Assembly (NCBI GenBank): GCA_946405105.1
Contig: CAMJFY010000002.1
Location: 62,001-126,000 of the forward strand
DNA length: 64,000 nt
Source of the DNA: an uncultured Caryophanales bacterium
GTDB lineage: Bacteria; Bacillota_I; Bacilli_A; Acholeplasmatales; Anaeroplasmataceae
Direction: 5' to 3'
This document shows, piece after piece, positions 1 to 64,000 of this stretch (the stretch's first letter is position 1; every line of letters starts with the position of its first letter). Below the pieces are notes generated by a model. That model did no database searches. It saw only the letters and a list, made by a program, of their open reading frames with translations, and was not told where the DNA came from. Both the position numbers and the translations under genes were made by a program.

Positions 1-2
1 AA

Positions 3-230
3 AAGATATATGATGATGCATTCTTCAATAATTATAGTTGTCCTGAAGAATTCAAGAAGGAATATAAGGGTAAAGAATATACTGTTAAGGGAAAAGGAGT
101 TAGAACTCTAACAATTGGTTCAAGCCTTGACGAAAAATATGATAAGAAGATTACAAGCTTCAAGAAGAAAGCAAAGAAGAATAATGTATACAAGAAGATT
201 GATATGACTTACGAAAAGGAGGGTAACTAA
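3..230 (+). CDS. C-terminal part of a lipoprotein-like protein, paralogous to the next gene (5' truncated by window edge)
   Basis: Open frame from the window edge to TAA 228-230. C-term ...YDKKITSFKKKAKKNNVYKKID... parallels YDKKIERLYKKAKKNNAYDGI of the next CDS. Confidence 0.6.
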   Translation, partial: KIYDDAFFNNYSCPEEFKKEYKGKEYTVKGKGVRTLTIGSSLDEKYDKKITSFKKKAKKNNVYKKIDMTYEKEGN

Positions 231-232
231 TT

Positions 233-1573
233 ATGAAAAAAGCATTTATTTCTGTAGCTGGCCTAGCTATGGCTACTTTAATTTTAGCTTCATGCTCTAG
301 CAATTCAGTTAAGGCTCCTAAAAAAGGTAAGGCTGTTGATGAAATTAAATTAATTTCAAAGACAGGTAGCACAATTGAATTTAAACAATCTGATGAATTA
401 AAAGATGTTGTTGATAAAATTTTCACTGAGTCAAATGGTATTGGGCTTGATTATGATGATTCAAATTATAATTATAAGGATTCTACAGGTTTTAGATCTG
501 TTGGATATAAAACAGTAAGAAAAGTAACAGATAAATATAAAGAAGAAAATGGCTATAATAAATCAGAATCATATTTATTTGGTAAGAGATCAGTTTCTGC
601 TAAAAGAACTACGGCTTCTGATGCTTATAAGTCTTTAGATCAAAAGTCTGATGTAGAATTTTCTCAAAAATGCTATGAATCTAATTCAAATAAGATTACT
701 ACAAATGAAACTATTGATAAATTAAAGTACAGTAGTAAAAGAAATGGAGAAAGTGCTGTTGCAGCAGAGAAATCATTTGATTCTAGCTATATGAATATTG
801 AGGCAGCAACATATGGTAAAGGCTCTACGAAGGCTTCTCAAGGTGCCAACCACCAAAGCGAAAAACTAAGTAGCAAGAGTAATGAATACACATATGTAAC
901 TGATAAGGTTTCTGTTAATGATGAAAATAAATTGTATGGAACTTATTATGGATATAAGGGTGAACGCGAATATAGCTACAATTATAATTTTACTTATCCT
1001 TTTGATGTTCATGTAGATTCACTTTACGTACTTAATGAAGACGATATATATGAAGATTATGTTAAGGATTTATATGAGAGCGCAACTTTTGAATTAACTG
1101 ATAAGGAAATCATTATTAAGACTAAATCAATTAATCTTCCTATAATTCATGATCGTGTTTGGGAAAAATATGATTATAGTGATGTTTCTACTACAGAAAA
1201 ATTTGTTGAGGCAATGAAGAAGGTTGCAGCAGATGAATTTAAGGGCTCATATTATGAAAAAGAAATTTGGATTAGCTATGAGTCTGAAAACTTTGCAGAA
1301 AAAGGATTCACTTATTCATATGAAAAATCTGTTAATTATGCAAATTTCAAGATTGAATATGAATGGACAAAGGATAAGCTAGAAGACCTTGGTATTTATA
1401 ACGAAATTAATAAACCATTCGTTGGAAAGAAGTATCGTAAAGAAGGAACTTCTAAAGAAGAATATACTATAGCAGCAAATTCTTCAAGCTATGATAAGAA
1501 AATAGAAAGATTATATAAGAAAGCTAAGAAGAATAATGCATATGATGGAATATATTTCACATTGTTTTATTAA
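233..1573 (+). CDS. predicted lipoprotein of unknown function
   Basis: ORF 446 aa; signal peptide with lipobox LASC; RBS aaggagg just upstream. Confidence 0.8.
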   Translation: MKKAFISVAGLAMATLILASCSSNSVKAPKKGKAVDEIKLISKTGSTIEFKQSDELKDVVDKIFTESNGIGLDYDDSNYNYKDSTGFRSVGYKTVRKVTDKYKEENGYNKSESYLFGKRSVSAKRTTASDAYKSLDQKSDVEFSQKCYESNSNKITTNETIDKLKYSSKRNGESAVAAEKSFDSSYMNIEAATYGKGSTKASQGANHQSEKLSSKSNEYTYVTDKVSVNDENKLYGTYYGYKGEREYSYNYNFTYPFDVHVDSLYVLNEDDIYEDYVKDLYESATFELTDKEIIIKTKSINLPIIHDRVWEKYDYSDVSTTEKFVEAMKKVAADEFKGSYYEKEIWISYESENFAEKGFTYSYEKSVNYANFKIEYEWTKDKLEDLGIYNEINKPFVGKKYRKEGTSKEEYTIAANSSSYDKKIERLYKKAKKNNAYDGIYFTLFY

Positions 1574-1596
1574 TCTTGATATAATTAATAAAAATT

Positions 1597-1622
1597 GGAA
1601 GCAAGAAATTGCTTCCTTTTTT
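1597..1622 (+). terminator. Rho-independent terminator
   Basis: GGAAGCAA-gaaa-TTGCTTCC-TTTTTT. Confidence 0.8.
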
Positions 1623-1626
1623 GCGT

Positions 1627-1793
1627 AAAAAAAAGCAGCGGTAAGAGGGGAGTCAGAAAATTCTTACAGCTGCCGCTAAAAGAGAAACTAATTAACAAAT
1701 TTTTAATTAGTATTAAAAGAAAATAATACTAGAATATATTGTAAGGCTTGTTATTGTTTCTTTTTAGATTTTTTATATACACCTCACAATACA
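1627..1793 (-). ncRNA. candidate small RNA
   Basis: Minus-strand promoter TTTACT-17-TATAAT (extended -10 TGC), AT hairpins, then stem GCAGC(T)GTAAGA/TCTTAC(C)GCTGC followed by U8. No minus-strand CDS follows. Confidence 0.5.
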
Positions 1794-1799
1794 TCTTGA

Positions 1800-1828
1800 A
1801 TTATAGCATCAAAAATCACAAAAGTAAA
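1800..1828 (-). promoter_or_regulatory. promoter of the candidate minus-strand sRNA
   Basis: Minus strand TTTACT-N17-TATAAT with TGC extended -10. Confidence 0.5.
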
Positions 1829-2076
1829 CGATTTTCAGATAAAAAATGTAAGATAATCTTATTTTTTGTGTTTTTTCTACTTTTAAAAGTAATAAATATT
1901 ACAAAAAATGTAAAAATAGGCCAAAAATGTAAGGTCTTCAGAAATCATATATAAAAATTGGCTTCTAATCCTACTAAAAACAGGGAAAAGATATATTGGG
2001 GTTTTCTTTTTTTATTTATAAAAATGTGATAAAATTATTTTGTACGTTTCTATTTAAAAATCAAGAGGGTGATTAT

Positions 2077-2829
2077 ATGCAAATTAATTATTATAATGTT
2101 TTCAGTAAAACATTAAATAGAAATATGGAGTTTAAGATATATGGCTTATCTGGAAAACCATGTATTGCATTCCCAAGTCAAAATGATAGATTCTATACAT
2201 ATGAGGATATGGGAATAATTAATTCTATGAGTAAATATATAGAAGATGGATCTATTCAGGTTATATGTGTAGATAATTATGATTATGAATCATTTTCTGC
2301 AATATATAGAAATGGAAAAGATAGAATAGATGCTCAAGAAAGATATTTTAATTACATAATTAATGAAATCATTCCTTTTATAAAAGAAATAAATGATTAT
2401 GATGGCAAATACATGACATATGGAGTTTCATTAGGTGCATATCATGCTGTTAATTTTTTCTTAAGAAGACCAGATTTATTTGATTATGTATTAGCATTAT
2501 CTGGTATTTATCATATTGGATATTTCATTAAAGATTATTCTGATTTATATACATTCTTAAATTCTCCAATTGACACATTAAAGCATATGTCTCTAGAACA
2601 TGAATATGTAGAATTATATAAGAAGAGTCAGATTATTGTTTGTGTAGGACAAGGAGCATGGGAATCTGATTGTGTTGTAGAGACTAGAGAGCTAGAAAAT
2701 GGATTTAATAATCTAGGAGTAGAATGCTGGTTTGATTATTGGTCACATGAATATGTACATGATTGGTGCTCATGGGTAATTCAAACACCACATTTCTTAT
2801 ATTATTTATTAAAGGAAAAGAATGTATGA
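2077..2829 (+). CDS. alpha/beta-hydrolase fold esterase-like protein
   Basis: ORF from ATG 2077 with RBS gaggg; nucleophile elbow GVSLGA. The upstream start at 1996 lacks a good RBS. Confidence 0.7.
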   Translation: MQINYYNVFSKTLNRNMEFKIYGLSGKPCIAFPSQNDRFYTYEDMGIINSMSKYIEDGSIQVICVDNYDYESFSAIYRNGKDRIDAQERYFNYIINEIIPFIKEINDYDGKYMTYGVSLGAYHAVNFFLRRPDLFDYVLALSGIYHIGYFIKDYSDLYTFLNSPIDTLKHMSLEHEYVELYKKSQIIVCVGQGAWESDCVVETRELENGFNNLGVECWFDYWSHEYVHDWCSWVIQTPHFLYYLLKEKNV

Positions 2830-3500
2830 TTGAATATGTATTAATAGATTTAGATGGAACATTATTAGATTTTAGTGCTGGCGAAAGAAATGCCTTTAAG
2901 GAAACAATAAATAAATATTCTAATTATGTTTTAAAAGAAGAAGATTATAAAAAGTTTTCTGATATAAATGAATATTATTTTAATGAATATTCTAAAGGCA
3001 ATATGGAAAGAAAAGAATTTCATTACAATAGATTTAAAAAAATATTTGAATATCTAAATTTAGATTGTCCAATAATTGAGGCAAATGCTTTTTATATTGA
3101 ATCATTAAGATATCAAGCAAATCCATTTGATGATGTATTTGAATTTTTAGATTATTTAAAAGATAAATATAGATTATTTATTGCATCTAACGGAATGACA
3201 AGTGTTCAAATTAAAAGATTAGAGCTTGCAGGTATATTAAAATATTTTGAAAAAATATATGTATCTGAAGCTATTGGATATAATAAGCCTGAAGAAGGAT
3301 TTTTTAATTATATTGTTAAGGATATCAATGATTATGATAAATCAAAATATATTATCATTGGAGATAGATTAGATTCTGATATTGAGGGTGGAAGAGGCTT
3401 TAATATAAAGACAGTATTCCTTGATCGATCTAAGAGACATGGTAATGTAGATGCTAATTACCATATCAATGATTTAAGAGAAATTAAAAAAATATTATAA
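2826..3500 (+). CDS. HAD-superfamily hydrolase (YjjG-like)
   Basis: Starts in ATGA overlap with the previous stop; motifs DLDGTLLDF, IASNGM, IIGDRLDSDIEGGRGFNIKTVFLDR. Confidence 0.8.
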   Translation: MIEYVLIDLDGTLLDFSAGERNAFKETINKYSNYVLKEEDYKKFSDINEYYFNEYSKGNMERKEFHYNRFKKIFEYLNLDCPIIEANAFYIESLRYQANPFDDVFEFLDYLKDKYRLFIASNGMTSVQIKRLELAGILKYFEKIYVSEAIGYNKPEEGFFNYIVKDINDYDKSKYIIIGDRLDSDIEGGRGFNIKTVFLDRSKRHGNVDANYHINDLREIKKIL

Positions 3501-3555
3501 AATTTTTCTTTTTTTCCAATAAACATTCAATTGAGATTGTTTAAAGGTTGTATGA

Positions 3556-3570
3556 GTGAAAGCGTTTCAC
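3556..3570 (+). promoter_or_regulatory. candidate LacI/CcpA-family (cre-like) operator
   Basis: Inverted repeat GTGAAA-GCG-TTTCAC upstream of the pectate lyase-type gene. Confidence 0.4.
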
Positions 3571-3601
3571 TAACAAAATTTTATTTTAGGAGTCGAATAA
3601 A

Positions 3602-6600
3602 ATGAAAAAAAGAAAAATTTTTTTAGGAGTTTTATTAGCATCAACAATAATTGGTATGGCAGCATGCAGTAATGGATCAGATAAAAATAAAAATGATTCA
3701 AATTCAAATAACCAAACTGTTGTTGAAAAAACAAGTTTTACAGTAACATTTGATACAAATGGTGGTAGTACTGTATCATCTCAAACTATTGAGGAAGGGA
3801 ACAAGGTAACTAGACCTCAAAATCCAACAAAGGCTGATGATGAAAATTATTTTTACGATTTTGCAGGTTGGTATACAGATCAAGCATGTACACAAGCTTT
3901 TGATTTCGATACATCAATCACAGCAGCAACAACTTTATATGCAAAATGGACAGCAACTGCAAAGGCAATTGCTCCAGCTACATTTGAAATAACATTTAAT
4001 ACAAATGGTGGAAATAATATTGCATCTCAAACTATTGAAGTAGGTTCTAAGGTAGCAAGACCAGAGAATCCAACAAAGGCTGAAGATGATAATTATACAT
4101 ATACATTTGTTAATTGGTATTCAGATTCAAATTTATCAACAGTTTATGATTTTGAAACATTAGTTTTTGATTCATTTACTTTATATGCAAAATGGGAACC
4201 AACTGCAAAGGTAGCACCAGAGCCAGATAAATTTATTGTTACATTTAACTCAAATGGTGGTTCTAGTGTTGCTCCAGTTCAAGTTGTAGATGGTGGAAAG
4301 GTAGAAGAACCTACTGCACCTACAAAGACTGCAACAGTAGCAGAGACATATACATTTGCAGGCTGGTATAAGGATGAAGGATTACAAACTCCATTCGACT
4401 TTAATACAGATACAATTACAGAGGCTACAACATTATATGCAAAATGGACTGCAACACCAGTTCAATATGCAGTAACATTTAATGCAAATAATGGTACAGA
4501 AGCGACTACAGTAAATGTTAATTATGGACAAACTGTAGCAAAACCTACTGCACCTACAAAGACTGCAACAGTAGCAGAGACATATACATTTGCAGGCTGG
4601 TATAAGGATTCAATATTCCAAACTCCATTTGATTTCGATAATGATACAATTACATCAAATATAACATTATATGCAAAATGGAATAATACAGCAATTGAAT
4701 ATACAGTAACATTTAATTCAAACGGAGGAACATCTGTTGAATCACAAACTGTATATTATGATAAAAAAATAACAAAACCAGCTGACCCTACAAAGGCTGC
4801 AACAGCAGCAGAGACATATACATTTGGAGGTTGGTATGTGGATGCAGGATTCCAATTTCCATTCGAGTTCAGAGATGATGCTATTACATCAAATATAACA
4901 TTATACGCAAAATGGATTTCAACACCAGTAGAATATACAGTAACATTTAATTCAAACGGAGGAACATCTGTTGAATCACAGACTGTATATTATGGATCAA
5001 CAATAACTGCACCTACAGCACCTACAAAGGCTGAAGATGAAAATTATACATATACATTTGCAGGTTGGTATAAAGATTCTGGATTACAAACATCATTTGA
5101 TTTTACAAATGATACAATTACAGGAGCAACTACTCTATATGCAAAGTGGACTCCAACTGCAATCCAAAAATATACATATACTTTCTATAATGAAGATAGA
5201 AGTGTAGTTAAGACTGAAACAATTAAAGAAGGAGAATTAATTGTTGCCCCTACTACAAATCCAACAAAAGCTGAAGATAGTAATTTCACATATACATTCT
5301 TAGGATGGTATGACAAAGCAAATGCTGGAAACAAAGTTACGACATTTGGAGCAATAACAGGCGATGTGTCTTATTATGCACAATACCTAGGAGTTGCAAA
5401 GCTTACAGTATCATTTGTTGTTAACCAAGGTGATCAACAATTTGAATCTGTTAAGGTAGCTAGTGGTAATTCAGTAACATTACCTACAGCAAACACTATT
5501 GAAGGATACAGATTTGATGGTTGGTATTTAGAAGATACATATGAAACTAAATATACAAATCAAGCTATTACTAGCGCTACAACTTTATATGGTAACTATG
5601 TACAACAAATAAATGTAACATTTATTGCTGATGGAGTTGAATATTTAGTATCATCTATTGATAAGAGTTCTAAGGTTTCTGAACCTACAGCTCCTACAAA
5701 AGATGGATATTATTTAAGCTCATGGCAATTAGATGGTGTTGATTTTGATTTCAACACAACAATTGATGAAAATATTACATTAATAGCAGTATTTGAAGAA
5801 GTAAAAGAAACTGAAAATGTTGGCTTCGGTGGATCTTACACATCATGGCAAACATTATTTGATTATACAGGTAGTACAAGAACTGAAGACAAAAAAAATA
5901 GAACATATTTAGGTCCTACAAGTGATACTGAAGAAATTACAATGAATGGATTTACATTCTTAGGAAAAGCATTATTAGATTCTGGTGTTTTAAATACTAA
6001 TGCTTCAGTTATCAAAATTCAAATTCCTAATAATGGATCATCTATTAATATGACAGCAACTTGGGGTTCTTCAAATGATTCTGGTGTTATTAGAGTATAC
6101 AAAAATGGTAATTTATTCTATGAATCAGAAACTACTTATTCAAAGAATACTACAACTGCAGTAACATTAGCATTAACTAATTTATCTGCAGGTACATATG
6201 AAATTAAGGCTGAAAAGACAAATACAACAGGTCAAGCAGGATTAATGGTTTCAACTATTTATTATTCTAGATTAGTTGAATATGTTAATGTGTCATATGT
6301 CGGAAATAATAATCAAACAATTGAATCTACACAAATTAAAAAAGGTAATACATTAGATTCATTACCAACATTAAACGATAAATCTGGATATAGATTTATT
6401 GGTTGGTATACAACAGAAGATTTCAAAGCAGGAACTGAGTTTAATGTACCTTCAACTATTTCTTCAAGCATAACATTATATGCATGTTGGGAAGAATTAA
6501 CTGCAGAAGATATCGTTACAATTTCATTCAATATCAATGTTAATGGTCAAACAATTGAACCTGTTGAGATTGAAAAGGGAACTAAGCTATCTGCATTACC

Positions 6601-9600
6601 TGTATTAAATATTTCAGGATATAGATTAGAAGGTTGGTTTATAACTTCAACATTCAGTCAAGCATTTAATGTTGATACATATACATTTAATGCTGATACA
6701 ACATTATATGCTGAATATATTAAGATTTATAATGTTACATTCTTAGATAATGATGGTAATCTGATTAAGACTGTAACAGTTGATACAGATACAAAGGTAA
6801 CAGAATCAATTACAATTCCTTATATTGAAGGATATAAATTCTCTTATTGGAAGAATACAAGTAATAATCAAGAATTTGATATAACAGAAGAATATATTGC
6901 AGCTGATTATACATTAAGAGCAGTATATGTTGTAGATACTAATCCAGTTGATAAGATGAGCATTATAAAGTCTGAAGGATTACAAGAGGCTGCATATGTT
7001 ACATTTAATGAATATAAGAATTCAAGTAATGTCGCAGCTGATGGATATAGTGTATATATTAATGGAAATGGATATAATAATAAGAAATTAGATAAAAATA
7101 ATGTATACATTACTAAATCAGGATCTACTTATAGAGCAGATTTAATGGGAATAAAGGCTGGTAGTTATAGTGTTACAGTATTACCTATATTCTCTGAATC
7201 AGAGATTCCAGCAGCTCAAACAAGCTCTAATGTAACTATTTCAGCTTATGATAGATCAGGCTATGCACACTTTAATTATTCAGATGGTGTAGGTGCTTAT
7301 AAGGATGATGGTACATTAAAGGATAACGCAATTGTTCTTTATGTTACAGATGAAAATAAAAATACTATTTCATTATCATTTGGTGGTGTTACAGTAACAG
7401 GTATTGGTAATATCTTAAACTCTGTAGGTGCTGATAATGGTACAGGAACAGCATCAAATGGTGGTGCAGCAAACACAAACCAAGGTATTTTAAAGAAACT
7501 TGGAGAAGCAGGTATTCCACTTGTTGTTAGATTTGTTGGATGTGTATCTGATTCTGGCTTATATGCTAAGGGTAGTTTCACTGCAGCAAATACATCATTA
7601 ATTAATGGTTTAACTAAATTTAATTCTGCTGATTATGGTGGAACAGAAGGCGATAATGGTCATATGGCTCGTATGAAATCTGCTAAGGATGTTACACTTG
7701 AAGGTGTTGGAAACGATGCAACTATTGATGGTTGGGGATTCCACTTCATGTGTGAAAGTTCAGCTCCAGATTTAGGAAAGAGCTTTGAAGTTAGAAACCT
7801 AAAATTTATTAATACTCCAGAGGATGCAATTGGTATGGAAGGAGTTCAAGCATCAAAGAATGCTTCATCTGATTTATCTGCATCAGTTGAAAGATGCTGG
7901 ATCCATAACAACGAATTCTATGGACCTACAATTGTTGGTCCAGCTGAAAGCGATAAAAAAGAGGGCGATGGTTCTTGTGATTTTAAGCGTGGACAATTCT
8001 TAACAGTTAGCTACAATTATTTTGAAGGATGCCATAAGACAAACCTAGTTGGTTCAGCTGATTATTCATTACAATTTAATTTAACATATCATCATAATTT
8101 CTGGTATATGTGTAAAGCAAGAGGACCATTAACAAGAAGAGCTAATGTACATATGTATAATAATATTTTCTATGGTCAAACAGATTATGCAGTAAACACT
8201 AGAGCTGATGCATATATCTTTACTGAATATAACCAATTCTATTTATGTAAGTCACCATTTGCAGTAGAAGGTGGTGCTATTAAGAGCTATAATGATAACA
8301 TTTCAAGTGTTATTTGGAACAAAGGCTCTGAACCTACTTACGTAACAGATAAATCTCAAACTGTAAGCAATAATTGTCAATTTAGTGCAAGAGGAGTTAA
8401 TTATTCTCAATTTGATACAGATTCAAGCTTGTCATATATTCCAACTAATGATTATGATTTACAAGAAGACATAGTTGAAGCTAGAAAAGTAATTTATGCA
8501 AGATGTGGTGTTGCGAAGAGTGAATTAATTGACCCATCAACTGTAACTATGGATGATATATCACTATTAAATAAGATGATTTCTAATCCGACAATTAATA
8601 ATTTATCAGTTGGACAAACAGTTACACCTGGTAAGCTTACAAAGGCCATTTATGCATTCAAGATTACATCTTATGCAACAGCAACAATCAGTTATGCATC
8701 AGATGCAGATGCTTCTACAGGTGTATTATGTAATCAAGCAGGCGTATCATTACTTAAGGGTAGTGGTACAGTAGTACTTGCTCCTGGTATTTATTGGGTT
8801 CAAGCAAACCAATTCCAACCTGGTGATTCTGCGACATTAGCCCAAGGCTCATTCAAAGAATTTACAATTAATTCATTAACACTTTCTGAATATGATAGCT
8901 CAGCATTAAATGCAGAATTAATTGCAAATTATAATAATGCCGTTGCTAATATTCCATCTACAATTACTTATACAGATTCATGCTATAGCGCTATAAATGC
9001 TGCAAAGAATGCCTACATTAATTTAGGTGCTTCATTACAATCAGAAGTAGATTATTCGCCTGTTACTACAGCATTAAATGCTTATAAGATAGCTGGTGAA
9101 GCATATGTTGAAGGATTAATTAATCAAATTGAATTACCTGTTACAGCATCTAATTCAGCTCCTATCTTAACTGCAAGAGCTGCATACAATGCTTTAGTTG
9201 CAAAGATTAGTGATGCAACAGTATCTAATTATTCAACATTAGCAACAGCTGAAGCTCAGATGTCTGAATTAGCAGTTGATATATTCTTAAATGCAGTATC
9301 TGAAATTCCATCTACAATTACATACACTTCAGCATGTAATAATGCAATCTCAAATGCAGAAGCAGCATATGCTAACTTGGATGAAAATCAAGTTAAAATA
9401 TCTAGCGTTGTTAGTGCATATAACACAATGACTGCAGCAAGAACACAATATGATAATTTAGCAGCAGTAGCTGAAGTAGATGCATTAATTGCAGCTGCTT
9501 CACTAAGTGGAACTAAAGCAGAATTAAAGGCTGTTATGGATGCTTATAGTGAATTAACATCAGCACAACAATCATTAATTGCAGATTCAAGCAAGTATAA

Positions 9601-10180
9601 TAGTATTTGTGCTAAATATGTTGATTTATTAATTAATGATATCCCATCAACAATTACATTTAATGATATCTCTATTGTTACAGCAGCAAGAACAGCATAT
9701 AATTCATTAACAAATGCTCAACAGGCTTTAGTTAATAATTTATCAACATTAGAGACTGCAGAAGCAGCAGTAGCTGATTTAGGCATTGAAACTTTAGATA
9801 GCTATTCAACAACTGATTTCAGTAGTGGTTGGACAATTACTGGTACAGCTACATCGACTGCTACAGGGTTAACAGCAAATTTATCTGTAGATAATACTGT
9901 GACTTTAGTATCTGACTTTATGATGAGTTCAGTTTCTAATGTTACATTAAAAGCTAAAATTGTTGATAAATCTATAAATTATGCTGTTTATACATCTACA
10001 GATGGTAAAACTTGGACAGAAATATATTCTGGAAGACCAGGATCAAATAATGCTGAAGCAGATTTAACTGCTACAGTTACAGTTTCTGGCCCTGTATATA
10101 TTAAAGTAGAAATGACATGTACTAAGCCTGCAAATAATCCTAAGTCAGGTTCATTACTAGGTATATCAATTAATAAATAA
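3602..10180 (+). CDS. giant lipoprotein with N-terminal InlB B-type repeats, a PL1-type pectate lyase domain and C-terminal helical repeats
   Basis: Lipobox MAAC; repeated YTFAGWYKD...LYAKW units; pectate lyase signatures DGSCDFKRG, HKTNLVGSADYS and RGPLTRR; C-terminal IPSTITY repeats. Confidence 0.85.
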   Translation: MKKRKIFLGVLLASTIIGMAACSNGSDKNKNDSNSNNQTVVEKTSFTVTFDTNGGSTVSSQTIEEGNKVTRPQNPTKADDENYFYDFAGWYTDQACTQAFDFDTSITAATTLYAKWTATAKAIAPATFEITFNTNGGNNIASQTIEVGSKVARPENPTKAEDDNYTYTFVNWYSDSNLSTVYDFETLVFDSFTLYAKWEPTAKVAPEPDKFIVTFNSNGGSSVAPVQVVDGGKVEEPTAPTKTATVAETYTFAGWYKDEGLQTPFDFNTDTITEATTLYAKWTATPVQYAVTFNANNGTEATTVNVNYGQTVAKPTAPTKTATVAETYTFAGWYKDSIFQTPFDFDNDTITSNITLYAKWNNTAIEYTVTFNSNGGTSVESQTVYYDKKITKPADPTKAATAAETYTFGGWYVDAGFQFPFEFRDDAITSNITLYAKWISTPVEYTVTFNSNGGTSVESQTVYYGSTITAPTAPTKAEDENYTYTFAGWYKDSGLQTSFDFTNDTITGATTLYAKWTPTAIQKYTYTFYNEDRSVVKTETIKEGELIVAPTTNPTKAEDSNFTYTFLGWYDKANAGNKVTTFGAITGDVSYYAQYLGVAKLTVSFVVNQGDQQFESVKVASGNSVTLPTANTIEGYRFDGWYLEDTYETKYTNQAITSATTLYGNYVQQINVTFIADGVEYLVSSIDKSSKVSEPTAPTKDGYYLSSWQLDGVDFDFNTTIDENITLIAVFEEVKETENVGFGGSYTSWQTLFDYTGSTRTEDKKNRTYLGPTSDTEEITMNGFTFLGKALLDSGVLNTNASVIKIQIPNNGSSINMTATWGSSNDSGVIRVYKNGNLFYESETTYSKNTTTAVTLALTNLSAGTYEIKAEKTNTTGQAGLMVSTIYYSRLVEYVNVSYVGNNNQTIESTQIKKGNTLDSLPTLNDKSGYRFIGWYTTEDFKAGTEFNVPSTISSSITLYACWEELTAEDIVTISFNINVNGQTIEPVEIEKGTKLSALPVLNISGYRLEGWFITSTFSQAFNVDTYTFNADTTLYAEYIKIYNVTFLDNDGNLIKTVTVDTDTKVTESITIPYIEGYKFSYWKNTSNNQEFDITEEYIAADYTLRAVYVVDTNPVDKMSIIKSEGLQEAAYVTFNEYKNSSNVAADGYSVYINGNGYNNKKLDKNNVYITKSGSTYRADLMGIKAGSYSVTVLPIFSESEIPAAQTSSNVTISAYDRSGYAHFNYSDGVGAYKDDGTLKDNAIVLYVTDENKNTISLSFGGVTVTGIGNILNSVGADNGTGTASNGGAANTNQGILKKLGEAGIPLVVRFVGCVSDSGLYAKGSFTAANTSLINGLTKFNSADYGGTEGDNGHMARMKSAKDVTLEGVGNDATIDGWGFHFMCESSAPDLGKSFEVRNLKFINTPEDAIGMEGVQASKNASSDLSASVERCWIHNNEFYGPTIVGPAESDKKEGDGSCDFKRGQFLTVSYNYFEGCHKTNLVGSADYSLQFNLTYHHNFWYMCKARGPLTRRANVHMYNNIFYGQTDYAVNTRADAYIFTEYNQFYLCKSPFAVEGGAIKSYNDNISSVIWNKGSEPTYVTDKSQTVSNNCQFSARGVNYSQFDTDSSLSYIPTNDYDLQEDIVEARKVIYARCGVAKSELIDPSTVTMDDISLLNKMISNPTINNLSVGQTVTPGKLTKAIYAFKITSYATATISYASDADASTGVLCNQAGVSLLKGSGTVVLAPGIYWVQANQFQPGDSATLAQGSFKEFTINSLTLSEYDSSALNAELIANYNNAVANIPSTITYTDSCYSAINAAKNAYINLGASLQSEVDYSPVTTALNAYKIAGEAYVEGLINQIELPVTASNSAPILTARAAYNALVAKISDATVSNYSTLATAEAQMSELAVDIFLNAVSEIPSTITYTSACNNAISNAEAAYANLDENQVKISSVVSAYNTMTAARTQYDNLAAVAEVDALIAAASLSGTKAELKAVMDAYSELTSAQQSLIADSSKYNSICAKYVDLLINDIPSTITFNDISIVTAARTAYNSLTNAQQALVNNLSTLETAEAAVADLGIETLDSYSTTDFSSGWTITGTATSTATGLTANLSVDNTVTLVSDFMMSSVSNVTLKAKIVDKSINYAVYTSTDGKTWTEIYSGRPGSNNAEADLTATVTVSGPVYIKVEMTCTKPANNPKSGSLLGISINK
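4309..4609 (+). repeat. 67-bp exact direct repeat (4309-4375 and 4543-4609) inside the InlB-type repeat region, period 234 bp
   Basis: acctactgcacctacaaagactgcaacagtagcagagacatatacatttgcaggctggtataaggat occurs twice. Confidence 0.9.
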
Positions 10181-10308
10181 ACTAGATAGAATTGCTTCTA
10201 TATTAATTGATTACAATAAAACATATTTAATTTGTGTAAAATAATACGATTTATTAAATGTTTATGAATCCCCCAATTTTATCTCGTTTAATAATAGTGT
10301 TATTTTTG

Positions 10309-10332
10309 GGGCAGAGCAATCTGCCCTTTTTT
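10309..10332 (+). terminator. Rho-independent terminator after the giant lipoprotein gene
   Basis: GGGCAG-agcaat-CTGCCC-TTTTTT. Confidence 0.8.
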
Positions 10333-10398
10333 ATATTTCTATTTTTAACAAAATTTTATACTTAATTTTGTAAATATTATATAAAATGATAAAAAAAT

Positions 10399-10418
10399 GG
10401 CTTAACAAAGCCGTTTTT
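10399..10418 (+). terminator. second terminator-like hairpin
   Basis: GGCTT-aaca-AAGCC-GTTTTT. Confidence 0.5.
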
Positions 10419-10458
10419 AAGCACTTTATATTTTAATATAAAATGTATACTTTAATTG

Positions 10459-10487
10459 TTGAATAATTGACCCAAAAGTTTTATAAT
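10459..10487 (+). promoter_or_regulatory. sigma-A-type promoter for nifJ
   Basis: TTGAAT-N17-TATAAT. Confidence 0.65.
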
Positions 10488-10524
10488 ATTATTGTCTAAA
10501 AAAATCTCATTAGGAGGAAATAAA

Positions 10525-13500
10525 ATGAGCAAAGAAGTAAAAAGAATGGCCATAGACGGAAACTATGCTGCTGCATATTCTGCCTATGCTTTCACTGAGG
10601 TAGCTGGTATTTACCCTATCACTCCATCTTCACCAATGGCTGAATATACAGATGAGTGGGCTTCTCAAGGAAAGAAAAATTTATTTGGAATGCCTGTTAA
10701 GGTAGTAGAAATGGAATCAGAGGGTGGTGCTGCTGGTACTGTTCACGGTTCTCTTGAAGCTGGTGCTTTAACAACTACATATACAGCATCACAAGGTTTA
10801 TTATTAAAAATTCCTAACATGTATAAGATCGCTGGTGAATGTTTACCAGGTGTTATCCATGTTTCTGCACGTGCATTAGCTGCACAATCACTTGCAATCT
10901 TCGGTGACCACCAAGACGTTATGGCTTGCCGTCAAACAGGTTTCGCAATGTTATGTTCAAACTCTGTACAAGAAGTTATGGATTTAGCTGGTGTTGCACA
11001 TTTATCTGCAATTAAATCATCTATTCCTTTCTTACATTTCTTCGATGGTTTCAGAACATCTCATGAAGTTAACACTGTTGAACCAATTGATTACAAGGTA
11101 TTCAATAGATTATTAGATAAGAACGCTGTTGCAAAGTTTAGAGAAGAAGCTTTAAACCCTGCACATCCTAAGACACGTGGTACTGCACAAAACGATGACG
11201 TTTACATGCAAACTCGTGAATTACAAGCTCAAAAATATGATATCGTATACCCTATCGTTGAGAAGTATATGAAGTCAATTTCTAAGGCTACTGGTAGAAA
11301 TTATCAACCATACCAATACTATGGTTCACCTGCAGCAACTAGAGTAATCATTGCTATGGGTTCAGTTAACCAATGTGCTGAGGAAGTTGTTGATTATTTA
11401 AGAAAGAAAGGCGAAAGAGTTGGTTTATTAGAAATCCATCTATATCGTCCATTCGTAGTTAAGAAATTCTTAGCTGCATTACCTAAGACAGTAAAGAAGA
11501 TTGCTGTATTAGATAGAACAATCGAGCAAGGTTCTTTATATGAGCCATTAGCTCTAGATGTTAAGGCTGCATTCGCTGACGTTAAGAATGCACCAAAGAT
11601 CGTTGCTGGTCGTTATGGTCTATCTTCAAAGGATACTACACCAGATATGATCAACGCAGTATTTGCTAACTTAAAGAAGGTTAATCCAAAAGATCATTTC
11701 ACAATTGGTATTAACGATGATATTAGATATTCATCTTTAAATGTAACTACATCAATTGACGTTGCTGATCCTTCAACTACTGAATTATTATTCTTCGGTT
11801 TAGGTGGAGATGGTATCGTAGGTGCATGTAAGAACATTTCTAAGATTGTTGGTGACTACACTGATTTATATGCTCAATCTTATGCTGCATATGACTCTAA
11901 GAAGTCAGGAGGTTCTACAAGATTACACTTAAGATTCTCTAAGAACCCAATTAGATCTACATATTTAGTTAACCAACCTCACTTCGTTGCTTGTACAACT
12001 GATGCATATTTAGACAAGTTCGATATGATCGATGGTTTACGTGAAGGTGGTACATTCTTATTAAATACAGTTGTTGATAAGGACAACATTGAGAATAGAT
12101 TACCTAACAAGTATAAGAGATTATTAGCTCAAAAGAAGGCTAAATTATATATTATCAATGCTTACGAGGGTGCTAAGCAAGCAGGATTCCGTGCTGGTTT
12201 AGGTGTTAACACAATCATCCAATCTGCATTCTTCAAATTAAACCAAAATATTATGGATTATGAAGAAGCTAAGCAACACATGAAGGACTTCGCTACAAAG
12301 ACTTACTCTAAGAAGGGTGCTGATGTAGTTGAACAAAACCATATGGCAATTGATCTTGGTGGATCTATGCCAGTTGAAGTTGCTGTTAAGCCAGAATGGG
12401 CTAACTTACCAGACGATGTTAAGAAAGTTGACATGTCTCGTCCAGCATTCGTAAGAGAAATCGCTGACGTTATCAACTCTATTAAGGGTGATACATTACC
12501 ATTATCAGTATTCGCTAAGTTTGGTGAAGACTGCCATATGCCTCAAGGTACAGCTGCATTAGAAAAGCGTGGTGTAGCAACTGCAGTACCTCTATGGGTA
12601 TCTGAAAACTGTATTGGATGTAACTCATGTGCATTCTCATGTCCACATGCATGTATCCGTCCATTCTTATGTACTGAAGAAGAAGCTGCAAAGGCTCCTC
12701 AAGGTGCACAATTCAAAGATCTTAAGCAATTTGCTGGATATAAATATCATCTATCAATCTCTACATTAGATTGTACAGGTTGTGGTGTATGTTTAACAGT
12801 ATGTCCAGTTAACCAAAAGAATGCTGAAGCAAAAGAAAAACAACCACTTGTTGCTCACTCTATGGTTAAGTCTAGAGCAGCTAAGGAAGAAGTTGTTGCT
12901 CAATACTTCTTAGATAACGTTCCTTATAGAGGAGATGTTGCAACTAAGAACGGCACAGTAATTAATGCTTCATCAATTCAATTCAACCAACCATTATTCG
13001 AATTCTCAGGAGCTTGTGGTGGTTGTGGTGAAACTCCTTATGTTAAGGCAGTATCTCAATTATTCGGTGATAGAATGATGGTAGCTAACGCTACAGGATG
13101 TTCTTCAATTTATTCTGGTTCATATCCAGCATCTCCATATACAACTAATGCTGAAGGTAGAGGACCAGCTTGGGCTAACTCATTATTCGAAGACAATGCT
13201 GAATTCGGATTCGGTATGAGAATGGCTGTTGAAACATTACGTGATAGATTACAAACAGTAATGGCTTTAAATGAAGCAAAGATGCCAGCTGAGGCAGCTG
13301 CTTTATGTAAAGAATGGAGAGAAAACAGAACTTCTGGTGCTAAGACTAAAGAATTAGCTCCAAAGATTGTTGCTGCAATGGAAGCTATTGATAAGCCATT
13401 CGCAAAAGAAATCTTATCATTAAAGGATTACCTAGTTAAGGTTTCTCAATGGATCATCGGTGGTGATGGTTGGGCTTACGATATCGGTTATGGTGGATTA

Positions 13501-14100
13501 GACCATGTTATCGCTAATAACCAAGATGTTAATATCTTAGTTGTTGATACAGAGGTTTACTCTAACACTGGTGGACAAGCATCTAAGTCTTCAAGAACTG
13601 GTGCTATCGCTAAGTTCGCTGCTGCTGGTAAGCCAACATTCAAGAAGGACTTAGCTTCAATTGCTATGTCTTATGGACATGTATATGTTGCTACAGTTTC
13701 TCATGGTTATAACCAAAATCAAGTTATTAAGGCATTAAGAGAAGCAGAAGCTTATGATGGACCATCTATCGTAATCTGCTATGCTCCATGTATTGCTCAT
13801 AACATTAAGAAGGGTCTATTCATGTCTCAAATGGAAGCTAAGAAGGCTACAGAGTGTGGATACTGGCCAACATTCAGATTCAACCCTGATCTAGCTAAGG
13901 AAGGAAAGAACCCATTCACTATGGATTCTAAAGAGCCAGATTGGTCTAAATATAATGATTTCTTAATGAACGAAGGTCGTTATGCTCAATTAGTTAAGGT
14001 AAATCCTCAACAAGCTGAAGCATTACTTGACTGGAACCTAAAGGATGCTCAAAAGAGATACAATCATTATGTTGAATTAGCTAACAAGAAATTTGAATAG
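10525..14100 (+). CDS. nifJ: pyruvate:ferredoxin (flavodoxin) oxidoreductase
   Basis: 1191 aa; YPITPSSPMAEYTDEW, GGDGIVGACKN, two CxxCxxCxxxCP clusters, GGDGWAYDIGYGGLDH (TPP); RBS aggagg before ATG 10525. Confidence 0.95.
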   Translation: MSKEVKRMAIDGNYAAAYSAYAFTEVAGIYPITPSSPMAEYTDEWASQGKKNLFGMPVKVVEMESEGGAAGTVHGSLEAGALTTTYTASQGLLLKIPNMYKIAGECLPGVIHVSARALAAQSLAIFGDHQDVMACRQTGFAMLCSNSVQEVMDLAGVAHLSAIKSSIPFLHFFDGFRTSHEVNTVEPIDYKVFNRLLDKNAVAKFREEALNPAHPKTRGTAQNDDVYMQTRELQAQKYDIVYPIVEKYMKSISKATGRNYQPYQYYGSPAATRVIIAMGSVNQCAEEVVDYLRKKGERVGLLEIHLYRPFVVKKFLAALPKTVKKIAVLDRTIEQGSLYEPLALDVKAAFADVKNAPKIVAGRYGLSSKDTTPDMINAVFANLKKVNPKDHFTIGINDDIRYSSLNVTTSIDVADPSTTELLFFGLGGDGIVGACKNISKIVGDYTDLYAQSYAAYDSKKSGGSTRLHLRFSKNPIRSTYLVNQPHFVACTTDAYLDKFDMIDGLREGGTFLLNTVVDKDNIENRLPNKYKRLLAQKKAKLYIINAYEGAKQAGFRAGLGVNTIIQSAFFKLNQNIMDYEEAKQHMKDFATKTYSKKGADVVEQNHMAIDLGGSMPVEVAVKPEWANLPDDVKKVDMSRPAFVREIADVINSIKGDTLPLSVFAKFGEDCHMPQGTAALEKRGVATAVPLWVSENCIGCNSCAFSCPHACIRPFLCTEEEAAKAPQGAQFKDLKQFAGYKYHLSISTLDCTGCGVCLTVCPVNQKNAEAKEKQPLVAHSMVKSRAAKEEVVAQYFLDNVPYRGDVATKNGTVINASSIQFNQPLFEFSGACGGCGETPYVKAVSQLFGDRMMVANATGCSSIYSGSYPASPYTTNAEGRGPAWANSLFEDNAEFGFGMRMAVETLRDRLQTVMALNEAKMPAEAAALCKEWRENRTSGAKTKELAPKIVAAMEAIDKPFAKEILSLKDYLVKVSQWIIGGDGWAYDIGYGGLDHVIANNQDVNILVVDTEVYSNTGGQASKSSRTGAIAKFAAAGKPTFKKDLASIAMSYGHVYVATVSHGYNQNQVIKALREAEAYDGPSIVICYAPCIAHNIKKGLFMSQMEAKKATECGYWPTFRFNPDLAKEGKNPFTMDSKEPDWSKYNDFLMNEGRYAQLVKVNPQQAEALLDWNLKDAQKRYNHYVELANKKFE

Positions 14101-14111
14101 TTAATAAAAAG

Positions 14112-14143
14112 AATATCAGGAAGCAATTCCTGATATTTTTTCT
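14112..14143 (+). terminator. Rho-independent terminator
   Basis: AATATCAGGAA-gcaa-TTCCTGATATT-TTTT. Confidence 0.85.
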
Positions 14144-14157
14144 TTATATTTAGGGCT

Positions 14158-14175
14158 TTTAATTATATAATTAAA
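14158..14175. promoter_or_regulatory. 18-bp perfect palindrome, candidate MarR operator
   Basis: TTTAATTATATAATTAAA just upstream of the MarR-like gene. Confidence 0.35.
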
Positions 14176-14200
14176 CTATATTTAGAAAGGCAGTTTTACT

Positions 14201-14635
14201 ATGATACCATCAGAAAAAAGATCTAAATTAATTAGATTATTAGGAACAATATCTAATCAATTTTCATATATTAGAGATGATATTTGTGTACCTTATGGAA
14301 TTACACCAGTTCAAGCTCAGCTAGTTTTACAAATTTATCATGACCCAGAAAAATCAAGAGTAACTGATATTTGTAAAAGTATGCATAAATCTACTAATGT
14401 AATATCTCCAATGATTAATAGATTAATTGAAAAGGGATTTTTAATTAAGGAAAAGGATATGGTGGACACAAGAGTTACACATATTAGAATCACTCCTAAA
14501 AGTAGAAGAATTATTGATGACATTGTTCAAGATATTAGTGATTATTCAGTTCCTTGCTTCGAAGGAATAACTGAAGAACAGGTAGATGTAGTTTACACAT
14601 ACCTATCTAAAATATTGGAGGTAATGGAAAAATGA
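14201..14635 (+). CDS. MarR-family transcriptional regulator
   Basis: Winged-helix pattern VTDICKSMHKSTNVISPMINRLIEKGFLIKEKDMVDTRVTHIRITPKSR. Confidence 0.85.
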   Translation: MIPSEKRSKLIRLLGTISNQFSYIRDDICVPYGITPVQAQLVLQIYHDPEKSRVTDICKSMHKSTNVISPMINRLIEKGFLIKEKDMVDTRVTHIRITPKSRRIIDDIVQDISDYSVPCFEGITEEQVDVVYTYLSKILEVMEK

Positions 14636-15159
14636 GATATTTAATTGTATCTGATATCCATGGTGATGCAACAAGCACCAAATTTATTTGTGATTATTTT
14701 AAAAATAATAATATAGATCAAATCCTATTATTAGGAGATGTATTATATCATGGCCCTAGAAATGACCTACCTGCTGGCTATAATCCAAAGGAATGCATAA
14801 AGATGCTAAATGAATTAAAAGATAAAATCATTTGGATTAGAGGCAATTGTGATGCTGAAGTAGATGAAATGGTATTAAACTTTAAGGTAAATGAAAAGCT
14901 TGATTTGGTATTAAATAAAATCAATACTCACCTTGAACATGGTCATCATTTAGATTCATATAAAGGATGTCCTGATTTAGTTTTATATGGTCATACACAT
15001 ATACCTGAATGTATGATGCATGATAAGACATTATATTTTAATCCAGGAAGCATTTCTATTCCTAAAAATAACACAAAGAAATCATTTGCTATCTTAGATG
15101 ATAGAAACATATATCTATATGATATGGAAGAAAATATATTAGATAGCTTTAGCTTTTAA
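14632..15159 (+). CDS. YfcE-like phosphodiesterase / metallophosphoesterase
   Basis: SDIHGD, LLGDVLYHGPRN, RGNCDAE, YGHTHIPE motifs; ATGA overlap with previous gene. Confidence 0.85.
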   Translation: MRYLIVSDIHGDATSTKFICDYFKNNNIDQILLLGDVLYHGPRNDLPAGYNPKECIKMLNELKDKIIWIRGNCDAEVDEMVLNFKVNEKLDLVLNKINTHLEHGHHLDSYKGCPDLVLYGHTHIPECMMHDKTLYFNPGSISIPKNNTKKSFAILDDRNIYLYDMEENILDSFSF

Positions 15160-15186
15160 TCGCTTTTTTTACAAAAGCGATTTTTC
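15158..15186 (+). terminator. Rho-independent terminator
   Basis: AATCGCTTTT-tttac-AAAAGCGATT-TTTC. Confidence 0.8.
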
Positions 15187-15239
15187 TTTTCCAAAATTTT
15201 ATGATTTTTCGGTAAATATTATATTAGGGAGGTCATAAA

Positions 15240-15851
15240 ATGAGACGAAAAAAAGAAATAATAATTATTGCTATTATAGTAGTAGCTGCCATAATATTAA
15301 TAATTTTACCTTTTATTATTAACAACACCTCAGCTACATCTAAAGACTCTAATGCCCAATCAGGCGCCAATAATCCGTCAATAATCGATAATTCGGACGA
15401 TACAATAATAATTACTGTATATGGAGAAATAACTTATTTACCGCCAAATTCTATATCAGATGATGATATAACAAATGAATTATCATTTACTGCAATCAAA
15501 GGAATAACATATGGTGAAATAATAAATAGAGTATCAACCTATCTAACTAATTATTCAGTAGTTGATTCTAATTTTACAAAAAAATATAATGATTCAACAA
15601 AAATCAATATTAAATCATCATGTAAGACAATAGAAGAACCAATTATAAATACAAATGAAGGAAAAATTAATATTAATACAGCAACCATAGACGAGCTAAC
15701 AACGCTTCATGGCGTCGGTGAAAAAAGAGCCAATAGAATAATTGATTATATCAGCATTAATGGAGAAATAAATAGCTTTGAGGAGCTAAAGAAGCTATTA
15801 GGTGTATCAGATGAAATTATTACAATTATTAAAGAAAAAGCCTTTTTGTAA
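15240..15851 (+). CDS. comEA: ComEA-like DNA-binding competence protein
   Basis: N-terminal TM helix; C-terminal HhH KININTATIDELTTLHGVGEKRANRIIDYI. Confidence 0.85.
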   Translation: MRRKKEIIIIAIIVVAAIILIILPFIINNTSATSKDSNAQSGANNPSIIDNSDDTIIITVYGEITYLPPNSISDDDITNELSFTAIKGITYGEIINRVSTYLTNYSVVDSNFTKKYNDSTKINIKSSCKTIEEPIINTNEGKININTATIDELTTLHGVGEKRANRIIDYISINGEINSFEELKKLLGVSDEIITIIKEKAFL

Positions 15852-17919
15852 TGACCTACATTTCTTTTTAATTGGTGTGGTATTGTTGTTAATTGGATTA
15901 AAATATTATCCATTATTAATATTATTATTTATATATTTAGCTTTTGTATTTAAGAAAACTAAATTAATTATTTATATTTTGTTATTATTAACGATTATTA
16001 TAGCTAATATATCAATATTAAGAATAATTAGAGAAACCAATAAAAAAGAAGAATATAGAGGCTATATAGTAGATATAATAGATGATAATAATTATATTTT
16101 TAGATCTGGATTAATTAAATTAAGAATTAATGATTATAATCATAATTTATCTCCTGGAGATGTACTAGATATTAAAATAGAAATAATTAATAATGAAAAG
16201 AATTATGATGCTGATTTTGATTACAATAATTATTTATATTCTAATAATATTTCTTATTATGGAAAAATAAAGGAGAAGAAATATATAAAAAAAGGATTTT
16301 CAATATATTCACTTAAATATAATTATAAAAATTATTTAAAGAATATATTATCAGATAATTCTTATCAATATGTATCTACATTAGTATTTGGAGATAATAT
16401 CTTTGAGGATAATATAAAGGATGGATATTCCATCCTAGGATTATCCCACATATTAGCTATAAGTGGGATGCATATATTATTGTTATTTAAGATAATATCG
16501 TTCATATTATTAAAGCTATTTCATTATTATAGGGATACAATCCCTATTTTAATAATATCTTTTTTTATATTATTAATAGGAGCTCCTGCAAGCTGTATAA
16601 GAGCTTTATTATTTTTAATAATAGGAGCTCTAAATAAAAAAGGAAATATATTTTATACCAAGTTAGATATATTATCTATTTCCTTTATAATAATGATATT
16701 ATTTAATCCATATTCATTTTATTCAGTTGGATTTATATTAACCTATTTAATATCATTTATATTAATATTTGCTAGTGATATATTAGAAGAGAAAAATAAA
16801 TATAAAAGAATATATAAAAATTATTTATTAATATATTTTATTTCACTCCCATTCGTTATAGATATATCGGGTGCTATATCTATATTATCAATATTATTAT
16901 CTCCTTTTTTAACATTAGGATTAATTATAATTATTCCTATATCATATATTTTAGCAATATTTCCAATATTAGATTATATATTTAAATATTTATTTGATTT
17001 TATTAATATATACATTAATAATCTTTCAGCATTAATTCCATTATTGCATATAAAATCAATGAATATTTATTTGAAATTAATATATTATTTATTATATGGA
17101 TATTTAATATATAGATTAGTATCTAAAAAGCCAATAGGAAGAAATATTATATTTATATCTATGTATTTATTCTTATTTATTAGTATTAAATATATTAATC
17201 CAATTGCCTCAGTTACATATATAGGAGTAGGACAAGGGGATAGTGCATTAATAAGGCTTCCATATAACCAGGGAGTAGTATTAGTTGATGCATATAATTC
17301 ATATAATTATTTAAAGAGTGAAGGAATAGATAGAATAGATTATTTAGTATTAACTCATAGTGATGCTGATCATATAGGAGATTATGAAAAAATATTAAAA
17401 CATATAAATGTTAAAAATATTATATATCCAATTTATGATGATAAATTTAATGAGTTATTAAATGAATATAATAATAAAATAGCAATTAATTACAATAAAA
17501 GTATTAAATTAAAATCTACTATAATGGAAATAATGGGACCTATTAATAAATATGAAGATTCTAATAGTAATTCAATTGTTTTTAAAATAAATATTTGTAA
17601 TAATGTATTTTTATTTACCGGAGATATGACTAATAAAGAAGAAATAGATTTAATTAATAAATATGGAAATAAGCTAGATTCAGATATATTAAAGGTAGGA
17701 CATCATGGCTCTAATACATCATCTTGTGATAGCTTTATTAAATATGTATCCCCTAATTATTCAATAATATCAGTAGGAAAAAATAATAAATATAATCTTC
17801 CTAGTGAAGATGTAGTAAATAAATTAAATAAAATATCTAAATTATATATGACGTCTAATAACGGTAATATCACATTTTATATGTTAAATAATAAAATGTG
17901 GATAAAAACATATAAATAA
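15802..17919 (+). CDS. comEC: ComEC/Rec2 DNA uptake channel with metallo-beta-lactamase domain
   Basis: LSHILAISGMH, many TM helices, THSDADHIGDYE, GHHGSNTSS; start 15802 or 15811, overlapping comEA. Confidence 0.85.
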   Translation: MYQMKLLQLLKKKPFCNDLHFFLIGVVLLLIGLKYYPLLILLFIYLAFVFKKTKLIIYILLLLTIIIANISILRIIRETNKKEEYRGYIVDIIDDNNYIFRSGLIKLRINDYNHNLSPGDVLDIKIEIINNEKNYDADFDYNNYLYSNNISYYGKIKEKKYIKKGFSIYSLKYNYKNYLKNILSDNSYQYVSTLVFGDNIFEDNIKDGYSILGLSHILAISGMHILLLFKIISFILLKLFHYYRDTIPILIISFFILLIGAPASCIRALLFLIIGALNKKGNIFYTKLDILSISFIIMILFNPYSFYSVGFILTYLISFILIFASDILEEKNKYKRIYKNYLLIYFISLPFVIDISGAISILSILLSPFLTLGLIIIIPISYILAIFPILDYIFKYLFDFINIYINNLSALIPLLHIKSMNIYLKLIYYLLYGYLIYRLVSKKPIGRNIIFISMYLFLFISIKYINPIASVTYIGVGQGDSALIRLPYNQGVVLVDAYNSYNYLKSEGIDRIDYLVLTHSDADHIGDYEKILKHINVKNIIYPIYDDKFNELLNEYNNKIAINYNKSIKLKSTIMEIMGPINKYEDSNSNSIVFKINICNNVFLFTGDMTNKEEIDLINKYGNKLDSDILKVGHHGSNTSSCDSFIKYVSPNYSIISVGKNNKYNLPSEDVVNKLNKISKLYMTSNNGNITFYMLNNKMWIKTYK

Positions 17920-17985
17920 AATGTTTTCAAAATAGTTTATTATATTAAATTTATGATATACTATTAATGATATGGGGTTTTGGAT

Positions 17986-18465
17986 ATGAATATAGAAGAA
18001 ATGTTAAAGTTTTTGGGTGTTAGAACTCAAAGTAAGGAATCAATTGAATTATGCTTTATGATGGATAATGAAGCATTTAATATGATGTCAAATGAGAATA
18101 ATAATTTTGACAATGAAAGAGCTATGTATAAGGCAGTATATGAAAATTTAATGGATGAATTAGGATATAAGCCATTAAATGAAAATACAAAGAAGGCTAA
18201 TGCTAAGCTAATAAATAATATCAATACAGATGAAGTAGATAAGGAATATAGAGATCTACATTTTACTGGACTTGAAAGATTATTATTAAGATTTAATAGA
18301 TTTGATTTAATCGGATATCAAACTAAGAAGGAATCTAGTATTGATGGTATGGCTAAGGATGCATATCTATATGAATTATCTGGTGATTATATGATGGCAG
18401 CTGCATATTATAAGAAGCTTGGATATAATGATAGATTAAAGATAGTAGAAGCTAAATTAAAATAA
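17986..18465 (+). CDS. protein of unknown function
   Basis: 159 aa ORF from ATG 17986 (TTG 17980 also possible). Confidence 0.65.
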   Translation: MNIEEMLKFLGVRTQSKESIELCFMMDNEAFNMMSNENNNFDNERAMYKAVYENLMDELGYKPLNENTKKANAKLINNINTDEVDKEYRDLHFTGLERLLLRFNRFDLIGYQTKKESSIDGMAKDAYLYELSGDYMMAAAYYKKLGYNDRLKIVEAKLK

Positions 18466-18472
18466 TAAATAA

Positions 18473-18512
18473 AATGAGCAGAAATTAATAATTTTTTCTG
18501 CTCATTTTTTTA
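18473..18512 (+). terminator. Rho-independent terminator
   Basis: AATGAGCAGAAA...TTTCTGCTCATT-TTTTT. Confidence 0.8.
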
Positions 18513-18541
18513 TTGACAATTATTTTATATATCCTTATAAT
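18513..18541 (+). promoter_or_regulatory. consensus sigma-A promoter
   Basis: TTGACA-N17-TATAAT. Confidence 0.85.
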
Positions 18542-18578
18542 TGTTATTAGATTTTTTTAAAAGATTGAGGAGAGAAAA

Positions 18579-20618
18579 ATGAATAAATTATCAAAGATAA
18601 TATTTGCAAGCGCAAGCATGTTTTTGGGAGTTGTTACAGCTTGCAGCTTAACAGCATGTAATCCTAAAAAAGATACTGCAAACAATAATACAAGTACCAA
18701 TAGTGCTGCCAATGATGTAACCCTTGAGCTACCTGATACACCTTTCAAATATAGTTATGGTCTTTCTAAAGCAATCATTGAAGAAAATATCAGAAATAAT
18801 GTTAGAACAAATGGAACTATAACAATAAGTGGAGTTAATGACTCTATTGGAACACATTCAATTACTATAGTTGCTACAAAGGATGGTAAATCAGTTTCTA
18901 AAAGTGCAACATTAATTATTGCAGATGATGCTTTAACATTTACTATTTCAAACTATGTATTTACTTTTGAATATGGTGTTACAGCAGCAACTATTGAATC
19001 AACTATAAAGGCAAGCTGTTCAACTAACGGAGCGCTAACAGTAACTGGAATTGATACATCTTTAGGAGTACATACAGTAACAGTATTTGCTGTTAAGGGA
19101 AATAAATCATCTAGTAAAACAATTACAGTAAAAATATTAGAGGGTGATGTTACACTAGATATTTCAAAAGATGTATTTACTTTTGATTACGGTGTTACAG
19201 CAGCAACTATTGAATCAACTATAAAGGCAAGCTGTTCATCTAATGGAAGCATTTCAATTTATGGAATTGAAACAACTGCAGGAACTCATACAGTAACAGT
19301 ATTTGCTGTTAAGGGAAATAAATCAGTAAACCAAACAGTAGTTGTAAAAATAATAGAAGATGATGTTACATTAGATATTTCAAAAGATGAATTTACTTTT
19401 GAATATGGTGTTACAGCAGCAACTATTGAATCAACTATAAAGGCAAGCTGTTCATCTAATGGAAGCATTTCAATTTATGGAATTGAAACAACTGCAGGAA
19501 CTCATACAGTAACAGTATTTGCTGTTAAGGGAAATAAATCAGTAAATCAAACAGTAACTGTAAAAATAGTAGAGGATGATGTTATACTAGATATTTCAAA
19601 AGATGTATTTGAATTTGAATATGAAACTACAGCAAATCAAATCAAAAATGAAATATTAAAATATACATCTTCAAATGGTACTATTTCATTCTCAGATTTT
19701 TCTATTGGAAAAGCAGGTAGTCAAACAGTAGTAGTATATGCTACAAAGGGAAATAAGAGTGCATTTACGACTGTAACTATTAATATCAAGGAAGAAGTAG
19801 TTATCAATTTTGAGATAGCAAAAACAAGCTATGAATTCCCATATGGCAAATCTAGTGAATTTATTAAAGAGACAATTTCTAGTCAAATTACAACTAATGG
19901 TACAATAGCATTTAGAAATATACCTTCATCAGCTGGAACATATAATGTAATAGTTGATTCAATATTAGGAAACAAGCTTGTATCAAAGAATGTTTCTGTT
20001 ACAATTAAAAATTCATCAAGTGTTGCTCTAGATTTCACTAAAACAGATTTTGAATTCTTATATGGACAAACTGTTGATGAAATGATTACAGAAATTGCAA
20101 AATATACTATTTCAAATGGTACATTAGAAATATCATCATATTTTACTAACTGTGGTAGTGGTACTTTTAGTATAACTGCTAAATATAATGGTAATTCTAC
20201 AACTAAAAATATAAATGTTACAATTAATCCAGATAAAAGTAAACTTAAATTAACATATATAAGTACAACTAATTCAACTTCTAAATTAACTATCAGATTA
20301 ACTGTTGAAAATAACACTGGTAAAGATATTGATGAGTTCACATTTTTAGTATTAATTCATGATGGAACATATGGTAGAGGATTCTTTGGAAAAACCGTTA
20401 AATTTCCTATTAATTATGGAACAAGTACAACATTAAAAAATGGAGAAACAAATGTATTATCACTATATACGAATTATAATTCAAACTTTGTAATAAAGCG
20501 TATTGAAGATTATGAATTCTCATCATCAGATATTACAGGATATGATTATGATTATCTACATGGTGTTTCAAGTTTTTCTTGGAAATGGATAATAGGCGAC
20601 ATTGTTTTCACAGACTAA
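18579..20618 (+). CDS. repeat-containing predicted lipoprotein
   Basis: Signal with candidate lipobox cysteines (VVTAC / LTAC); seven tandem ~72-aa units, some near identical, then a distinct C-terminal domain. Confidence 0.8.
   Translation: MNKLSKIIFASASMFLGVVTACSLTACNPKKDTANNNTSTNSAANDVTLELPDTPFKYSYGLSKAIIEENIRNNVRTNGTITISGVNDSIGTHSITIVATKDGKSVSKSATLIIADDALTFTISNYVFTFEYGVTAATIESTIKASCSTNGALTVTGIDTSLGVHTVTVFAVKGNKSSSKTITVKILEGDVTLDISKDVFTFDYGVTAATIESTIKASCSSNGSISIYGIETTAGTHTVTVFAVKGNKSVNQTVVVKIIEDDVTLDISKDEFTFEYGVTAATIESTIKASCSSNGSISIYGIETTAGTHTVTVFAVKGNKSVNQTVTVKIVEDDVILDISKDVFEFEYETTANQIKNEILKYTSSNGTISFSDFSIGKAGSQTVVVYATKGNKSAFTTVTINIKEEVVINFEIAKTSYEFPYGKSSEFIKETISSQITTNGTIAFRNIPSSAGTYNVIVDSILGNKLVSKNVSVTIKNSSSVALDFTKTDFEFLYGQTVDEMITEIAKYTISNGTLEISSYFTNCGSGTFSITAKYNGNSTTKNINVTINPDKSKLKLTYISTTNSTSKLTIRLTVENNTGKDIDEFTFLVLIHDGTYGRGFFGKTVKFPINYGTSTTLKNGETNVLSLYTNYNSNFVIKRIEDYEFSSSDITGYDYDYLHGVSSFSWKWIIGDIVFTD
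18930..19600 (+). repeat. tandem repeat, period 216 bp, with a 140-bp exact duplicate (19191-19330 = 19407-19546)
   Basis: ggtgttacagcagcaactattgaatcaactataaaggcaagctgttca recurs at 18975, 19191 and 19407. Confidence 0.95.
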
Positions 20619-20638
20619 ATTAAAATAATAAATAAAAT

Positions 20639-20669
20639 GAGCAGGAATTATTCATTATCCTGCTCTTTT
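20639..20669. terminator. bidirectional terminator between convergent genes
   Basis: GAGCAGGA...TCCTGCTC with T-tracts on both strands; overlaps the yidD stop. Confidence 0.8.
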
Positions 20670-20932
20670 TTTAATAGTTCTTCATTTTCTAATTCAATTT
20701 GTTTTTTCTCTTCCTTAGTTAATGGTACTGGATCATATCCACCCTTAAATAATGGATTACATCTTAATAATCTTTTTGTAGTTAAGAATGAAGCTTTAAC
20801 AAAATTGAATTTTTCATAACATTCTTTAGCATATTGACTACATGTTGGTATATATCTACACTTTGGAGGAGTGTTAGGTGATATACCAGTTTGGTACCAA
20901 TTTATTAGCTTAAGTGGTAATTTATTCCTCAT
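20648..20932 (-). CDS. yidD: membrane protein insertion efficiency factor YidD
   Basis: INWYQTGISP...CRYIPTCSQYAKECYEKF...RLLRCNPLFKGGYDPVP. Confidence 0.9.
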   Translation of the reverse strand: MRNKLPLKLINWYQTGISPNTPPKCRYIPTCSQYAKECYEKFNFVKASFLTTKRLLRCNPLFKGGYDPVPLTKEEKKQIELENEELLKKEQDNE

Positions 20933-21458
20933 AATAGATTCTAGTCCATAATGCTTTTAAGACTGCATCACCCATAGTCTTTTTAACGATTGCATAAGCA
21001 AAATCAAGAGAATAGGCTACACTTCTTGAAGTAATTAAATTTCCATCAACTACTACACCATCATCATGGTAAGTACCACCAAAATCATCATCCATTGATG
21101 TAAAGCATGTATAATTCTTACCTTTTAGGTGTCCTAGCATACCGAAAATAGTAGGAGCGGCACAAATACCACAAACTATCTTATTTTCGTTAAAGAAATA
21201 ATTTATCATTTCATGAACATATTTTGATTCTCTAAGGAATACATAATGTGGTCCACCTGGAACTAGTAAGCAATCATAGTCTTTATAATTAATTTCATCT
21301 AATGGAGTTACATTAGATAAATAAATATTATGATTACCTTTTACTACGCTTTTAGTAGAAGCAATAGTTAGATTAGCGCCAACTCTTCTTAAAATAGCGA
21401 ATGGTGCCATTGCCTCCTCTTCCTCAAAGCCATCGAAAATAATTGCTAAAATTTTCAT
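20922..21458 (-). CDS. DJ-1/PfpI (ThiJ) family protein
   Basis: MKILAIIFDGFEEEEAMAPFAILRR, VPGG, VCGICAAPTIFG. Confidence 0.85.
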   Translation of the reverse strand: MKILAIIFDGFEEEEAMAPFAILRRVGANLTIASTKSVVKGNHNIYLSNVTPLDEINYKDYDCLLVPGGPHYVFLRESKYVHEMINYFFNENKIVCGICAAPTIFGMLGHLKGKNYTCFTSMDDDFGGTYHDDGVVVDGNLITSRSVAYSLDFAYAIVKKTMGDAVLKALWTRIYYEE

Positions 21459-21599
21459 AATTATCCTCCACAATTTCTTTAATTATAACATTAATATATT
21501 ATTTTTCAAAATTATTTTTATGATATTCATAAACTTGTAATTTTTCAAAATATATTATATTATATATAATATGGATTATTCTTTTTCGGGAGGCTAATT

Positions 21600-23273
21600 A
21601 TGGATATTAATTTTGAAAAGGGTACGGTTACCTTATTTGGTAAATCAACTAAATTTGATACATTAATTCGTAAGTTTGCGATGCTATCAGGTGAGCAAGC
21701 TTATCACTTCTTAATTAACAGAGGTATTCAGCTTCCAAGAAGAATGAATTGTCTTGCGTTAATGTCAGTATTAAACAAGAGAATAAAGTTTTTAAATTCG
21801 AATTCATTATCTAAGGATTATTTTGCTAGATTAAAATATTATAGCTCTTTTTCTGAGCAACAATTATTTAATTTATTCCTAAAAATCTGTAATGATCCTG
21901 ATTCATTCTATGCATATAGATATAATTTATTTAAGCTTATTTTAACTAATTTCGTAGCAATGGATTTCTCTGATGGAGAATTATCATATGTTAAGAATTT
22001 AAAGAAAGCAACAGTAGAAAGCTTTGAGCAATATTTTAATTACATCAGTGGAGCTGCCCTAGAACAAGAAGATACATTTGATGGACAAAATAAAAAAGTA
22101 TTATTTGATGCGTTAGAATTTAGTGCATCTAATCAAGAAATAATTGATATTGCTGGAAAATATGGATATGTAATTCCACAATCATTAAAGAAAGATGATT
22201 ACCTTGAATATATTTTCTGGTATATGCAAGGTAATAATACATATAACGATGAAGTAGCTGAAGGCTTAAGAGAAATGACAGTAAGCCAATTAGATATATT
22301 CACAAAGAGAATGAATATACCTATGACATCTACATTATCTAAGAAAGAAATGATTACATATTTAGCATATCTATTAGATAAGGCTACATATGATATGACA
22401 AGTATCAGAAGATTTGAAACTTCTGATGAATATCAGCCATTTATATTTAGTGTAGATTTAAATTCAGTATCTGTTTTCGGTAATGGAAAGCCTAAGAAGG
22501 TAATTCATTATAAGGGCGAAGATGAAGATAAAGAAGAATTCAAGCAAGTATTAATTGCTGAAGCTGAAGAGGCTGAGGCTGAAGAAGCTGCAGAGGCAGC
22601 AGCTGCTGCAGCTGCCCTAGAAGCTCAAAAGAAGGCTGAAGAGGAAGCTTTAAGAAAAGCCGAGGAAGAACAGAAAAAGGCAGAACAGGATGCTTTACTT
22701 GAAAGTATTCCAGAAGATCCAGGTATTGATGTTGCTGAAGGAGAGACTTATGAATTTGTTGATGCAGTTTATGAGGATCCATCACAAAAGCCTGCTGAAG
22801 AGCCACAACAAGAGGAAGCAGAAGCTACTGAAGAGGTAGTTGAAGAGGTTCAAGAGGAGCCAGGCGTAGTTTATGAAGAAACTGAAGCTGCAGCTCAAGA
22901 AATTGAAAATACATATGATGAGCTAACTGAAGGAGCACCTGAGGGTACAAGTGCTGAATACCTTGAGGAACAAAATGCAGAGGAGCCTATTATCCTTGAT
23001 GAGGATTTAAGTGATGTTGAAAGTGCATCTGATGAGGAAATAGCTGCATTAATGTATGAAAATGGAATGAGAGATGCAGAAGTTGAAACTGAAGAAGCTC
23101 CTAAGGATTTAGATTTCAATGCATATGATGTAAAGAAAAATGAATTATATGGCTCAGAAACAATTATGAAATATGCTAATAACACTTCTGTTAAGACTAT
23201 AATTATTTCTATTTTCTTAGGATTAAGTGTTGTTGCAGCAATAATTGTTTTAGCTGTTGTTTTAAAAGGGTAA
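21600..23273 (+). CDS. tail-anchored protein with SAP-like helical N-terminal region and acidic Ala/Glu-rich middle; function unknown
   Basis: 557 aa, no signal peptide, C-terminal TM KTIIISIFLGLSVVAAIIVLAVVLKG; RBS gggagg. Confidence 0.8.
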   Translation: MDINFEKGTVTLFGKSTKFDTLIRKFAMLSGEQAYHFLINRGIQLPRRMNCLALMSVLNKRIKFLNSNSLSKDYFARLKYYSSFSEQQLFNLFLKICNDPDSFYAYRYNLFKLILTNFVAMDFSDGELSYVKNLKKATVESFEQYFNYISGAALEQEDTFDGQNKKVLFDALEFSASNQEIIDIAGKYGYVIPQSLKKDDYLEYIFWYMQGNNTYNDEVAEGLREMTVSQLDIFTKRMNIPMTSTLSKKEMITYLAYLLDKATYDMTSIRRFETSDEYQPFIFSVDLNSVSVFGNGKPKKVIHYKGEDEDKEEFKQVLIAEAEEAEAEEAAEAAAAAAALEAQKKAEEEALRKAEEEQKKAEQDALLESIPEDPGIDVAEGETYEFVDAVYEDPSQKPAEEPQQEEAEATEEVVEEVQEEPGVVYEETEAAAQEIENTYDELTEGAPEGTSAEYLEEQNAEEPIILDEDLSDVESASDEEIAALMYENGMRDAEVETEEAPKDLDFNAYDVKKNELYGSETIMKYANNTSVKTIIISIFLGLSVVAAIIVLAVVLKG

Positions 23274-23279
23274 TTAATT

Positions 23280-25826
23280 ATGAGTGGTGAAGCAAAATAT
23301 AGCCCAATGATTGAGCAATACCTTGAAATTAAAAATAAGTATAAGGATTATATCTTGTTTTACCGTGTTGGAGATTTTTACGAGATGTTTTTAGATGATG
23401 CTTATCTAGCATCAAGAGAATTAGAATTAGCTCTAACTGGTAAGGATGCAGGAAGAGATGAGAGAATACCTATGTGCGGTGTTCCTTTTCATGCTGCAGA
23501 TCAATATATTGAAAAGCTAGTATCAAAGGGATATAAGGTTGCGATAGGTGAACAAATAGAGGATCCTAAATCAGCAGTAGGATTAGTAAGAAGAGGAATA
23601 ACTAAAATTATTACTCCAGGTACTATTGATTCAGGATTATCTGATAAGGAAAATAATTTTATCGCATCTATAATCAATATAAAAAGAGAATATGTATTAT
23701 GCTATAGTGATATGACTACAGGTGAGGGCTATGTAGCTATTTATAAATCTGTTGATGTATTAATGAATGAAATATTATCATTACACATTAAAGAAATAGT
23801 ATTAGCTGATGATTTCAATAATAAGAGAATTGAAGATTTTATTGTTAATAATCAAATTGCCTTATCATATATTTCTGTATATGAAATACCTGATAATTTA
23901 TCATATATAGCTAAGAATATATTGCCTATATATCACAAATCTATAGGTATTTTAGTTCAGTATTTTATTGAAACTAAAAAATGTGAACCAACATTCTTTA
24001 AGGAATTTATGTCATATAATCCTAAAGAATATCTACATTTAGACGCTTTTACAAAGAAGAATCTAGAATTAATAGAAACATTAAGATTAGGACAAAAGAA
24101 TGGTTCTTTATTATGGCTAATAGATAAATGTAATACAGCTATGGGCTCTAGATTATTACATAAATGGATTGATAAGCCATTAACTGATTTAGAAGAAATC
24201 AATAAAAGATTAGATTTTGTTGATGCATTAAATAAAAATATCATCATTAAAAATGATATTAAGCAGGAATTTAAAAATGTATATGACCTAGAAAGAATTA
24301 TCGGAAGAATTTCTTCAGGTAGTGCTAATGCCAAAGATTTAGTATGGCTAAGAAGAAGCTTACATGCAGTTCCTATTTTAATTGAATCATTATCTAAATT
24401 AGATTTAGCTGATGCTAAAGATTTGGCCTCATCTATAGATGCTCATGAAAATTTATGTCATTTATTAGATATAAGCTTAGTAGAAAATCCACCACTATCT
24501 GTAAAAGAGGGCGGATTAATTAATGATGGTTATAATCAAAAGCTTGATGAAATAAGAGACATTTCTAAAAATGGTAAAGAATGGATTTTAAATTATGAAG
24601 CTAAACAAAAAGAATTAACTGGAATTAAAACCCTAAAGGTTGGATACAATAGAGTTACTGGATATTTCATTGAGGTATCTAAGGGAGCTATTAAAGATAT
24701 TCCAGAAGAATTAAATTATGTTAGAAGATCAACATTAGTTAATGCTGAAAGATTCATTACTCCAGAACTTAAGCAATATGAAGAAATGGTATTAAATGCT
24801 AAAGAACAAATAGAAGCAATTGAATATGAGCTATTTGTAGGTTTAAGAAATGAAGCTTGTAAATATATCATTAGCTTACAAAAATTAGCTGATATTATTT
24901 CAATGGTAGATTGCTTTATAGCATTATCGGATATTTCATTAAAATATAATTATGTTAGACCAACATTTAACGATAATAGAACTATAAATATTGTAGATGG
25001 AAGACACCCAGTATTAGAAACAATAATTGGTCCAAATTATATAGTTAATGATTGTGTTATTAACAAATATAACATGATGCTTATAACAGGACCTAATATG
25101 AGTGGTAAATCTACATATATGAGAATGCTAGCATTAATTATTATTCTTGCTCAAATTGGATCATTTGTTCCAGCTAAGAGTGCTGATTTAATGATATTTG
25201 ATTCTATTTATACAAGAATTGGTGCGTCTGATGATTTAGTATCTGGTCAATCAACATTCATGGTTGAAATGACTGAAGCTAATTATGCAATCTCAAACGC
25301 AACTAAGAATAGCTTAGTATTATTTGATGAAATAGGTAGAGGTACTGCAACATTTGATGGTATGGCATTAGCTCAATCTATTTTAGAATATCTACATGAA
25401 AAGGTTGGATGTATTACATTATTCTCAACACATTATCATGAATTAACTCAGCTTGAAACAAAGCTAAAGAGATTAAAGAATGTCCATGTTGAGGCAAAAG
25501 AAAGTGATAATGGTGTTGTTTTCTTACATAAGGTAATAGATGGACCTACAGATAAATCATATGGTATTAATGTTGCCTCACTTGCAGGCTTACCTAAGAG
25601 CTTAATAGAAAGAAGTAAGCAGGTATTACAAAAGCTTGAGGAAGATAATAATACAAATAACAGTATTAGCCTAGATTTATTTAATTTTGAGGAATATGAT
25701 AATAAGCCTGAGGTTAAAGAAGAAACTAAGGCTGAAAAGATAAAGAAGGCATTAGATGAAGTAGATGTTAATAGAATTTCACCTATTGAAGCCTTAAATA
25801 TTTTAAATATGCTAAAGGAGATATAA
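23280..25826 (+). CDS. mutS: DNA mismatch repair protein MutS
   Basis: YRVGDFYEMF, TGPNMSGKSTYMR, DEIGRGTATFDGMALA. Confidence 0.97.
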   Translation: MSGEAKYSPMIEQYLEIKNKYKDYILFYRVGDFYEMFLDDAYLASRELELALTGKDAGRDERIPMCGVPFHAADQYIEKLVSKGYKVAIGEQIEDPKSAVGLVRRGITKIITPGTIDSGLSDKENNFIASIINIKREYVLCYSDMTTGEGYVAIYKSVDVLMNEILSLHIKEIVLADDFNNKRIEDFIVNNQIALSYISVYEIPDNLSYIAKNILPIYHKSIGILVQYFIETKKCEPTFFKEFMSYNPKEYLHLDAFTKKNLELIETLRLGQKNGSLLWLIDKCNTAMGSRLLHKWIDKPLTDLEEINKRLDFVDALNKNIIIKNDIKQEFKNVYDLERIIGRISSGSANAKDLVWLRRSLHAVPILIESLSKLDLADAKDLASSIDAHENLCHLLDISLVENPPLSVKEGGLINDGYNQKLDEIRDISKNGKEWILNYEAKQKELTGIKTLKVGYNRVTGYFIEVSKGAIKDIPEELNYVRRSTLVNAERFITPELKQYEEMVLNAKEQIEAIEYELFVGLRNEACKYIISLQKLADIISMVDCFIALSDISLKYNYVRPTFNDNRTINIVDGRHPVLETIIGPNYIVNDCVINKYNMMLITGPNMSGKSTYMRMLALIIILAQIGSFVPAKSADLMIFDSIYTRIGASDDLVSGQSTFMVEMTEANYAISNATKNSLVLFDEIGRGTATFDGMALAQSILEYLHEKVGCITLFSTHYHELTQLETKLKRLKNVHVEAKESDNGVVFLHKVIDGPTDKSYGINVASLAGLPKSLIERSKQVLQKLEEDNNTNNSISLDLFNFEEYDNKPEVKEETKAEKIKKALDEVDVNRISPIEALNILNMLKEI

Positions 25827-25827
25827 T

Positions 25828-27645
25828 ATGTCAAAGATTGTAAAAATGTCTCCTAAGCTAGCTAATTTAATTGCGGCAGGAGAGGTCGTTGAAAGACCAT
25901 CATCTGTTGTAAAGGAATTAATTGAAAATTCAATTGATGCCAAAGCCACTATGATTAAGCTTTATTTAAAAAATGGTGGTATTGATGAAATAATAATTGT
26001 AGATGATGGAGAAGGAATGGATAAAGAAGATGTAGTTGCTGCATTCCTACCTCATGCTACATCTAAAATTAAAAATGAATATGATTTACAAAGAATAAAA
26101 ACATTAGGCTTTAGAGGTGAAGCCATCGCGTCTATTGCCGAAGTTAGTAATATGACAATATCTTCATCAACAAATGGTAATGAAGGATATATGTGTCATT
26201 ATAAATATGGTATTAAAATTGAAGAAGGAATTATTAACCACAATAAGGGTACAACTATTACAGTTAATAATTTGTTCTTTAATACCCCAGCTAGATTAAA
26301 ATACCTTAAGCCAGCTAAAACTGAATTATCATCTATAATGTTTTTTATTGATAGAATAGCTATGGCTCATCCTGAAATCAAATTTATGATTTCATCAGAC
26401 GATAGGGTTATTTTCCAAACAACAGGACAAAATAATGATATGACATTAATGGCTGAAATATATGGTACTGATGTAGCTAAAAAGCTAATTAGCTCATCGT
26501 ATACAGATATGGGATATAAAACTAAGCTATTATTTGCCAAGCCTGAGGTATATAGATCTAACAAATTAGAAATTACAATGATATGTAATGGAAGATATGT
26601 TAAAAATTATAATATTACAAAGGCTGTAGTTGATGCCTTCCAAACATATATTCCAATTAATAAATATCCAGTTGGTATTCTTTATTTTGATATAGATCCA
26701 TTATTAATTGATGTTAATGTTCATCCAACAAAAACTGAAATTAAAATATCAAATGAAGATAAAATCTGTGAAAGATTAATCAAAGAAATAAAGGATATGC
26801 TAGAAAAATATAAGCATATACCTACAAGAGAAATAGTTCACAAGGATGCTTATGTAAAGACTTCAATCTTTGATCAGCCTATACTTGAGGAAGAAACAGT
26901 TTATGTTAGTGATTTAACTAACAAGGATTTAAATAATGTAGATTTTTCCAAAGCAGAAATAAAATCAGTATCTGAAAAGCCTAAACAGGAAAAGATAAAT
27001 GATTATAATTCTACAATGGAAATAATTAAAGATAATACAGAAATAATAATAGATAAAAAGATACCATATATGGAATATGTTGGTGAAATATTTGGAACAT
27101 ATTTAATATTCCAAAATGATGATGGTATGTATTTAGTAGATCAGCATGCTGCGGCAGAAAGAGTCAATTATGAATATTATTATGAAATATTATCTAATCC
27201 AAATCAGCCAATTACTGATTTATTGATTCCAGAAATTTATACATTCTCTAAATCAGAATCATTGTTTATTCAAGATCATTTAGCTGATTTTGAAAAAATA
27301 GGATTTAGATTAGAACAATCAGGACCTACAGATTTTACATTAAGATCTATTCCTTTATGGGTTCAGGACTCTAATTCAATTGATTGTATCTATGATTTAT
27401 TAGAGCTTATGACTGAAAATAAAAAGATAGATATAATGCATTTTAGAGATTACATAACTAAACAAATTAGCTGTAAATCATCTATTAAAGCAAATCATAG
27501 AATCTCAAATGAGGAGGTTAGTGTATTAATGGAAAGACTAAATAAATGTAAGAATCCATTTACATGCCCTCATGGTAGACCAACTATAATTAAGCTATCA
27601 ATATCTGATTTAGAAAAAATGTTTGAAAGGATTCAATCAAAATGA
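25828..27645 (+). CDS. mutL: DNA mismatch repair protein MutL
   Basis: IAAGEVVERPSSVVKELIENSIDA, GFRGEAIASIA, CPHGRPT. Confidence 0.97.
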   Translation: MSKIVKMSPKLANLIAAGEVVERPSSVVKELIENSIDAKATMIKLYLKNGGIDEIIIVDDGEGMDKEDVVAAFLPHATSKIKNEYDLQRIKTLGFRGEAIASIAEVSNMTISSSTNGNEGYMCHYKYGIKIEEGIINHNKGTTITVNNLFFNTPARLKYLKPAKTELSSIMFFIDRIAMAHPEIKFMISSDDRVIFQTTGQNNDMTLMAEIYGTDVAKKLISSSYTDMGYKTKLLFAKPEVYRSNKLEITMICNGRYVKNYNITKAVVDAFQTYIPINKYPVGILYFDIDPLLIDVNVHPTKTEIKISNEDKICERLIKEIKDMLEKYKHIPTREIVHKDAYVKTSIFDQPILEEETVYVSDLTNKDLNNVDFSKAEIKSVSEKPKQEKINDYNSTMEIIKDNTEIIIDKKIPYMEYVGEIFGTYLIFQNDDGMYLVDQHAAAERVNYEYYYEILSNPNQPITDLLIPEIYTFSKSESLFIQDHLADFEKIGFRLEQSGPTDFTLRSIPLWVQDSNSIDCIYDLLELMTENKKIDIMHFRDYITKQISCKSSIKANHRISNEEVSVLMERLNKCKNPFTCPHGRPTIIKLSISDLEKMFERIQSK

Positions 27646-28535
27646 AAAAGGTATTGGTTGTTGTAGGACCTACTGCAGTAGGTAAAACTAAGCTAGCTAT
27701 TGATTTAGCTAAGCATTATAATTATGAAATTATATCTGGTGATTCTGTAGCTATTTATAAAAGATTAGATATTGGTAGTGCTAAGCCTACAATAGAAGAA
27801 ATGGATGGGGTTAAGCATTATTTAATTGATATATTAGATCCTACAGATAATTATAGCGTTAAGGATTTCCAAGATTCTGCTAGAAAAATAATAGAAGAAT
27901 CTAATAAGCCATGTATTATTTCTGGTGGTACAGGCTTATATATTGAAAGTGTATTATATAATTATGAATTTAATGCATCTGAAAGAGATTTTTCATATGG
28001 TGATAAATATAAAGATTATTCTAATGAAGAATTATATAATTTATTATTAGAAAAGGATCCTAATATTGATAGGGAAAAGCTTCACCCTAATAATAGAAAA
28101 AGAGTCTTAAGAGCATTAGAGGTAAATCAGGAATTAAATCAATCTATTCATTCATTCAATAAAAAGGATGAAAAGGTATATGATTATTTTATCATCTATC
28201 TTTCAATGGAAAGAACAAAGCTATATGAAAGAATTGAAAAAAGAGTAGATATAATGATTAATGATGGACTATTAGATGAGGTTAAAGCATTATATGATGA
28301 TCATATTTATCCTCACGCAATAGGATATAAGGAGCTAGTACCTTATTTTGATGGATTGATTTCACTTGAGAGTGCAGTAGATGAAATCAAAAAGAATACT
28401 AGACATCTTGCGAAAAGACAAGAAACATGGTTTAGAAATCAAATGGATACACACTTTTATGATTTAACTAACAAGAGCCATGATGAAGTATTAAATGAAA
28501 TAATTAAAGACGTTGATGGGTGGTTAAAATCATGA
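27642..28535 (+). CDS. miaA: tRNA dimethylallyltransferase
   Basis: VVVGPTAVGKTKLAIDLA, ISGDSVAIYKRLDIGSAKP, GGTGLYIESV. Confidence 0.95.
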   Translation: MKKVLVVVGPTAVGKTKLAIDLAKHYNYEIISGDSVAIYKRLDIGSAKPTIEEMDGVKHYLIDILDPTDNYSVKDFQDSARKIIEESNKPCIISGGTGLYIESVLYNYEFNASERDFSYGDKYKDYSNEELYNLLLEKDPNIDREKLHPNNRKRVLRALEVNQELNQSIHSFNKKDEKVYDYFIIYLSMERTKLYERIEKRVDIMINDGLLDEVKALYDDHIYPHAIGYKELVPYFDGLISLESAVDEIKKNTRHLAKRQETWFRNQMDTHFYDLTNKSHDEVLNEIIKDVDGWLKS

Positions 28536-29011
28536 AAATCTATTTGATTGGAATGCCAGGCTGTGGTAAATCAACACTTGGTAAAAAGCTTGCGAAAAAA
28601 ATTAATTATAAATTCATTGATATGGATAATTACATTGAAATGAAGGCAGGAATGTTTATTGATGAAATGTTTGAGGCCTATGGAGAAAAATATTTTAGAG
28701 AATTAGAAACTAATACCCTAAAGGAATTTATGGAATTAGATAATGTAATTATTTCTACTGGTGGAGGAATAATTAAAAATAAAGAGCATAAGAAGCTAAT
28801 GAATGGTTTATGTGTATTCTTAGATGTAGATTTAGCTGAGCTAGAAAAGAGAATTGCATTATCAGATACAGTAAGACCATTATTACAAACTAAAACAGTA
28901 TATACATTATATGAGGAAAGAAAGGATTTATATGATTTCTTTGCTGATATAAAGGTAAATAACCATAACATCGATGAAGCTATAGAAAAGATATGCGAGG
29001 TGCTAAAATGA
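28532..29011 (+). CDS. aroK: shikimate kinase
   Basis: GMPGCGKSTLGKKLAKKI, FIDMDNYIE, ISTGGGIIK. Confidence 0.92.
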   Translation: MKIYLIGMPGCGKSTLGKKLAKKINYKFIDMDNYIEMKAGMFIDEMFEAYGEKYFRELETNTLKEFMELDNVIISTGGGIIKNKEHKKLMNGLCVFLDVDLAELEKRIALSDTVRPLLQTKTVYTLYEERKDLYDFFADIKVNNHNIDEAIEKICEVLK

Positions 29012-29436
29012 AAAATGTATTAGTAATTAATGGACCTAATTTAAATATGCTAGGTAAAAGACCTAAGGAGCATTATGGAACTAAAACATTAGATGAAATT
29101 AATGAATTAATAAAAAAAGAAGCAGAAGGCTTCTTTAATGTTGACTTTTATCAATCTAATTATGAAGGAGATATTGTTACTAAGATTCAAGAGGCATTAT
29201 TTAAATATGATGCCATAGTAATTAACCCAGGCGCATATACACATACATCTGTAGCAATTCATGATGCCCTAGAGATGTTTGCTGGACCAAAAATCGAAGT
29301 TCATTTATCTAAGGTAGATGAAAGAGAAGGCTTTAGAAGAATCAATTATATCAGAGATGTTTGTAGTGCAACATTCGCTGGTAGATTAGAGCTTAGCTAT
29401 ATTGATGCGATAAATTATTTGAAAAATACGAAATAA
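29008..29436 (+). CDS. aroQ: 3-dehydroquinate dehydratase, type II
   Basis: VINGPNLNMLGKRPKEHYG, NPGAYTHTSVAI, EVHLSKVDEREGFRR. Confidence 0.92.
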   Translation: MKNVLVINGPNLNMLGKRPKEHYGTKTLDEINELIKKEAEGFFNVDFYQSNYEGDIVTKIQEALFKYDAIVINPGAYTHTSVAIHDALEMFAGPKIEVHLSKVDEREGFRRINYIRDVCSATFAGRLELSYIDAINYLKNTK

Positions 29437-29486
29437 TATGATAGAATAACATATATTTATTTAAAAAATAAGAGGAGAAATTTAAA

Positions 29487-30044
29487 ATGATTAATGTTAA
29501 TGAATTAAAAAATGGCGTTGTAATCGAATATGATGGTAAGCTAATGCAAATTATGGAATTCATGCATGTATTACAAAATAAGGTTGCATATGTTAGAGTT
29601 AAAATGAAAGATTTAAGAACTGGTGCCGTATTAGAAACTGCATTAAAGGGTTCTGATTCAGCATTCAAGAGATGCTTCATTGATAAGAGAGATATGCAAT
29701 ATATCTATAGCTCAGGAGATTCATATGCATTTATGGATAATGAAACTTATGAGCAAATCGAAATCCCAGCTGAAAGATTAAAGTGGGAAAAGAATTTCAT
29801 GGTAGAAGGAATGAACGTAAGTATTTCTTTCTATGAGTCTGAAATCTTAGGTGTTATTTTACCTGATAAGGTAGATTTAACAATTACTGAAACTGAACCA
29901 GCTGTAAAGGGTGATACTAAGACAAATGCATTAAAGGATGCAATTGTTGAAACTGGTTACAAAGTAAAAGTTCCTATGTTCATCGAAAAGGGCGAAAAGA
30001 TTACATTATCTACAGCTACTGGTGAATATAAGGGTAGAGCTTAA
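29487..30044 (+). CDS. efp: elongation factor P
   Basis: ELKNGVVIEYDGKLMQIMEFMHV...KVPMFIEKGEKITLSTATGEYKGRA. Confidence 0.95.
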   Translation: MINVNELKNGVVIEYDGKLMQIMEFMHVLQNKVAYVRVKMKDLRTGAVLETALKGSDSAFKRCFIDKRDMQYIYSSGDSYAFMDNETYEQIEIPAERLKWEKNFMVEGMNVSISFYESEILGVILPDKVDLTITETEPAVKGDTKTNALKDAIVETGYKVKVPMFIEKGEKITLSTATGEYKGRA

Positions 30045-30065
30045 TTAATTTAGGAGTGATGGATA

Positions 30066-31454
30066 GTGGACATACAATCGTGCATCTTGTCGGAAAATCC
30101 CCCGGCCTTTAATACACCAATTTTCATATTAATGCTTGTACTAGTAGTTTTATCTGCGTTTTTCTCTATGAGTGAAACTGCGTTTTCTAGTGCGTCTGAT
30201 ACCAAGCTTAAAATAGCAGTTGAGGGTAAGGTTGCAGGTGCGAAGAAGGCAATCTATTTATATGAAAGATTTGATAAAACTGTAACTACATTATTAATCG
30301 GTAATAACTTAGTTAATGTTGGATTATCAGCAATCGCAGTTATTTTCTTTAGACAGCTTGCGTTTACTGATAATGATAATTATATCTCTTTAGTTACGAC
30401 TTTAGTAATTACCTTAACATTATTAATCTTTGGTGAAATAGTTCCAAAGATGATTGCTAAGCAGCATTCTGAAGCAGTTTGTACAAAGGTATCATGGATT
30501 GTTTATATTTTATCTTTGATATTATTCCCTTTAGTTATTTTATTTGCTGGAATTCAAAAGCTTTTAACAAAAAATAACAAGGAAGATGCTTCAATTGAAA
30601 AAGAAGAATTAAATGTTATTATTGATGAGCTTGAAAACACTGGTGAAATTGAAAATCGAGAAGCAAATGTTTTACATAATGTATTAGATTTAGGTGAAAC
30701 ATCAGTTGAAGACATAATGGTTCCTCGTATTAAGGTGGAAATGATAGATTATGAAGCTAATTTAGATGAGGTTAAGGCCTTTATGCTAGATAATGCTTTC
30801 TCTAGAGTTCCAGTTTATAAGAAGGACAAGGATCATGTTGTAGGTATTTTATACGAAAGAGATTTCTTCCCAGCATTGGTTAAGAATCCAAAGCTTAGCT
30901 GGAGAAAGCTAATTCGTCCTGTTAAATTTGTTTCAGCCGCAATGAAGGCTGATGATTTAATCCGTGAATTACAAGCTGCTAAAACTCATTTAGCTGTTGT
31001 ATCTGGAGAATATGGTGACGTACTTGGTATCGTTACTATGGAGGATGCAATAGAGGAATTAGTCGGTGAAATCTATGATGAGCATGATGTTCCTGGTGGA
31101 AATGATATTAGATTTGAAGGCTTAGAGGACGGCTCATATATTGTTGATGCTGAAATCTTCGTTGAGGATTTATTTGATAGATTAGGAATAGGTGATATTC
31201 CTGAGGATGTTCCATCTAAGGTATCAGGCTGGTTATTTGAAAAATGTGAAAGCCTTCCAGTTGCTGGCTTCCATGTTGATTATCTAGCTAGATATACTAA
31301 GCTTGATGAGGATTCAGGCGATTATAAGGATTATAATAAGATATTAACTATCGCAATTTACGAAGTAAAAAATCGTGCTATTACATTAGCTAAGGTTACT
31401 GTAAGAGACGCTACTGAGAAAGAAATTGACGATTTTGATAAGAAAGAAGAATAA
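30066..31454 (+). CDS. CNNM/CBS-domain (hemolysin-like) transporter family protein
   Basis: DUF21-type membrane region, FGEIVPKMIAK, EDIMVPRIKVEMID, CBS pair, CorC-type C-terminus; GTG start. Confidence 0.88.
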   Translation: MDIQSCILSENPPAFNTPIFILMLVLVVLSAFFSMSETAFSSASDTKLKIAVEGKVAGAKKAIYLYERFDKTVTTLLIGNNLVNVGLSAIAVIFFRQLAFTDNDNYISLVTTLVITLTLLIFGEIVPKMIAKQHSEAVCTKVSWIVYILSLILFPLVILFAGIQKLLTKNNKEDASIEKEELNVIIDELENTGEIENREANVLHNVLDLGETSVEDIMVPRIKVEMIDYEANLDEVKAFMLDNAFSRVPVYKKDKDHVVGILYERDFFPALVKNPKLSWRKLIRPVKFVSAAMKADDLIRELQAAKTHLAVVSGEYGDVLGIVTMEDAIEELVGEIYDEHDVPGGNDIRFEGLEDGSYIVDAEIFVEDLFDRLGIGDIPEDVPSKVSGWLFEKCESLPVAGFHVDYLARYTKLDEDSGDYKDYNKILTIAIYEVKNRAITLAKVTVRDATEKEIDDFDKKEE

Positions 31455-31455
31455 G

Positions 31456-31488
31456 AAAGCGAGGATTTTTTCCTCGCTTTATTTTTTT
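31456..31488 (+). terminator. Rho-independent terminator
   Basis: AAAGCGAGGA...TCCTCGCTTT-ATTTTTTT. Confidence 0.85.
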
Positions 31489-31510
31489 AAATTTTCTTCC
31501 CTCAATATTA

Positions 31511-31539
31511 TTGAAAAATAATTATATTTAACATATAAT
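31511..31539 (+). promoter_or_regulatory. promoter of ftsZ
   Basis: TTGAAA-N17-TATAAT. Confidence 0.7.
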
Positions 31540-31590
31540 TAATAATACAGGATTTTATTTATTTTAGACTAGAGAAAGGGGAATATTATC

Positions 31591-32877
31591 ATGATTTTTG
31601 ATGAATTAGATTCATTACAAGTTGTACACACACAAATCAAGGTAATAGGTGTTGGTGGAGCTGGTAAAAATGCTATTAATCATATGATTGAAAATGAAGT
31701 ACGAGGAGTAGAATTTTATGCAGTCAATACCGATGCTCAAGATTTAAAAAGATCTAGAGCTGAGAATAGATTACTTATCGGCAAAACAAAAACACATGGC
31801 CAAGGTGCTGGTGCTGAACCAGATGTAGGTCGTGCCGCTGCTTTAGAGTCTGAAGATGATATTCATGAAATGATTGGCGATGCTCAAATGGTTATTATTA
31901 CCTGCGGAATGGGCGGAGGTACTGGTACAGGTGCTGCCCCAATTATCGCAAGAATAGCTCGTGAGCATGGATGTTTAACAATCGGTGTTTGTACTAAGCC
32001 ATTCCAATTTGAAGGACCTACACGTATGGCTAACGCTGTTGCAGGTCTAGAAGAGATTAGACAATATGTAGACACATTAATTGTTGTTCCTAATCAAAGA
32101 TTATTAAAGACATTACCTAAGAATACATCAGTATTAGCTGCCTTCAGAGAAGCTGATAATGTTTTAAGAAAAGCTGTTCAAAGTATTTCTGAAACAATTG
32201 TATTACCAGAATTAATCAATATCGACTTCGCCGATATTAGACACGTTATGGCAGATAAGGGTACTGCATTATTAGGTATTGGTGTTGCTAAGGGAGAAAA
32301 TAGAGCAATAGAAGCTGCTAGATTAGCAATTCACTCAGATTTATTAGAGGTTACAATTGAAAATGCTACTGACGCAGTAGTAAATATCATTGCTAGCCAG
32401 GATTTATCTTTAGGAGAGGTAGAATCTGCACTTGCCGAAATTAGAAATAATAGTGGTAAGGATTTAAATATTATCTATGGTACAGCCGTAAATAACGATT
32501 TAGGCGATGAAATCGTAATTACTGTAATTGCTACAGGATACGAATTAAAGGCTAAAAATAACGGATTTGACGACCTTGCTGAAGAAATCTTTAGAAACAT
32601 GTCTGATACTAATATAACTTATGATATAGAAAATGATGATGTTGAAGAAACACCAGAAGATGCATCAGTTGCTAGAATTAGTGAAATTTTCGAAACTGGC
32701 ATGGGCAAAAAAGAAGAAAGACGTCAGAAAAAGGAAGAAGAAAAAAGAAGAAAGCTTCAGCTTAAAGAGCAAAAAAGAAATGAGAAGCATAGTGCTCAAC
32801 AAAACGTAGAAAAGAGTACTGAATCTCCAAAGGCACAAACTAAATCACAAGTACCTGATTGGTTAGTAAGAAAGTAA
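31591..32877 (+). CDS. ftsZ: cell division protein FtsZ
   Basis: GVGGAGKNAINHM, GMGGGTGTGAAPIIA, C-terminal peptide QVPDWLVRK. Confidence 0.97.
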   Translation: MIFDELDSLQVVHTQIKVIGVGGAGKNAINHMIENEVRGVEFYAVNTDAQDLKRSRAENRLLIGKTKTHGQGAGAEPDVGRAAALESEDDIHEMIGDAQMVIITCGMGGGTGTGAAPIIARIAREHGCLTIGVCTKPFQFEGPTRMANAVAGLEEIRQYVDTLIVVPNQRLLKTLPKNTSVLAAFREADNVLRKAVQSISETIVLPELINIDFADIRHVMADKGTALLGIGVAKGENRAIEAARLAIHSDLLEVTIENATDAVVNIIASQDLSLGEVESALAEIRNNSGKDLNIIYGTAVNNDLGDEIVITVIATGYELKAKNNGFDDLAEEIFRNMSDTNITYDIENDDVEETPEDASVARISEIFETGMGKKEERRQKKEEEKRRKLQLKEQKRNEKHSAQQNVEKSTESPKAQTKSQVPDWLVRK

Positions 32878-32878
32878 A

Positions 32879-32903
32879 AAAAGCTATCGGAAGATAGCTT
32901 TTT
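32879..32903. terminator. bidirectional terminator between convergent genes
   Basis: AAAAGCTATC-ggaa-GATAGCTTTT. Confidence 0.8.
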
Positions 32904-35900
32904 AATTTGCTTTAGCAAGCTCAGCACTTAAGGACTTTTTCTCCTTAGCCTTTTGATATTTTTCTCTTGCAGTAATTTTTACTAACGCAGTATTATAGTT
33001 AACCTCAATAATATTAAGGTTTTTCTTTTCTAATCTAGCCTTAGTATTTAAATCCTTTTTAGCTTGAACTGACTTAAGATCAAGCTCTTTATTTTTCTGC
33101 TTATATGTTTCTCTTAATTCCTTTTCATTAGCCTTTATAGCAGAAGGAAGATGATTAATGATAGCTTTACGATTATTAATATAATTCTTTAATGATTCGT
33201 TATAGCTTTCCTTTAATCTAATTGTTTCATCAATAATATTTTGTTTAGTTATTTCATATTGAGTAGTATGATTTTTTAAGAATTCCTCATAATCAGCCTC
33301 AATATCATGTAGGTTATCACCTACAGCATATAATTCAACATAAAATTGATTAGTATTTTGCTTCTTAGATAATAATATCTCATTAATTTCTTTCTTATGA
33401 GTAATATCATTTCTTCTGATTGTATTATCATAATTCTTTTCTATTTCAGTCTTCTCATTAATTAAGGTCTTTAAGATATTTTGATCAGTTTGATTATCTT
33501 TATTAAATTTCTCCTTAGCCTTTTCATAAATAGAAATACTATTAGATTTATATGATTCTAAATCAGATTCATAATTCTCATTTATTTTCTTAATAGAAGC
33601 ATCATAATTCTCTTGATATTTATTACTGAAAGTAGAAGTATTATTAAATAATTGTTCTGTAAGCTCCTTAGAAATAAATCTAATATCTTTCTTATAATTG
33701 CCTCTAGCATCTAATTCATCACTAGATTCCTTTTTATTAATGAATTCTTTTATTTCTTCATGAAGCTTAATAACATTATTGCTATAAAGCTGATATGGAG
33801 CATTATCAATATCCTGTTCAGATTTTATAGTATTATATTTCTTACTATATTTCTTTTCAATTTCTTCATTTTTCTTAGCTAATTCATCAACCTTTGCCTC
33901 AAGATCATTTATAACAATGAGATTAGATTTTAATTCCTTCATATATAATCTTTCATTTGTTCTCTTTGTTTTCTTTTCATCCTTATTCTTGGCACTTTCA
34001 TATTGAGATGTAAATAGCTTTAATCTTAAATCATCATTTCTTTGTCTATATCTTTCTAATTCATAAACTAAAGCTTCCCTTTGTCTTCTAACGATATCAA
34101 GCTCACCATTTAAAACCTTCTTATGGTTTTCAAAATGCTCTTTATATTTGAAATCATTATCAAACTTAAGATGATGATCTATTTCATTAGAAACTAATTC
34201 CTTATATGTATCATTTAAATTATTTAATAATTCTTTGAATTCTTTTTGTAATGTAGAAATAAATTTCTTAACGATTCTATTCTTAGTTTCTGTTATATTA
34301 TCAAATATATAATCAATTATATCATTCCAAGATTTAACCATATTAGAATGAATAATTATATATGATTGTAATACATTTTGATATTCATCTAATTCAACAA
34401 TATATTTTTCTCTTAATAACTTAGATTTATTTAAAGAAGTAGTATAATTATATTCTTTCTTCAATAACTCTAAATCATTAGTGGCAAAATAATTAATAGA
34501 ATATTCATCAAATGATGTTTTAGAAACAATCATTTCTAATTGTTTATTTTGAATTAATATATCTTGTTGTTTCAAAGATTTATATTTATCATTTTGGATT
34601 CTGATCTTATTTTTACTATAATCTAATACATTCTTAGAGTTTTTAATATTTAATTCATATTGATTAATGTTATAGATATCTAATACCTTACATTTTTCAA
34701 TTTTTAATAAATTACTAACAGTTAGGAAGCTAACCTCTCTATTATATTTTTCAGTTAAGAATAGGTCATTTAGCTCATTTAATCTTCTAGCAATTTGTAT
34801 TTCTAATTGATATTTTTTAATAACATCACTTAATGTTTCAATTTGAATTTGGAATTTAGCATCTATTTCATCTATTTCCTTTTCTATTTCTAGGTTTCTA
34901 ATAGAAGATTCTAATAATGCCTTATTTGCGTGCTTATTATAAACATTATTGGCAACAGAAGAATGATAATTATAAACATCTTCATAACCATTATTCTTTT
35001 CCTGATAATATTTATTATCTCTTGTCTGTTTTTCAGTAAGTCTAGAGAAGAAGCTATTTCTAGATATATCTAATAGCTTTTTCTGATACATTTCCTTTTT
35101 AGTATTAGATAAATATTCCTTTTCAGCAGATTTAATAATCTTTTCAGTCCTCTTATCCTCATCTACCATTCTATCGTAGAATATCTTATTAATACGTTTA
35201 ATTTCTTGTTTAACCTTATTACTATTAGCTTCACTTTCTAAGAATTGCTTTATAAGCTTTTCTTGTTCAACATGAAGATCATAAATATTATAATATTTAT
35301 TTTGATTAAGCTCCTGACAATAATTTTCAAATTTTTCACGAATATCTCTTATCTTATTATCAAGCTCATTGATGTTTTTAACGAAATCCTTATTAGCTTT
35401 AAAGTTTTGAGCCTTATAATCGTTATTGCTTTTTTCTTTTTCAACATTATCTTTATTTTGAGCTTCAGTATATGTATTTCTATAAACAGATATCTTATCA
35501 TTTTTCTCATTACTCAATTCCTTTATCTGGTTATTAAGAAGTACATATTCCTGTCTCTTTTTATTATTTAATTCAATTTTTGCTTCATTATATTCTTTTT
35601 GTTTATTTTCAATTAATTCATTTTTCTCATCAATAACTAAATTATATGATTCAACTAATGCGTTAAAATTATCATGATTTGTACGCATGTTTTTATCATA
35701 TTCAGCTTTTACTTTTTCTAATTGAAGCTCAAGCTGAGAATTAAATGTATCAATATTAGAATTATATGATGATTTAGCAACGCCAATTTGGTACGCAAAT
35801 CTATTGATATTATCTTTATATTCTATTTCAAACATATCGATATTTTGATTAGAAGAATCAACATAGAAGCTAATATCATTTAATGTTTCAAATTCACTTT

Positions 35901-36249
35901 TTTCATATTGCTTTTTCAATGCATTTAATTCAGATTTAGATGTTTTTATTTTTTCATCTAATTCCTTTTTAATAGTAGATTGTTTACCTTTTAGATCATT
36001 ATTTCTTTGTTTTTCTAGCTTATAATAATCTGATAGAATTTTATTAAAGCTTTCATCAAGCTTGTTTTTTCTTTTTTCGTAAGTGTTAACTTCATTTATA
36101 GATTCATCATAATTTTCATTAAAAATCTTAGTAATTTCTTCAATAATATCAAGAGTAAAAGGAGCTTTATCATCTAAAAGCTTATATTCCTTGATGAATT
36201 CTTCAACTTTAGTATTAAATTTTATTAAGCATTCATCGAAACTTTTCAT
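32902..36249 (-). CDS. giant cytoplasmic coiled-coil protein of unknown function
   Basis: 1115 aa, Lys/Glu/Asn-rich helical throughout, no signal/TM, no Walker A; RBS ggggtg before ATG 36249 (track start is GTG 36258). Confidence 0.8.
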   Translation of the reverse strand: MKSFDECLIKFNTKVEEFIKEYKLLDDKAPFTLDIIEEITKIFNENYDESINEVNTYEKRKNKLDESFNKILSDYYKLEKQRNNDLKGKQSTIKKELDEKIKTSKSELNALKKQYEKSEFETLNDISFYVDSSNQNIDMFEIEYKDNINRFAYQIGVAKSSYNSNIDTFNSQLELQLEKVKAEYDKNMRTNHDNFNALVESYNLVIDEKNELIENKQKEYNEAKIELNNKKRQEYVLLNNQIKELSNEKNDKISVYRNTYTEAQNKDNVEKEKSNNDYKAQNFKANKDFVKNINELDNKIRDIREKFENYCQELNQNKYYNIYDLHVEQEKLIKQFLESEANSNKVKQEIKRINKIFYDRMVDEDKRTEKIIKSAEKEYLSNTKKEMYQKKLLDISRNSFFSRLTEKQTRDNKYYQEKNNGYEDVYNYHSSVANNVYNKHANKALLESSIRNLEIEKEIDEIDAKFQIQIETLSDVIKKYQLEIQIARRLNELNDLFLTEKYNREVSFLTVSNLLKIEKCKVLDIYNINQYELNIKNSKNVLDYSKNKIRIQNDKYKSLKQQDILIQNKQLEMIVSKTSFDEYSINYFATNDLELLKKEYNYTTSLNKSKLLREKYIVELDEYQNVLQSYIIIHSNMVKSWNDIIDYIFDNITETKNRIVKKFISTLQKEFKELLNNLNDTYKELVSNEIDHHLKFDNDFKYKEHFENHKKVLNGELDIVRRQREALVYELERYRQRNDDLRLKLFTSQYESAKNKDEKKTKRTNERLYMKELKSNLIVINDLEAKVDELAKKNEEIEKKYSKKYNTIKSEQDIDNAPYQLYSNNVIKLHEEIKEFINKKESSDELDARGNYKKDIRFISKELTEQLFNNTSTFSNKYQENYDASIKKINENYESDLESYKSNSISIYEKAKEKFNKDNQTDQNILKTLINEKTEIEKNYDNTIRRNDITHKKEINEILLSKKQNTNQFYVELYAVGDNLHDIEADYEEFLKNHTTQYEITKQNIIDETIRLKESYNESLKNYINNRKAIINHLPSAIKANEKELRETYKQKNKELDLKSVQAKKDLNTKARLEKKNLNIIEVNYNTALVKITAREKYQKAKEKKSLSAELAKAN

Positions 36250-36476
36250 GATTTTCACCCCATAAAATTTAATTATATTATATAATTAAAACGCCTTTTA
36301 GTAAAGATTTTGGCAAAAACTATAAAAATTATTTTTTTCTAAAAAAATTTATTTTAAATTAAATAATATTTCTTTTTATAAAAATAAATATATATTTTTA
36401 TAAAAAGTCATCTAAAAAGTGGAATGTAATATTATATTTAATAATATTAAAGTCATTTTATATGCTTTAATTTTAG

Positions 36477-36502
36477 CCTCCTTTATGATATGATTAAGGA
36501 GG
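36477..36502 (+). promoter_or_regulatory. hairpin covering the ruvA Shine-Dalgarno
   Basis: CCTCCTT-tatgatatgatt-AAGGAGG, 8 nt before ATG. Confidence 0.5.
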
Positions 36503-36510
36503 TGATTAAA

Positions 36511-37077
36511 ATGTATGGTTATATAAAAGGAAAGCTAACAAAAATAACTCCAAAATATATAATTTGTGAGAATAATGGAATAGGATATTTAATTACAGTT
36601 GCTAATCCATATAATTACAAATTAAATGAGGATTATACAATATATACATATCAAGCAGTAAGAGAAGATTCTATAGATTTATATGGATTTTTACATGAAG
36701 ATGAAAAAGAACTTTTTTTAAAGCTTATTAGTGTTTCTGGAATCGGACCTAAGAGTGCTCTATCTATTTTAGCATCAGGAAGCGTTAAAGAAATAGTTAA
36801 CGCTATTGAATCTAGAAATGATAAATATTTAAGAAAATTCCCTGGCATTGGCCAAAAGGCAAGTCAACAAATTATATTAGATTTAGTTGGAAAGCTATCA
36901 TTTACAGATGAAGAGGATGGTATTATTAAATCATCATCTAATTTATCAGATGTAGAGGATGCCCTAATCGCACTTGGTTATGGAAAGAAAGAAATTACTA
37001 AGATAATTGCAAAGCTAGATCCAAGCCAGGATGTTGCAGTATTAGTTAAGGAAGCTTTAAGACAGCTAGTTAAGTAG
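36511..37077 (+). CDS. ruvA: Holliday junction branch migration protein RuvA
   Basis: [42 protein letters not shown]. Confidence 0.95.
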
Positions 37078-37085
37078 GAGAAATT

Positions 37086-38105
37086 ATGAGTGATTTAGAA
37101 AATAGAGTTGTTGATCCAAATGAGCAATTAGATGATGAATCAGAAGAATTATCACTAAGACCTCAAAAACTAACTGAATATATAGGTCAAAAGGAAGCTA
37201 AAGAAATGCTTGAGGTCTATATTAAGGCTGCCTTAAAAAGAAATGAAGCACTTGATCATACATTATTATATGGACCTCCAGGACTAGGTAAAACTACATT
37301 AGCTCAAATTATCGCAAATGAGCTTGGAGTTAACATGAAGGTTGTTTCGGGTCCGGCGATTGAAAGAAGTGGAGATTTAGCTGCCGTATTATCAACATTA
37401 GAGGAGGGTGATGTATTATTCATTGATGAAATACATAGACTTCCTAGATATGTTGAAGAGGTGTTATATAGTGCAATGGAGGATTATCAGCTAGATATTA
37501 TGGTTGGTAAGGATTCACAAGCAAGAAGCATAAGAGTTGACCTACCTCCTTTTACTCTTGTTGGAGCAACAACAAGATTTGGTGATTTATCTGCCCCACT
37601 AAGAGATAGATTTGGTGTTGTATTAAGATTAGATTATTATACAGTTGATGAATTAAACGCTATTGTTTCAAGAACTGCGAGAGTTCATGAGACAAAGATT
37701 GATTTAAATGCCTCAATTGAGCTAGCGATGCGTTCTCGTGGAACTCCAAGAATTGCGAATAGATTATTTAGAAGAGTTAGAGATTTCGCAGATGTAAAGA
37801 ATAATGGTGAAATTACAATTGATATTTGTAAGGAAGCATTATCTAAGTTAGGAATTGATAATGATGGCTTAGATTATACTGATTATAGATATTTAAGAGC
37901 TATTGTTGAAACATTTAATGGTGGACCTGTAGGTGTTGAATCACTTGCGGCAACTATATCAGAGGAGGTTTCTACAATAGAAGATGTATATGAGCCTTAT
38001 TTATTACAGGAGGGCTATATTAAGCGTTCTAATCGTGGACGTATGGCAACCGAAAAAGCTTATAACAAGCTTGGAGTAAAATTTTATAAGGGCATTTTTG
38101 CATAG
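37086..38105 (+). CDS. ruvB: Holliday junction helicase RuvB
   Basis: [45 protein letters not shown]. Confidence 0.97.
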
Positions 38106-38113
38106 AGGTTATT

Positions 38114-39142
38114 ATGCTAAAGACAACAGATTATGACTATTTTTTACCAGAGGAATTGATAGCTCAAACTCCATTAAATGATAGAAGTTCATCAAGATTA
38201 ATGGTATTAAATAGAGAAAAGAAGACAATTGAACATAAACATTTTTATGATATTGTAGATAGATTAAGCGAAAATGATGTATTAGTTATAAATGATACAA
38301 AGGTTATTCCTGCAAGATTAATTGGTCATAAGGAGGAAACTGGAGCTGTAATAGAGGTATTGTTATTAAAGGATTTAGGAAACAATATTTGGCAAACTCT
38401 AGCTAAGCCTCAAAAAAGAGTTAAGATTGGAACAATTATTTCTTTTGGTGAAGGATTATTAAAGGCTAAATGTATTGAGCTTTTAGATATGGGTATTTGT
38501 AAATTTGAATTAATATATGATGGTATTTTAGTAGAAATATTAGATAAGCTTGGTGAAATGCCACTACCACCATATATTCATGAAAAATTACAAGATAAAA
38601 ATAGATATCAAACAGTATATGCTAAAAACCCAGGATCAGCAGCCGCACCTACTGCAGGATTACATTTTACACCTGAAATATTAGAAAAGATTAAGAATAA
38701 AGGTATTCAAATTATTCCTGTTACATTACATGTAGGTCTTGGAACATTTAGACCTGTAACAGAAGAGGATGCCTCAAAGCATGAAATGCATAGTGAATAT
38801 TATGAAATATCAGAAGAATCTGCAAGATTATTAAATGAAGCTAAGGCTAATGGAAAAAGAATTATTTCTGTAGGTACAACATCTACAAGAACATTAGAAT
38901 CAGCAATTCATGATGATGGATTATTTTATCCTGAATGTAAGAACACAAATATCTTTATTTATCCAGGATATAAATTTAAGGCTATTGATGCCCTAATTAC
39001 TAATTTCCATTTACCAAAATCAACATTAATTATGCTAGTTAGTGCATTAGCTGGTAGAGAATTTATTTTAATGGCCTATGAGGAAGCTGTAAAGGAAAGA
39101 TATAGATTTTTCTCATTTGGAGATGCAATGTTTATAGAATAG
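38114..39142 (+). CDS. queA: S-adenosylmethionine:tRNA ribosyltransferase-isomerase
   Basis: [43 protein letters not shown]. Confidence 0.96.
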
Positions 39143-39155
39143 AGAGGACAATAAT

Positions 39156-40789
<1,634 letters not shown>

Positions 40790-40792
40790 TAT

Positions 40793-40828
40793 ATACCCAT
40801 TAGGCTTACATGCTTAATGGGTATTTTC
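40793..40828 (+). terminator. Rho-independent terminator
   Basis: ATACCCATTA...TAATGGGTAT-TTTC. Confidence 0.75.
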
Positions 40829-40919
40829 TTTAAAATTATAAAAATATCATTATTTAAAGGTAATTTTAGAAATTAATTATAAAAATTAGTATTTTGTTTT
40901 ATTTGTTTCTTTACTTTTA

Positions 40920-40948
40920 TTGATAAAAAATAAAATTTTTTATATAAT
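40920..40948 (+). promoter_or_regulatory. promoter of the EIIB-like/HPr operon
   Basis: TTGATA-N17-TATAAT. Confidence 0.55.
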
Positions 40949-40971
40949 ATATTTAGTTAGGAGTGATTGAT

Positions 40972-41343
40972 TTGACCAACCTTACTTTTTTAAATTTCTT
41001 CACTGACAATCCATGGATATTTATAATAATTGGTGCAGTACTAATTGTCATTGTGGTTTTATTCCTTTTAATATTCCTAAAGAAGAAGGATAAAAAGGGT
41101 CCAAAGATTGATGATGAATTTATTTCAAATTTATTATCATTATTAGGTGAAGTAGAAAACATAACAGATGTAAATGTTGATAATGGAAGATTAAAGATTT
41201 CCGTTAATGATTTGGATAAAGTTAATTTAGAGGGTATCAAGGCTGTAGCAACTTCAGGAGTCTTTGTTACAGGTAATATAATAAAAACATTGTTTAGATT
41301 AGATTCCGAAACAATTAAAAAAGCATTAGATGCTAGATTATAG
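40972..41343 (+). CDS. membrane-anchored PTS EIIB-like domain protein lacking the phosphorylatable Cys
   Basis: TM helix then ISNLLSLLGEVENITDVNVDNGRLKISVNDLDKVNLEGIKAVATSGVFVTGNIIKTLF; EIIB-like pattern without Cys. TTG 40972 preferred on AGGAG spacing. Confidence 0.65.
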   Translation: MTNLTFLNFFTDNPWIFIIIGAVLIVIVVLFLLIFLKKKDKKGPKIDDEFISNLLSLLGEVENITDVNVDNGRLKISVNDLDKVNLEGIKAVATSGVFVTGNIIKTLFRLDSETIKKALDARL

Positions 41344-41355
41344 GGGTTGAATAGT

Positions 41356-41628
41356 ATGGTAAGAAAGAGCTTTAGAATAACTAATGAACAAGGAATTCAT
41401 GCAAGACCTGCAACAACACTAGTAAAGGTTGCGATGGACTTCAAATCTGATATAAGCCTTACTGCTTTAAAGAAGACAGTAGATTTTAAATCGATAATGG
41501 GTGTTATGTCACTTGGAATTTATAGTGGAACAGTAATTGAAATTAAATGCGATGGTGAGGATGAGGTTGATGCTCTAAACGCAATTTCAAAAGAAATATC
41601 TACATTACAGCTTGGAAGAGAAATCTAA
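41356..41628 (+). CDS. ptsH: HPr-family phosphocarrier protein
   Basis: NEQGIHARPAT active-site His, VDFKSIMGVMSLG Ser site. Confidence 0.9.
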   Translation: MVRKSFRITNEQGIHARPATTLVKVAMDFKSDISLTALKKTVDFKSIMGVMSLGIYSGTVIEIKCDGEDEVDALNAISKEISTLQLGREI

Positions 41629-41637
41629 TTAAAATTG

Positions 41638-41680
41638 AAACAAAATAAATTACGGCAATTTATTTTGTTTTATTTTTTTA
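41638..41680 (+). terminator. Rho-independent terminator
   Basis: AAACAAAATAAATT-acggc-AATTTATTTTGTTT-T-rich. Confidence 0.75.
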
Positions 41681-41690
41681 TGAGGTCATT

Positions 41691-43034
41691 ATGAATTTTC
41701 AAAATAAATTAGAAAAATATAAGGATAAGGCATTAAATATGCTAGAAGCCTTAATTTCATATCCTTCAGTATTAGATAAATATAATCCTGAAAGCATTGC
41801 TCCATTTGGTAATAATTTAAATGAATGCTTAAGCTTTGTATTGGATTATGCCATAAAGGATGGCTTTAATACCTTTAATGCTGCTAATTATGCTGGACAT
41901 ATAGAATATGGTAGTGGAAATGAAATATTAGGTATTTTAGCTCATTTAGATGTAGTGCCTGTAAATGAATCAGAATGGGATTCAAATCCTTTTAAATTAG
42001 ATATAAGAAATAATAAAATGTATGCGAGAGGAATAATGGATGATAAAGGTCCATTTGTTGCCTCATATATTGCATTAAAAATGCTAAAGGATGAAGGATA
42101 TATTTCTAATAAAAGAATTAGATTAATATTTGGATTAGATGAGGAATCAGGATCTAGATGTATTAAAAAATATTTTACATTACAGCCTGAGCCTAATCTT
42201 GCATTTTCACCAGATGCTGAATTTCCATTAATTCATGGTGAAAAGGGAATTATTAGCTATGATATATTAGTTGATGATAATATCATTATAGAATTTGATG
42301 CCGGAGATAGATATAATATCGTTCCATCAGAAGCTAAAATGAAAATTAATTTAAATTTAGATAAAGAATTTAATAATTATCTAAATGATAATAATTATAA
42401 TGGTAAAATAGAGGACGGCTATTATATAGCGTATGGTAAGGCAACACATGCAATGTGCCCTGAAAATGGTATTAACGCAGCCTATATTTTATTTGATTTC
42501 TTAAATAAATATACAGATTCAAAATTAGCTAGATTTGTATCTAATTATTATTTATTTGATGTTAATGGTAAAAAAGCTAATTATTATGATACTGATTTAG
42601 AGTTAGGTAATCTAACATCTAATTTTGCAGTAGTTAAGATTAATAATTATAAAGGAAAAATAGGTATTAATTGTCGTGTTCCTAAAGATAATGATTTTGA
42701 TTTAATCAAATCAAGTGTAGAAGCTATATCAAAGGAATATGGTTATAAATATGAATTATTATCTAAATCTAATTCACACTATATACCAAAAAATTCAGAT
42801 TTAGTAACAAAACTAATGGAAGCCTACAAGGAAGCAACAGGTGATATGTTAGGCGAGCCATTTACAATCGGTGGTGGAACATATGCTAGAGAATGCAAAT
42901 ATGCAGTAGCGTTTGGACCATTATTTCCAGAAAGAGAGGATGTTTGTCATATTGCAAATGAATATATGTATTTAGATGACTTTTATAAGCTAATCGAAAT
43001 ATATTATTATGCAATATTAAAACTAACAAAATAA
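41691..43034 (+). CDS. M20-family dipeptidase (PepV/Sapep-like)
   Basis: ILAHLDVVPVNESEWDSNPFKLDIRNNKMYARGIMDDKGP, GLDEESGSRC. Confidence 0.88.
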   Translation: MNFQNKLEKYKDKALNMLEALISYPSVLDKYNPESIAPFGNNLNECLSFVLDYAIKDGFNTFNAANYAGHIEYGSGNEILGILAHLDVVPVNESEWDSNPFKLDIRNNKMYARGIMDDKGPFVASYIALKMLKDEGYISNKRIRLIFGLDEESGSRCIKKYFTLQPEPNLAFSPDAEFPLIHGEKGIISYDILVDDNIIIEFDAGDRYNIVPSEAKMKINLNLDKEFNNYLNDNNYNGKIEDGYYIAYGKATHAMCPENGINAAYILFDFLNKYTDSKLARFVSNYYLFDVNGKKANYYDTDLELGNLTSNFAVVKINNYKGKIGINCRVPKDNDFDLIKSSVEAISKEYGYKYELLSKSNSHYIPKNSDLVTKLMEAYKEATGDMLGEPFTIGGGTYARECKYAVAFGPLFPEREDVCHIANEYMYLDDFYKLIEIYYYAILKLTK

Positions 43035-43687
43035 TGAGATTAAGAAAAGTTAAAAACGCAAAGGAAAGATTAGAACAAAATAATAATTCATTTTACATTT
43101 CTAACCCTGAAGAATATAAAGGTAAATGGAATGAATTATTTAATAACGATAATCCAATCCATATTGAAATAGGCTGTGGTAAGGGTCAATTTATATCTAC
43201 CCTTGCAGCTTTAAATCCAGATATCAATTATATTGCTATAGAAAAATTTGATTCAGTATTATTAAGATGTCTAGAAAAGGTATTAGATTCAAATTTATCT
43301 AATTTAAAGCTATGTGTATTAGATGCTCAAATGATATCTAATTATTTCTCACAAGAAGAGGTAAAAAGAATTTATTTGAATTTTAGTGATCCATGGCCAA
43401 AGAAGCATCATGCAAAAAGAAGATTAACATCTCCATTATTCTTAGATGAATATAAAAAGATATTACCTAAAAAGGATGGAGAAATATTCTTTAAAACTGA
43501 TAATAGAGGATTATTTGAATATTCATTAGAATCAATTTCAAATAATGGATATTCTATATCTAATATTTCTTTAGATTTACATAAGGATATAGAAAAATAT
43601 CCAGATAATATTACAACAGAATTTGAAGATAAATGGTCTAAGCTAGGACCAATTTATCGTTTAGAAGCAAGAATTAAAGGAGAATAA
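43034..43687 (+). CDS. trmB: tRNA (guanine-N7-)-methyltransferase
   Basis: IEIGCGKGQFI, NFSDPWPKKHHAKRRLTSPLFL. Confidence 0.94.
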   Translation: MRLRKVKNAKERLEQNNNSFYISNPEEYKGKWNELFNNDNPIHIEIGCGKGQFISTLAALNPDINYIAIEKFDSVLLRCLEKVLDSNLSNLKLCVLDAQMISNYFSQEEVKRIYLNFSDPWPKKHHAKRRLTSPLFLDEYKKILPKKDGEIFFKTDNRGLFEYSLESISNNGYSISNISLDLHKDIEKYPDNITTEFEDKWSKLGPIYRLEARIKGE

Positions 43688-43688
43688 T

Positions 43689-44402
43689 ATGGTTACTTTC
43701 TGTCTTATTGGTGGAAAAATTAATAAAGAAGAATTATCCAATAGGATAGAAAATCATTTATTAGAATTATCTAATAAGAGTAAGCCTAAGGTTCTATATT
43801 TTCCATTTGCGGCAAAGAATTATAAAAAATCTAATGATAGATTTATGAAGCTAATGAATAATTTAAATGCTGATATTTATTATATGGATTTAGATTCATT
43901 AAATCATTTTGATAAATTATTAAATGAAGCTGATATTTTAAATATTGGTGGAGGAGTATCAGATGATTTAATAAGCCTTTTTAAGGAAAAGGAATTAGAT
44001 AAAATATTATATAAATATTTAAATACAAATAAGATATATGCTGGTTCATCAGCTGGGGCTATGCTTTATTGTAAGGCGTGTATGGGAGATAAGGATATGT
44101 ATACTGATAATTTCCATAATTATAATTACAAAATGGTTATGGGCCTTGGTATATTAAATTTAAGCATTTGTCCTCATTATCAAAATGAAGATTTAATTAT
44201 TTATAATGATGAAATAAAGAAATATGATTATGACGCATTTGGAATCGAAGAGGATTCTGCAGTTATAATCAAGGATAATCATTTTTATATAATAAAGGAA
44301 GAAAAGAAGATGAGTGTTTATTATTTTAATAAAAATGATTATATTATGAATGATTTAAAGGAGGGTATTATATATGAAAAAGATGGCGGTTTTAGGTCCT
44401 AA
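43689..44402 (+). CDS. peptidase S51 (dipeptidase E-like) family protein
   Basis: ILNIGGGVSDDLISLF, YAGSSAGAMLYC, LNLSICPHY. Confidence 0.8.
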   Translation: MVTFCLIGGKINKEELSNRIENHLLELSNKSKPKVLYFPFAAKNYKKSNDRFMKLMNNLNADIYYMDLDSLNHFDKLLNEADILNIGGGVSDDLISLFKEKELDKILYKYLNTNKIYAGSSAGAMLYCKACMGDKDMYTDNFHNYNYKMVMGLGILNLSICPHYQNEDLIIYNDEIKKYDYDAFGIEEDSAVIIKDNHFYIIKEEKKMSVYYFNKNDYIMNDLKEGIIYEKDGGFRS

Positions 44403-45195
44403 GGGGACATATTCAGATATTGCTGCAAAGGAATATATTAAAAAGAATAATTTAGATGCAGAAATAGAATATTATCCATCTATTTTAAAAACATCATTAG
44501 CTCTAAAGGAAACTGATTTAGCAATATTACCTTTTGAAAATACCCTTGATGGATTTGTATTAGAAAGCATGGATACAATTATATCTAATGATTTTAAAAT
44601 AATAGATCAAATTAAGCTTGATATTGATTTCGCATTTGTTACAAATGAGGAAAAGGCTGAGGAATGTAAGGATGTATATTGCCAATTTAAGGCATATGGT
44701 CAATGTATAGAATTTATTTCTAAATATGATTTCAATATTATTCAAACTCAATCTAATTCAGCAACAGTAAAAAAGATTAATGAAGCTGGTAAAGGCTTTG
44801 GTGCAATTGTCCCAATGCATTCATTAAAGGATAATGATTATAAAACTAAATTATTACATGTAGCTGATAGAAGACATAATCAAACTAGATTTTTTATTTG
44901 TAGTAAAGAAACTGAGCATGTTAAATATAATGATGAGATAGACGCATCTATCGTTATTGTTATTAAAGAGGATAGACCTGGTATTTTATTTGAAATATTA
45001 AAGGAATTAAGTGATTTAAATATTAATATGAATTCTATTATGTCTAGACCAATGAAGACTGAAATGGGCCAATATAAATTCTATATTGAGGTATCATTAT
45101 TAAAGGATTCAATTAAAAAATTAGATAAATTAAAAGATGAATTAAATCGAAAAGGATTCTTGATTGAAATATTAGGAATATATAATAAATTATAA
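44374..45195 (+). CDS. pheA: prephenate dehydratase with ACT domain
   Basis: VLGPKGTYSDIAAKEYI, LPFENTLDGFVLE, ACT IVIVIKEDRPGILFEILK. Confidence 0.88.
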   Translation: MKKMAVLGPKGTYSDIAAKEYIKKNNLDAEIEYYPSILKTSLALKETDLAILPFENTLDGFVLESMDTIISNDFKIIDQIKLDIDFAFVTNEEKAEECKDVYCQFKAYGQCIEFISKYDFNIIQTQSNSATVKKINEAGKGFGAIVPMHSLKDNDYKTKLLHVADRRHNQTRFFICSKETEHVKYNDEIDASIVIVIKEDRPGILFEILKELSDLNINMNSIMSRPMKTEMGQYKFYIEVSLLKDSIKKLDKLKDELNRKGFLIEILGIYNKL

Positions 45196-45206
45196 TTGGT
45201 GAATTT

Positions 45207-46505
45207 ATGAATATAATTGATATTATTTTAAAAAAGAGAAATGGAGAAAAACTAAATAAGCAAGAAATCAATTACGTTATTAGTGAATATACTAATGATA
45301 AAATTCCTGATTATCAAATTAGTGCTCTTTTAATGGCTATTTATTTTAGAGGTATGGATGATGAGGAGGCAAGCTTCTTAACTAGCGCTATGCTAAATAG
45401 TGGTGATACCTTAGATTTATCTAAGATATCAGGTGTTAAGGTAGATAAGCATTCAACTGGCGGTGTTGGAGATAAGACATCATTAGTCGTTGCCCCAATT
45501 GTTGCCTCACTTGGAATTAAGGTTGCTAAAATGAGTGGAAGAGGCTTAGGCCACACTGGTGGTACAATTGATAAGCTAGAATCAATTCCTGGCTATGATG
45601 TATCTATATCAGAAGAAGATTTTATTAGACAAATCAATGATATAGGTATCGCATTAGTAGGTCAAACAAAAAAGCTGGCTCCTGCAGATAAGAAGCTATA
45701 TGCCCTAAGAGATGTTACAGGAACTGTAGATTCTATTCCTTTAATTGCTTCATCAATCATGTCTAAGAAGCTAGCTACAGGTGCTGATGTTATTGTATTA
45801 GATGTGAAGGTTGGAGAAGGCGCATTTATGAAAAATGTAGATGACGCTAGAAAGCTAGCAACATTAATGGTTAATATTGGTAAGCTTCAAAATAAAAAGG
45901 TTGTTGCAGTATTAACTGATATGTCAAGCCCACTAGGAATGGCAGTAGGTAATTCATTAGAGGTAATAGAAGCAATTGATACATTAAATGGTAATGGACC
46001 AAAAGATTTTACTGAACTATGCGTTGTAGCATCTGCAGAATTAATATTAGAGGCAGGCTATGCTAAAAATATTGAAGAAGCTAAAGAATTAGCTAATAGA
46101 CAAATAGCTAATAAGGAGGGCTTAAATAAGCTTGTAGAGCTTGTTAAAGCACAGCATGGTGATTATTTATATATCCTAAATCCATCTAGATTTGAAAAAT
46201 CTAAATATGTTTATAATGTATTATCTGTTAAGGAAGGATATATTAATAATATTAATTCTTTAGATATAGGAAATGCTTCAATGAAGCTTGGGGCAGGTAG
46301 ATTATCATTAGATGATAAAATTAATCCAAGAGTAGGTATTGTTCTTACTAAAAAGCCTGGAGATTATATCAACAAAGGAGATATAATCGCTAAGATTTTT
46401 TCAGATGATGTATTAGATAAAAATATTTATAATTTGATATTAAATGCATATAGAGTAGAAGATGTCTATAATAAGGTGCCTCTAATAATCGATATTATAA
46501 AATAA
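45207..46505 (+). CDS. thymidine / pyrimidine-nucleoside phosphorylase
   Basis: VDKHSTGGVGDKTSLVVAPIVASLGIKVAKMSGRGLGHTGGTIDKLESIPG. Confidence 0.94.
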   Translation: MNIIDIILKKRNGEKLNKQEINYVISEYTNDKIPDYQISALLMAIYFRGMDDEEASFLTSAMLNSGDTLDLSKISGVKVDKHSTGGVGDKTSLVVAPIVASLGIKVAKMSGRGLGHTGGTIDKLESIPGYDVSISEEDFIRQINDIGIALVGQTKKLAPADKKLYALRDVTGTVDSIPLIASSIMSKKLATGADVIVLDVKVGEGAFMKNVDDARKLATLMVNIGKLQNKKVVAVLTDMSSPLGMAVGNSLEVIEAIDTLNGNGPKDFTELCVVASAELILEAGYAKNIEEAKELANRQIANKEGLNKLVELVKAQHGDYLYILNPSRFEKSKYVYNVLSVKEGYINNINSLDIGNASMKLGAGRLSLDDKINPRVGIVLTKKPGDYINKGDIIAKIFSDDVLDKNIYNLILNAYRVEDVYNKVPLIIDIIK

Positions 46506-46521
46506 TAAATAATAAAATCAC

Positions 46522-46550
46522 TTGCAATAAATAAATTATTTATGTATAAT
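46522..46550 (+). promoter_or_regulatory. promoter of secG
   Basis: TTGCAA-N17-TATAAT. Confidence 0.75.
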
Positions 46551-46581
46551 AAACAAGTAGTTTGAAAAAGGAGGTATCAAA

Positions 46582-46812
46582 ATGTTTGTAATTGATATAT
46601 TTGTTGCCATCGTTGCAATCTTATTAATTGTTATAGTTATGCTTCAAGCATCAAAAGATGATATTAATGATGCCTTCAACGGAAGCAAATCTGAGCTATT
46701 TAAAAACCAAAAGGCTCGTGGTATTGAAGTGTTCATGCAAAGAACAACTGCAGTACTTGCGATTGTATTCGTAGTTTTAGTAGTAGCATCAGTTGCTATT
46801 CATATGAATTAA
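46582..46812 (+). CDS. secG: protein translocase subunit SecG
   Basis: Two TM helices with intervening QASKDDINDAFNGSKSELFKNQKARGIE. Confidence 0.85.
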   Translation: MFVIDIFVAIVAILLIVIVMLQASKDDINDAFNGSKSELFKNQKARGIEVFMQRTTAVLAIVFVVLVVASVAIHMN

Positions 46813-46814
46813 TT

Positions 46815-46841
46815 GAGATTGTGAAACAATCTCTTTTTTTT
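46815..46841 (+). terminator. Rho-independent terminator
   Basis: GAGATTGT-gaa-ACAATCTC-TTTTTTTT. Confidence 0.8.
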
Positions 46842-46874
46842 ATGCTATAATTTAGGTAATGGAGGTGGATTTAT

Positions 46875-49181
46875 ATGGCAGATAAGAAAAAAATAAAAGA
46901 AGCTATAGGCAAAGAGAGACTACCATTTGAATTCATCGCCAAGCTAATTGGTATTGATAAGCCTGATTATCCTGATTTAGAGGATACATTAAATGAAATG
47001 GTAGAATCTGGAGAGCTTAGATATAGTGAAAACACAGGATTATATCATCTAACTAAAGGAAGAAGGCTATCTAAGGATGCTGTTTATGATTTAATTAAGG
47101 AATTAAATTATGCAAAAGAAAATACCATAGCTCGTGCATTTAATGTTAAATTTAAGGAGCTTAAGGCTATCACAAATGAATTAATTGCTGAAGGAAAAAT
47201 AGTATTCGCTCCAGCTTTTCAGGTATATGGTATACCTAAGGTAGCTAAGCTTGAATTAAAGGATAGAGGATATGCATTTGCCTTAGTTGAGGGTGAGGAT
47301 GATTATTATTTAGCCCCTGATTTTATTGGCAATGCTTATAATGGTGATACTGTAAATATTTTACCGATTGGTAAAATAAATGATGATGACAAACTTAATA
47401 GTGCGATTGTTTGTGGTGTAATTGAGCGTGCTAATAAAACTGTAGTTGGTATATTAACTAAAAAAGGAAAGAAATATATTAAGTACTATATTAAGAGCAC
47501 TAGATTAGATTTTAAATATTCAGTAGATGTATATAATAATGAGATAGGATCATTAGAGGAAGGACAAATAGTTATAGCTGATTTAATTTATGATGATTTT
47601 AGATTATTAGCTACAAATTTGAAACTTGTAGGAAATCCAAATGACCCAGGAATTGAAATTACTGAAATTGCATTAGAATATGGATTTGAATTAAATTTTT
47701 CACCAGAAACAGAAGAACAAATTAAAAAAATCCCTGATTATGTAACTGAAAAAGAATACAAAAACAGAGAAGATTATAGAGATTTATTAATCATTACAAT
47801 TGATGGTGATGATTCAAAGGATTTTGATGATGCAGTAAATGTAAGAAAGCTAGATAATGGTAATTACCTACTTGGTGTATTTATTGCGGATGTTAGCCAC
47901 TATGTAAAGGAAGGTACACCACTTGATAAGGATGCCCTAAAAAGAGGCACATCAGTTTATTTAGCGGATAGAGTAATCCCAATGATACCACATAAGCTAT
48001 CAGATGGAATTTGTTCATTAAATGAAAATGTTGATAGATTAGTCTTAGCCTGTATAATGGAAATAGATAATAAAGGTAGATTAGTAAATTATGATATCAA
48101 AGAAGGCGTAATTAAATCAAACCATAGAATGACATACCGCAAGGTAAATGCCATTTTAGAGGGCGATAAAGATTTATGCAATGAATATAGTGATATCGTA
48201 GATATGCTAAATCTAATGAAAGAATTATCTACAATCATTAGAAATATAAGACATAAAAAGGGCGCAATTGATTTTGAAACATCAGAATATAAATTCACCC
48301 TAAACCCAAACGGCTCTCCTAAATCAATATCTAAATGTGAAAGATTAGGTGCAGAAAAGCTAATAGAGGATTTTATGCTAAAGGCTAATGAAACAATAGC
48401 TTATCATATGAACATTATGAATTTGCCAATTATTTATAGAGTTCATGAGAAGCCTGATCAGGAAAAGCTACATACAATATTTGATTCATTAAAGCTATTA
48501 GGTGTTAATTATAAAACAATTAAGGATGATATAAAAACACATGATATTCAAAATGTATTAGCTAGCCTTGATGATAATCCTAATAAGGAAATCATTAATA
48601 ATATGATATTAAGAGGAATGATGAAGGCAAAATATAGTGATACATGCCTAGGCCATTACGGCTTACAAATGAATTATTATTGTCATTTCACATCACCTAT
48701 TAGAAGATATCCTGATTTAATGACTCATCGTATGATTAAAAAGCTATTATTACATCCTACTGATAAATTTGATGCTGATTTATCTAAATATATTAGCATA
48801 ATGAAGGACATTGCAGATGCTAATTCATTATCTGAAAAGAAATCAGTAGAATGTGAAAGAGAAGTAAATGATATGCTTTATGCATGGTATATGCAAAAGA
48901 GAATTGGTAATGAATATGATGCGATAATAACATCTATCACTCCATTTGGAATGTTTTGTGAAATAGGTAATGGAATAGAAGGTTTAATATCTTCTAGAAA
49001 TATGAGTGGATATTATGAATATAATGAAAAGACTATTTCAGCATCTAATGGTAAAAATACATTTACACTTGGTGATAGAATAAAAATTAGAGTTGTTAAC
49101 GCTAATAGAAAAGAAAGAACTATTGATTTTGTTTTAAGCTCAGATTATGAGGAAGGAAAATATTATGAAAATTATATGTAA
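46875..49181 (+). CDS. rnr: ribonuclease R
   Basis: TIDGDDSKDFDDAVNVRK, FIADVSHYVKEGTPLDKDALKRGTSVYL, C-terminal S1 domain. Confidence 0.95.
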   Translation: MADKKKIKEAIGKERLPFEFIAKLIGIDKPDYPDLEDTLNEMVESGELRYSENTGLYHLTKGRRLSKDAVYDLIKELNYAKENTIARAFNVKFKELKAITNELIAEGKIVFAPAFQVYGIPKVAKLELKDRGYAFALVEGEDDYYLAPDFIGNAYNGDTVNILPIGKINDDDKLNSAIVCGVIERANKTVVGILTKKGKKYIKYYIKSTRLDFKYSVDVYNNEIGSLEEGQIVIADLIYDDFRLLATNLKLVGNPNDPGIEITEIALEYGFELNFSPETEEQIKKIPDYVTEKEYKNREDYRDLLIITIDGDDSKDFDDAVNVRKLDNGNYLLGVFIADVSHYVKEGTPLDKDALKRGTSVYLADRVIPMIPHKLSDGICSLNENVDRLVLACIMEIDNKGRLVNYDIKEGVIKSNHRMTYRKVNAILEGDKDLCNEYSDIVDMLNLMKELSTIIRNIRHKKGAIDFETSEYKFTLNPNGSPKSISKCERLGAEKLIEDFMLKANETIAYHMNIMNLPIIYRVHEKPDQEKLHTIFDSLKLLGVNYKTIKDDIKTHDIQNVLASLDDNPNKEIINNMILRGMMKAKYSDTCLGHYGLQMNYYCHFTSPIRRYPDLMTHRMIKKLLLHPTDKFDADLSKYISIMKDIADANSLSEKKSVECEREVNDMLYAWYMQKRIGNEYDAIITSITPFGMFCEIGNGIEGLISSRNMSGYYEYNEKTISASNGKNTFTLGDRIKIRVVNANRKERTIDFVLSSDYEEGKYYENYM

Positions 49182-49617
49182 TAATAAAAAGGTAACATTT
49201 GAATATTTCATTCTTGATACATTTGAAGCTGGCATTAAGCTAAGTGGTACAGAAATAAAATCAATTAGAGCTGGAAAATGTAATATTAATGATGCTTATG
49301 TAATAATAAGAAATGGAAAAGTATATTTATTAAATATGCATATTGCTAAATATGAAAATGGAAATATATTTAATCATGATGAATTAAGAACAAGAGAACT
49401 ATTATTGCATAAGCATCAAATATATAAGCTTCAGCAAAAGGTTAAGCTTGATGGCTTAACTTTAGTAGCAACTAAAGCATATTTTAAGGATGCTTTAGTA
49501 AAAATAGAAATAGCTCTAGCTAAAGGTAAAAATAAAGCTGATAAGAGAGAATCTATTAAGGAAAGAGATACTAATAGAGAAATAAGTAAGAATTATAAAA
49601 ATAGCTTAAAATACTAG
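49165..49617 (+). CDS. smpB: SsrA-binding protein SmpB
   Basis: IICNNKKVTFEYFILDTFEAGIKLSGTEIKSIRAGKCNINDAYV; ATG 49165. Confidence 0.95.
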   Translation: MKIICNNKKVTFEYFILDTFEAGIKLSGTEIKSIRAGKCNINDAYVIIRNGKVYLLNMHIAKYENGNIFNHDELRTRELLLHKHQIYKLQQKVKLDGLTLVATKAYFKDALVKIEIALAKGKNKADKRESIKERDTNREISKNYKNSLKY

Positions 49618-49661
49618 CCACATATAGTATTTTATGCTATATTATATCTACAAATAAATAT

Positions 49662-50057
49662 GGGCTTGTTTTAGGATTCGCTGGGAGTCATAAAGATTTG
49701 TAAGCATGTGGGAGTAGTCTTCCTTAACAACGTCGGGGTTTTAAATAAACGCTGAAGAAAATAATGATTATGCATTTTTAGCTGGTAGAAATACTCAAGC
49801 TAACTATGCTTTCGCTTGCTAATATAATTTAAGCGACAGAACCCTACTGATTTCCTATGTCGGTAGGCTTTCTGACAATTGAATAGGATATATTTATTGT
49901 GCGCTACTCTAACATAGTAAATGAATTTAATAGAGTGTAGTTAGTTTTTGGTTTGATTATTCGCTTAGGGCTAATGAAGATTTAGGATAATCTAAACATG
50001 TAGAAAGCAAGTTGGAGTGGTTTTCATACGGGAGTTCGAGTCTCCCCAAGTCCACCA
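49662..50057 (+). ncRNA. ssrA: transfer-messenger RNA (tmRNA)
   Basis: Acceptor stem GGGCTTG/CAAGTCC-ACCA, T-arm ggagttcgagtctcc; tag ORF GCTGAAGAA...TTCGCTTGCTAA (AEENNDYAFLAGRNTQANYAFAC); directly after smpB. Confidence 0.95.
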
Positions 50058-50073
50058 TAATGAATAGTATATT

Positions 50074-50100
50074 TTGATACGATTATGTATCAAGATATTT
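50074..50100 (+). terminator. possible tmRNA terminator
   Basis: TTGATAC-gattat-GTATCAA followed by an imperfect T-rich tract. Confidence 0.4.
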
Positions 50101-50138
50101 TATATAAAACTTTAACTAAGCTATAAATTAATAATTAA

Positions 50139-50169
50139 GGCACTTATTAATGAAAATAAGTGTCTTTTT
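50139..50169 (+). terminator. terminator between tmRNA and the minus-strand gene
   Basis: GGCACTTATT-aatgaa-AATAAGTGTC-TTTTT. Confidence 0.6.
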
Positions 50170-50173
50170 ATTT

Positions 50174-51046
50174 TTATAAATTCTTTAATAAATCTTCTTT
50201 ACTTATTGATATAATTTTTGTCATGACAAATCTTTTCTTACCTACATCCTTAATAGAAGAACCAATAGAATATATATCATCATCTATTATTAAAAATCTA
50301 TCATGCATTATATTATTTCTAATTATAGTTAATTTATGATTAATTTGGAATTTATTAATATCTTGTTTAGAAATACTAGCTGAAGGTAATGTGTAAATAG
50401 TAATAGGTGTATTTGTTTCATTTAACATATCTAATACAGCTATATCTATATATCCATCGATAATTAATATTTCTTTCTTAGCAGATAGAAGAAGCTTTTT
50501 AATATAAGAATATGCCTCAAATATATTGTTTTCATAAAATAGCATATTTGATAATATATTGTCAGTTGATTCAAGTGATGATAATCTATTATTCATATTA
50601 GATGCATTTTCAATTAAATAATTTACTTTATTATTTAATGTAATTATATTTTCTTGGCATTCAATACACCTTTTATTATTTATAGAATAGCCATTTAGTA
50701 AATATTGCTTTAAAACTGAATTGGCCCATTTCCTAAATAATATACCACGATTTGATTTAACTCGATATCCCAATGATATTATTACATCTAAATTATAATA
50801 AGCGACATTGTATGTTTTGCCATCTAAAGCAGTTGTCGCAAAAAATGCGACAGCTGAATTATCACATTCTTCATTTAAAATGTTATTAATATGCTTTCTT
50901 ATTGTTTTTTCATCTCGTTCAAACAATTTTGCAAGATCATGAACATTTATCCATACAGTCTCTTCATTAGGTGATACATTTACATCTAAACTGAATTCTC
51001 CATCTTCAAATTTTATCAATTCGTATTTCTTTTCTTGAATATTCAT
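50174..51046 (-). CDS. RhuM-like DNA-binding N-terminal region fused to PLD-like domain
   Basis: VWINVHDLAKLFERDEKTIRKHINNI...FRKWANSVLKQYLLNGYSIN; C-term MHDRFLIIDDDIYSIGSSIKDVGKK (HxRx4D); RBS aggagg. Confidence 0.75.
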   Translation of the reverse strand: MNIQEKKYELIKFEDGEFSLDVNVSPNEETVWINVHDLAKLFERDEKTIRKHINNILNEECDNSAVAFFATTALDGKTYNVAYYNLDVIISLGYRVKSNRGILFRKWANSVLKQYLLNGYSINNKRCIECQENIITLNNKVNYLIENASNMNNRLSSLESTDNILSNMLFYENNIFEAYSYIKKLLLSAKKEILIIDGYIDIAVLDMLNETNTPITIYTLPSASISKQDINKFQINHKLTIIRNNIMHDRFLIIDDDIYSIGSSIKDVGKKRFVMTKIISISKEDLLKNL

Positions 51047-51077
51047 ATTGTTTTCCTCCTATTTTTCTCAAAAAGAA

Positions 51078-51107
51078 AAGCCTTACTGTATCTCTACAAT
51101 AAGGCTT
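51078..51107 (-). terminator. intrinsic terminator in the 5' leader of the RhuM-like gene
   Basis: Minus strand AAGCCTTATTGTA-GAGA-TACAGTAAGGCTT-TTCTTTTT. Confidence 0.65.
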
Positions 51108-51153
51108 AAAATTTTTTATTAAGTTGTAATTTCATTTTAATAAAATGTCTCAT
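51106..51153 (-). CDS. candidate 15-aa leader peptide MRHFIKMKLQLNKKF
   Basis: ATG preceded by AGGAAG at 9-10 nt spacing; TAA abuts the 5' arm of the terminator. Confidence 0.4.
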   Translation of the reverse strand: MRHFIKMKLQLNKKF

Positions 51154-51179
51154 ATATACAACTTCCTTTTTATAGTTTT

Positions 51180-51188
51180 ATTATAGCA
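51180..51188 (-). promoter_or_regulatory. extended -10 promoter of the RhuM-like leader
   Basis: Minus strand TGC-TATAAT. Confidence 0.5.
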
Positions 51189-51311
51189 CAAAATAACTTA
51201 AAATGGTATAATTCAAGTAATGTATTACATGTTTGTGATAATGTGAATAATTTAGGGTTTAAAATTGAAAGAAGGAGGATATATAATCAATTTTGATTAT
51301 ATTAGCATAAT

Positions 51312-52094
51312 ATGAAAAGAATAATAGCTATATTTTCAGTAGTTTTAGTATTTTTATTAACGGGATGTAAAACAAATCAATTGTCACGCATAGGTATTAT
51401 ATCTGCGATGGATAATGAAATAGAATTATTATTACAAGATGCTAAAATAGATCATGTTGATAAAATTGGAACAGTAGATTATCATGTAGGAACATTACAT
51501 GGTAAGCCAGTAGTTATTTCTAGATCTGGAATTGGTAAAGTATATGCATCTTCAGGTGCGACTACAATGTTAAATAAATATAATATATCAAAATTAATAT
51601 TTACTGGTATTGCTGGTGGAGTTTCAGATGAAACAGAAGTCTTAGATGTTGTTGTTGCGACAAAACTAGTAGAGCACGATTATGGTATTCTTACTAATGA
51701 TAAATTTGAATGGGTTTCAGGAGATCCAGGCTTTAGTGATGAACCTGGTACTTATTATGAAAGTGATAAAGATTTAGTTAATTTAGCTTATAATTCATCT
51801 ATAGAAGTTATTGGCGAAAATCATTCCTTTAAAGGAGTTATAGCAACGGGTGATCAATTCATTGCATCTGAAACATATGTTCAAGAATTAAAAGATAACT
51901 ACAATGCATACGCATGTGAAATGGAAGGAGTTTCTATTGCAAAGGTATGCATGAATTATAATGTTCCTTATGTTGTGATTAGAGCATTGTCAGATAAGGC
52001 TGATGGTAATGCTCATGATAGTTATGAAAATTTTGGGGATATCGCAGCTTCTAATTCAAGTAAGATAGTTTTAAAAATGCTTGAATCATTATAA
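51312..52094 (+). CDS. predicted lipoprotein MTA/SAH nucleosidase
   Basis: Lipobox LLTGC; IGIISAMDNEIELL, RSGIGKVYAS, ACEMEGVSIAKVC, VIRALSDKAD. Confidence 0.88.
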   Translation: MKRIIAIFSVVLVFLLTGCKTNQLSRIGIISAMDNEIELLLQDAKIDHVDKIGTVDYHVGTLHGKPVVISRSGIGKVYASSGATTMLNKYNISKLIFTGIAGGVSDETEVLDVVVATKLVEHDYGILTNDKFEWVSGDPGFSDEPGTYYESDKDLVNLAYNSSIEVIGENHSFKGVIATGDQFIASETYVQELKDNYNAYACEMEGVSIAKVCMNYNVPYVVIRALSDKADGNAHDSYENFGDIAASNSSKIVLKMLESL

Positions 52095-52113
52095 TTAAAT
52101 TTGATATTTTTTG

Positions 52114-52160
52114 AAAGAGTCGTTAAGAAACTAATTTGGTATTCTAACGACTCTTTTTTA
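52114..52160 (+). terminator. Rho-independent terminator
   Basis: AAAGAGTCGTTA...TAACGACTCTTT-TTTA. Confidence 0.8.
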
Positions 52161-52172
52161 TAAAAAAATAAA

Positions 52173-52232
52173 AATTAATAAATCTTCTTTACTTATTGAT
52201 GTAATTTTAATGTTTTTCTTTTTTTCTTGAAT
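52173..52232 (-). pseudogene. short degenerate remnant related to the RhuM-like gene ends
   Basis: Minus frame IQEKKKNIKITSISKEDLLI; 26-nt exact match to 50185-50210. Confidence 0.45.
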
Positions 52233-52285
52233 TAGGTGAGGTTATTTGTTATTATAAGATATATGTTTTGATAAGGAAAAATATT

Positions 52286-53806
52286 ATGTTTTTAGATGCT
52301 TTAAATATTGTAGAAAATATAAATTCAGTTTTACAAGTAATAATAATGATTCTAATCTTTTCAGTAGGTATATTATTAACTGTAAAGAATAGATTTATGC
52401 AGGTTACTAAATTTGGATATAGCTTTAAAAGTACACTTGGTAAAACTATAAAGGATACTGTATCAAAGGATGCAAAAAAGGAAAAAACAAAGGTTTCTCC
52501 ATTCGCTGCATTCGCAACAGCAGTAGCAGGAACAGTAGGTACTGGAAATATTGTAGGTGTTGCTACAGCAATTGTTGCTGGAGGACCAGGGGCAATATTT
52601 TGGATGTGGTTTAGTGCTTTCTTTGGAATGGTAACAAATTATTCAGAAAATGCATTAGGTATTTATTTTAGAAATTTAGATAAAAATGGCGAATATAAGG
52701 GTGGCTCTATGTATTATATACTAAGAGGCCTTGGTAAAGGATTTAAGTGGCTTGCTATAGCATTTTCTATATTTGCTGTATTCGCATCAATTGTTTATAA
52801 TTTTGCACAATCTAATAGTATTTCAACAACTCTTGTTGGTGCATTTAATGCTCAGCTTGATGATTGGGTAATTAAGCTAATAATTGGCTTTATTTTAGCT
52901 TTATTAGTTGGTGTTGTAATTATTGGTGGAATAAAAAGAATATCAAATGTAACATCATTATTAGTTCCATTTATGGCACTTTTATATATAATTCTTGCGG
53001 TAATTATAATATTCATGAATATATCTAAATTACCTGATGCCTTTGTATCTATATTTTCTAATGCATTTAGCATAAGAAGTGCTGGGGCAGGTATATTAGG
53101 ATATACAATTGTTAAGGCATGTAGATATGGTGTTGCAAGAGGAATATTCTCTAATGAAGCAGGTTTAGGTTCATCAGTTATTGCCCATTCTCAGGCAAAT
53201 GTTAATGAGCCAGTAGATCAAGGCTTATGGGGTATATTCGAGGTTTTCCTTGATACATTCATTATTTGTACATTAACTGCATTAATTATTTTAGTATCTG
53301 GTGTAGATATATCAGGAACCCTAAAAGGCTCTGAAATAGGATTATTTATATTCAATCAAAGCTTTGGTACCTTTGGAATAGTAGTATATAGAATAATACT
53401 CCCATTATTCGCATTTACGACCATAATTTCTTGGAGTTATTATGGTGAAAAAGCAATTGAATTCTTATTTGGTTTTAAATCTAAGTTAATATATAAAATT
53501 ATATTTATAGCTTTAATAGTTATTGGAGCCACAATGTCAGTTGACCTTGTTTGGGAGCTTGCAGACACATTTAATATACTAATGGCGATTCCAAATTTAA
53601 TTGCTTTAACATTATTAAGTGGATTAATTGCCAAGATTACAAGAAATTATTTCAAGCGTAAGAAGGGATTACATGTTAAACCAATCCTTTCATATGATGA
53701 AGAACTAAATAGAAAAATGTATGTATCAGGCATGGAAAAAAGAGGTTATTCATACGAAGAAGCAGCTGATATGTATGATGCTGATATAAAATCTGAAGAA
53801 GAATAA
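52286..53806 (+). CDS. AGCS-family alanine/glycine:cation symporter
   Basis: GTVGTGNIVGVATAIVAGGPGAIFWMWFSAFFGMVTNYSEN, GVARGIFSNEAGLGSS; ATG 52286 preferred over TTG 52268. Confidence 0.92.
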   Translation: MFLDALNIVENINSVLQVIIMILIFSVGILLTVKNRFMQVTKFGYSFKSTLGKTIKDTVSKDAKKEKTKVSPFAAFATAVAGTVGTGNIVGVATAIVAGGPGAIFWMWFSAFFGMVTNYSENALGIYFRNLDKNGEYKGGSMYYILRGLGKGFKWLAIAFSIFAVFASIVYNFAQSNSISTTLVGAFNAQLDDWVIKLIIGFILALLVGVVIIGGIKRISNVTSLLVPFMALLYIILAVIIIFMNISKLPDAFVSIFSNAFSIRSAGAGILGYTIVKACRYGVARGIFSNEAGLGSSVIAHSQANVNEPVDQGLWGIFEVFLDTFIICTLTALIILVSGVDISGTLKGSEIGLFIFNQSFGTFGIVVYRIILPLFAFTTIISWSYYGEKAIEFLFGFKSKLIYKIIFIALIVIGATMSVDLVWELADTFNILMAIPNLIALTLLSGLIAKITRNYFKRKKGLHVKPILSYDEELNRKMYVSGMEKRGYSYEEAADMYDADIKSEEE

Positions 53807-53809
53807 TTT

Positions 53810-53834
53810 AGAGGTAGAAATACCTCTTTTTTTA
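53810..53834 (+). terminator. Rho-independent terminator
   Basis: AGAGGTA-gaaa-TACCTCT-TTTTTT. Confidence 0.8.
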
Positions 53835-54017
53835 TACCAATAAAACATACTAAAGTAGTAGTCATTTTTTCTATGAAATTTTTTTATAAATAAAATTCAA
53901 AAAAAGTATTGCAATTACATTTATAATATGATAATTTTTATTTTGTATTTTTATAAAAATGAATACAAAAAATTTAACAAAATATAAGGATTAGAAGTCT
54001 GACGATGGGAGCCTTTT

Positions 54018-54071
54018 ATGCATAGTCATGAATATGGTAGTAATAAGCAACATTATAATCACGAAATTTGA
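54018..54071 (+). CDS. candidate 17-aa His-rich leader peptide MHSHEYGSNKQHYNHEI
   Basis: GGGAG at 6-nt spacing from ATG; ends 23 nt before the next gene. Confidence 0.4.
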   Translation: MHSHEYGSNKQHYNHEI

Positions 54072-54094
54072 AAATATCAAAGGAGTAATGTTTT

Positions 54095-55411
54095 ATGAAA
54101 AATCTTATTGAAGAAAAAGATGGGAAGCTATATTATAACGGCTATTGCCTTGTAGATTTAGCAAAAAGATTTGGTACACCGCTTACTGTTACTTTTTTAG
54201 ACATTATTAAGGAACGTATCTTATCACTTAAGGAAGCATTTGAGACTGCAAGAAAGGCAACTAATTACGAGGGTAATTTCATCTACTTAAATGCTAACAA
54301 AGCTAATTATGGAAAGGATGAAATTGAATCTGCGTTCATTTTCGCAGATGGTCTTGAAACATCATCTTTCTATGATTTAGTATTATCTTTAAAAATGTAT
54401 GAAAAATATCCTTTATTCCATGACAAGCTAATTGTTTGTAATGGCTTAAAACAAGATGATTATTTAGACGCTATTATTTTAGCCCATAACATTGGCTATA
54501 ATATTATTACAGTTATTGATGATATTTATGAATATGAATATTTCAAGAAAAAGGATGTATGCTTAAAGATTGGTCTTAGAGTTCATTTATCAAGCTTATA
54601 TGAGCCTGAGGTACCAGATGATAGATTTGGTCTAACAGCTGATGAAATTGATTATATTTTAAATGATATTAAGAATACTAATATGGTTTTAAATACAATT
54701 CATTATCATCAAAGAGGATTTGATTTTGAAGAAGATAAATTCTTCAAGAACTTTGATTTAGCTTTTAAATATTATATTAAAGCTAAAAAGATGTATGATT
54801 CAGTTATCTATTTCGATTTTGGTGGAGGAACACCACTTCCAATCGAAGGAGAATTTGATTATGTAGCTTATGCAACATCAATCTTAAATCATATTAAGGA
54901 TTTATGTTCTAAGAATAAGGTTGCCATTCCTAATTTAATTAGTGAAAATGGTAAATATAGCCAAAAGGATTCAACAGTAAATATCTACAAGGTTGTAGGT
55001 ACAAAAAATACTGGTAAATATCCATGGCATATTGTTGATTCATCATTATTAATCGCATTACCTGAAATGTATGCTTTAGGTGAGCCAATGCTAATTAAGC
55101 CTATCAACAACTTAGATAAGCCAATGGTTGAGGCAAGACTAGCAGGTATCACTTGTGATTGTGATGATGTATATTTTGATAAATCAACAGGATATTTCTT
55201 AATGCCTGATTGTGAAGATAATTATATTGGATTATTAGGTACTGGTTCATACCAAAATTCAATGAATGGTAAGGGTGGAGTACATCACTGTATGTTACCA
55301 GAAGAAAAAGATGTAATTATTTATTACAAGAATGGTATTGAATTAGTTAAAGTAAGAAAAGAATTACAAACTATTGAAGATATTTATAAGATTTTAAATA
55401 TTAAACATTAA
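54095..55411 (+). CDS. fold-III PLP-dependent decarboxylase, SpeA (arginine decarboxylase)-like
   Basis: FIYLNANKANYG (PLP Lys region), GLETSSFYDL, VEARLAGITCDCDDVYF. Confidence 0.65.
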   Translation: MKNLIEEKDGKLYYNGYCLVDLAKRFGTPLTVTFLDIIKERILSLKEAFETARKATNYEGNFIYLNANKANYGKDEIESAFIFADGLETSSFYDLVLSLKMYEKYPLFHDKLIVCNGLKQDDYLDAIILAHNIGYNIITVIDDIYEYEYFKKKDVCLKIGLRVHLSSLYEPEVPDDRFGLTADEIDYILNDIKNTNMVLNTIHYHQRGFDFEEDKFFKNFDLAFKYYIKAKKMYDSVIYFDFGGGTPLPIEGEFDYVAYATSILNHIKDLCSKNKVAIPNLISENGKYSQKDSTVNIYKVVGTKNTGKYPWHIVDSSLLIALPEMYALGEPMLIKPINNLDKPMVEARLAGITCDCDDVYFDKSTGYFLMPDCEDNYIGLLGTGSYQNSMNGKGGVHHCMLPEEKDVIIYYKNGIELVKVRKELQTIEDIYKILNIKH

Positions 55412-55417
55412 TAATAT

Positions 55418-55448
55418 AGGATGTGGACAAATGCTCACATCCTTTTTA
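55418..55448 (+). terminator. Rho-independent terminator
   Basis: AGGATGTG...CACATCCT-TTTTA. Confidence 0.75.
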
Positions 55449-55489
55449 TTTCTATGGTATAATATGTATATGCTAAGGAGGTAATTATT

Positions 55490-56536
55490 ATGAAAAGATA
55501 TATAAGATTATTAATAATTCCAGCTTTAATGATAACTTTAGTAAGCTGTTCTAAAAACAAAGCTAATTATAATTTTAAAACATGGAATAAATGTGACTCA
55601 TTAGATACCTTAAAGGAATTTGTAAAAGAAGCGACTAATAAAAAATCTAAAAAATATATTCCAGTAGAAGATAGAATAGTAACATTTGATATGGATGGTA
55701 CATTTGTAGGTGAATTATATCCAACATATTTTGAATATAATTTGCTTGAATATAGAGTGTTAGATGATGAAACATATAAAAATAAGGCATCTCAATCAGA
55801 AATAGATGCAGCAAATAGTATTAGAGACTTCGTTAGAAATGGCACTAAATTACCTGATCATTTTGATATGATTCACGCAAATGCTGCAGCAAAAGCATAT
55901 GCTGGAATGACTGTAGCTGAATTTGATAAATATGTTAAGGATTATGCTAAAATGCCTGCCAATGGATTTAGTGGTATGACTTATGGAGAATCATTTTATA
56001 AGCCAATGCTAGAAATTTTTGATTATCTAGAGAAGAATGATTTCACATATTATGTTGTTAGTGGCTCTGATAGATTTATTTGTAGAGCGCTAGTTGAATC
56101 TATTGGTATTGAGCCTAATAGAGTTATTGGTATGGATGTTGTTTTAGAATCTTCTGGCCAAGGTGATACAGAAGGTGTTAATTACACATGCGGAGTTGAT
56201 GAAACTCTAATCAGAACAGATGAATTAATAATAAAAAATTTAAAAACAAATAAGGTTAAGCAAATAGCTCAAGAAATCGGAAAGATACCAGTATTATCTT
56301 TTGGAAATAGTGGTGGAGATTCAGCAATGCATAATTATTGCTTATCTAACCCTAAATATGATACAGAAGTATTTATGCTTATTGCTGATGATGAAGAAAG
56401 AGATCATGCAAATAGAGAAAAAGCATTAAATTTAAAGATTCAATGGGAAGAAGCTGGATATAATGTTATTTCTATGAAAGAAGATTTTAAAACAATTTAT
56501 GGAGATAACGTATTAAAAACAGATTTCACTTTTTAA
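55490..56536 (+). CDS. HAD-superfamily phosphatase-like lipoprotein
   Basis: Lipobox LVSC; VTFDMDGTFVGE, YYVVSGSDRFICRALVE, LSFGNSGGDSAMHNY. Confidence 0.8.
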   Translation: MKRYIRLLIIPALMITLVSCSKNKANYNFKTWNKCDSLDTLKEFVKEATNKKSKKYIPVEDRIVTFDMDGTFVGELYPTYFEYNLLEYRVLDDETYKNKASQSEIDAANSIRDFVRNGTKLPDHFDMIHANAAAKAYAGMTVAEFDKYVKDYAKMPANGFSGMTYGESFYKPMLEIFDYLEKNDFTYYVVSGSDRFICRALVESIGIEPNRVIGMDVVLESSGQGDTEGVNYTCGVDETLIRTDELIIKNLKTNKVKQIAQEIGKIPVLSFGNSGGDSAMHNYCLSNPKYDTEVFMLIADDEERDHANREKALNLKIQWEEAGYNVISMKEDFKTIYGDNVLKTDFTF

Positions 56537-56571
56537 TAATATTTAAAAAAGATATAATAAGAGACTAATTT

Positions 56572-57240
56572 ATGACATATAAAGAATTAGAAGAATATTT
56601 ATTTAAAATTAAAGATAATAAATTTGCTGATTTCTCTAAATCATTATCTAATAGTGAATATATTTCTATTGGTGTTAAAAATCCTATATTAAAAGAAATA
56701 ATTAAAGAGCACAAGCTAGATAATGAATTAAATACTAATGATTTTATATTAGGCAAATATTTAGAAGTAGATCATATTTATTTTGGTTTATCATTAATTA
56801 GATTAAATAATATAGATGAGCAATTAGAATTTTTAAGTAATAATATTAAATATGCTAAATCATGGGCAGTAACTGATTGTTTATCTTCATATATGAAAAA
56901 GGTTAGCTTTGATAAATTTTATAATTTCTTTATTAACAAATATAATACAGAATATACATATGAAAGAAGAATGGCATATGTATTAGGATTAAAACAAACT
57001 AAGAATAAAGATATATTAAAGATATTACCTTTAATGAAAAATAATGAGGAATATATGGTAATGATGGCTGAGGCTTGGCTATTATCATTTATTGCCGTAA
57101 ACTATGAAAAAGAAGTATATGATTATTTATCTAAATGCACTGATAATACATTAAAGAGAAAGGCAATATCTAAAATTTGTGATTCATTAAGATTTAGTGA
57201 AGAATCAAAAAATAAATTTAAAGAATTAAGACAAAAATAG
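56572..57240 (+). CDS. DNA alkylation repair (AlkD-like HEAT) protein
   Basis: ISIGVKNPILKEI, AKSWAVTDCL, ERRMAYVLGL; all-helical. Confidence 0.75.
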   Translation: MTYKELEEYLFKIKDNKFADFSKSLSNSEYISIGVKNPILKEIIKEHKLDNELNTNDFILGKYLEVDHIYFGLSLIRLNNIDEQLEFLSNNIKYAKSWAVTDCLSSYMKKVSFDKFYNFFINKYNTEYTYERRMAYVLGLKQTKNKDILKILPLMKNNEEYMVMMAEAWLLSFIAVNYEKEVYDYLSKCTDNTLKRKAISKICDSLRFSEESKNKFKELRQK

Positions 57241-57267
57241 ATTCATCCTAGTGGTGAATCTTTTTTG
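57239..57267 (+). terminator. Rho-independent terminator
   Basis: AGATTCA...TGAATCT-TTTTT. Confidence 0.65.
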
Positions 57268-57450
57268 TTTGACAAGAAGAAGCATTACATTCATTATTAA
57301 TTCTATTTATAATTTATAAAATTAATTCATATGGGACCAAATATTCATCTTTCAAACGCTTTTTATGCATAAAAAGGTCGAAAATGAAGAATTTTACACT
57401 AGATAATACACAAAAACATGCATTTTTTGTAAAAATTTCACTTTTTTCTG

Positions 57451-57478
57451 TTGATTTGACCAAAAGTTGTGCTATAAT
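57451..57478 (+). promoter_or_regulatory. promoter of the c-di-GMP riboswitch transcript
   Basis: TTGATT-N16-TATAAT with TGTGC extended -10. Confidence 0.65.
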
Positions 57479-57485
57479 GTATATG

Positions 57486-57591
57486 GATGAAATTGGGGAA
57501 AAAATTTAATTTAGCAAAGTTAGAGCAATCTAGCGACGCAAAGCTATAGGGTCCCATGTGGATAGCCAGTTGCAAAAAATAGACTTTCATC
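57486..57591 (+). promoter_or_regulatory. class-I cyclic-di-GMP (GEMM) riboswitch; aptamer core about 57513-57573
   Basis: GCAAAG-ttagaGCAAtcta-GCGACGCAAAGC-tatagggtcccatgtggata-GCCAGTTGC; closing pairing GATGAAA/TTTCATC. Confidence 0.82.
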
Positions 57592-57633
57592 TTAAATGTA
57601 ATTGACTATTTATAAGGGAGGTTTTTTTTCGAC

Positions 57634-59241
57634 GTGAGAAAAAAATTTTTTGCAGGAACTGCAGTAGCTATGTGTGTGCTAGGTTTTTCTTTATGCACTG
57701 TTTCAATTGATGCGACATCTAATGATATCGTAACTAATGACCAATTTGTATTTGATGCAAATAATCTAACTTCTAATTATGAATCAGGTGCATATATTGC
57801 GCAAGACCTAAATGTAAGTGTTAAGCTTGGTAACAACTACCAAGGAAATATTTTAAATGCTGGATTTGATTTTGGAGATTATAAATTTGATTATTGCTTA
57901 TTAGCAACAACTCCAACATATTCTTCATGGGAATCATTATTCAACAGCTTCTTCAAAAAGCAATCTAAGAATCAAGATTTAGCTCAATACTATATCTCAG
58001 CTTCAGAAGGAACTAGATGTGGTGTTTACTACACTGTAGTAGATAAGACACCAGTTGATAACACTTATTATGTTTCAAATAATAATACAGTTAGTGTTAT
58101 TAAGGAAAAAGGTAAGAACAAATATACAACTGTTGATACATTCACAGAACAATTAGATTCAATGTATTATTCTGAATTTACATTTGGAACTCAAGGAACA
58201 GTTGGTTTAAAGTCTGATACACAATACATTTGCTTATTTGGAGTTACAGTTGTTACTGAAACTGAAATCGAGAATAGAGAAGAATCAAATCAAGCTATTG
58301 AAAATTTAATTAATTATTATAATACATATGGTGTATCTACATCAGAAGAATTTACAAATCTTGTAGATGCTGCAAAGGAATCTTTAGAAGGTGTTAACCA
58401 TGTTTCTAAGATTGCTGATTATGATACATATCAAGATATCTTAGCTAAATATGATGAATTAGCTAATGTTGAAGCTAAGATTTCAGAATTAAGATTATTT
58501 AGTGCTTTTGCAAGAACAACAATGCCTTTATTAAATGTATCATATGATGATGCAACTAAAGAATTATTAGATGATATTGCAAATGAAATTGCAGCAGCAA
58601 ATGCATTAGGTATCTCAAATGAAGAAATTTCTAATTATAATTTATATTTAGAAGCGTTAAATATGTATAATGAAATGTCAAATGCTGCTATTGAAGCATT
58701 TGTTAATAAAGTAGCTGAAGCTAACGCTGTAAAGGGTGAAACTTCATCTTATGCATTAATTAATGAAGCAGAAGAATTATATAATGCTTTAAATTCTTAT
58801 GATAAAGAAAATGAAGCAGTAGTTGCTGCATATAATGCATTACAAGAAGTAAAAGCAGCTTATACTGAATATCAAGCATCTGTAACAGATAATGATATTG
58901 TATTCAATTACAATGAAGATGGTTTAATAAGCTCAATTGTATTTATTGGAACAATCAAGAATTTTGTATCAGCAAGTGAAATTGAGAATATTGTAATGGT
59001 TATTACTGATGAAACAACTGGTGAATCAGCTGAATACACATTAGAATCAGTATATAAGTCATTAAAGCAAAATGGTCAAGCTTTAAAAACTGCTGCTGAA
59101 GGTGTTAGATATATTTATAAGAAAATTGTTAATACAGATGGACAATATGATGGACATAAGCTTACAATGGCTTATTCAGTAGAATATACTGATGGTCATG
59201 TTGTAACATCAACACCAAAATCAGTAATAGTTGAGGCTTAA
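57634..59241 (+). CDS. secreted/surface protein with helical repeat region
   Basis: Signal peptide MRKKFFAGTAVAMCVLGFSLCTVSIDA; GTG start after GGGAGG. Confidence 0.75.
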   Translation: MRKKFFAGTAVAMCVLGFSLCTVSIDATSNDIVTNDQFVFDANNLTSNYESGAYIAQDLNVSVKLGNNYQGNILNAGFDFGDYKFDYCLLATTPTYSSWESLFNSFFKKQSKNQDLAQYYISASEGTRCGVYYTVVDKTPVDNTYYVSNNNTVSVIKEKGKNKYTTVDTFTEQLDSMYYSEFTFGTQGTVGLKSDTQYICLFGVTVVTETEIENREESNQAIENLINYYNTYGVSTSEEFTNLVDAAKESLEGVNHVSKIADYDTYQDILAKYDELANVEAKISELRLFSAFARTTMPLLNVSYDDATKELLDDIANEIAAANALGISNEEISNYNLYLEALNMYNEMSNAAIEAFVNKVAEANAVKGETSSYALINEAEELYNALNSYDKENEAVVAAYNALQEVKAAYTEYQASVTDNDIVFNYNEDGLISSIVFIGTIKNFVSASEIENIVMVITDETTGESAEYTLESVYKSLKQNGQALKTAAEGVRYIYKKIVNTDGQYDGHKLTMAYSVEYTDGHVVTSTPKSVIVEA

Positions 59242-59243
59242 TA

Positions 59244-59360
59244 ATGAAAGAATACAATAAACCTTTCTTAGAAGAAGAGCTTATAGAAATTGAGGATATA
59301 ATTTCTGTAAGCGATAAAGATGGCGACGATGTTGGAGACGATGTCGAAGGAAACGTTTAA
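59244..59360 (+). CDS. 38-aa acidic small peptide MKEYNKPFLEEELIEIEDIISVSDKDGDDVGDDVEGNV
   Basis: ATG 2 nt after previous stop, GAGG at 7 nt, terminator directly after. Confidence 0.65.
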   Translation: MKEYNKPFLEEELIEIEDIISVSDKDGDDVGDDVEGNV

Positions 59361-59368
59361 TTAGTAAT

Positions 59369-59397
59369 AAACTGAGCATTTTTGCTCAGTTTTTTTA
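59369..59397 (+). terminator. Rho-independent terminator
   Basis: AAACTGAGCA-tttt-TGCTCAGTTT-TTTTT. Confidence 0.85.
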
Positions 59398-59461
59398 TTT
59401 CTCTTAATATTATGCTATAATTAATCTATAGATTACGATTATTTAGATTAAGGAGGATAAT

Positions 59462-60328
59462 ATGGGCTTTGATCCTAAAACAAAGAAGTATCCTTATCCA
59501 AAGGATACCTCAGAACACTATTTAAAAATAAAAAAGAATAGAAATATAAAGTTTGATTCAAATTATCCTTTTGTTAATACTAAAAAATCATTTAGATTCC
59601 TAAGATTCTTAGTAAGAATAGTATTAGTTATTATAGTATTTCCATATTCTAGATTGTATCTAGGATTAAAAATAAAAGGAAAGAAGAACCTAAAAGAAAA
59701 CAAGGCATTAATCAAACAAGGTGTAATATCTGTTAGTAACCATATTCATATGTGGGACTACATTTCAATAATGAAAGCTATAAAACCTATTAAGCCATAC
59801 ACTATTGTATGGGATAAGAATGTCAATGGTGAAAGTGGAAATCTAGTTAGACTTGTAGGTGGTATTCCTATCCCAAATAATGTAGGTGGAAAGATTAAAT
59901 TCTTTAAGACAATAAATGAATTGTTAAATACAGGACACTGGATTCATATTTATGCTGAAGGAAGCATGTGGGAATATTATTATCCTATTAGACCATTTAA
60001 GGATGGTGCGGCAGCACTTGCTATAAAGATGAATAAGCCTATTATTCCTATGGCATTTTCTTATAGAGAGCCAGGCTGGATAAGAAGAAAGATATTTAAA
60101 CAGCCAGCAGCATTAACTCTAAATATAGGGAAGCCTATATTTAAGAATAATGAATTAGAATATACATTACAAAAAGATGATTTAACTAAAAGAGTACACG
60201 ATGAAGTATGTATATTAGCTGGTATTAATCCAGAAGAAAATATTTATTCTCCTTATTATAATAATAGTGAAAGAATTGATTATTATGAATTAGAAGAATA
60301 TAATATTAATGGTGAAAAAAATGAGTAA
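59462..60328 (+). CDS. PlsC-like 1-acylglycerol-3-phosphate acyltransferase
   Basis: VSNHIHMWDY, YAEGSMWEYYYPIRPFKDGAAALAIKMNKPIIPMAF. Confidence 0.85.
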   Translation: MGFDPKTKKYPYPKDTSEHYLKIKKNRNIKFDSNYPFVNTKKSFRFLRFLVRIVLVIIVFPYSRLYLGLKIKGKKNLKENKALIKQGVISVSNHIHMWDYISIMKAIKPIKPYTIVWDKNVNGESGNLVRLVGGIPIPNNVGGKIKFFKTINELLNTGHWIHIYAEGSMWEYYYPIRPFKDGAAALAIKMNKPIIPMAFSYREPGWIRRKIFKQPAALTLNIGKPIFKNNELEYTLQKDDLTKRVHDEVCILAGINPEENIYSPYYNNSERIDYYELEEYNINGEKNE

Positions 60329-60905
60329 AAATAGAAGTAAAATTTATGATTTAACATTAATGTCTATTTGTTTAGCATTAATGATTGTTGGAGCTAAGCT
60401 TGCAATACCAATTGGACCTATTCCAGTTACATTTCAAACATTAGCTGTATTTATAATTTCATTAGTATTAGGTACTAAGCGTGCAGCTATAGTATTTACT
60501 ATATACATTATATTAGGATTAATAGGACTTCCTGTATTCTCAACTGGTGGAGGTATTCAATATATTTATATGCCATCATTTGGATTTGTTGTAGGATTCC
60601 TTCTAGCATCATTAGTAATTGGACTTGAGCCTAGATTTAATAAATTCTATGCTAAATATATCTTATCATTTATTGGATTAATAATTATTAATGTTTGTGG
60701 CTTATCATATATGTTTGTAGTATTTAATTTATATAAAGGATTAAATAAAGATTTTATTTATGTTATTCAGGTTGGATTATTACCATTTATTACTAAAGAT
60801 ATATTTATGGTAATTCTAGCATGCATTATTTATTCTAGATTAAAGATAGTTCTACATAGAGAAGAAAAAGAAGAAATAATATTAATAAATGATGAAAGAG
60901 TATAG
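60321..60905 (+). CDS. bioY: biotin transporter BioY (ECF S component)
   Basis: AKLAIPIGPIPVTFQTLAVFIISLVLGTKRA...YIILGLIGLPVFSTGGG. Confidence 0.9.
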   Translation: MSKNRSKIYDLTLMSICLALMIVGAKLAIPIGPIPVTFQTLAVFIISLVLGTKRAAIVFTIYIILGLIGLPVFSTGGGIQYIYMPSFGFVVGFLLASLVIGLEPRFNKFYAKYILSFIGLIIINVCGLSYMFVVFNLYKGLNKDFIYVIQVGLLPFITKDIFMVILACIIYSRLKIVLHREEKEEIILINDERV

Positions 60906-60923
60906 CATTTGCTATACTTTTTT
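60899..60923 (+). terminator. bioY terminator
   Basis: AGTATAGC-attt-GCTATACT-TTTTT. Confidence 0.75.
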
Positions 60924-60935
60924 CATTGCATAATA

Positions 60936-60960
60936 AAAGCCCCTTGTCTTAAGGGGCTTT
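60936..60960 (-). terminator. terminator of the pyridoxamine kinase gene
   Basis: AAAGCCCCTT-N5-AAGGGGCTTT. Confidence 0.75.
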
Positions 60961-60964
60961 CATA

Positions 60965-61786
60965 CTATTCTTCATTTTTTAATACTTCTTCAAATTTAAC
61001 ACCATATCCATGCTTGTCATCATCAATAGTTTCATTTATCGCATCAATGATGAAATCTGTAGCGTGGTGTAATGTTTCTCTCATTGATTTGCCATTTAAT
61101 ATATCGGCAACAATAACACTAGAGAAGATGTCACCAGTACCATGGTATGATTTAGGCTGTAATTCCTTTAATACTGTAGTTCTTGTAATTCCATCGAATC
61201 CAATTGCTCCTATAGAATCTTCACCATCCATAACACCAGTAAGAATAACATTTTTAGCACCTAATCTATATAATTCAACTAATAAATTTTGATAAAATTC
61301 AATTGTTTGATCTTTTGGTTCAACATAATCTATACCAGTAAGAAGACATGCTTCAGTTACATTAGGGATAATATAATCTGCCTCCATACACATTTTCTTC
61401 ATACCTAATACAATAAATTCATCTAATCCAGGATATAGCTTACCATTATCAGCCATTGCAGGATCTACGATAAATAATCCTCCATCCTTTAATAGCTTAT
61501 GCTTATTGTTTAAAATAATATCAAATTGCTTTCTATTGCCAATATATCCAGTATATATACAATCAACCTCGATATGTTCAGAAACCCAATGGTCAATTAT
61601 TTTAGGCATTTCATCAGTTAAATCTAGGAATGTGAAATCAGTAAATCCACATGTATGTGTAGATAATATTGCAGATGGAAGAATAACTGTTTCAATACCA
61701 TAATGTGATAATATAGGTAAGGCAACAGTAGTAGAGCATTGTCCATAACATGAAATGTCTTGAATTGTTAATACCTTTTTACTCAT
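60965..61786 (-). CDS. pyridoxamine/pyridoxine kinase
   Basis: IQDISCYGQCSTTVALPILS, PNVTEACLLTG, SYHGTGDIFSSVIVADIL. Confidence 0.9.
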   Translation of the reverse strand: MSKKVLTIQDISCYGQCSTTVALPILSHYGIETVILPSAILSTHTCGFTDFTFLDLTDEMPKIIDHWVSEHIEVDCIYTGYIGNRKQFDIILNNKHKLLKDGGLFIVDPAMADNGKLYPGLDEFIVLGMKKMCMEADYIIPNVTEACLLTGIDYVEPKDQTIEFYQNLLVELYRLGAKNVILTGVMDGEDSIGAIGFDGITRTTVLKELQPKSYHGTGDIFSSVIVADILNGKSMRETLHHATDFIIDAINETIDDDKHGYGVKFEEVLKNEE

Positions 61787-61797
61787 ATTTAATCCTC

Positions 61798-62325
61798 CTA
61801 TAGGAATTCTAATAATTTTTTTATTGCATGTATTTTTTCTATTGGTAAAGTTTTTAATTTTTCAATAGAATATAATCTATCTAAATCTTCTTTAGATGAA
61901 ATAGGTAAATTACCTAATAATATTTCTAATTCATCAAGGCTTTCTATATTTTGCATTAGGTTAGATAAATTAAGTCCACTTTTAATACCTAATAATTCAT
62001 TAATATTAATATATCTTCTATAGCTATCATCCTTATAATAAATAACCTTTTTATTAAGGTATTCATTTAGCTTTTGTTCTGATATTTGAAATTCAACTAT
62101 AGATTCTCCTTCAAAATAAACATATATACCTTCATCTTTAATACCAAGTATATAATCTATAGATGCTTTAAACAAATCATTTAATTTAATTAATAGCTTA
62201 GTAGAGAAATCTCTTTTCTCTTGTTCATAATATCCAATATTTGTAGAAGTGGTACCTAAAATATTAGCTAAATCAGCCTGAGTTAAGCCGAATTCTTTTC
62301 TTAATTTACCTAAATTATTAGCCAT
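61798..62325 (-). CDS. XRE-family HTH transcriptional regulator
   Basis: LGKLRKEFGLTQADLANILGTTSTNIGYYEQEKRDFS. Confidence 0.88.
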   Translation of the reverse strand: MANNLGKLRKEFGLTQADLANILGTTSTNIGYYEQEKRDFSTKLLIKLNDLFKASIDYILGIKDEGIYVYFEGESIVEFQISEQKLNEYLNKKVIYYKDDSYRRYININELLGIKSGLNLSNLMQNIESLDELEILLGNLPISSKEDLDRLYSIEKLKTLPIEKIHAIKKLLEFL

Positions 62326-62357
62326 ATAATCACCTTATTTTTATAGTAGAAATATCA

Positions 62358-62382
62358 CTTATAATTATATTTTAATTATAAG
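62358..62382. promoter_or_regulatory. inverted repeat between divergent genes, candidate XRE operator
   Basis: CTTATAATTA-tattt-TAATTATAAG. Confidence 0.4.
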
Positions 62383-62461
62383 CTTATTACAAGTTATATT
62401 AATATAAATGTTTATATTTAAGCCTTCTTGTGATAAAATATATATACAAGGACGTGGTATT

Positions 62462-63589
62462 ATGAAATTTAAGAGAGTTTTAATCCCCGCATTATTATCA
62501 CTATGCGTGCTATCTTTATCATCATGTGATATCATGGGCTTTATTAAGGACAATACTGGAATTGACCCAAGTGGTATAATCAACACTATTCCAGAAGAAA
62601 CATATACACCTGTTGATATAGATGAAGATAATGAAGATTATGGATATTTAGATTTACAAAAATATGAAAGCATTAAAAATCAGCTAATAGGATTATATAC
62701 AGATATTGATAATGCATGTAAGGAATTTATGAATTCTGATAGAACATTAGCAAAAGAAACAAGATTTGTTGATGGTTCTAATAATGATTATTACATTATT
62801 AAGGATCAAATAAGCTATTCTGTATACGGTTTAACTTATTCTGAGGCTGCCGCAGTATATAAAACTGTAACATTAGATAGACCTGAATATTATTTCTTAT
62901 CTAATACATTCTTAAGTTCAATTTATGAAATTGGCGATTCAAGAAGAGAATATTTAGCATTAGTATGTGATCCTGATTATTATCAAGGATCTGTTAGACA
63001 GCAATATAATCAGCAGCTTGAAGCTTATGATGCAACAATAAAGGCTACATTCACTACTGGAGATGATATATTAACAAAGATTCAAAAGATTCATGATTAT
63101 ATTGTTACTCACTCACAATATGCATTTAAAGCCGATGGTGAGACTCCTGATGATTCATCATTTGCTCATAATTTATTGGGTATCGTTGTAAATCAAAAGG
63201 GTGTATGTGAATCATATGCTGAATTATTCCAATATTTATTAAATAAGAATGATATTTATTGTATATTAGTAACTGGTGATGCATATACTGAACTCCCTGC
63301 AATAGGAGAAGGTGAAGCACATGCTTGGAACTATGTTAAGTTAGATTATTCTATTGATGGTGAAACAGTTTCAAAGTGGTATGGATTTGATGTAACATGG
63401 GATGATCCAGTGCCAAATCAGCCATTTCCAAAATATACTTATTATGGTAGAGTAGATTCTGGATTTACAGATAGTCATGTTCCAGATTTAAGTGGTAATT
63501 TAAGCACAGGGCTAAGATATATGTATTCATTACCTACATTGGCAGATGCCCCAATTCATAATCCCGGAGGATTAACTTTTCCAGCTTAG
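62462..63589 (+). CDS. transglutaminase-like lipoprotein
   Basis: Lipobox LSSC; GVCESYAELFQYLL, EAHAWNYVKL, FDVTWDDP (Cys-His-Asp). Confidence 0.85.
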   Translation: MKFKRVLIPALLSLCVLSLSSCDIMGFIKDNTGIDPSGIINTIPEETYTPVDIDEDNEDYGYLDLQKYESIKNQLIGLYTDIDNACKEFMNSDRTLAKETRFVDGSNNDYYIIKDQISYSVYGLTYSEAAAVYKTVTLDRPEYYFLSNTFLSSIYEIGDSRREYLALVCDPDYYQGSVRQQYNQQLEAYDATIKATFTTGDDILTKIQKIHDYIVTHSQYAFKADGETPDDSSFAHNLLGIVVNQKGVCESYAELFQYLLNKNDIYCILVTGDAYTELPAIGEGEAHAWNYVKLDYSIDGETVSKWYGFDVTWDDPVPNQPFPKYTYYGRVDSGFTDSHVPDLSGNLSTGLRYMYSLPTLADAPIHNPGGLTFPA

Positions 63590-63609
63590 GCTTAGGCCTA
63601 GGCTTTTTC
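63583..63609 (+). terminator. Rho-independent terminator
   Basis: AGCTTAGGC-ttag-GCCTAGGCT-TTTTC. Confidence 0.7.
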
Positions 63610-63712
63610 TTTGTATTTTTTAAAATCTTTAATTATTTTAATAATTATGTTAAAATATTTTTAAATATTGCCAATAAAACCGATATTATAATTGTTTAAA
63701 GGATGTGAGGAA

Positions 63713-64000
63713 ATGAAATTAGATGAAATTATAGAAGAATTTCGTGAATGTAATTATAATCATTTTAATGAATTCTATAATGAAACAAAAAAAAGAGTTT
63801 TCTTCACAATTGCCGCAATTATAAAGGATAAGGATGCAGTAGATGATTTAATGCAGGATACCTACATTAAATTCTTGGAAAATATTTCTAAGTATCAATC
63901 GAAAACAAATATTAATGCATATTTATCAACAATTGCTCACAACATTGCAATCAATTATTATAACCGAGAAAAGAAGTTGGTTCATAATGAGGAAATAATT
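63713..64000 (+). CDS. RNA polymerase sigma factor (ECF-type), truncated by window end
   Basis: MKLDEIIEEFRECNYNHFNEFYNETKKRVFFTIAAIIKDKDAVDDLMQDTYIKFLENISKYQ...AYLSTIAHNIAINYYNREKK (sigma-70 region 2). Confidence 0.8.
   Translation, partial: MKLDEIIEEFRECNYNHFNEFYNETKKRVFFTIAAIIKDKDAVDDLMQDTYIKFLENISKYQSKTNINAYLSTIAHNIAINYYNREKKLVHNEEII

Follow-up and report, generated by a model that had tools for sequence, protein, structure and literature searches.

A probable ribosome-mediated transcription attenuator upstream of RhuM-PLD and YhcG nucleases, two families of phage-defence candidates

To our knowledge, little is understood of what silences stand-alone defence nucleases and what later activates them. 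The question is raised by a locus in a 64,000-nucleotide stretch of DNA from an uncultured Caryophanales bacterium of the family Anaeroplasmataceae, referred to here as the window. At this locus, a short open reading frame (ORF) and an intrinsic terminator lie between a promoter and a gene for a RhuM-PLD protein. What does this leader do to the gene? The sequence-only reading of this DNA had proposed leader-peptide attenuation. Homologs strongly support that core idea: the leader ORF, the hairpin over its Shine-Dalgarno sequence (SD) and the terminator are retained together in most first-in-operon RhuM-PLD copies of Anaeroplasmataceae.

Anatomy of the leader and its surroundings

The leader and its gene lie on the minus strand. 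The sequence has an extended -10 promoter element, TGCTATAAT, at 51180..51188, and TGNTATAAT or a close variant stands at the equivalent position in nearly all homologous leaders; promoter inspection at the locus found no good -35 box upstream of the leader. The SD of the leader ORF, AGGAAG (51162..51167), is purine-rich, as in the type A leaders described below. It is followed by a 15-codon ORF, MRHFIKMKLQLNKKF and a stop (51106..51153), the frame of which is conserved in homologs and the stop codon of which overlaps the first base of the terminator stem. Within it the codons TTA CAA CTT AAT (51118..51129) encode a conserved L-Q-L-N motif. The intrinsic terminator, located by a terminator scan, consists of the stem-loop AAGCCTTATTGTAGAGATACAGTAAGGCTT (51078..51107), with 13 pairs in the stem, and a T-rich tail, TTCTTTTT, that extends to 51070; the region has two terminator-like sites against 0.2 +/- 0.4 in shuffles. 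A conserved TTTTTGAGAAAA segment then precedes the SD of the main gene, AGGAGG (51055..51060), and the gene itself (50174..51046) encodes 290 aa with a RhuM-type N domain and a C-terminal PLD-like domain. The -10, both SDs, the ORF, the terminator and the gene are all present where the sequence-only reading had placed them.

The same reading had drawn a hairpin that masks part of the leader SD, and this hairpin is found in the minimum-energy fold. Its 5' arm, AAGTTGTA (51157..51164, from fold and covariation), overlaps the SD, and its 3' arm, TACAACTT (51121..51128), lies inside the L-Q-L-N codons; the helix, called hairpin 1, covaries in homologs. The whole leader folds with a z of -4.9 and the 5' part alone with only -1.7.

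An SD and a short ORF ending at or in an intrinsic terminator stand ahead of 1 of the 47 ORFs of at least 100 aa in the 64-kb window. Because of this count, and because of the RNA-model matches in relatives given below, the layout is not a chance feature. In a scan of the window no known Rfam riboswitch or leader family matched at the leader; the only Rfam covariance models to reach threshold were those for tmRNA and the c-di-GMP-I riboswitch. The riboswitch (57503-57577, 51.4 bits) lies before a 535-aa ORF at 57634 that begins with a signal-peptide-like segment.

The tmRNA that had been pointed out beside the gene is real (49662-50057). A functional link to it was considered and dropped: most homologs with the same leader lie elsewhere, and the tmRNA is therefore not part of the mechanism. 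As a separate observation, RhuM-PLD genes repeatedly converge on the 3' ends of tRNA or tmRNA genes (49662-50173 in the window; L005, L009, L018, L020, L033 and L262), the RNA neighbours being tmRNA twice and tRNA-Thr, -Gln, -Ser and -Cys, as if these ends were insertion sites for RhuM-PLD genes.

The controlled genes and the spread of the leader

The N domain of the 290-aa protein matches Pfam Virulence_RhuM (1.7e-19), and PADLOC PDC-S05 gives a full-length profile match (E 8.9e-82 over residues 6-288). The model of the C-terminal domain matches PLD-fold nucleases and phospholipases in the PDB, NucT and Zucchini among them; the Pfam PLDc_2 match to this domain is below cut-off. The C-terminal motif HDRFLIID has the form H-x-R-x4-D, with R replacing the usual K of HKD, and R250 is invariant. 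Since the alignment covers the C-terminal third only, whole-model TM-scores are low; the best-ranked structure matches (TrmBL2, rmsd above 16) were set aside as not meaningful.

The second family behind the leader consists of nucleases with DUF1016_N and a YhcG_C PD-(D/E)XK domain, PADLOC PDC-S02 (5.6e-96). RhuM-PLD and YhcG have unrelated folds, and by database status both are single-gene phage-defence candidates. Most PDCs are called unvalidated in the source literature (PMC12988326), and the available parts of the literature naming these two families report no regulation of PDC-S05 or PDC-S02.

Two side observations concern the evolution of these genes. Residues 33-85 of RhuM-PLD (a predicted HTH and beta hairpin) are 33-57% identical between copies, and the blocks that flank them are about 80-97% identical in close relatives, an identity pattern that may be read as a mosaic with an exchangeable recognition segment. 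Tandem same-strand arrays of RhuM N-domain fragments occur at G024:C19:11323-13974 and G011:C13:58337-60251 (L247, L248), tandem whole and partial YhcG genes lie on one strand at G006:C39:12887-18149 (L235), and many contigs end inside such array genes; the pattern points to cassette arrays that recombine. In L258 two RhuM N domains are fused.

How widely is the leader found? It stands upstream of most first-in-operon RhuM-PLD copies in the order, and in tandem gene pairs (L033, L040) it is present at the first gene only. RNA model R1, built from RhuM-PLD leaders only, finds it in 24 of 61 relatives, with many of the matches preceding YhcG and not RhuM-PLD; a broader model, used later, finds it in 22 of 56 family genomes. 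A sample of 296 Bacilli genomes has it in 7, with two other families (f19, f23) represented, and in 388 sampled genomes of the phylum it was found in Bacilli only; all such counts overstate independence, the leaders being related by descent and exchange, and the assemblies are MAGs. Scans of viral contigs gave no viral relatives.

Wherever the gene downstream of a strong match can be identified, it is RhuM-PLD or YhcG, and no third gene family was found behind the leader among the RNA-model matches. A few leaders precede decayed genes, the orphan leaders L173, L176, L182, L188 and L178 have no detectable RhuM or YhcG downstream, and at L016/L061 an intact RhuM-PLD gene has no leader. Leaders have diverged to 65-75% identity, and on one contig (G021:C41) the leader of a RhuM-PLD gene matches that of a YhcG gene at 98% identity. 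This distribution suggests a portable switch, exchanged between two unrelated candidate defence families.

Homologs that keep the gene and lose the leader had been named as the observation that would speak against attenuation. Within Anaeroplasmataceae this is not the pattern, but it is found in Bacteroidales, whose RhuM-PLD genes have no leader, and the leader is also absent from more distant YhcG proteins. In G007, YhcG copies without the leader (L229, L233, L234, L244) are preceded by a different conserved segment, TTTTCAATTTTTTAATACATCATG...CTCTTATTACT.TATATGGAGGAAG, and a mini-ORF within it extends into the start of the YhcG gene.

Leader types, reading frame and RNA structure

Upstream of RhuM-PLD the leader occurs chiefly in two forms. 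Leaders of type A carry an SD together with the hairpin AAGTTGTAA/TTACAACTT. Type B, from one genus, reads MRNNKVNVWCKPLLQFKKTL and a stop; its AUG follows TATAAT by only about 6 nt, and it is therefore probably leaderless. It has no 5' SD hairpin and folds at z = -7.6. In type B a helix of up to 13 bp joins the region of the start codon to a segment just after the terminator; in 8 of 10 cases the pairing has a shuffle p <= 0.004, with search regions that were chosen after the fold had been seen. In the type B leader L012 the A-run is longer by one base, and the leader ORF thereby continues across the terminator in the frame of the RhuM gene; read-through is predicted to give a leader-RhuM fusion. 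Type E comprises four YhcG leaders of genus g6 (L214, L219, L239, L240) with the SD GGAGG and peptides such as MYIIYFTSLSIIPVK that stop at the terminator; their DNA around the motif resembles type B, read in another frame.

The ORF is conserved as a frame. The distance from the ATG to the CAA of the motif is 18, 21, 24 or 27 nt in type A leaders, and the only out-of-frame case in the distance table is L188, an orphan leader without a gene. From ATG to motif it is 30, 39 or 42 nt in type B, where the frame is kept in 9 of 10 leaders, the exception, L027, being frameshifted. All seven distances (18-42 nt) are multiples of three. In frame, 43 of 44 leaders have no premature stop before the terminator; in the other two frames stops occur in 23 and 38 of the 44, a count that in one of them is partly set by the motif itself. 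A nonsense codon is found in L023, which precedes a pseudogene with an internal stop. Judged by this conservation of frame, the leader is coding and would be translated. A -1 frameshift at an A6-A8 run followed by a hairpin was considered, since such a run precedes the stem in many leaders, and dropped, L005, L006, L011, L014 and L018 having none.

Among 42 distinct type A leaders CAA (Q) is invariant and the second codon of the motif is L or F in 40 (CTT, CTA, CTG, CTC, TTG, TTT); at the third codon 41 have N (AAT 37, AAC 4) and one has AAG. The pN/pS ratio is 0.26 for QLN against 1.20 for the rest of the peptide, and the residues before QLN vary freely.

This coding character bears on a second way of reading the locus, as an RNA antitoxin, in which the terminated leader RNA would bind and silence the nuclease and the terminator would set the ratio of RNA to protein. 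The order of promoter, RNA, terminator and gene is indeed that of ToxIN and of RCd22-abiF of C. difficile (PMC12373285), and the RNA is strongly structured, as the z of type B illustrates. However, an open reading frame is kept across seven different lengths, there are no tandem repeats in 51040-51320, and one leader, in 98% identical copies, serves two unrelated folds, whereas RNA antitoxins match their toxin. Nor is there a ToxN-like toxin as in type III toxin-antitoxin systems; the proteins are instead RhuM plus PLD-like or DUF1016 plus PD-(D/E)XK. An RNA antitoxin is thus improbable here, and the type III-like RNA that had been kept as a less likely alternative is disfavoured by a leader that is coding and common to two unrelated proteins.

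Covariation across homologs had been suggested as a check, and compensatory changes are found in both the terminator and hairpin 1. In an alignment of 49 distinct leaders 96.1% of cells are paired against 78.9% in shuffles, two-sided changes number 114 against 21 in shuffles, and the covariation score is 0.56, with slid controls reaching 0.14 at most. Fitting the alignment to the tested structure favours that structure, but the contrast is large. Compensatory changes occur at 10 of the 10 modelled terminator pairs, and the same terminator covariation is seen on a MAFFT alignment. In hairpin 1, 92.7% of cells are paired and 4 of the 6 pairs changed on both sides. The switch between TACAA in the leader and TTGTA in the terminator arm fared differently: it can be drawn in the window, but it has no two-sided change and only 11 of 44 leaders retain its fourth pair. 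No conserved mutually exclusive antiterminator was found among the leaders, and blocking of the terminator would therefore have to be by the ribosome itself, in which case an antiterminator is not required.

The helices and the frame might instead have a passive origin, in a bidirectional terminator that insulates a mobile gene, with the leader ORF kept only by recent spread of the cassette. The genes are clearly mobile and duplicated, and A-rich and T-rich sequence flanks the terminator on either side. Yet although the leaders have diverged to 65-75% identity and the N part of the peptide changes neutrally (the pN/pS of 1.20), they still keep the frame, the motif, the spacing and, by compensatory changes, both helices. 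A passive role is very improbable.

Proposed mechanism and known systems

What, then, would a ribosome on the leader do? Counted from CAA, the first G-C pair of the terminator lies 17-23 nt downstream. The footprint of a ribosome extends about 15 nt ahead of the P-site codon, and with this spacing a ribosome held at QLN or just after it would therefore reach the base of the stem.

The constraint on QLN could be partly structural, being confounded in part with hairpin 1: the 3' arm of this helix includes the Q and L codons, and only the N codon lies outside. The main rival explanation goes further. Any ribosome translating the leader would run on to its stop codon and open the terminator, so that the gene would be expressed whenever the leader is translated and silent at low translation, and QLN would be kept only for hairpin 1. 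Such plain coupling fits the leader stop codons, which almost always fall at the base of the terminator stem, in its loop or in its 3' arm; it also fits a peptide that is unconstrained outside QLN, and Q and L codons that form half of hairpin 1. It does not account for the N codon, which is kept though outside hairpin 1, or for L265 and the type B leaders, which keep Q[F]N/K without the type A hairpin. Because the N codon is kept and because L265 retains QFN with no hairpin 1 visible, the peptide itself would seem to matter. L262, by eye, remakes hairpin 1 as GATTT/AAATC while reading QIN. There are counter-examples: in type E, in the RhuM leaders L027 and L267 and in the YhcG leader L266 the conserved DNA is translated in a different frame. 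On balance plain coupling is unlikely, although it is the strongest competitor.

A leader peptide and a terminator, with Q, L and N codons kept at constant spacing from the stem, could also belong to an amino-acid-starvation attenuator that responds to the supply of Gln, Leu or Asn. But the codons are single and form no run, the downstream genes are nucleases and not biosynthesis genes, and there is no mutually exclusive antiterminator; a starvation response is hardly to be expected.

We favour, with moderate confidence, a portable ribosome-mediated transcription attenuator: a ribosome that slows near QLN would keep the terminator from forming and so switch on the nuclease. Of this reading, the attenuator part has good support; promoter, short ORF, intrinsic terminator and target gene are found as one layout in the window and in dozens of homologs. 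We infer the stall-ON direction and the inducing signal. RNA polymerase would start at the extended -10 and transcribe a leader ORF of about 15-25 codons, and by default transcription would end at the intrinsic terminator ahead of the nuclease gene. Hairpin 1, by pairing the leader SD with the QLN codons, would admit only an early-loaded, co-transcriptional ribosome to the leader. If this ribosome slowed or arrested at or just after Q-[L/F]-N, its leading edge would lie at the terminator base, 17-23 nt on. The terminator stem would then be blocked, polymerase would read through, and the stand-alone nuclease, RhuM-PLD or YhcG, would be made. The signal may be something that disturbs translation, for instance phage infection, an antibiotic or tRNA depletion, and induction by perturbed translation is plausible. 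The wider proposal, that one transferable translation-sensing attenuator arms several unrelated single-gene anti-phage nucleases so that ribosome trouble triggers immunity, is tentative.

If the attenuator reading is true, the ribosome on the QLN leader would be a concrete sensor for the control of immune effectors, the leader could serve to mark further genes of this kind, and the inducing signal could be sought with a simple reporter system. Such shared regulation would also support grouping PDC-S02 and PDC-S05 as functionally related.

In the literature searched, the coverage of which is incomplete and leaves novelty unproven, nothing was found on leader-peptide attenuation combined with anti-phage function for the RhuM-PLD or YhcG families. 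Terminator-gated defence genes are known. RCd22-abiF of Clostridioides difficile (PMC12373285), like type III systems, has a promoter, an RNA of about 100 nt, an intrinsic terminator and a defence gene reached by read-through. RCd22, however, is a non-coding RNA with repeated motifs that binds AbiF, whereas the present leader is coding, free of repeats and shared by two unrelated proteins. As far as the available part of the source goes (PMC2661086), abiD1 of Lactococcus lactis is likewise a terminator-gated phage-defence gene, with a 50-base prematurely terminated transcript ahead of it and a poly-U/RBS stem after the terminator; it is activated at translation by a phage protein, removal of the terminator had no positive effect, and a leader peptide is not described there. 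At the present locus TTCTTTTTGAGAAAAA, after the terminator (51060-51078), can pair with the SD AGGAGG of the gene in the predicted fold, possibly a second lock like the poly-U/RBS stem of abiD1.

The vmlR and bmrCD leaders of B. subtilis control antibiotic-resistance genes by ribosome-mediated transcription attenuation (PMC9226507), and they share with the present leader a uORF, a leader hairpin that contains the uORF, an intrinsic terminator and a main-gene SD. In vmlR, an antiterminator/anti-antiterminator switch serves antibiotic resistance; here the targets are phage-defence candidates and no antiterminator is conserved, which excludes the vmlR subtype. Control of a toxin-antitoxin operon by a uORF is known from toiL of the E. 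coli topAI-yjhQ operon (PMC12121999). There, too, a small uORF senses disturbed translation and controls a toxin- or defence-like operon, and we infer a similar sensing here. The toiL system acts through occlusion of the topAI ribosome-binding site and Rho-dependent termination, whereas the present leader has an intrinsic terminator directly after the ORF and serves two unrelated nuclease families.
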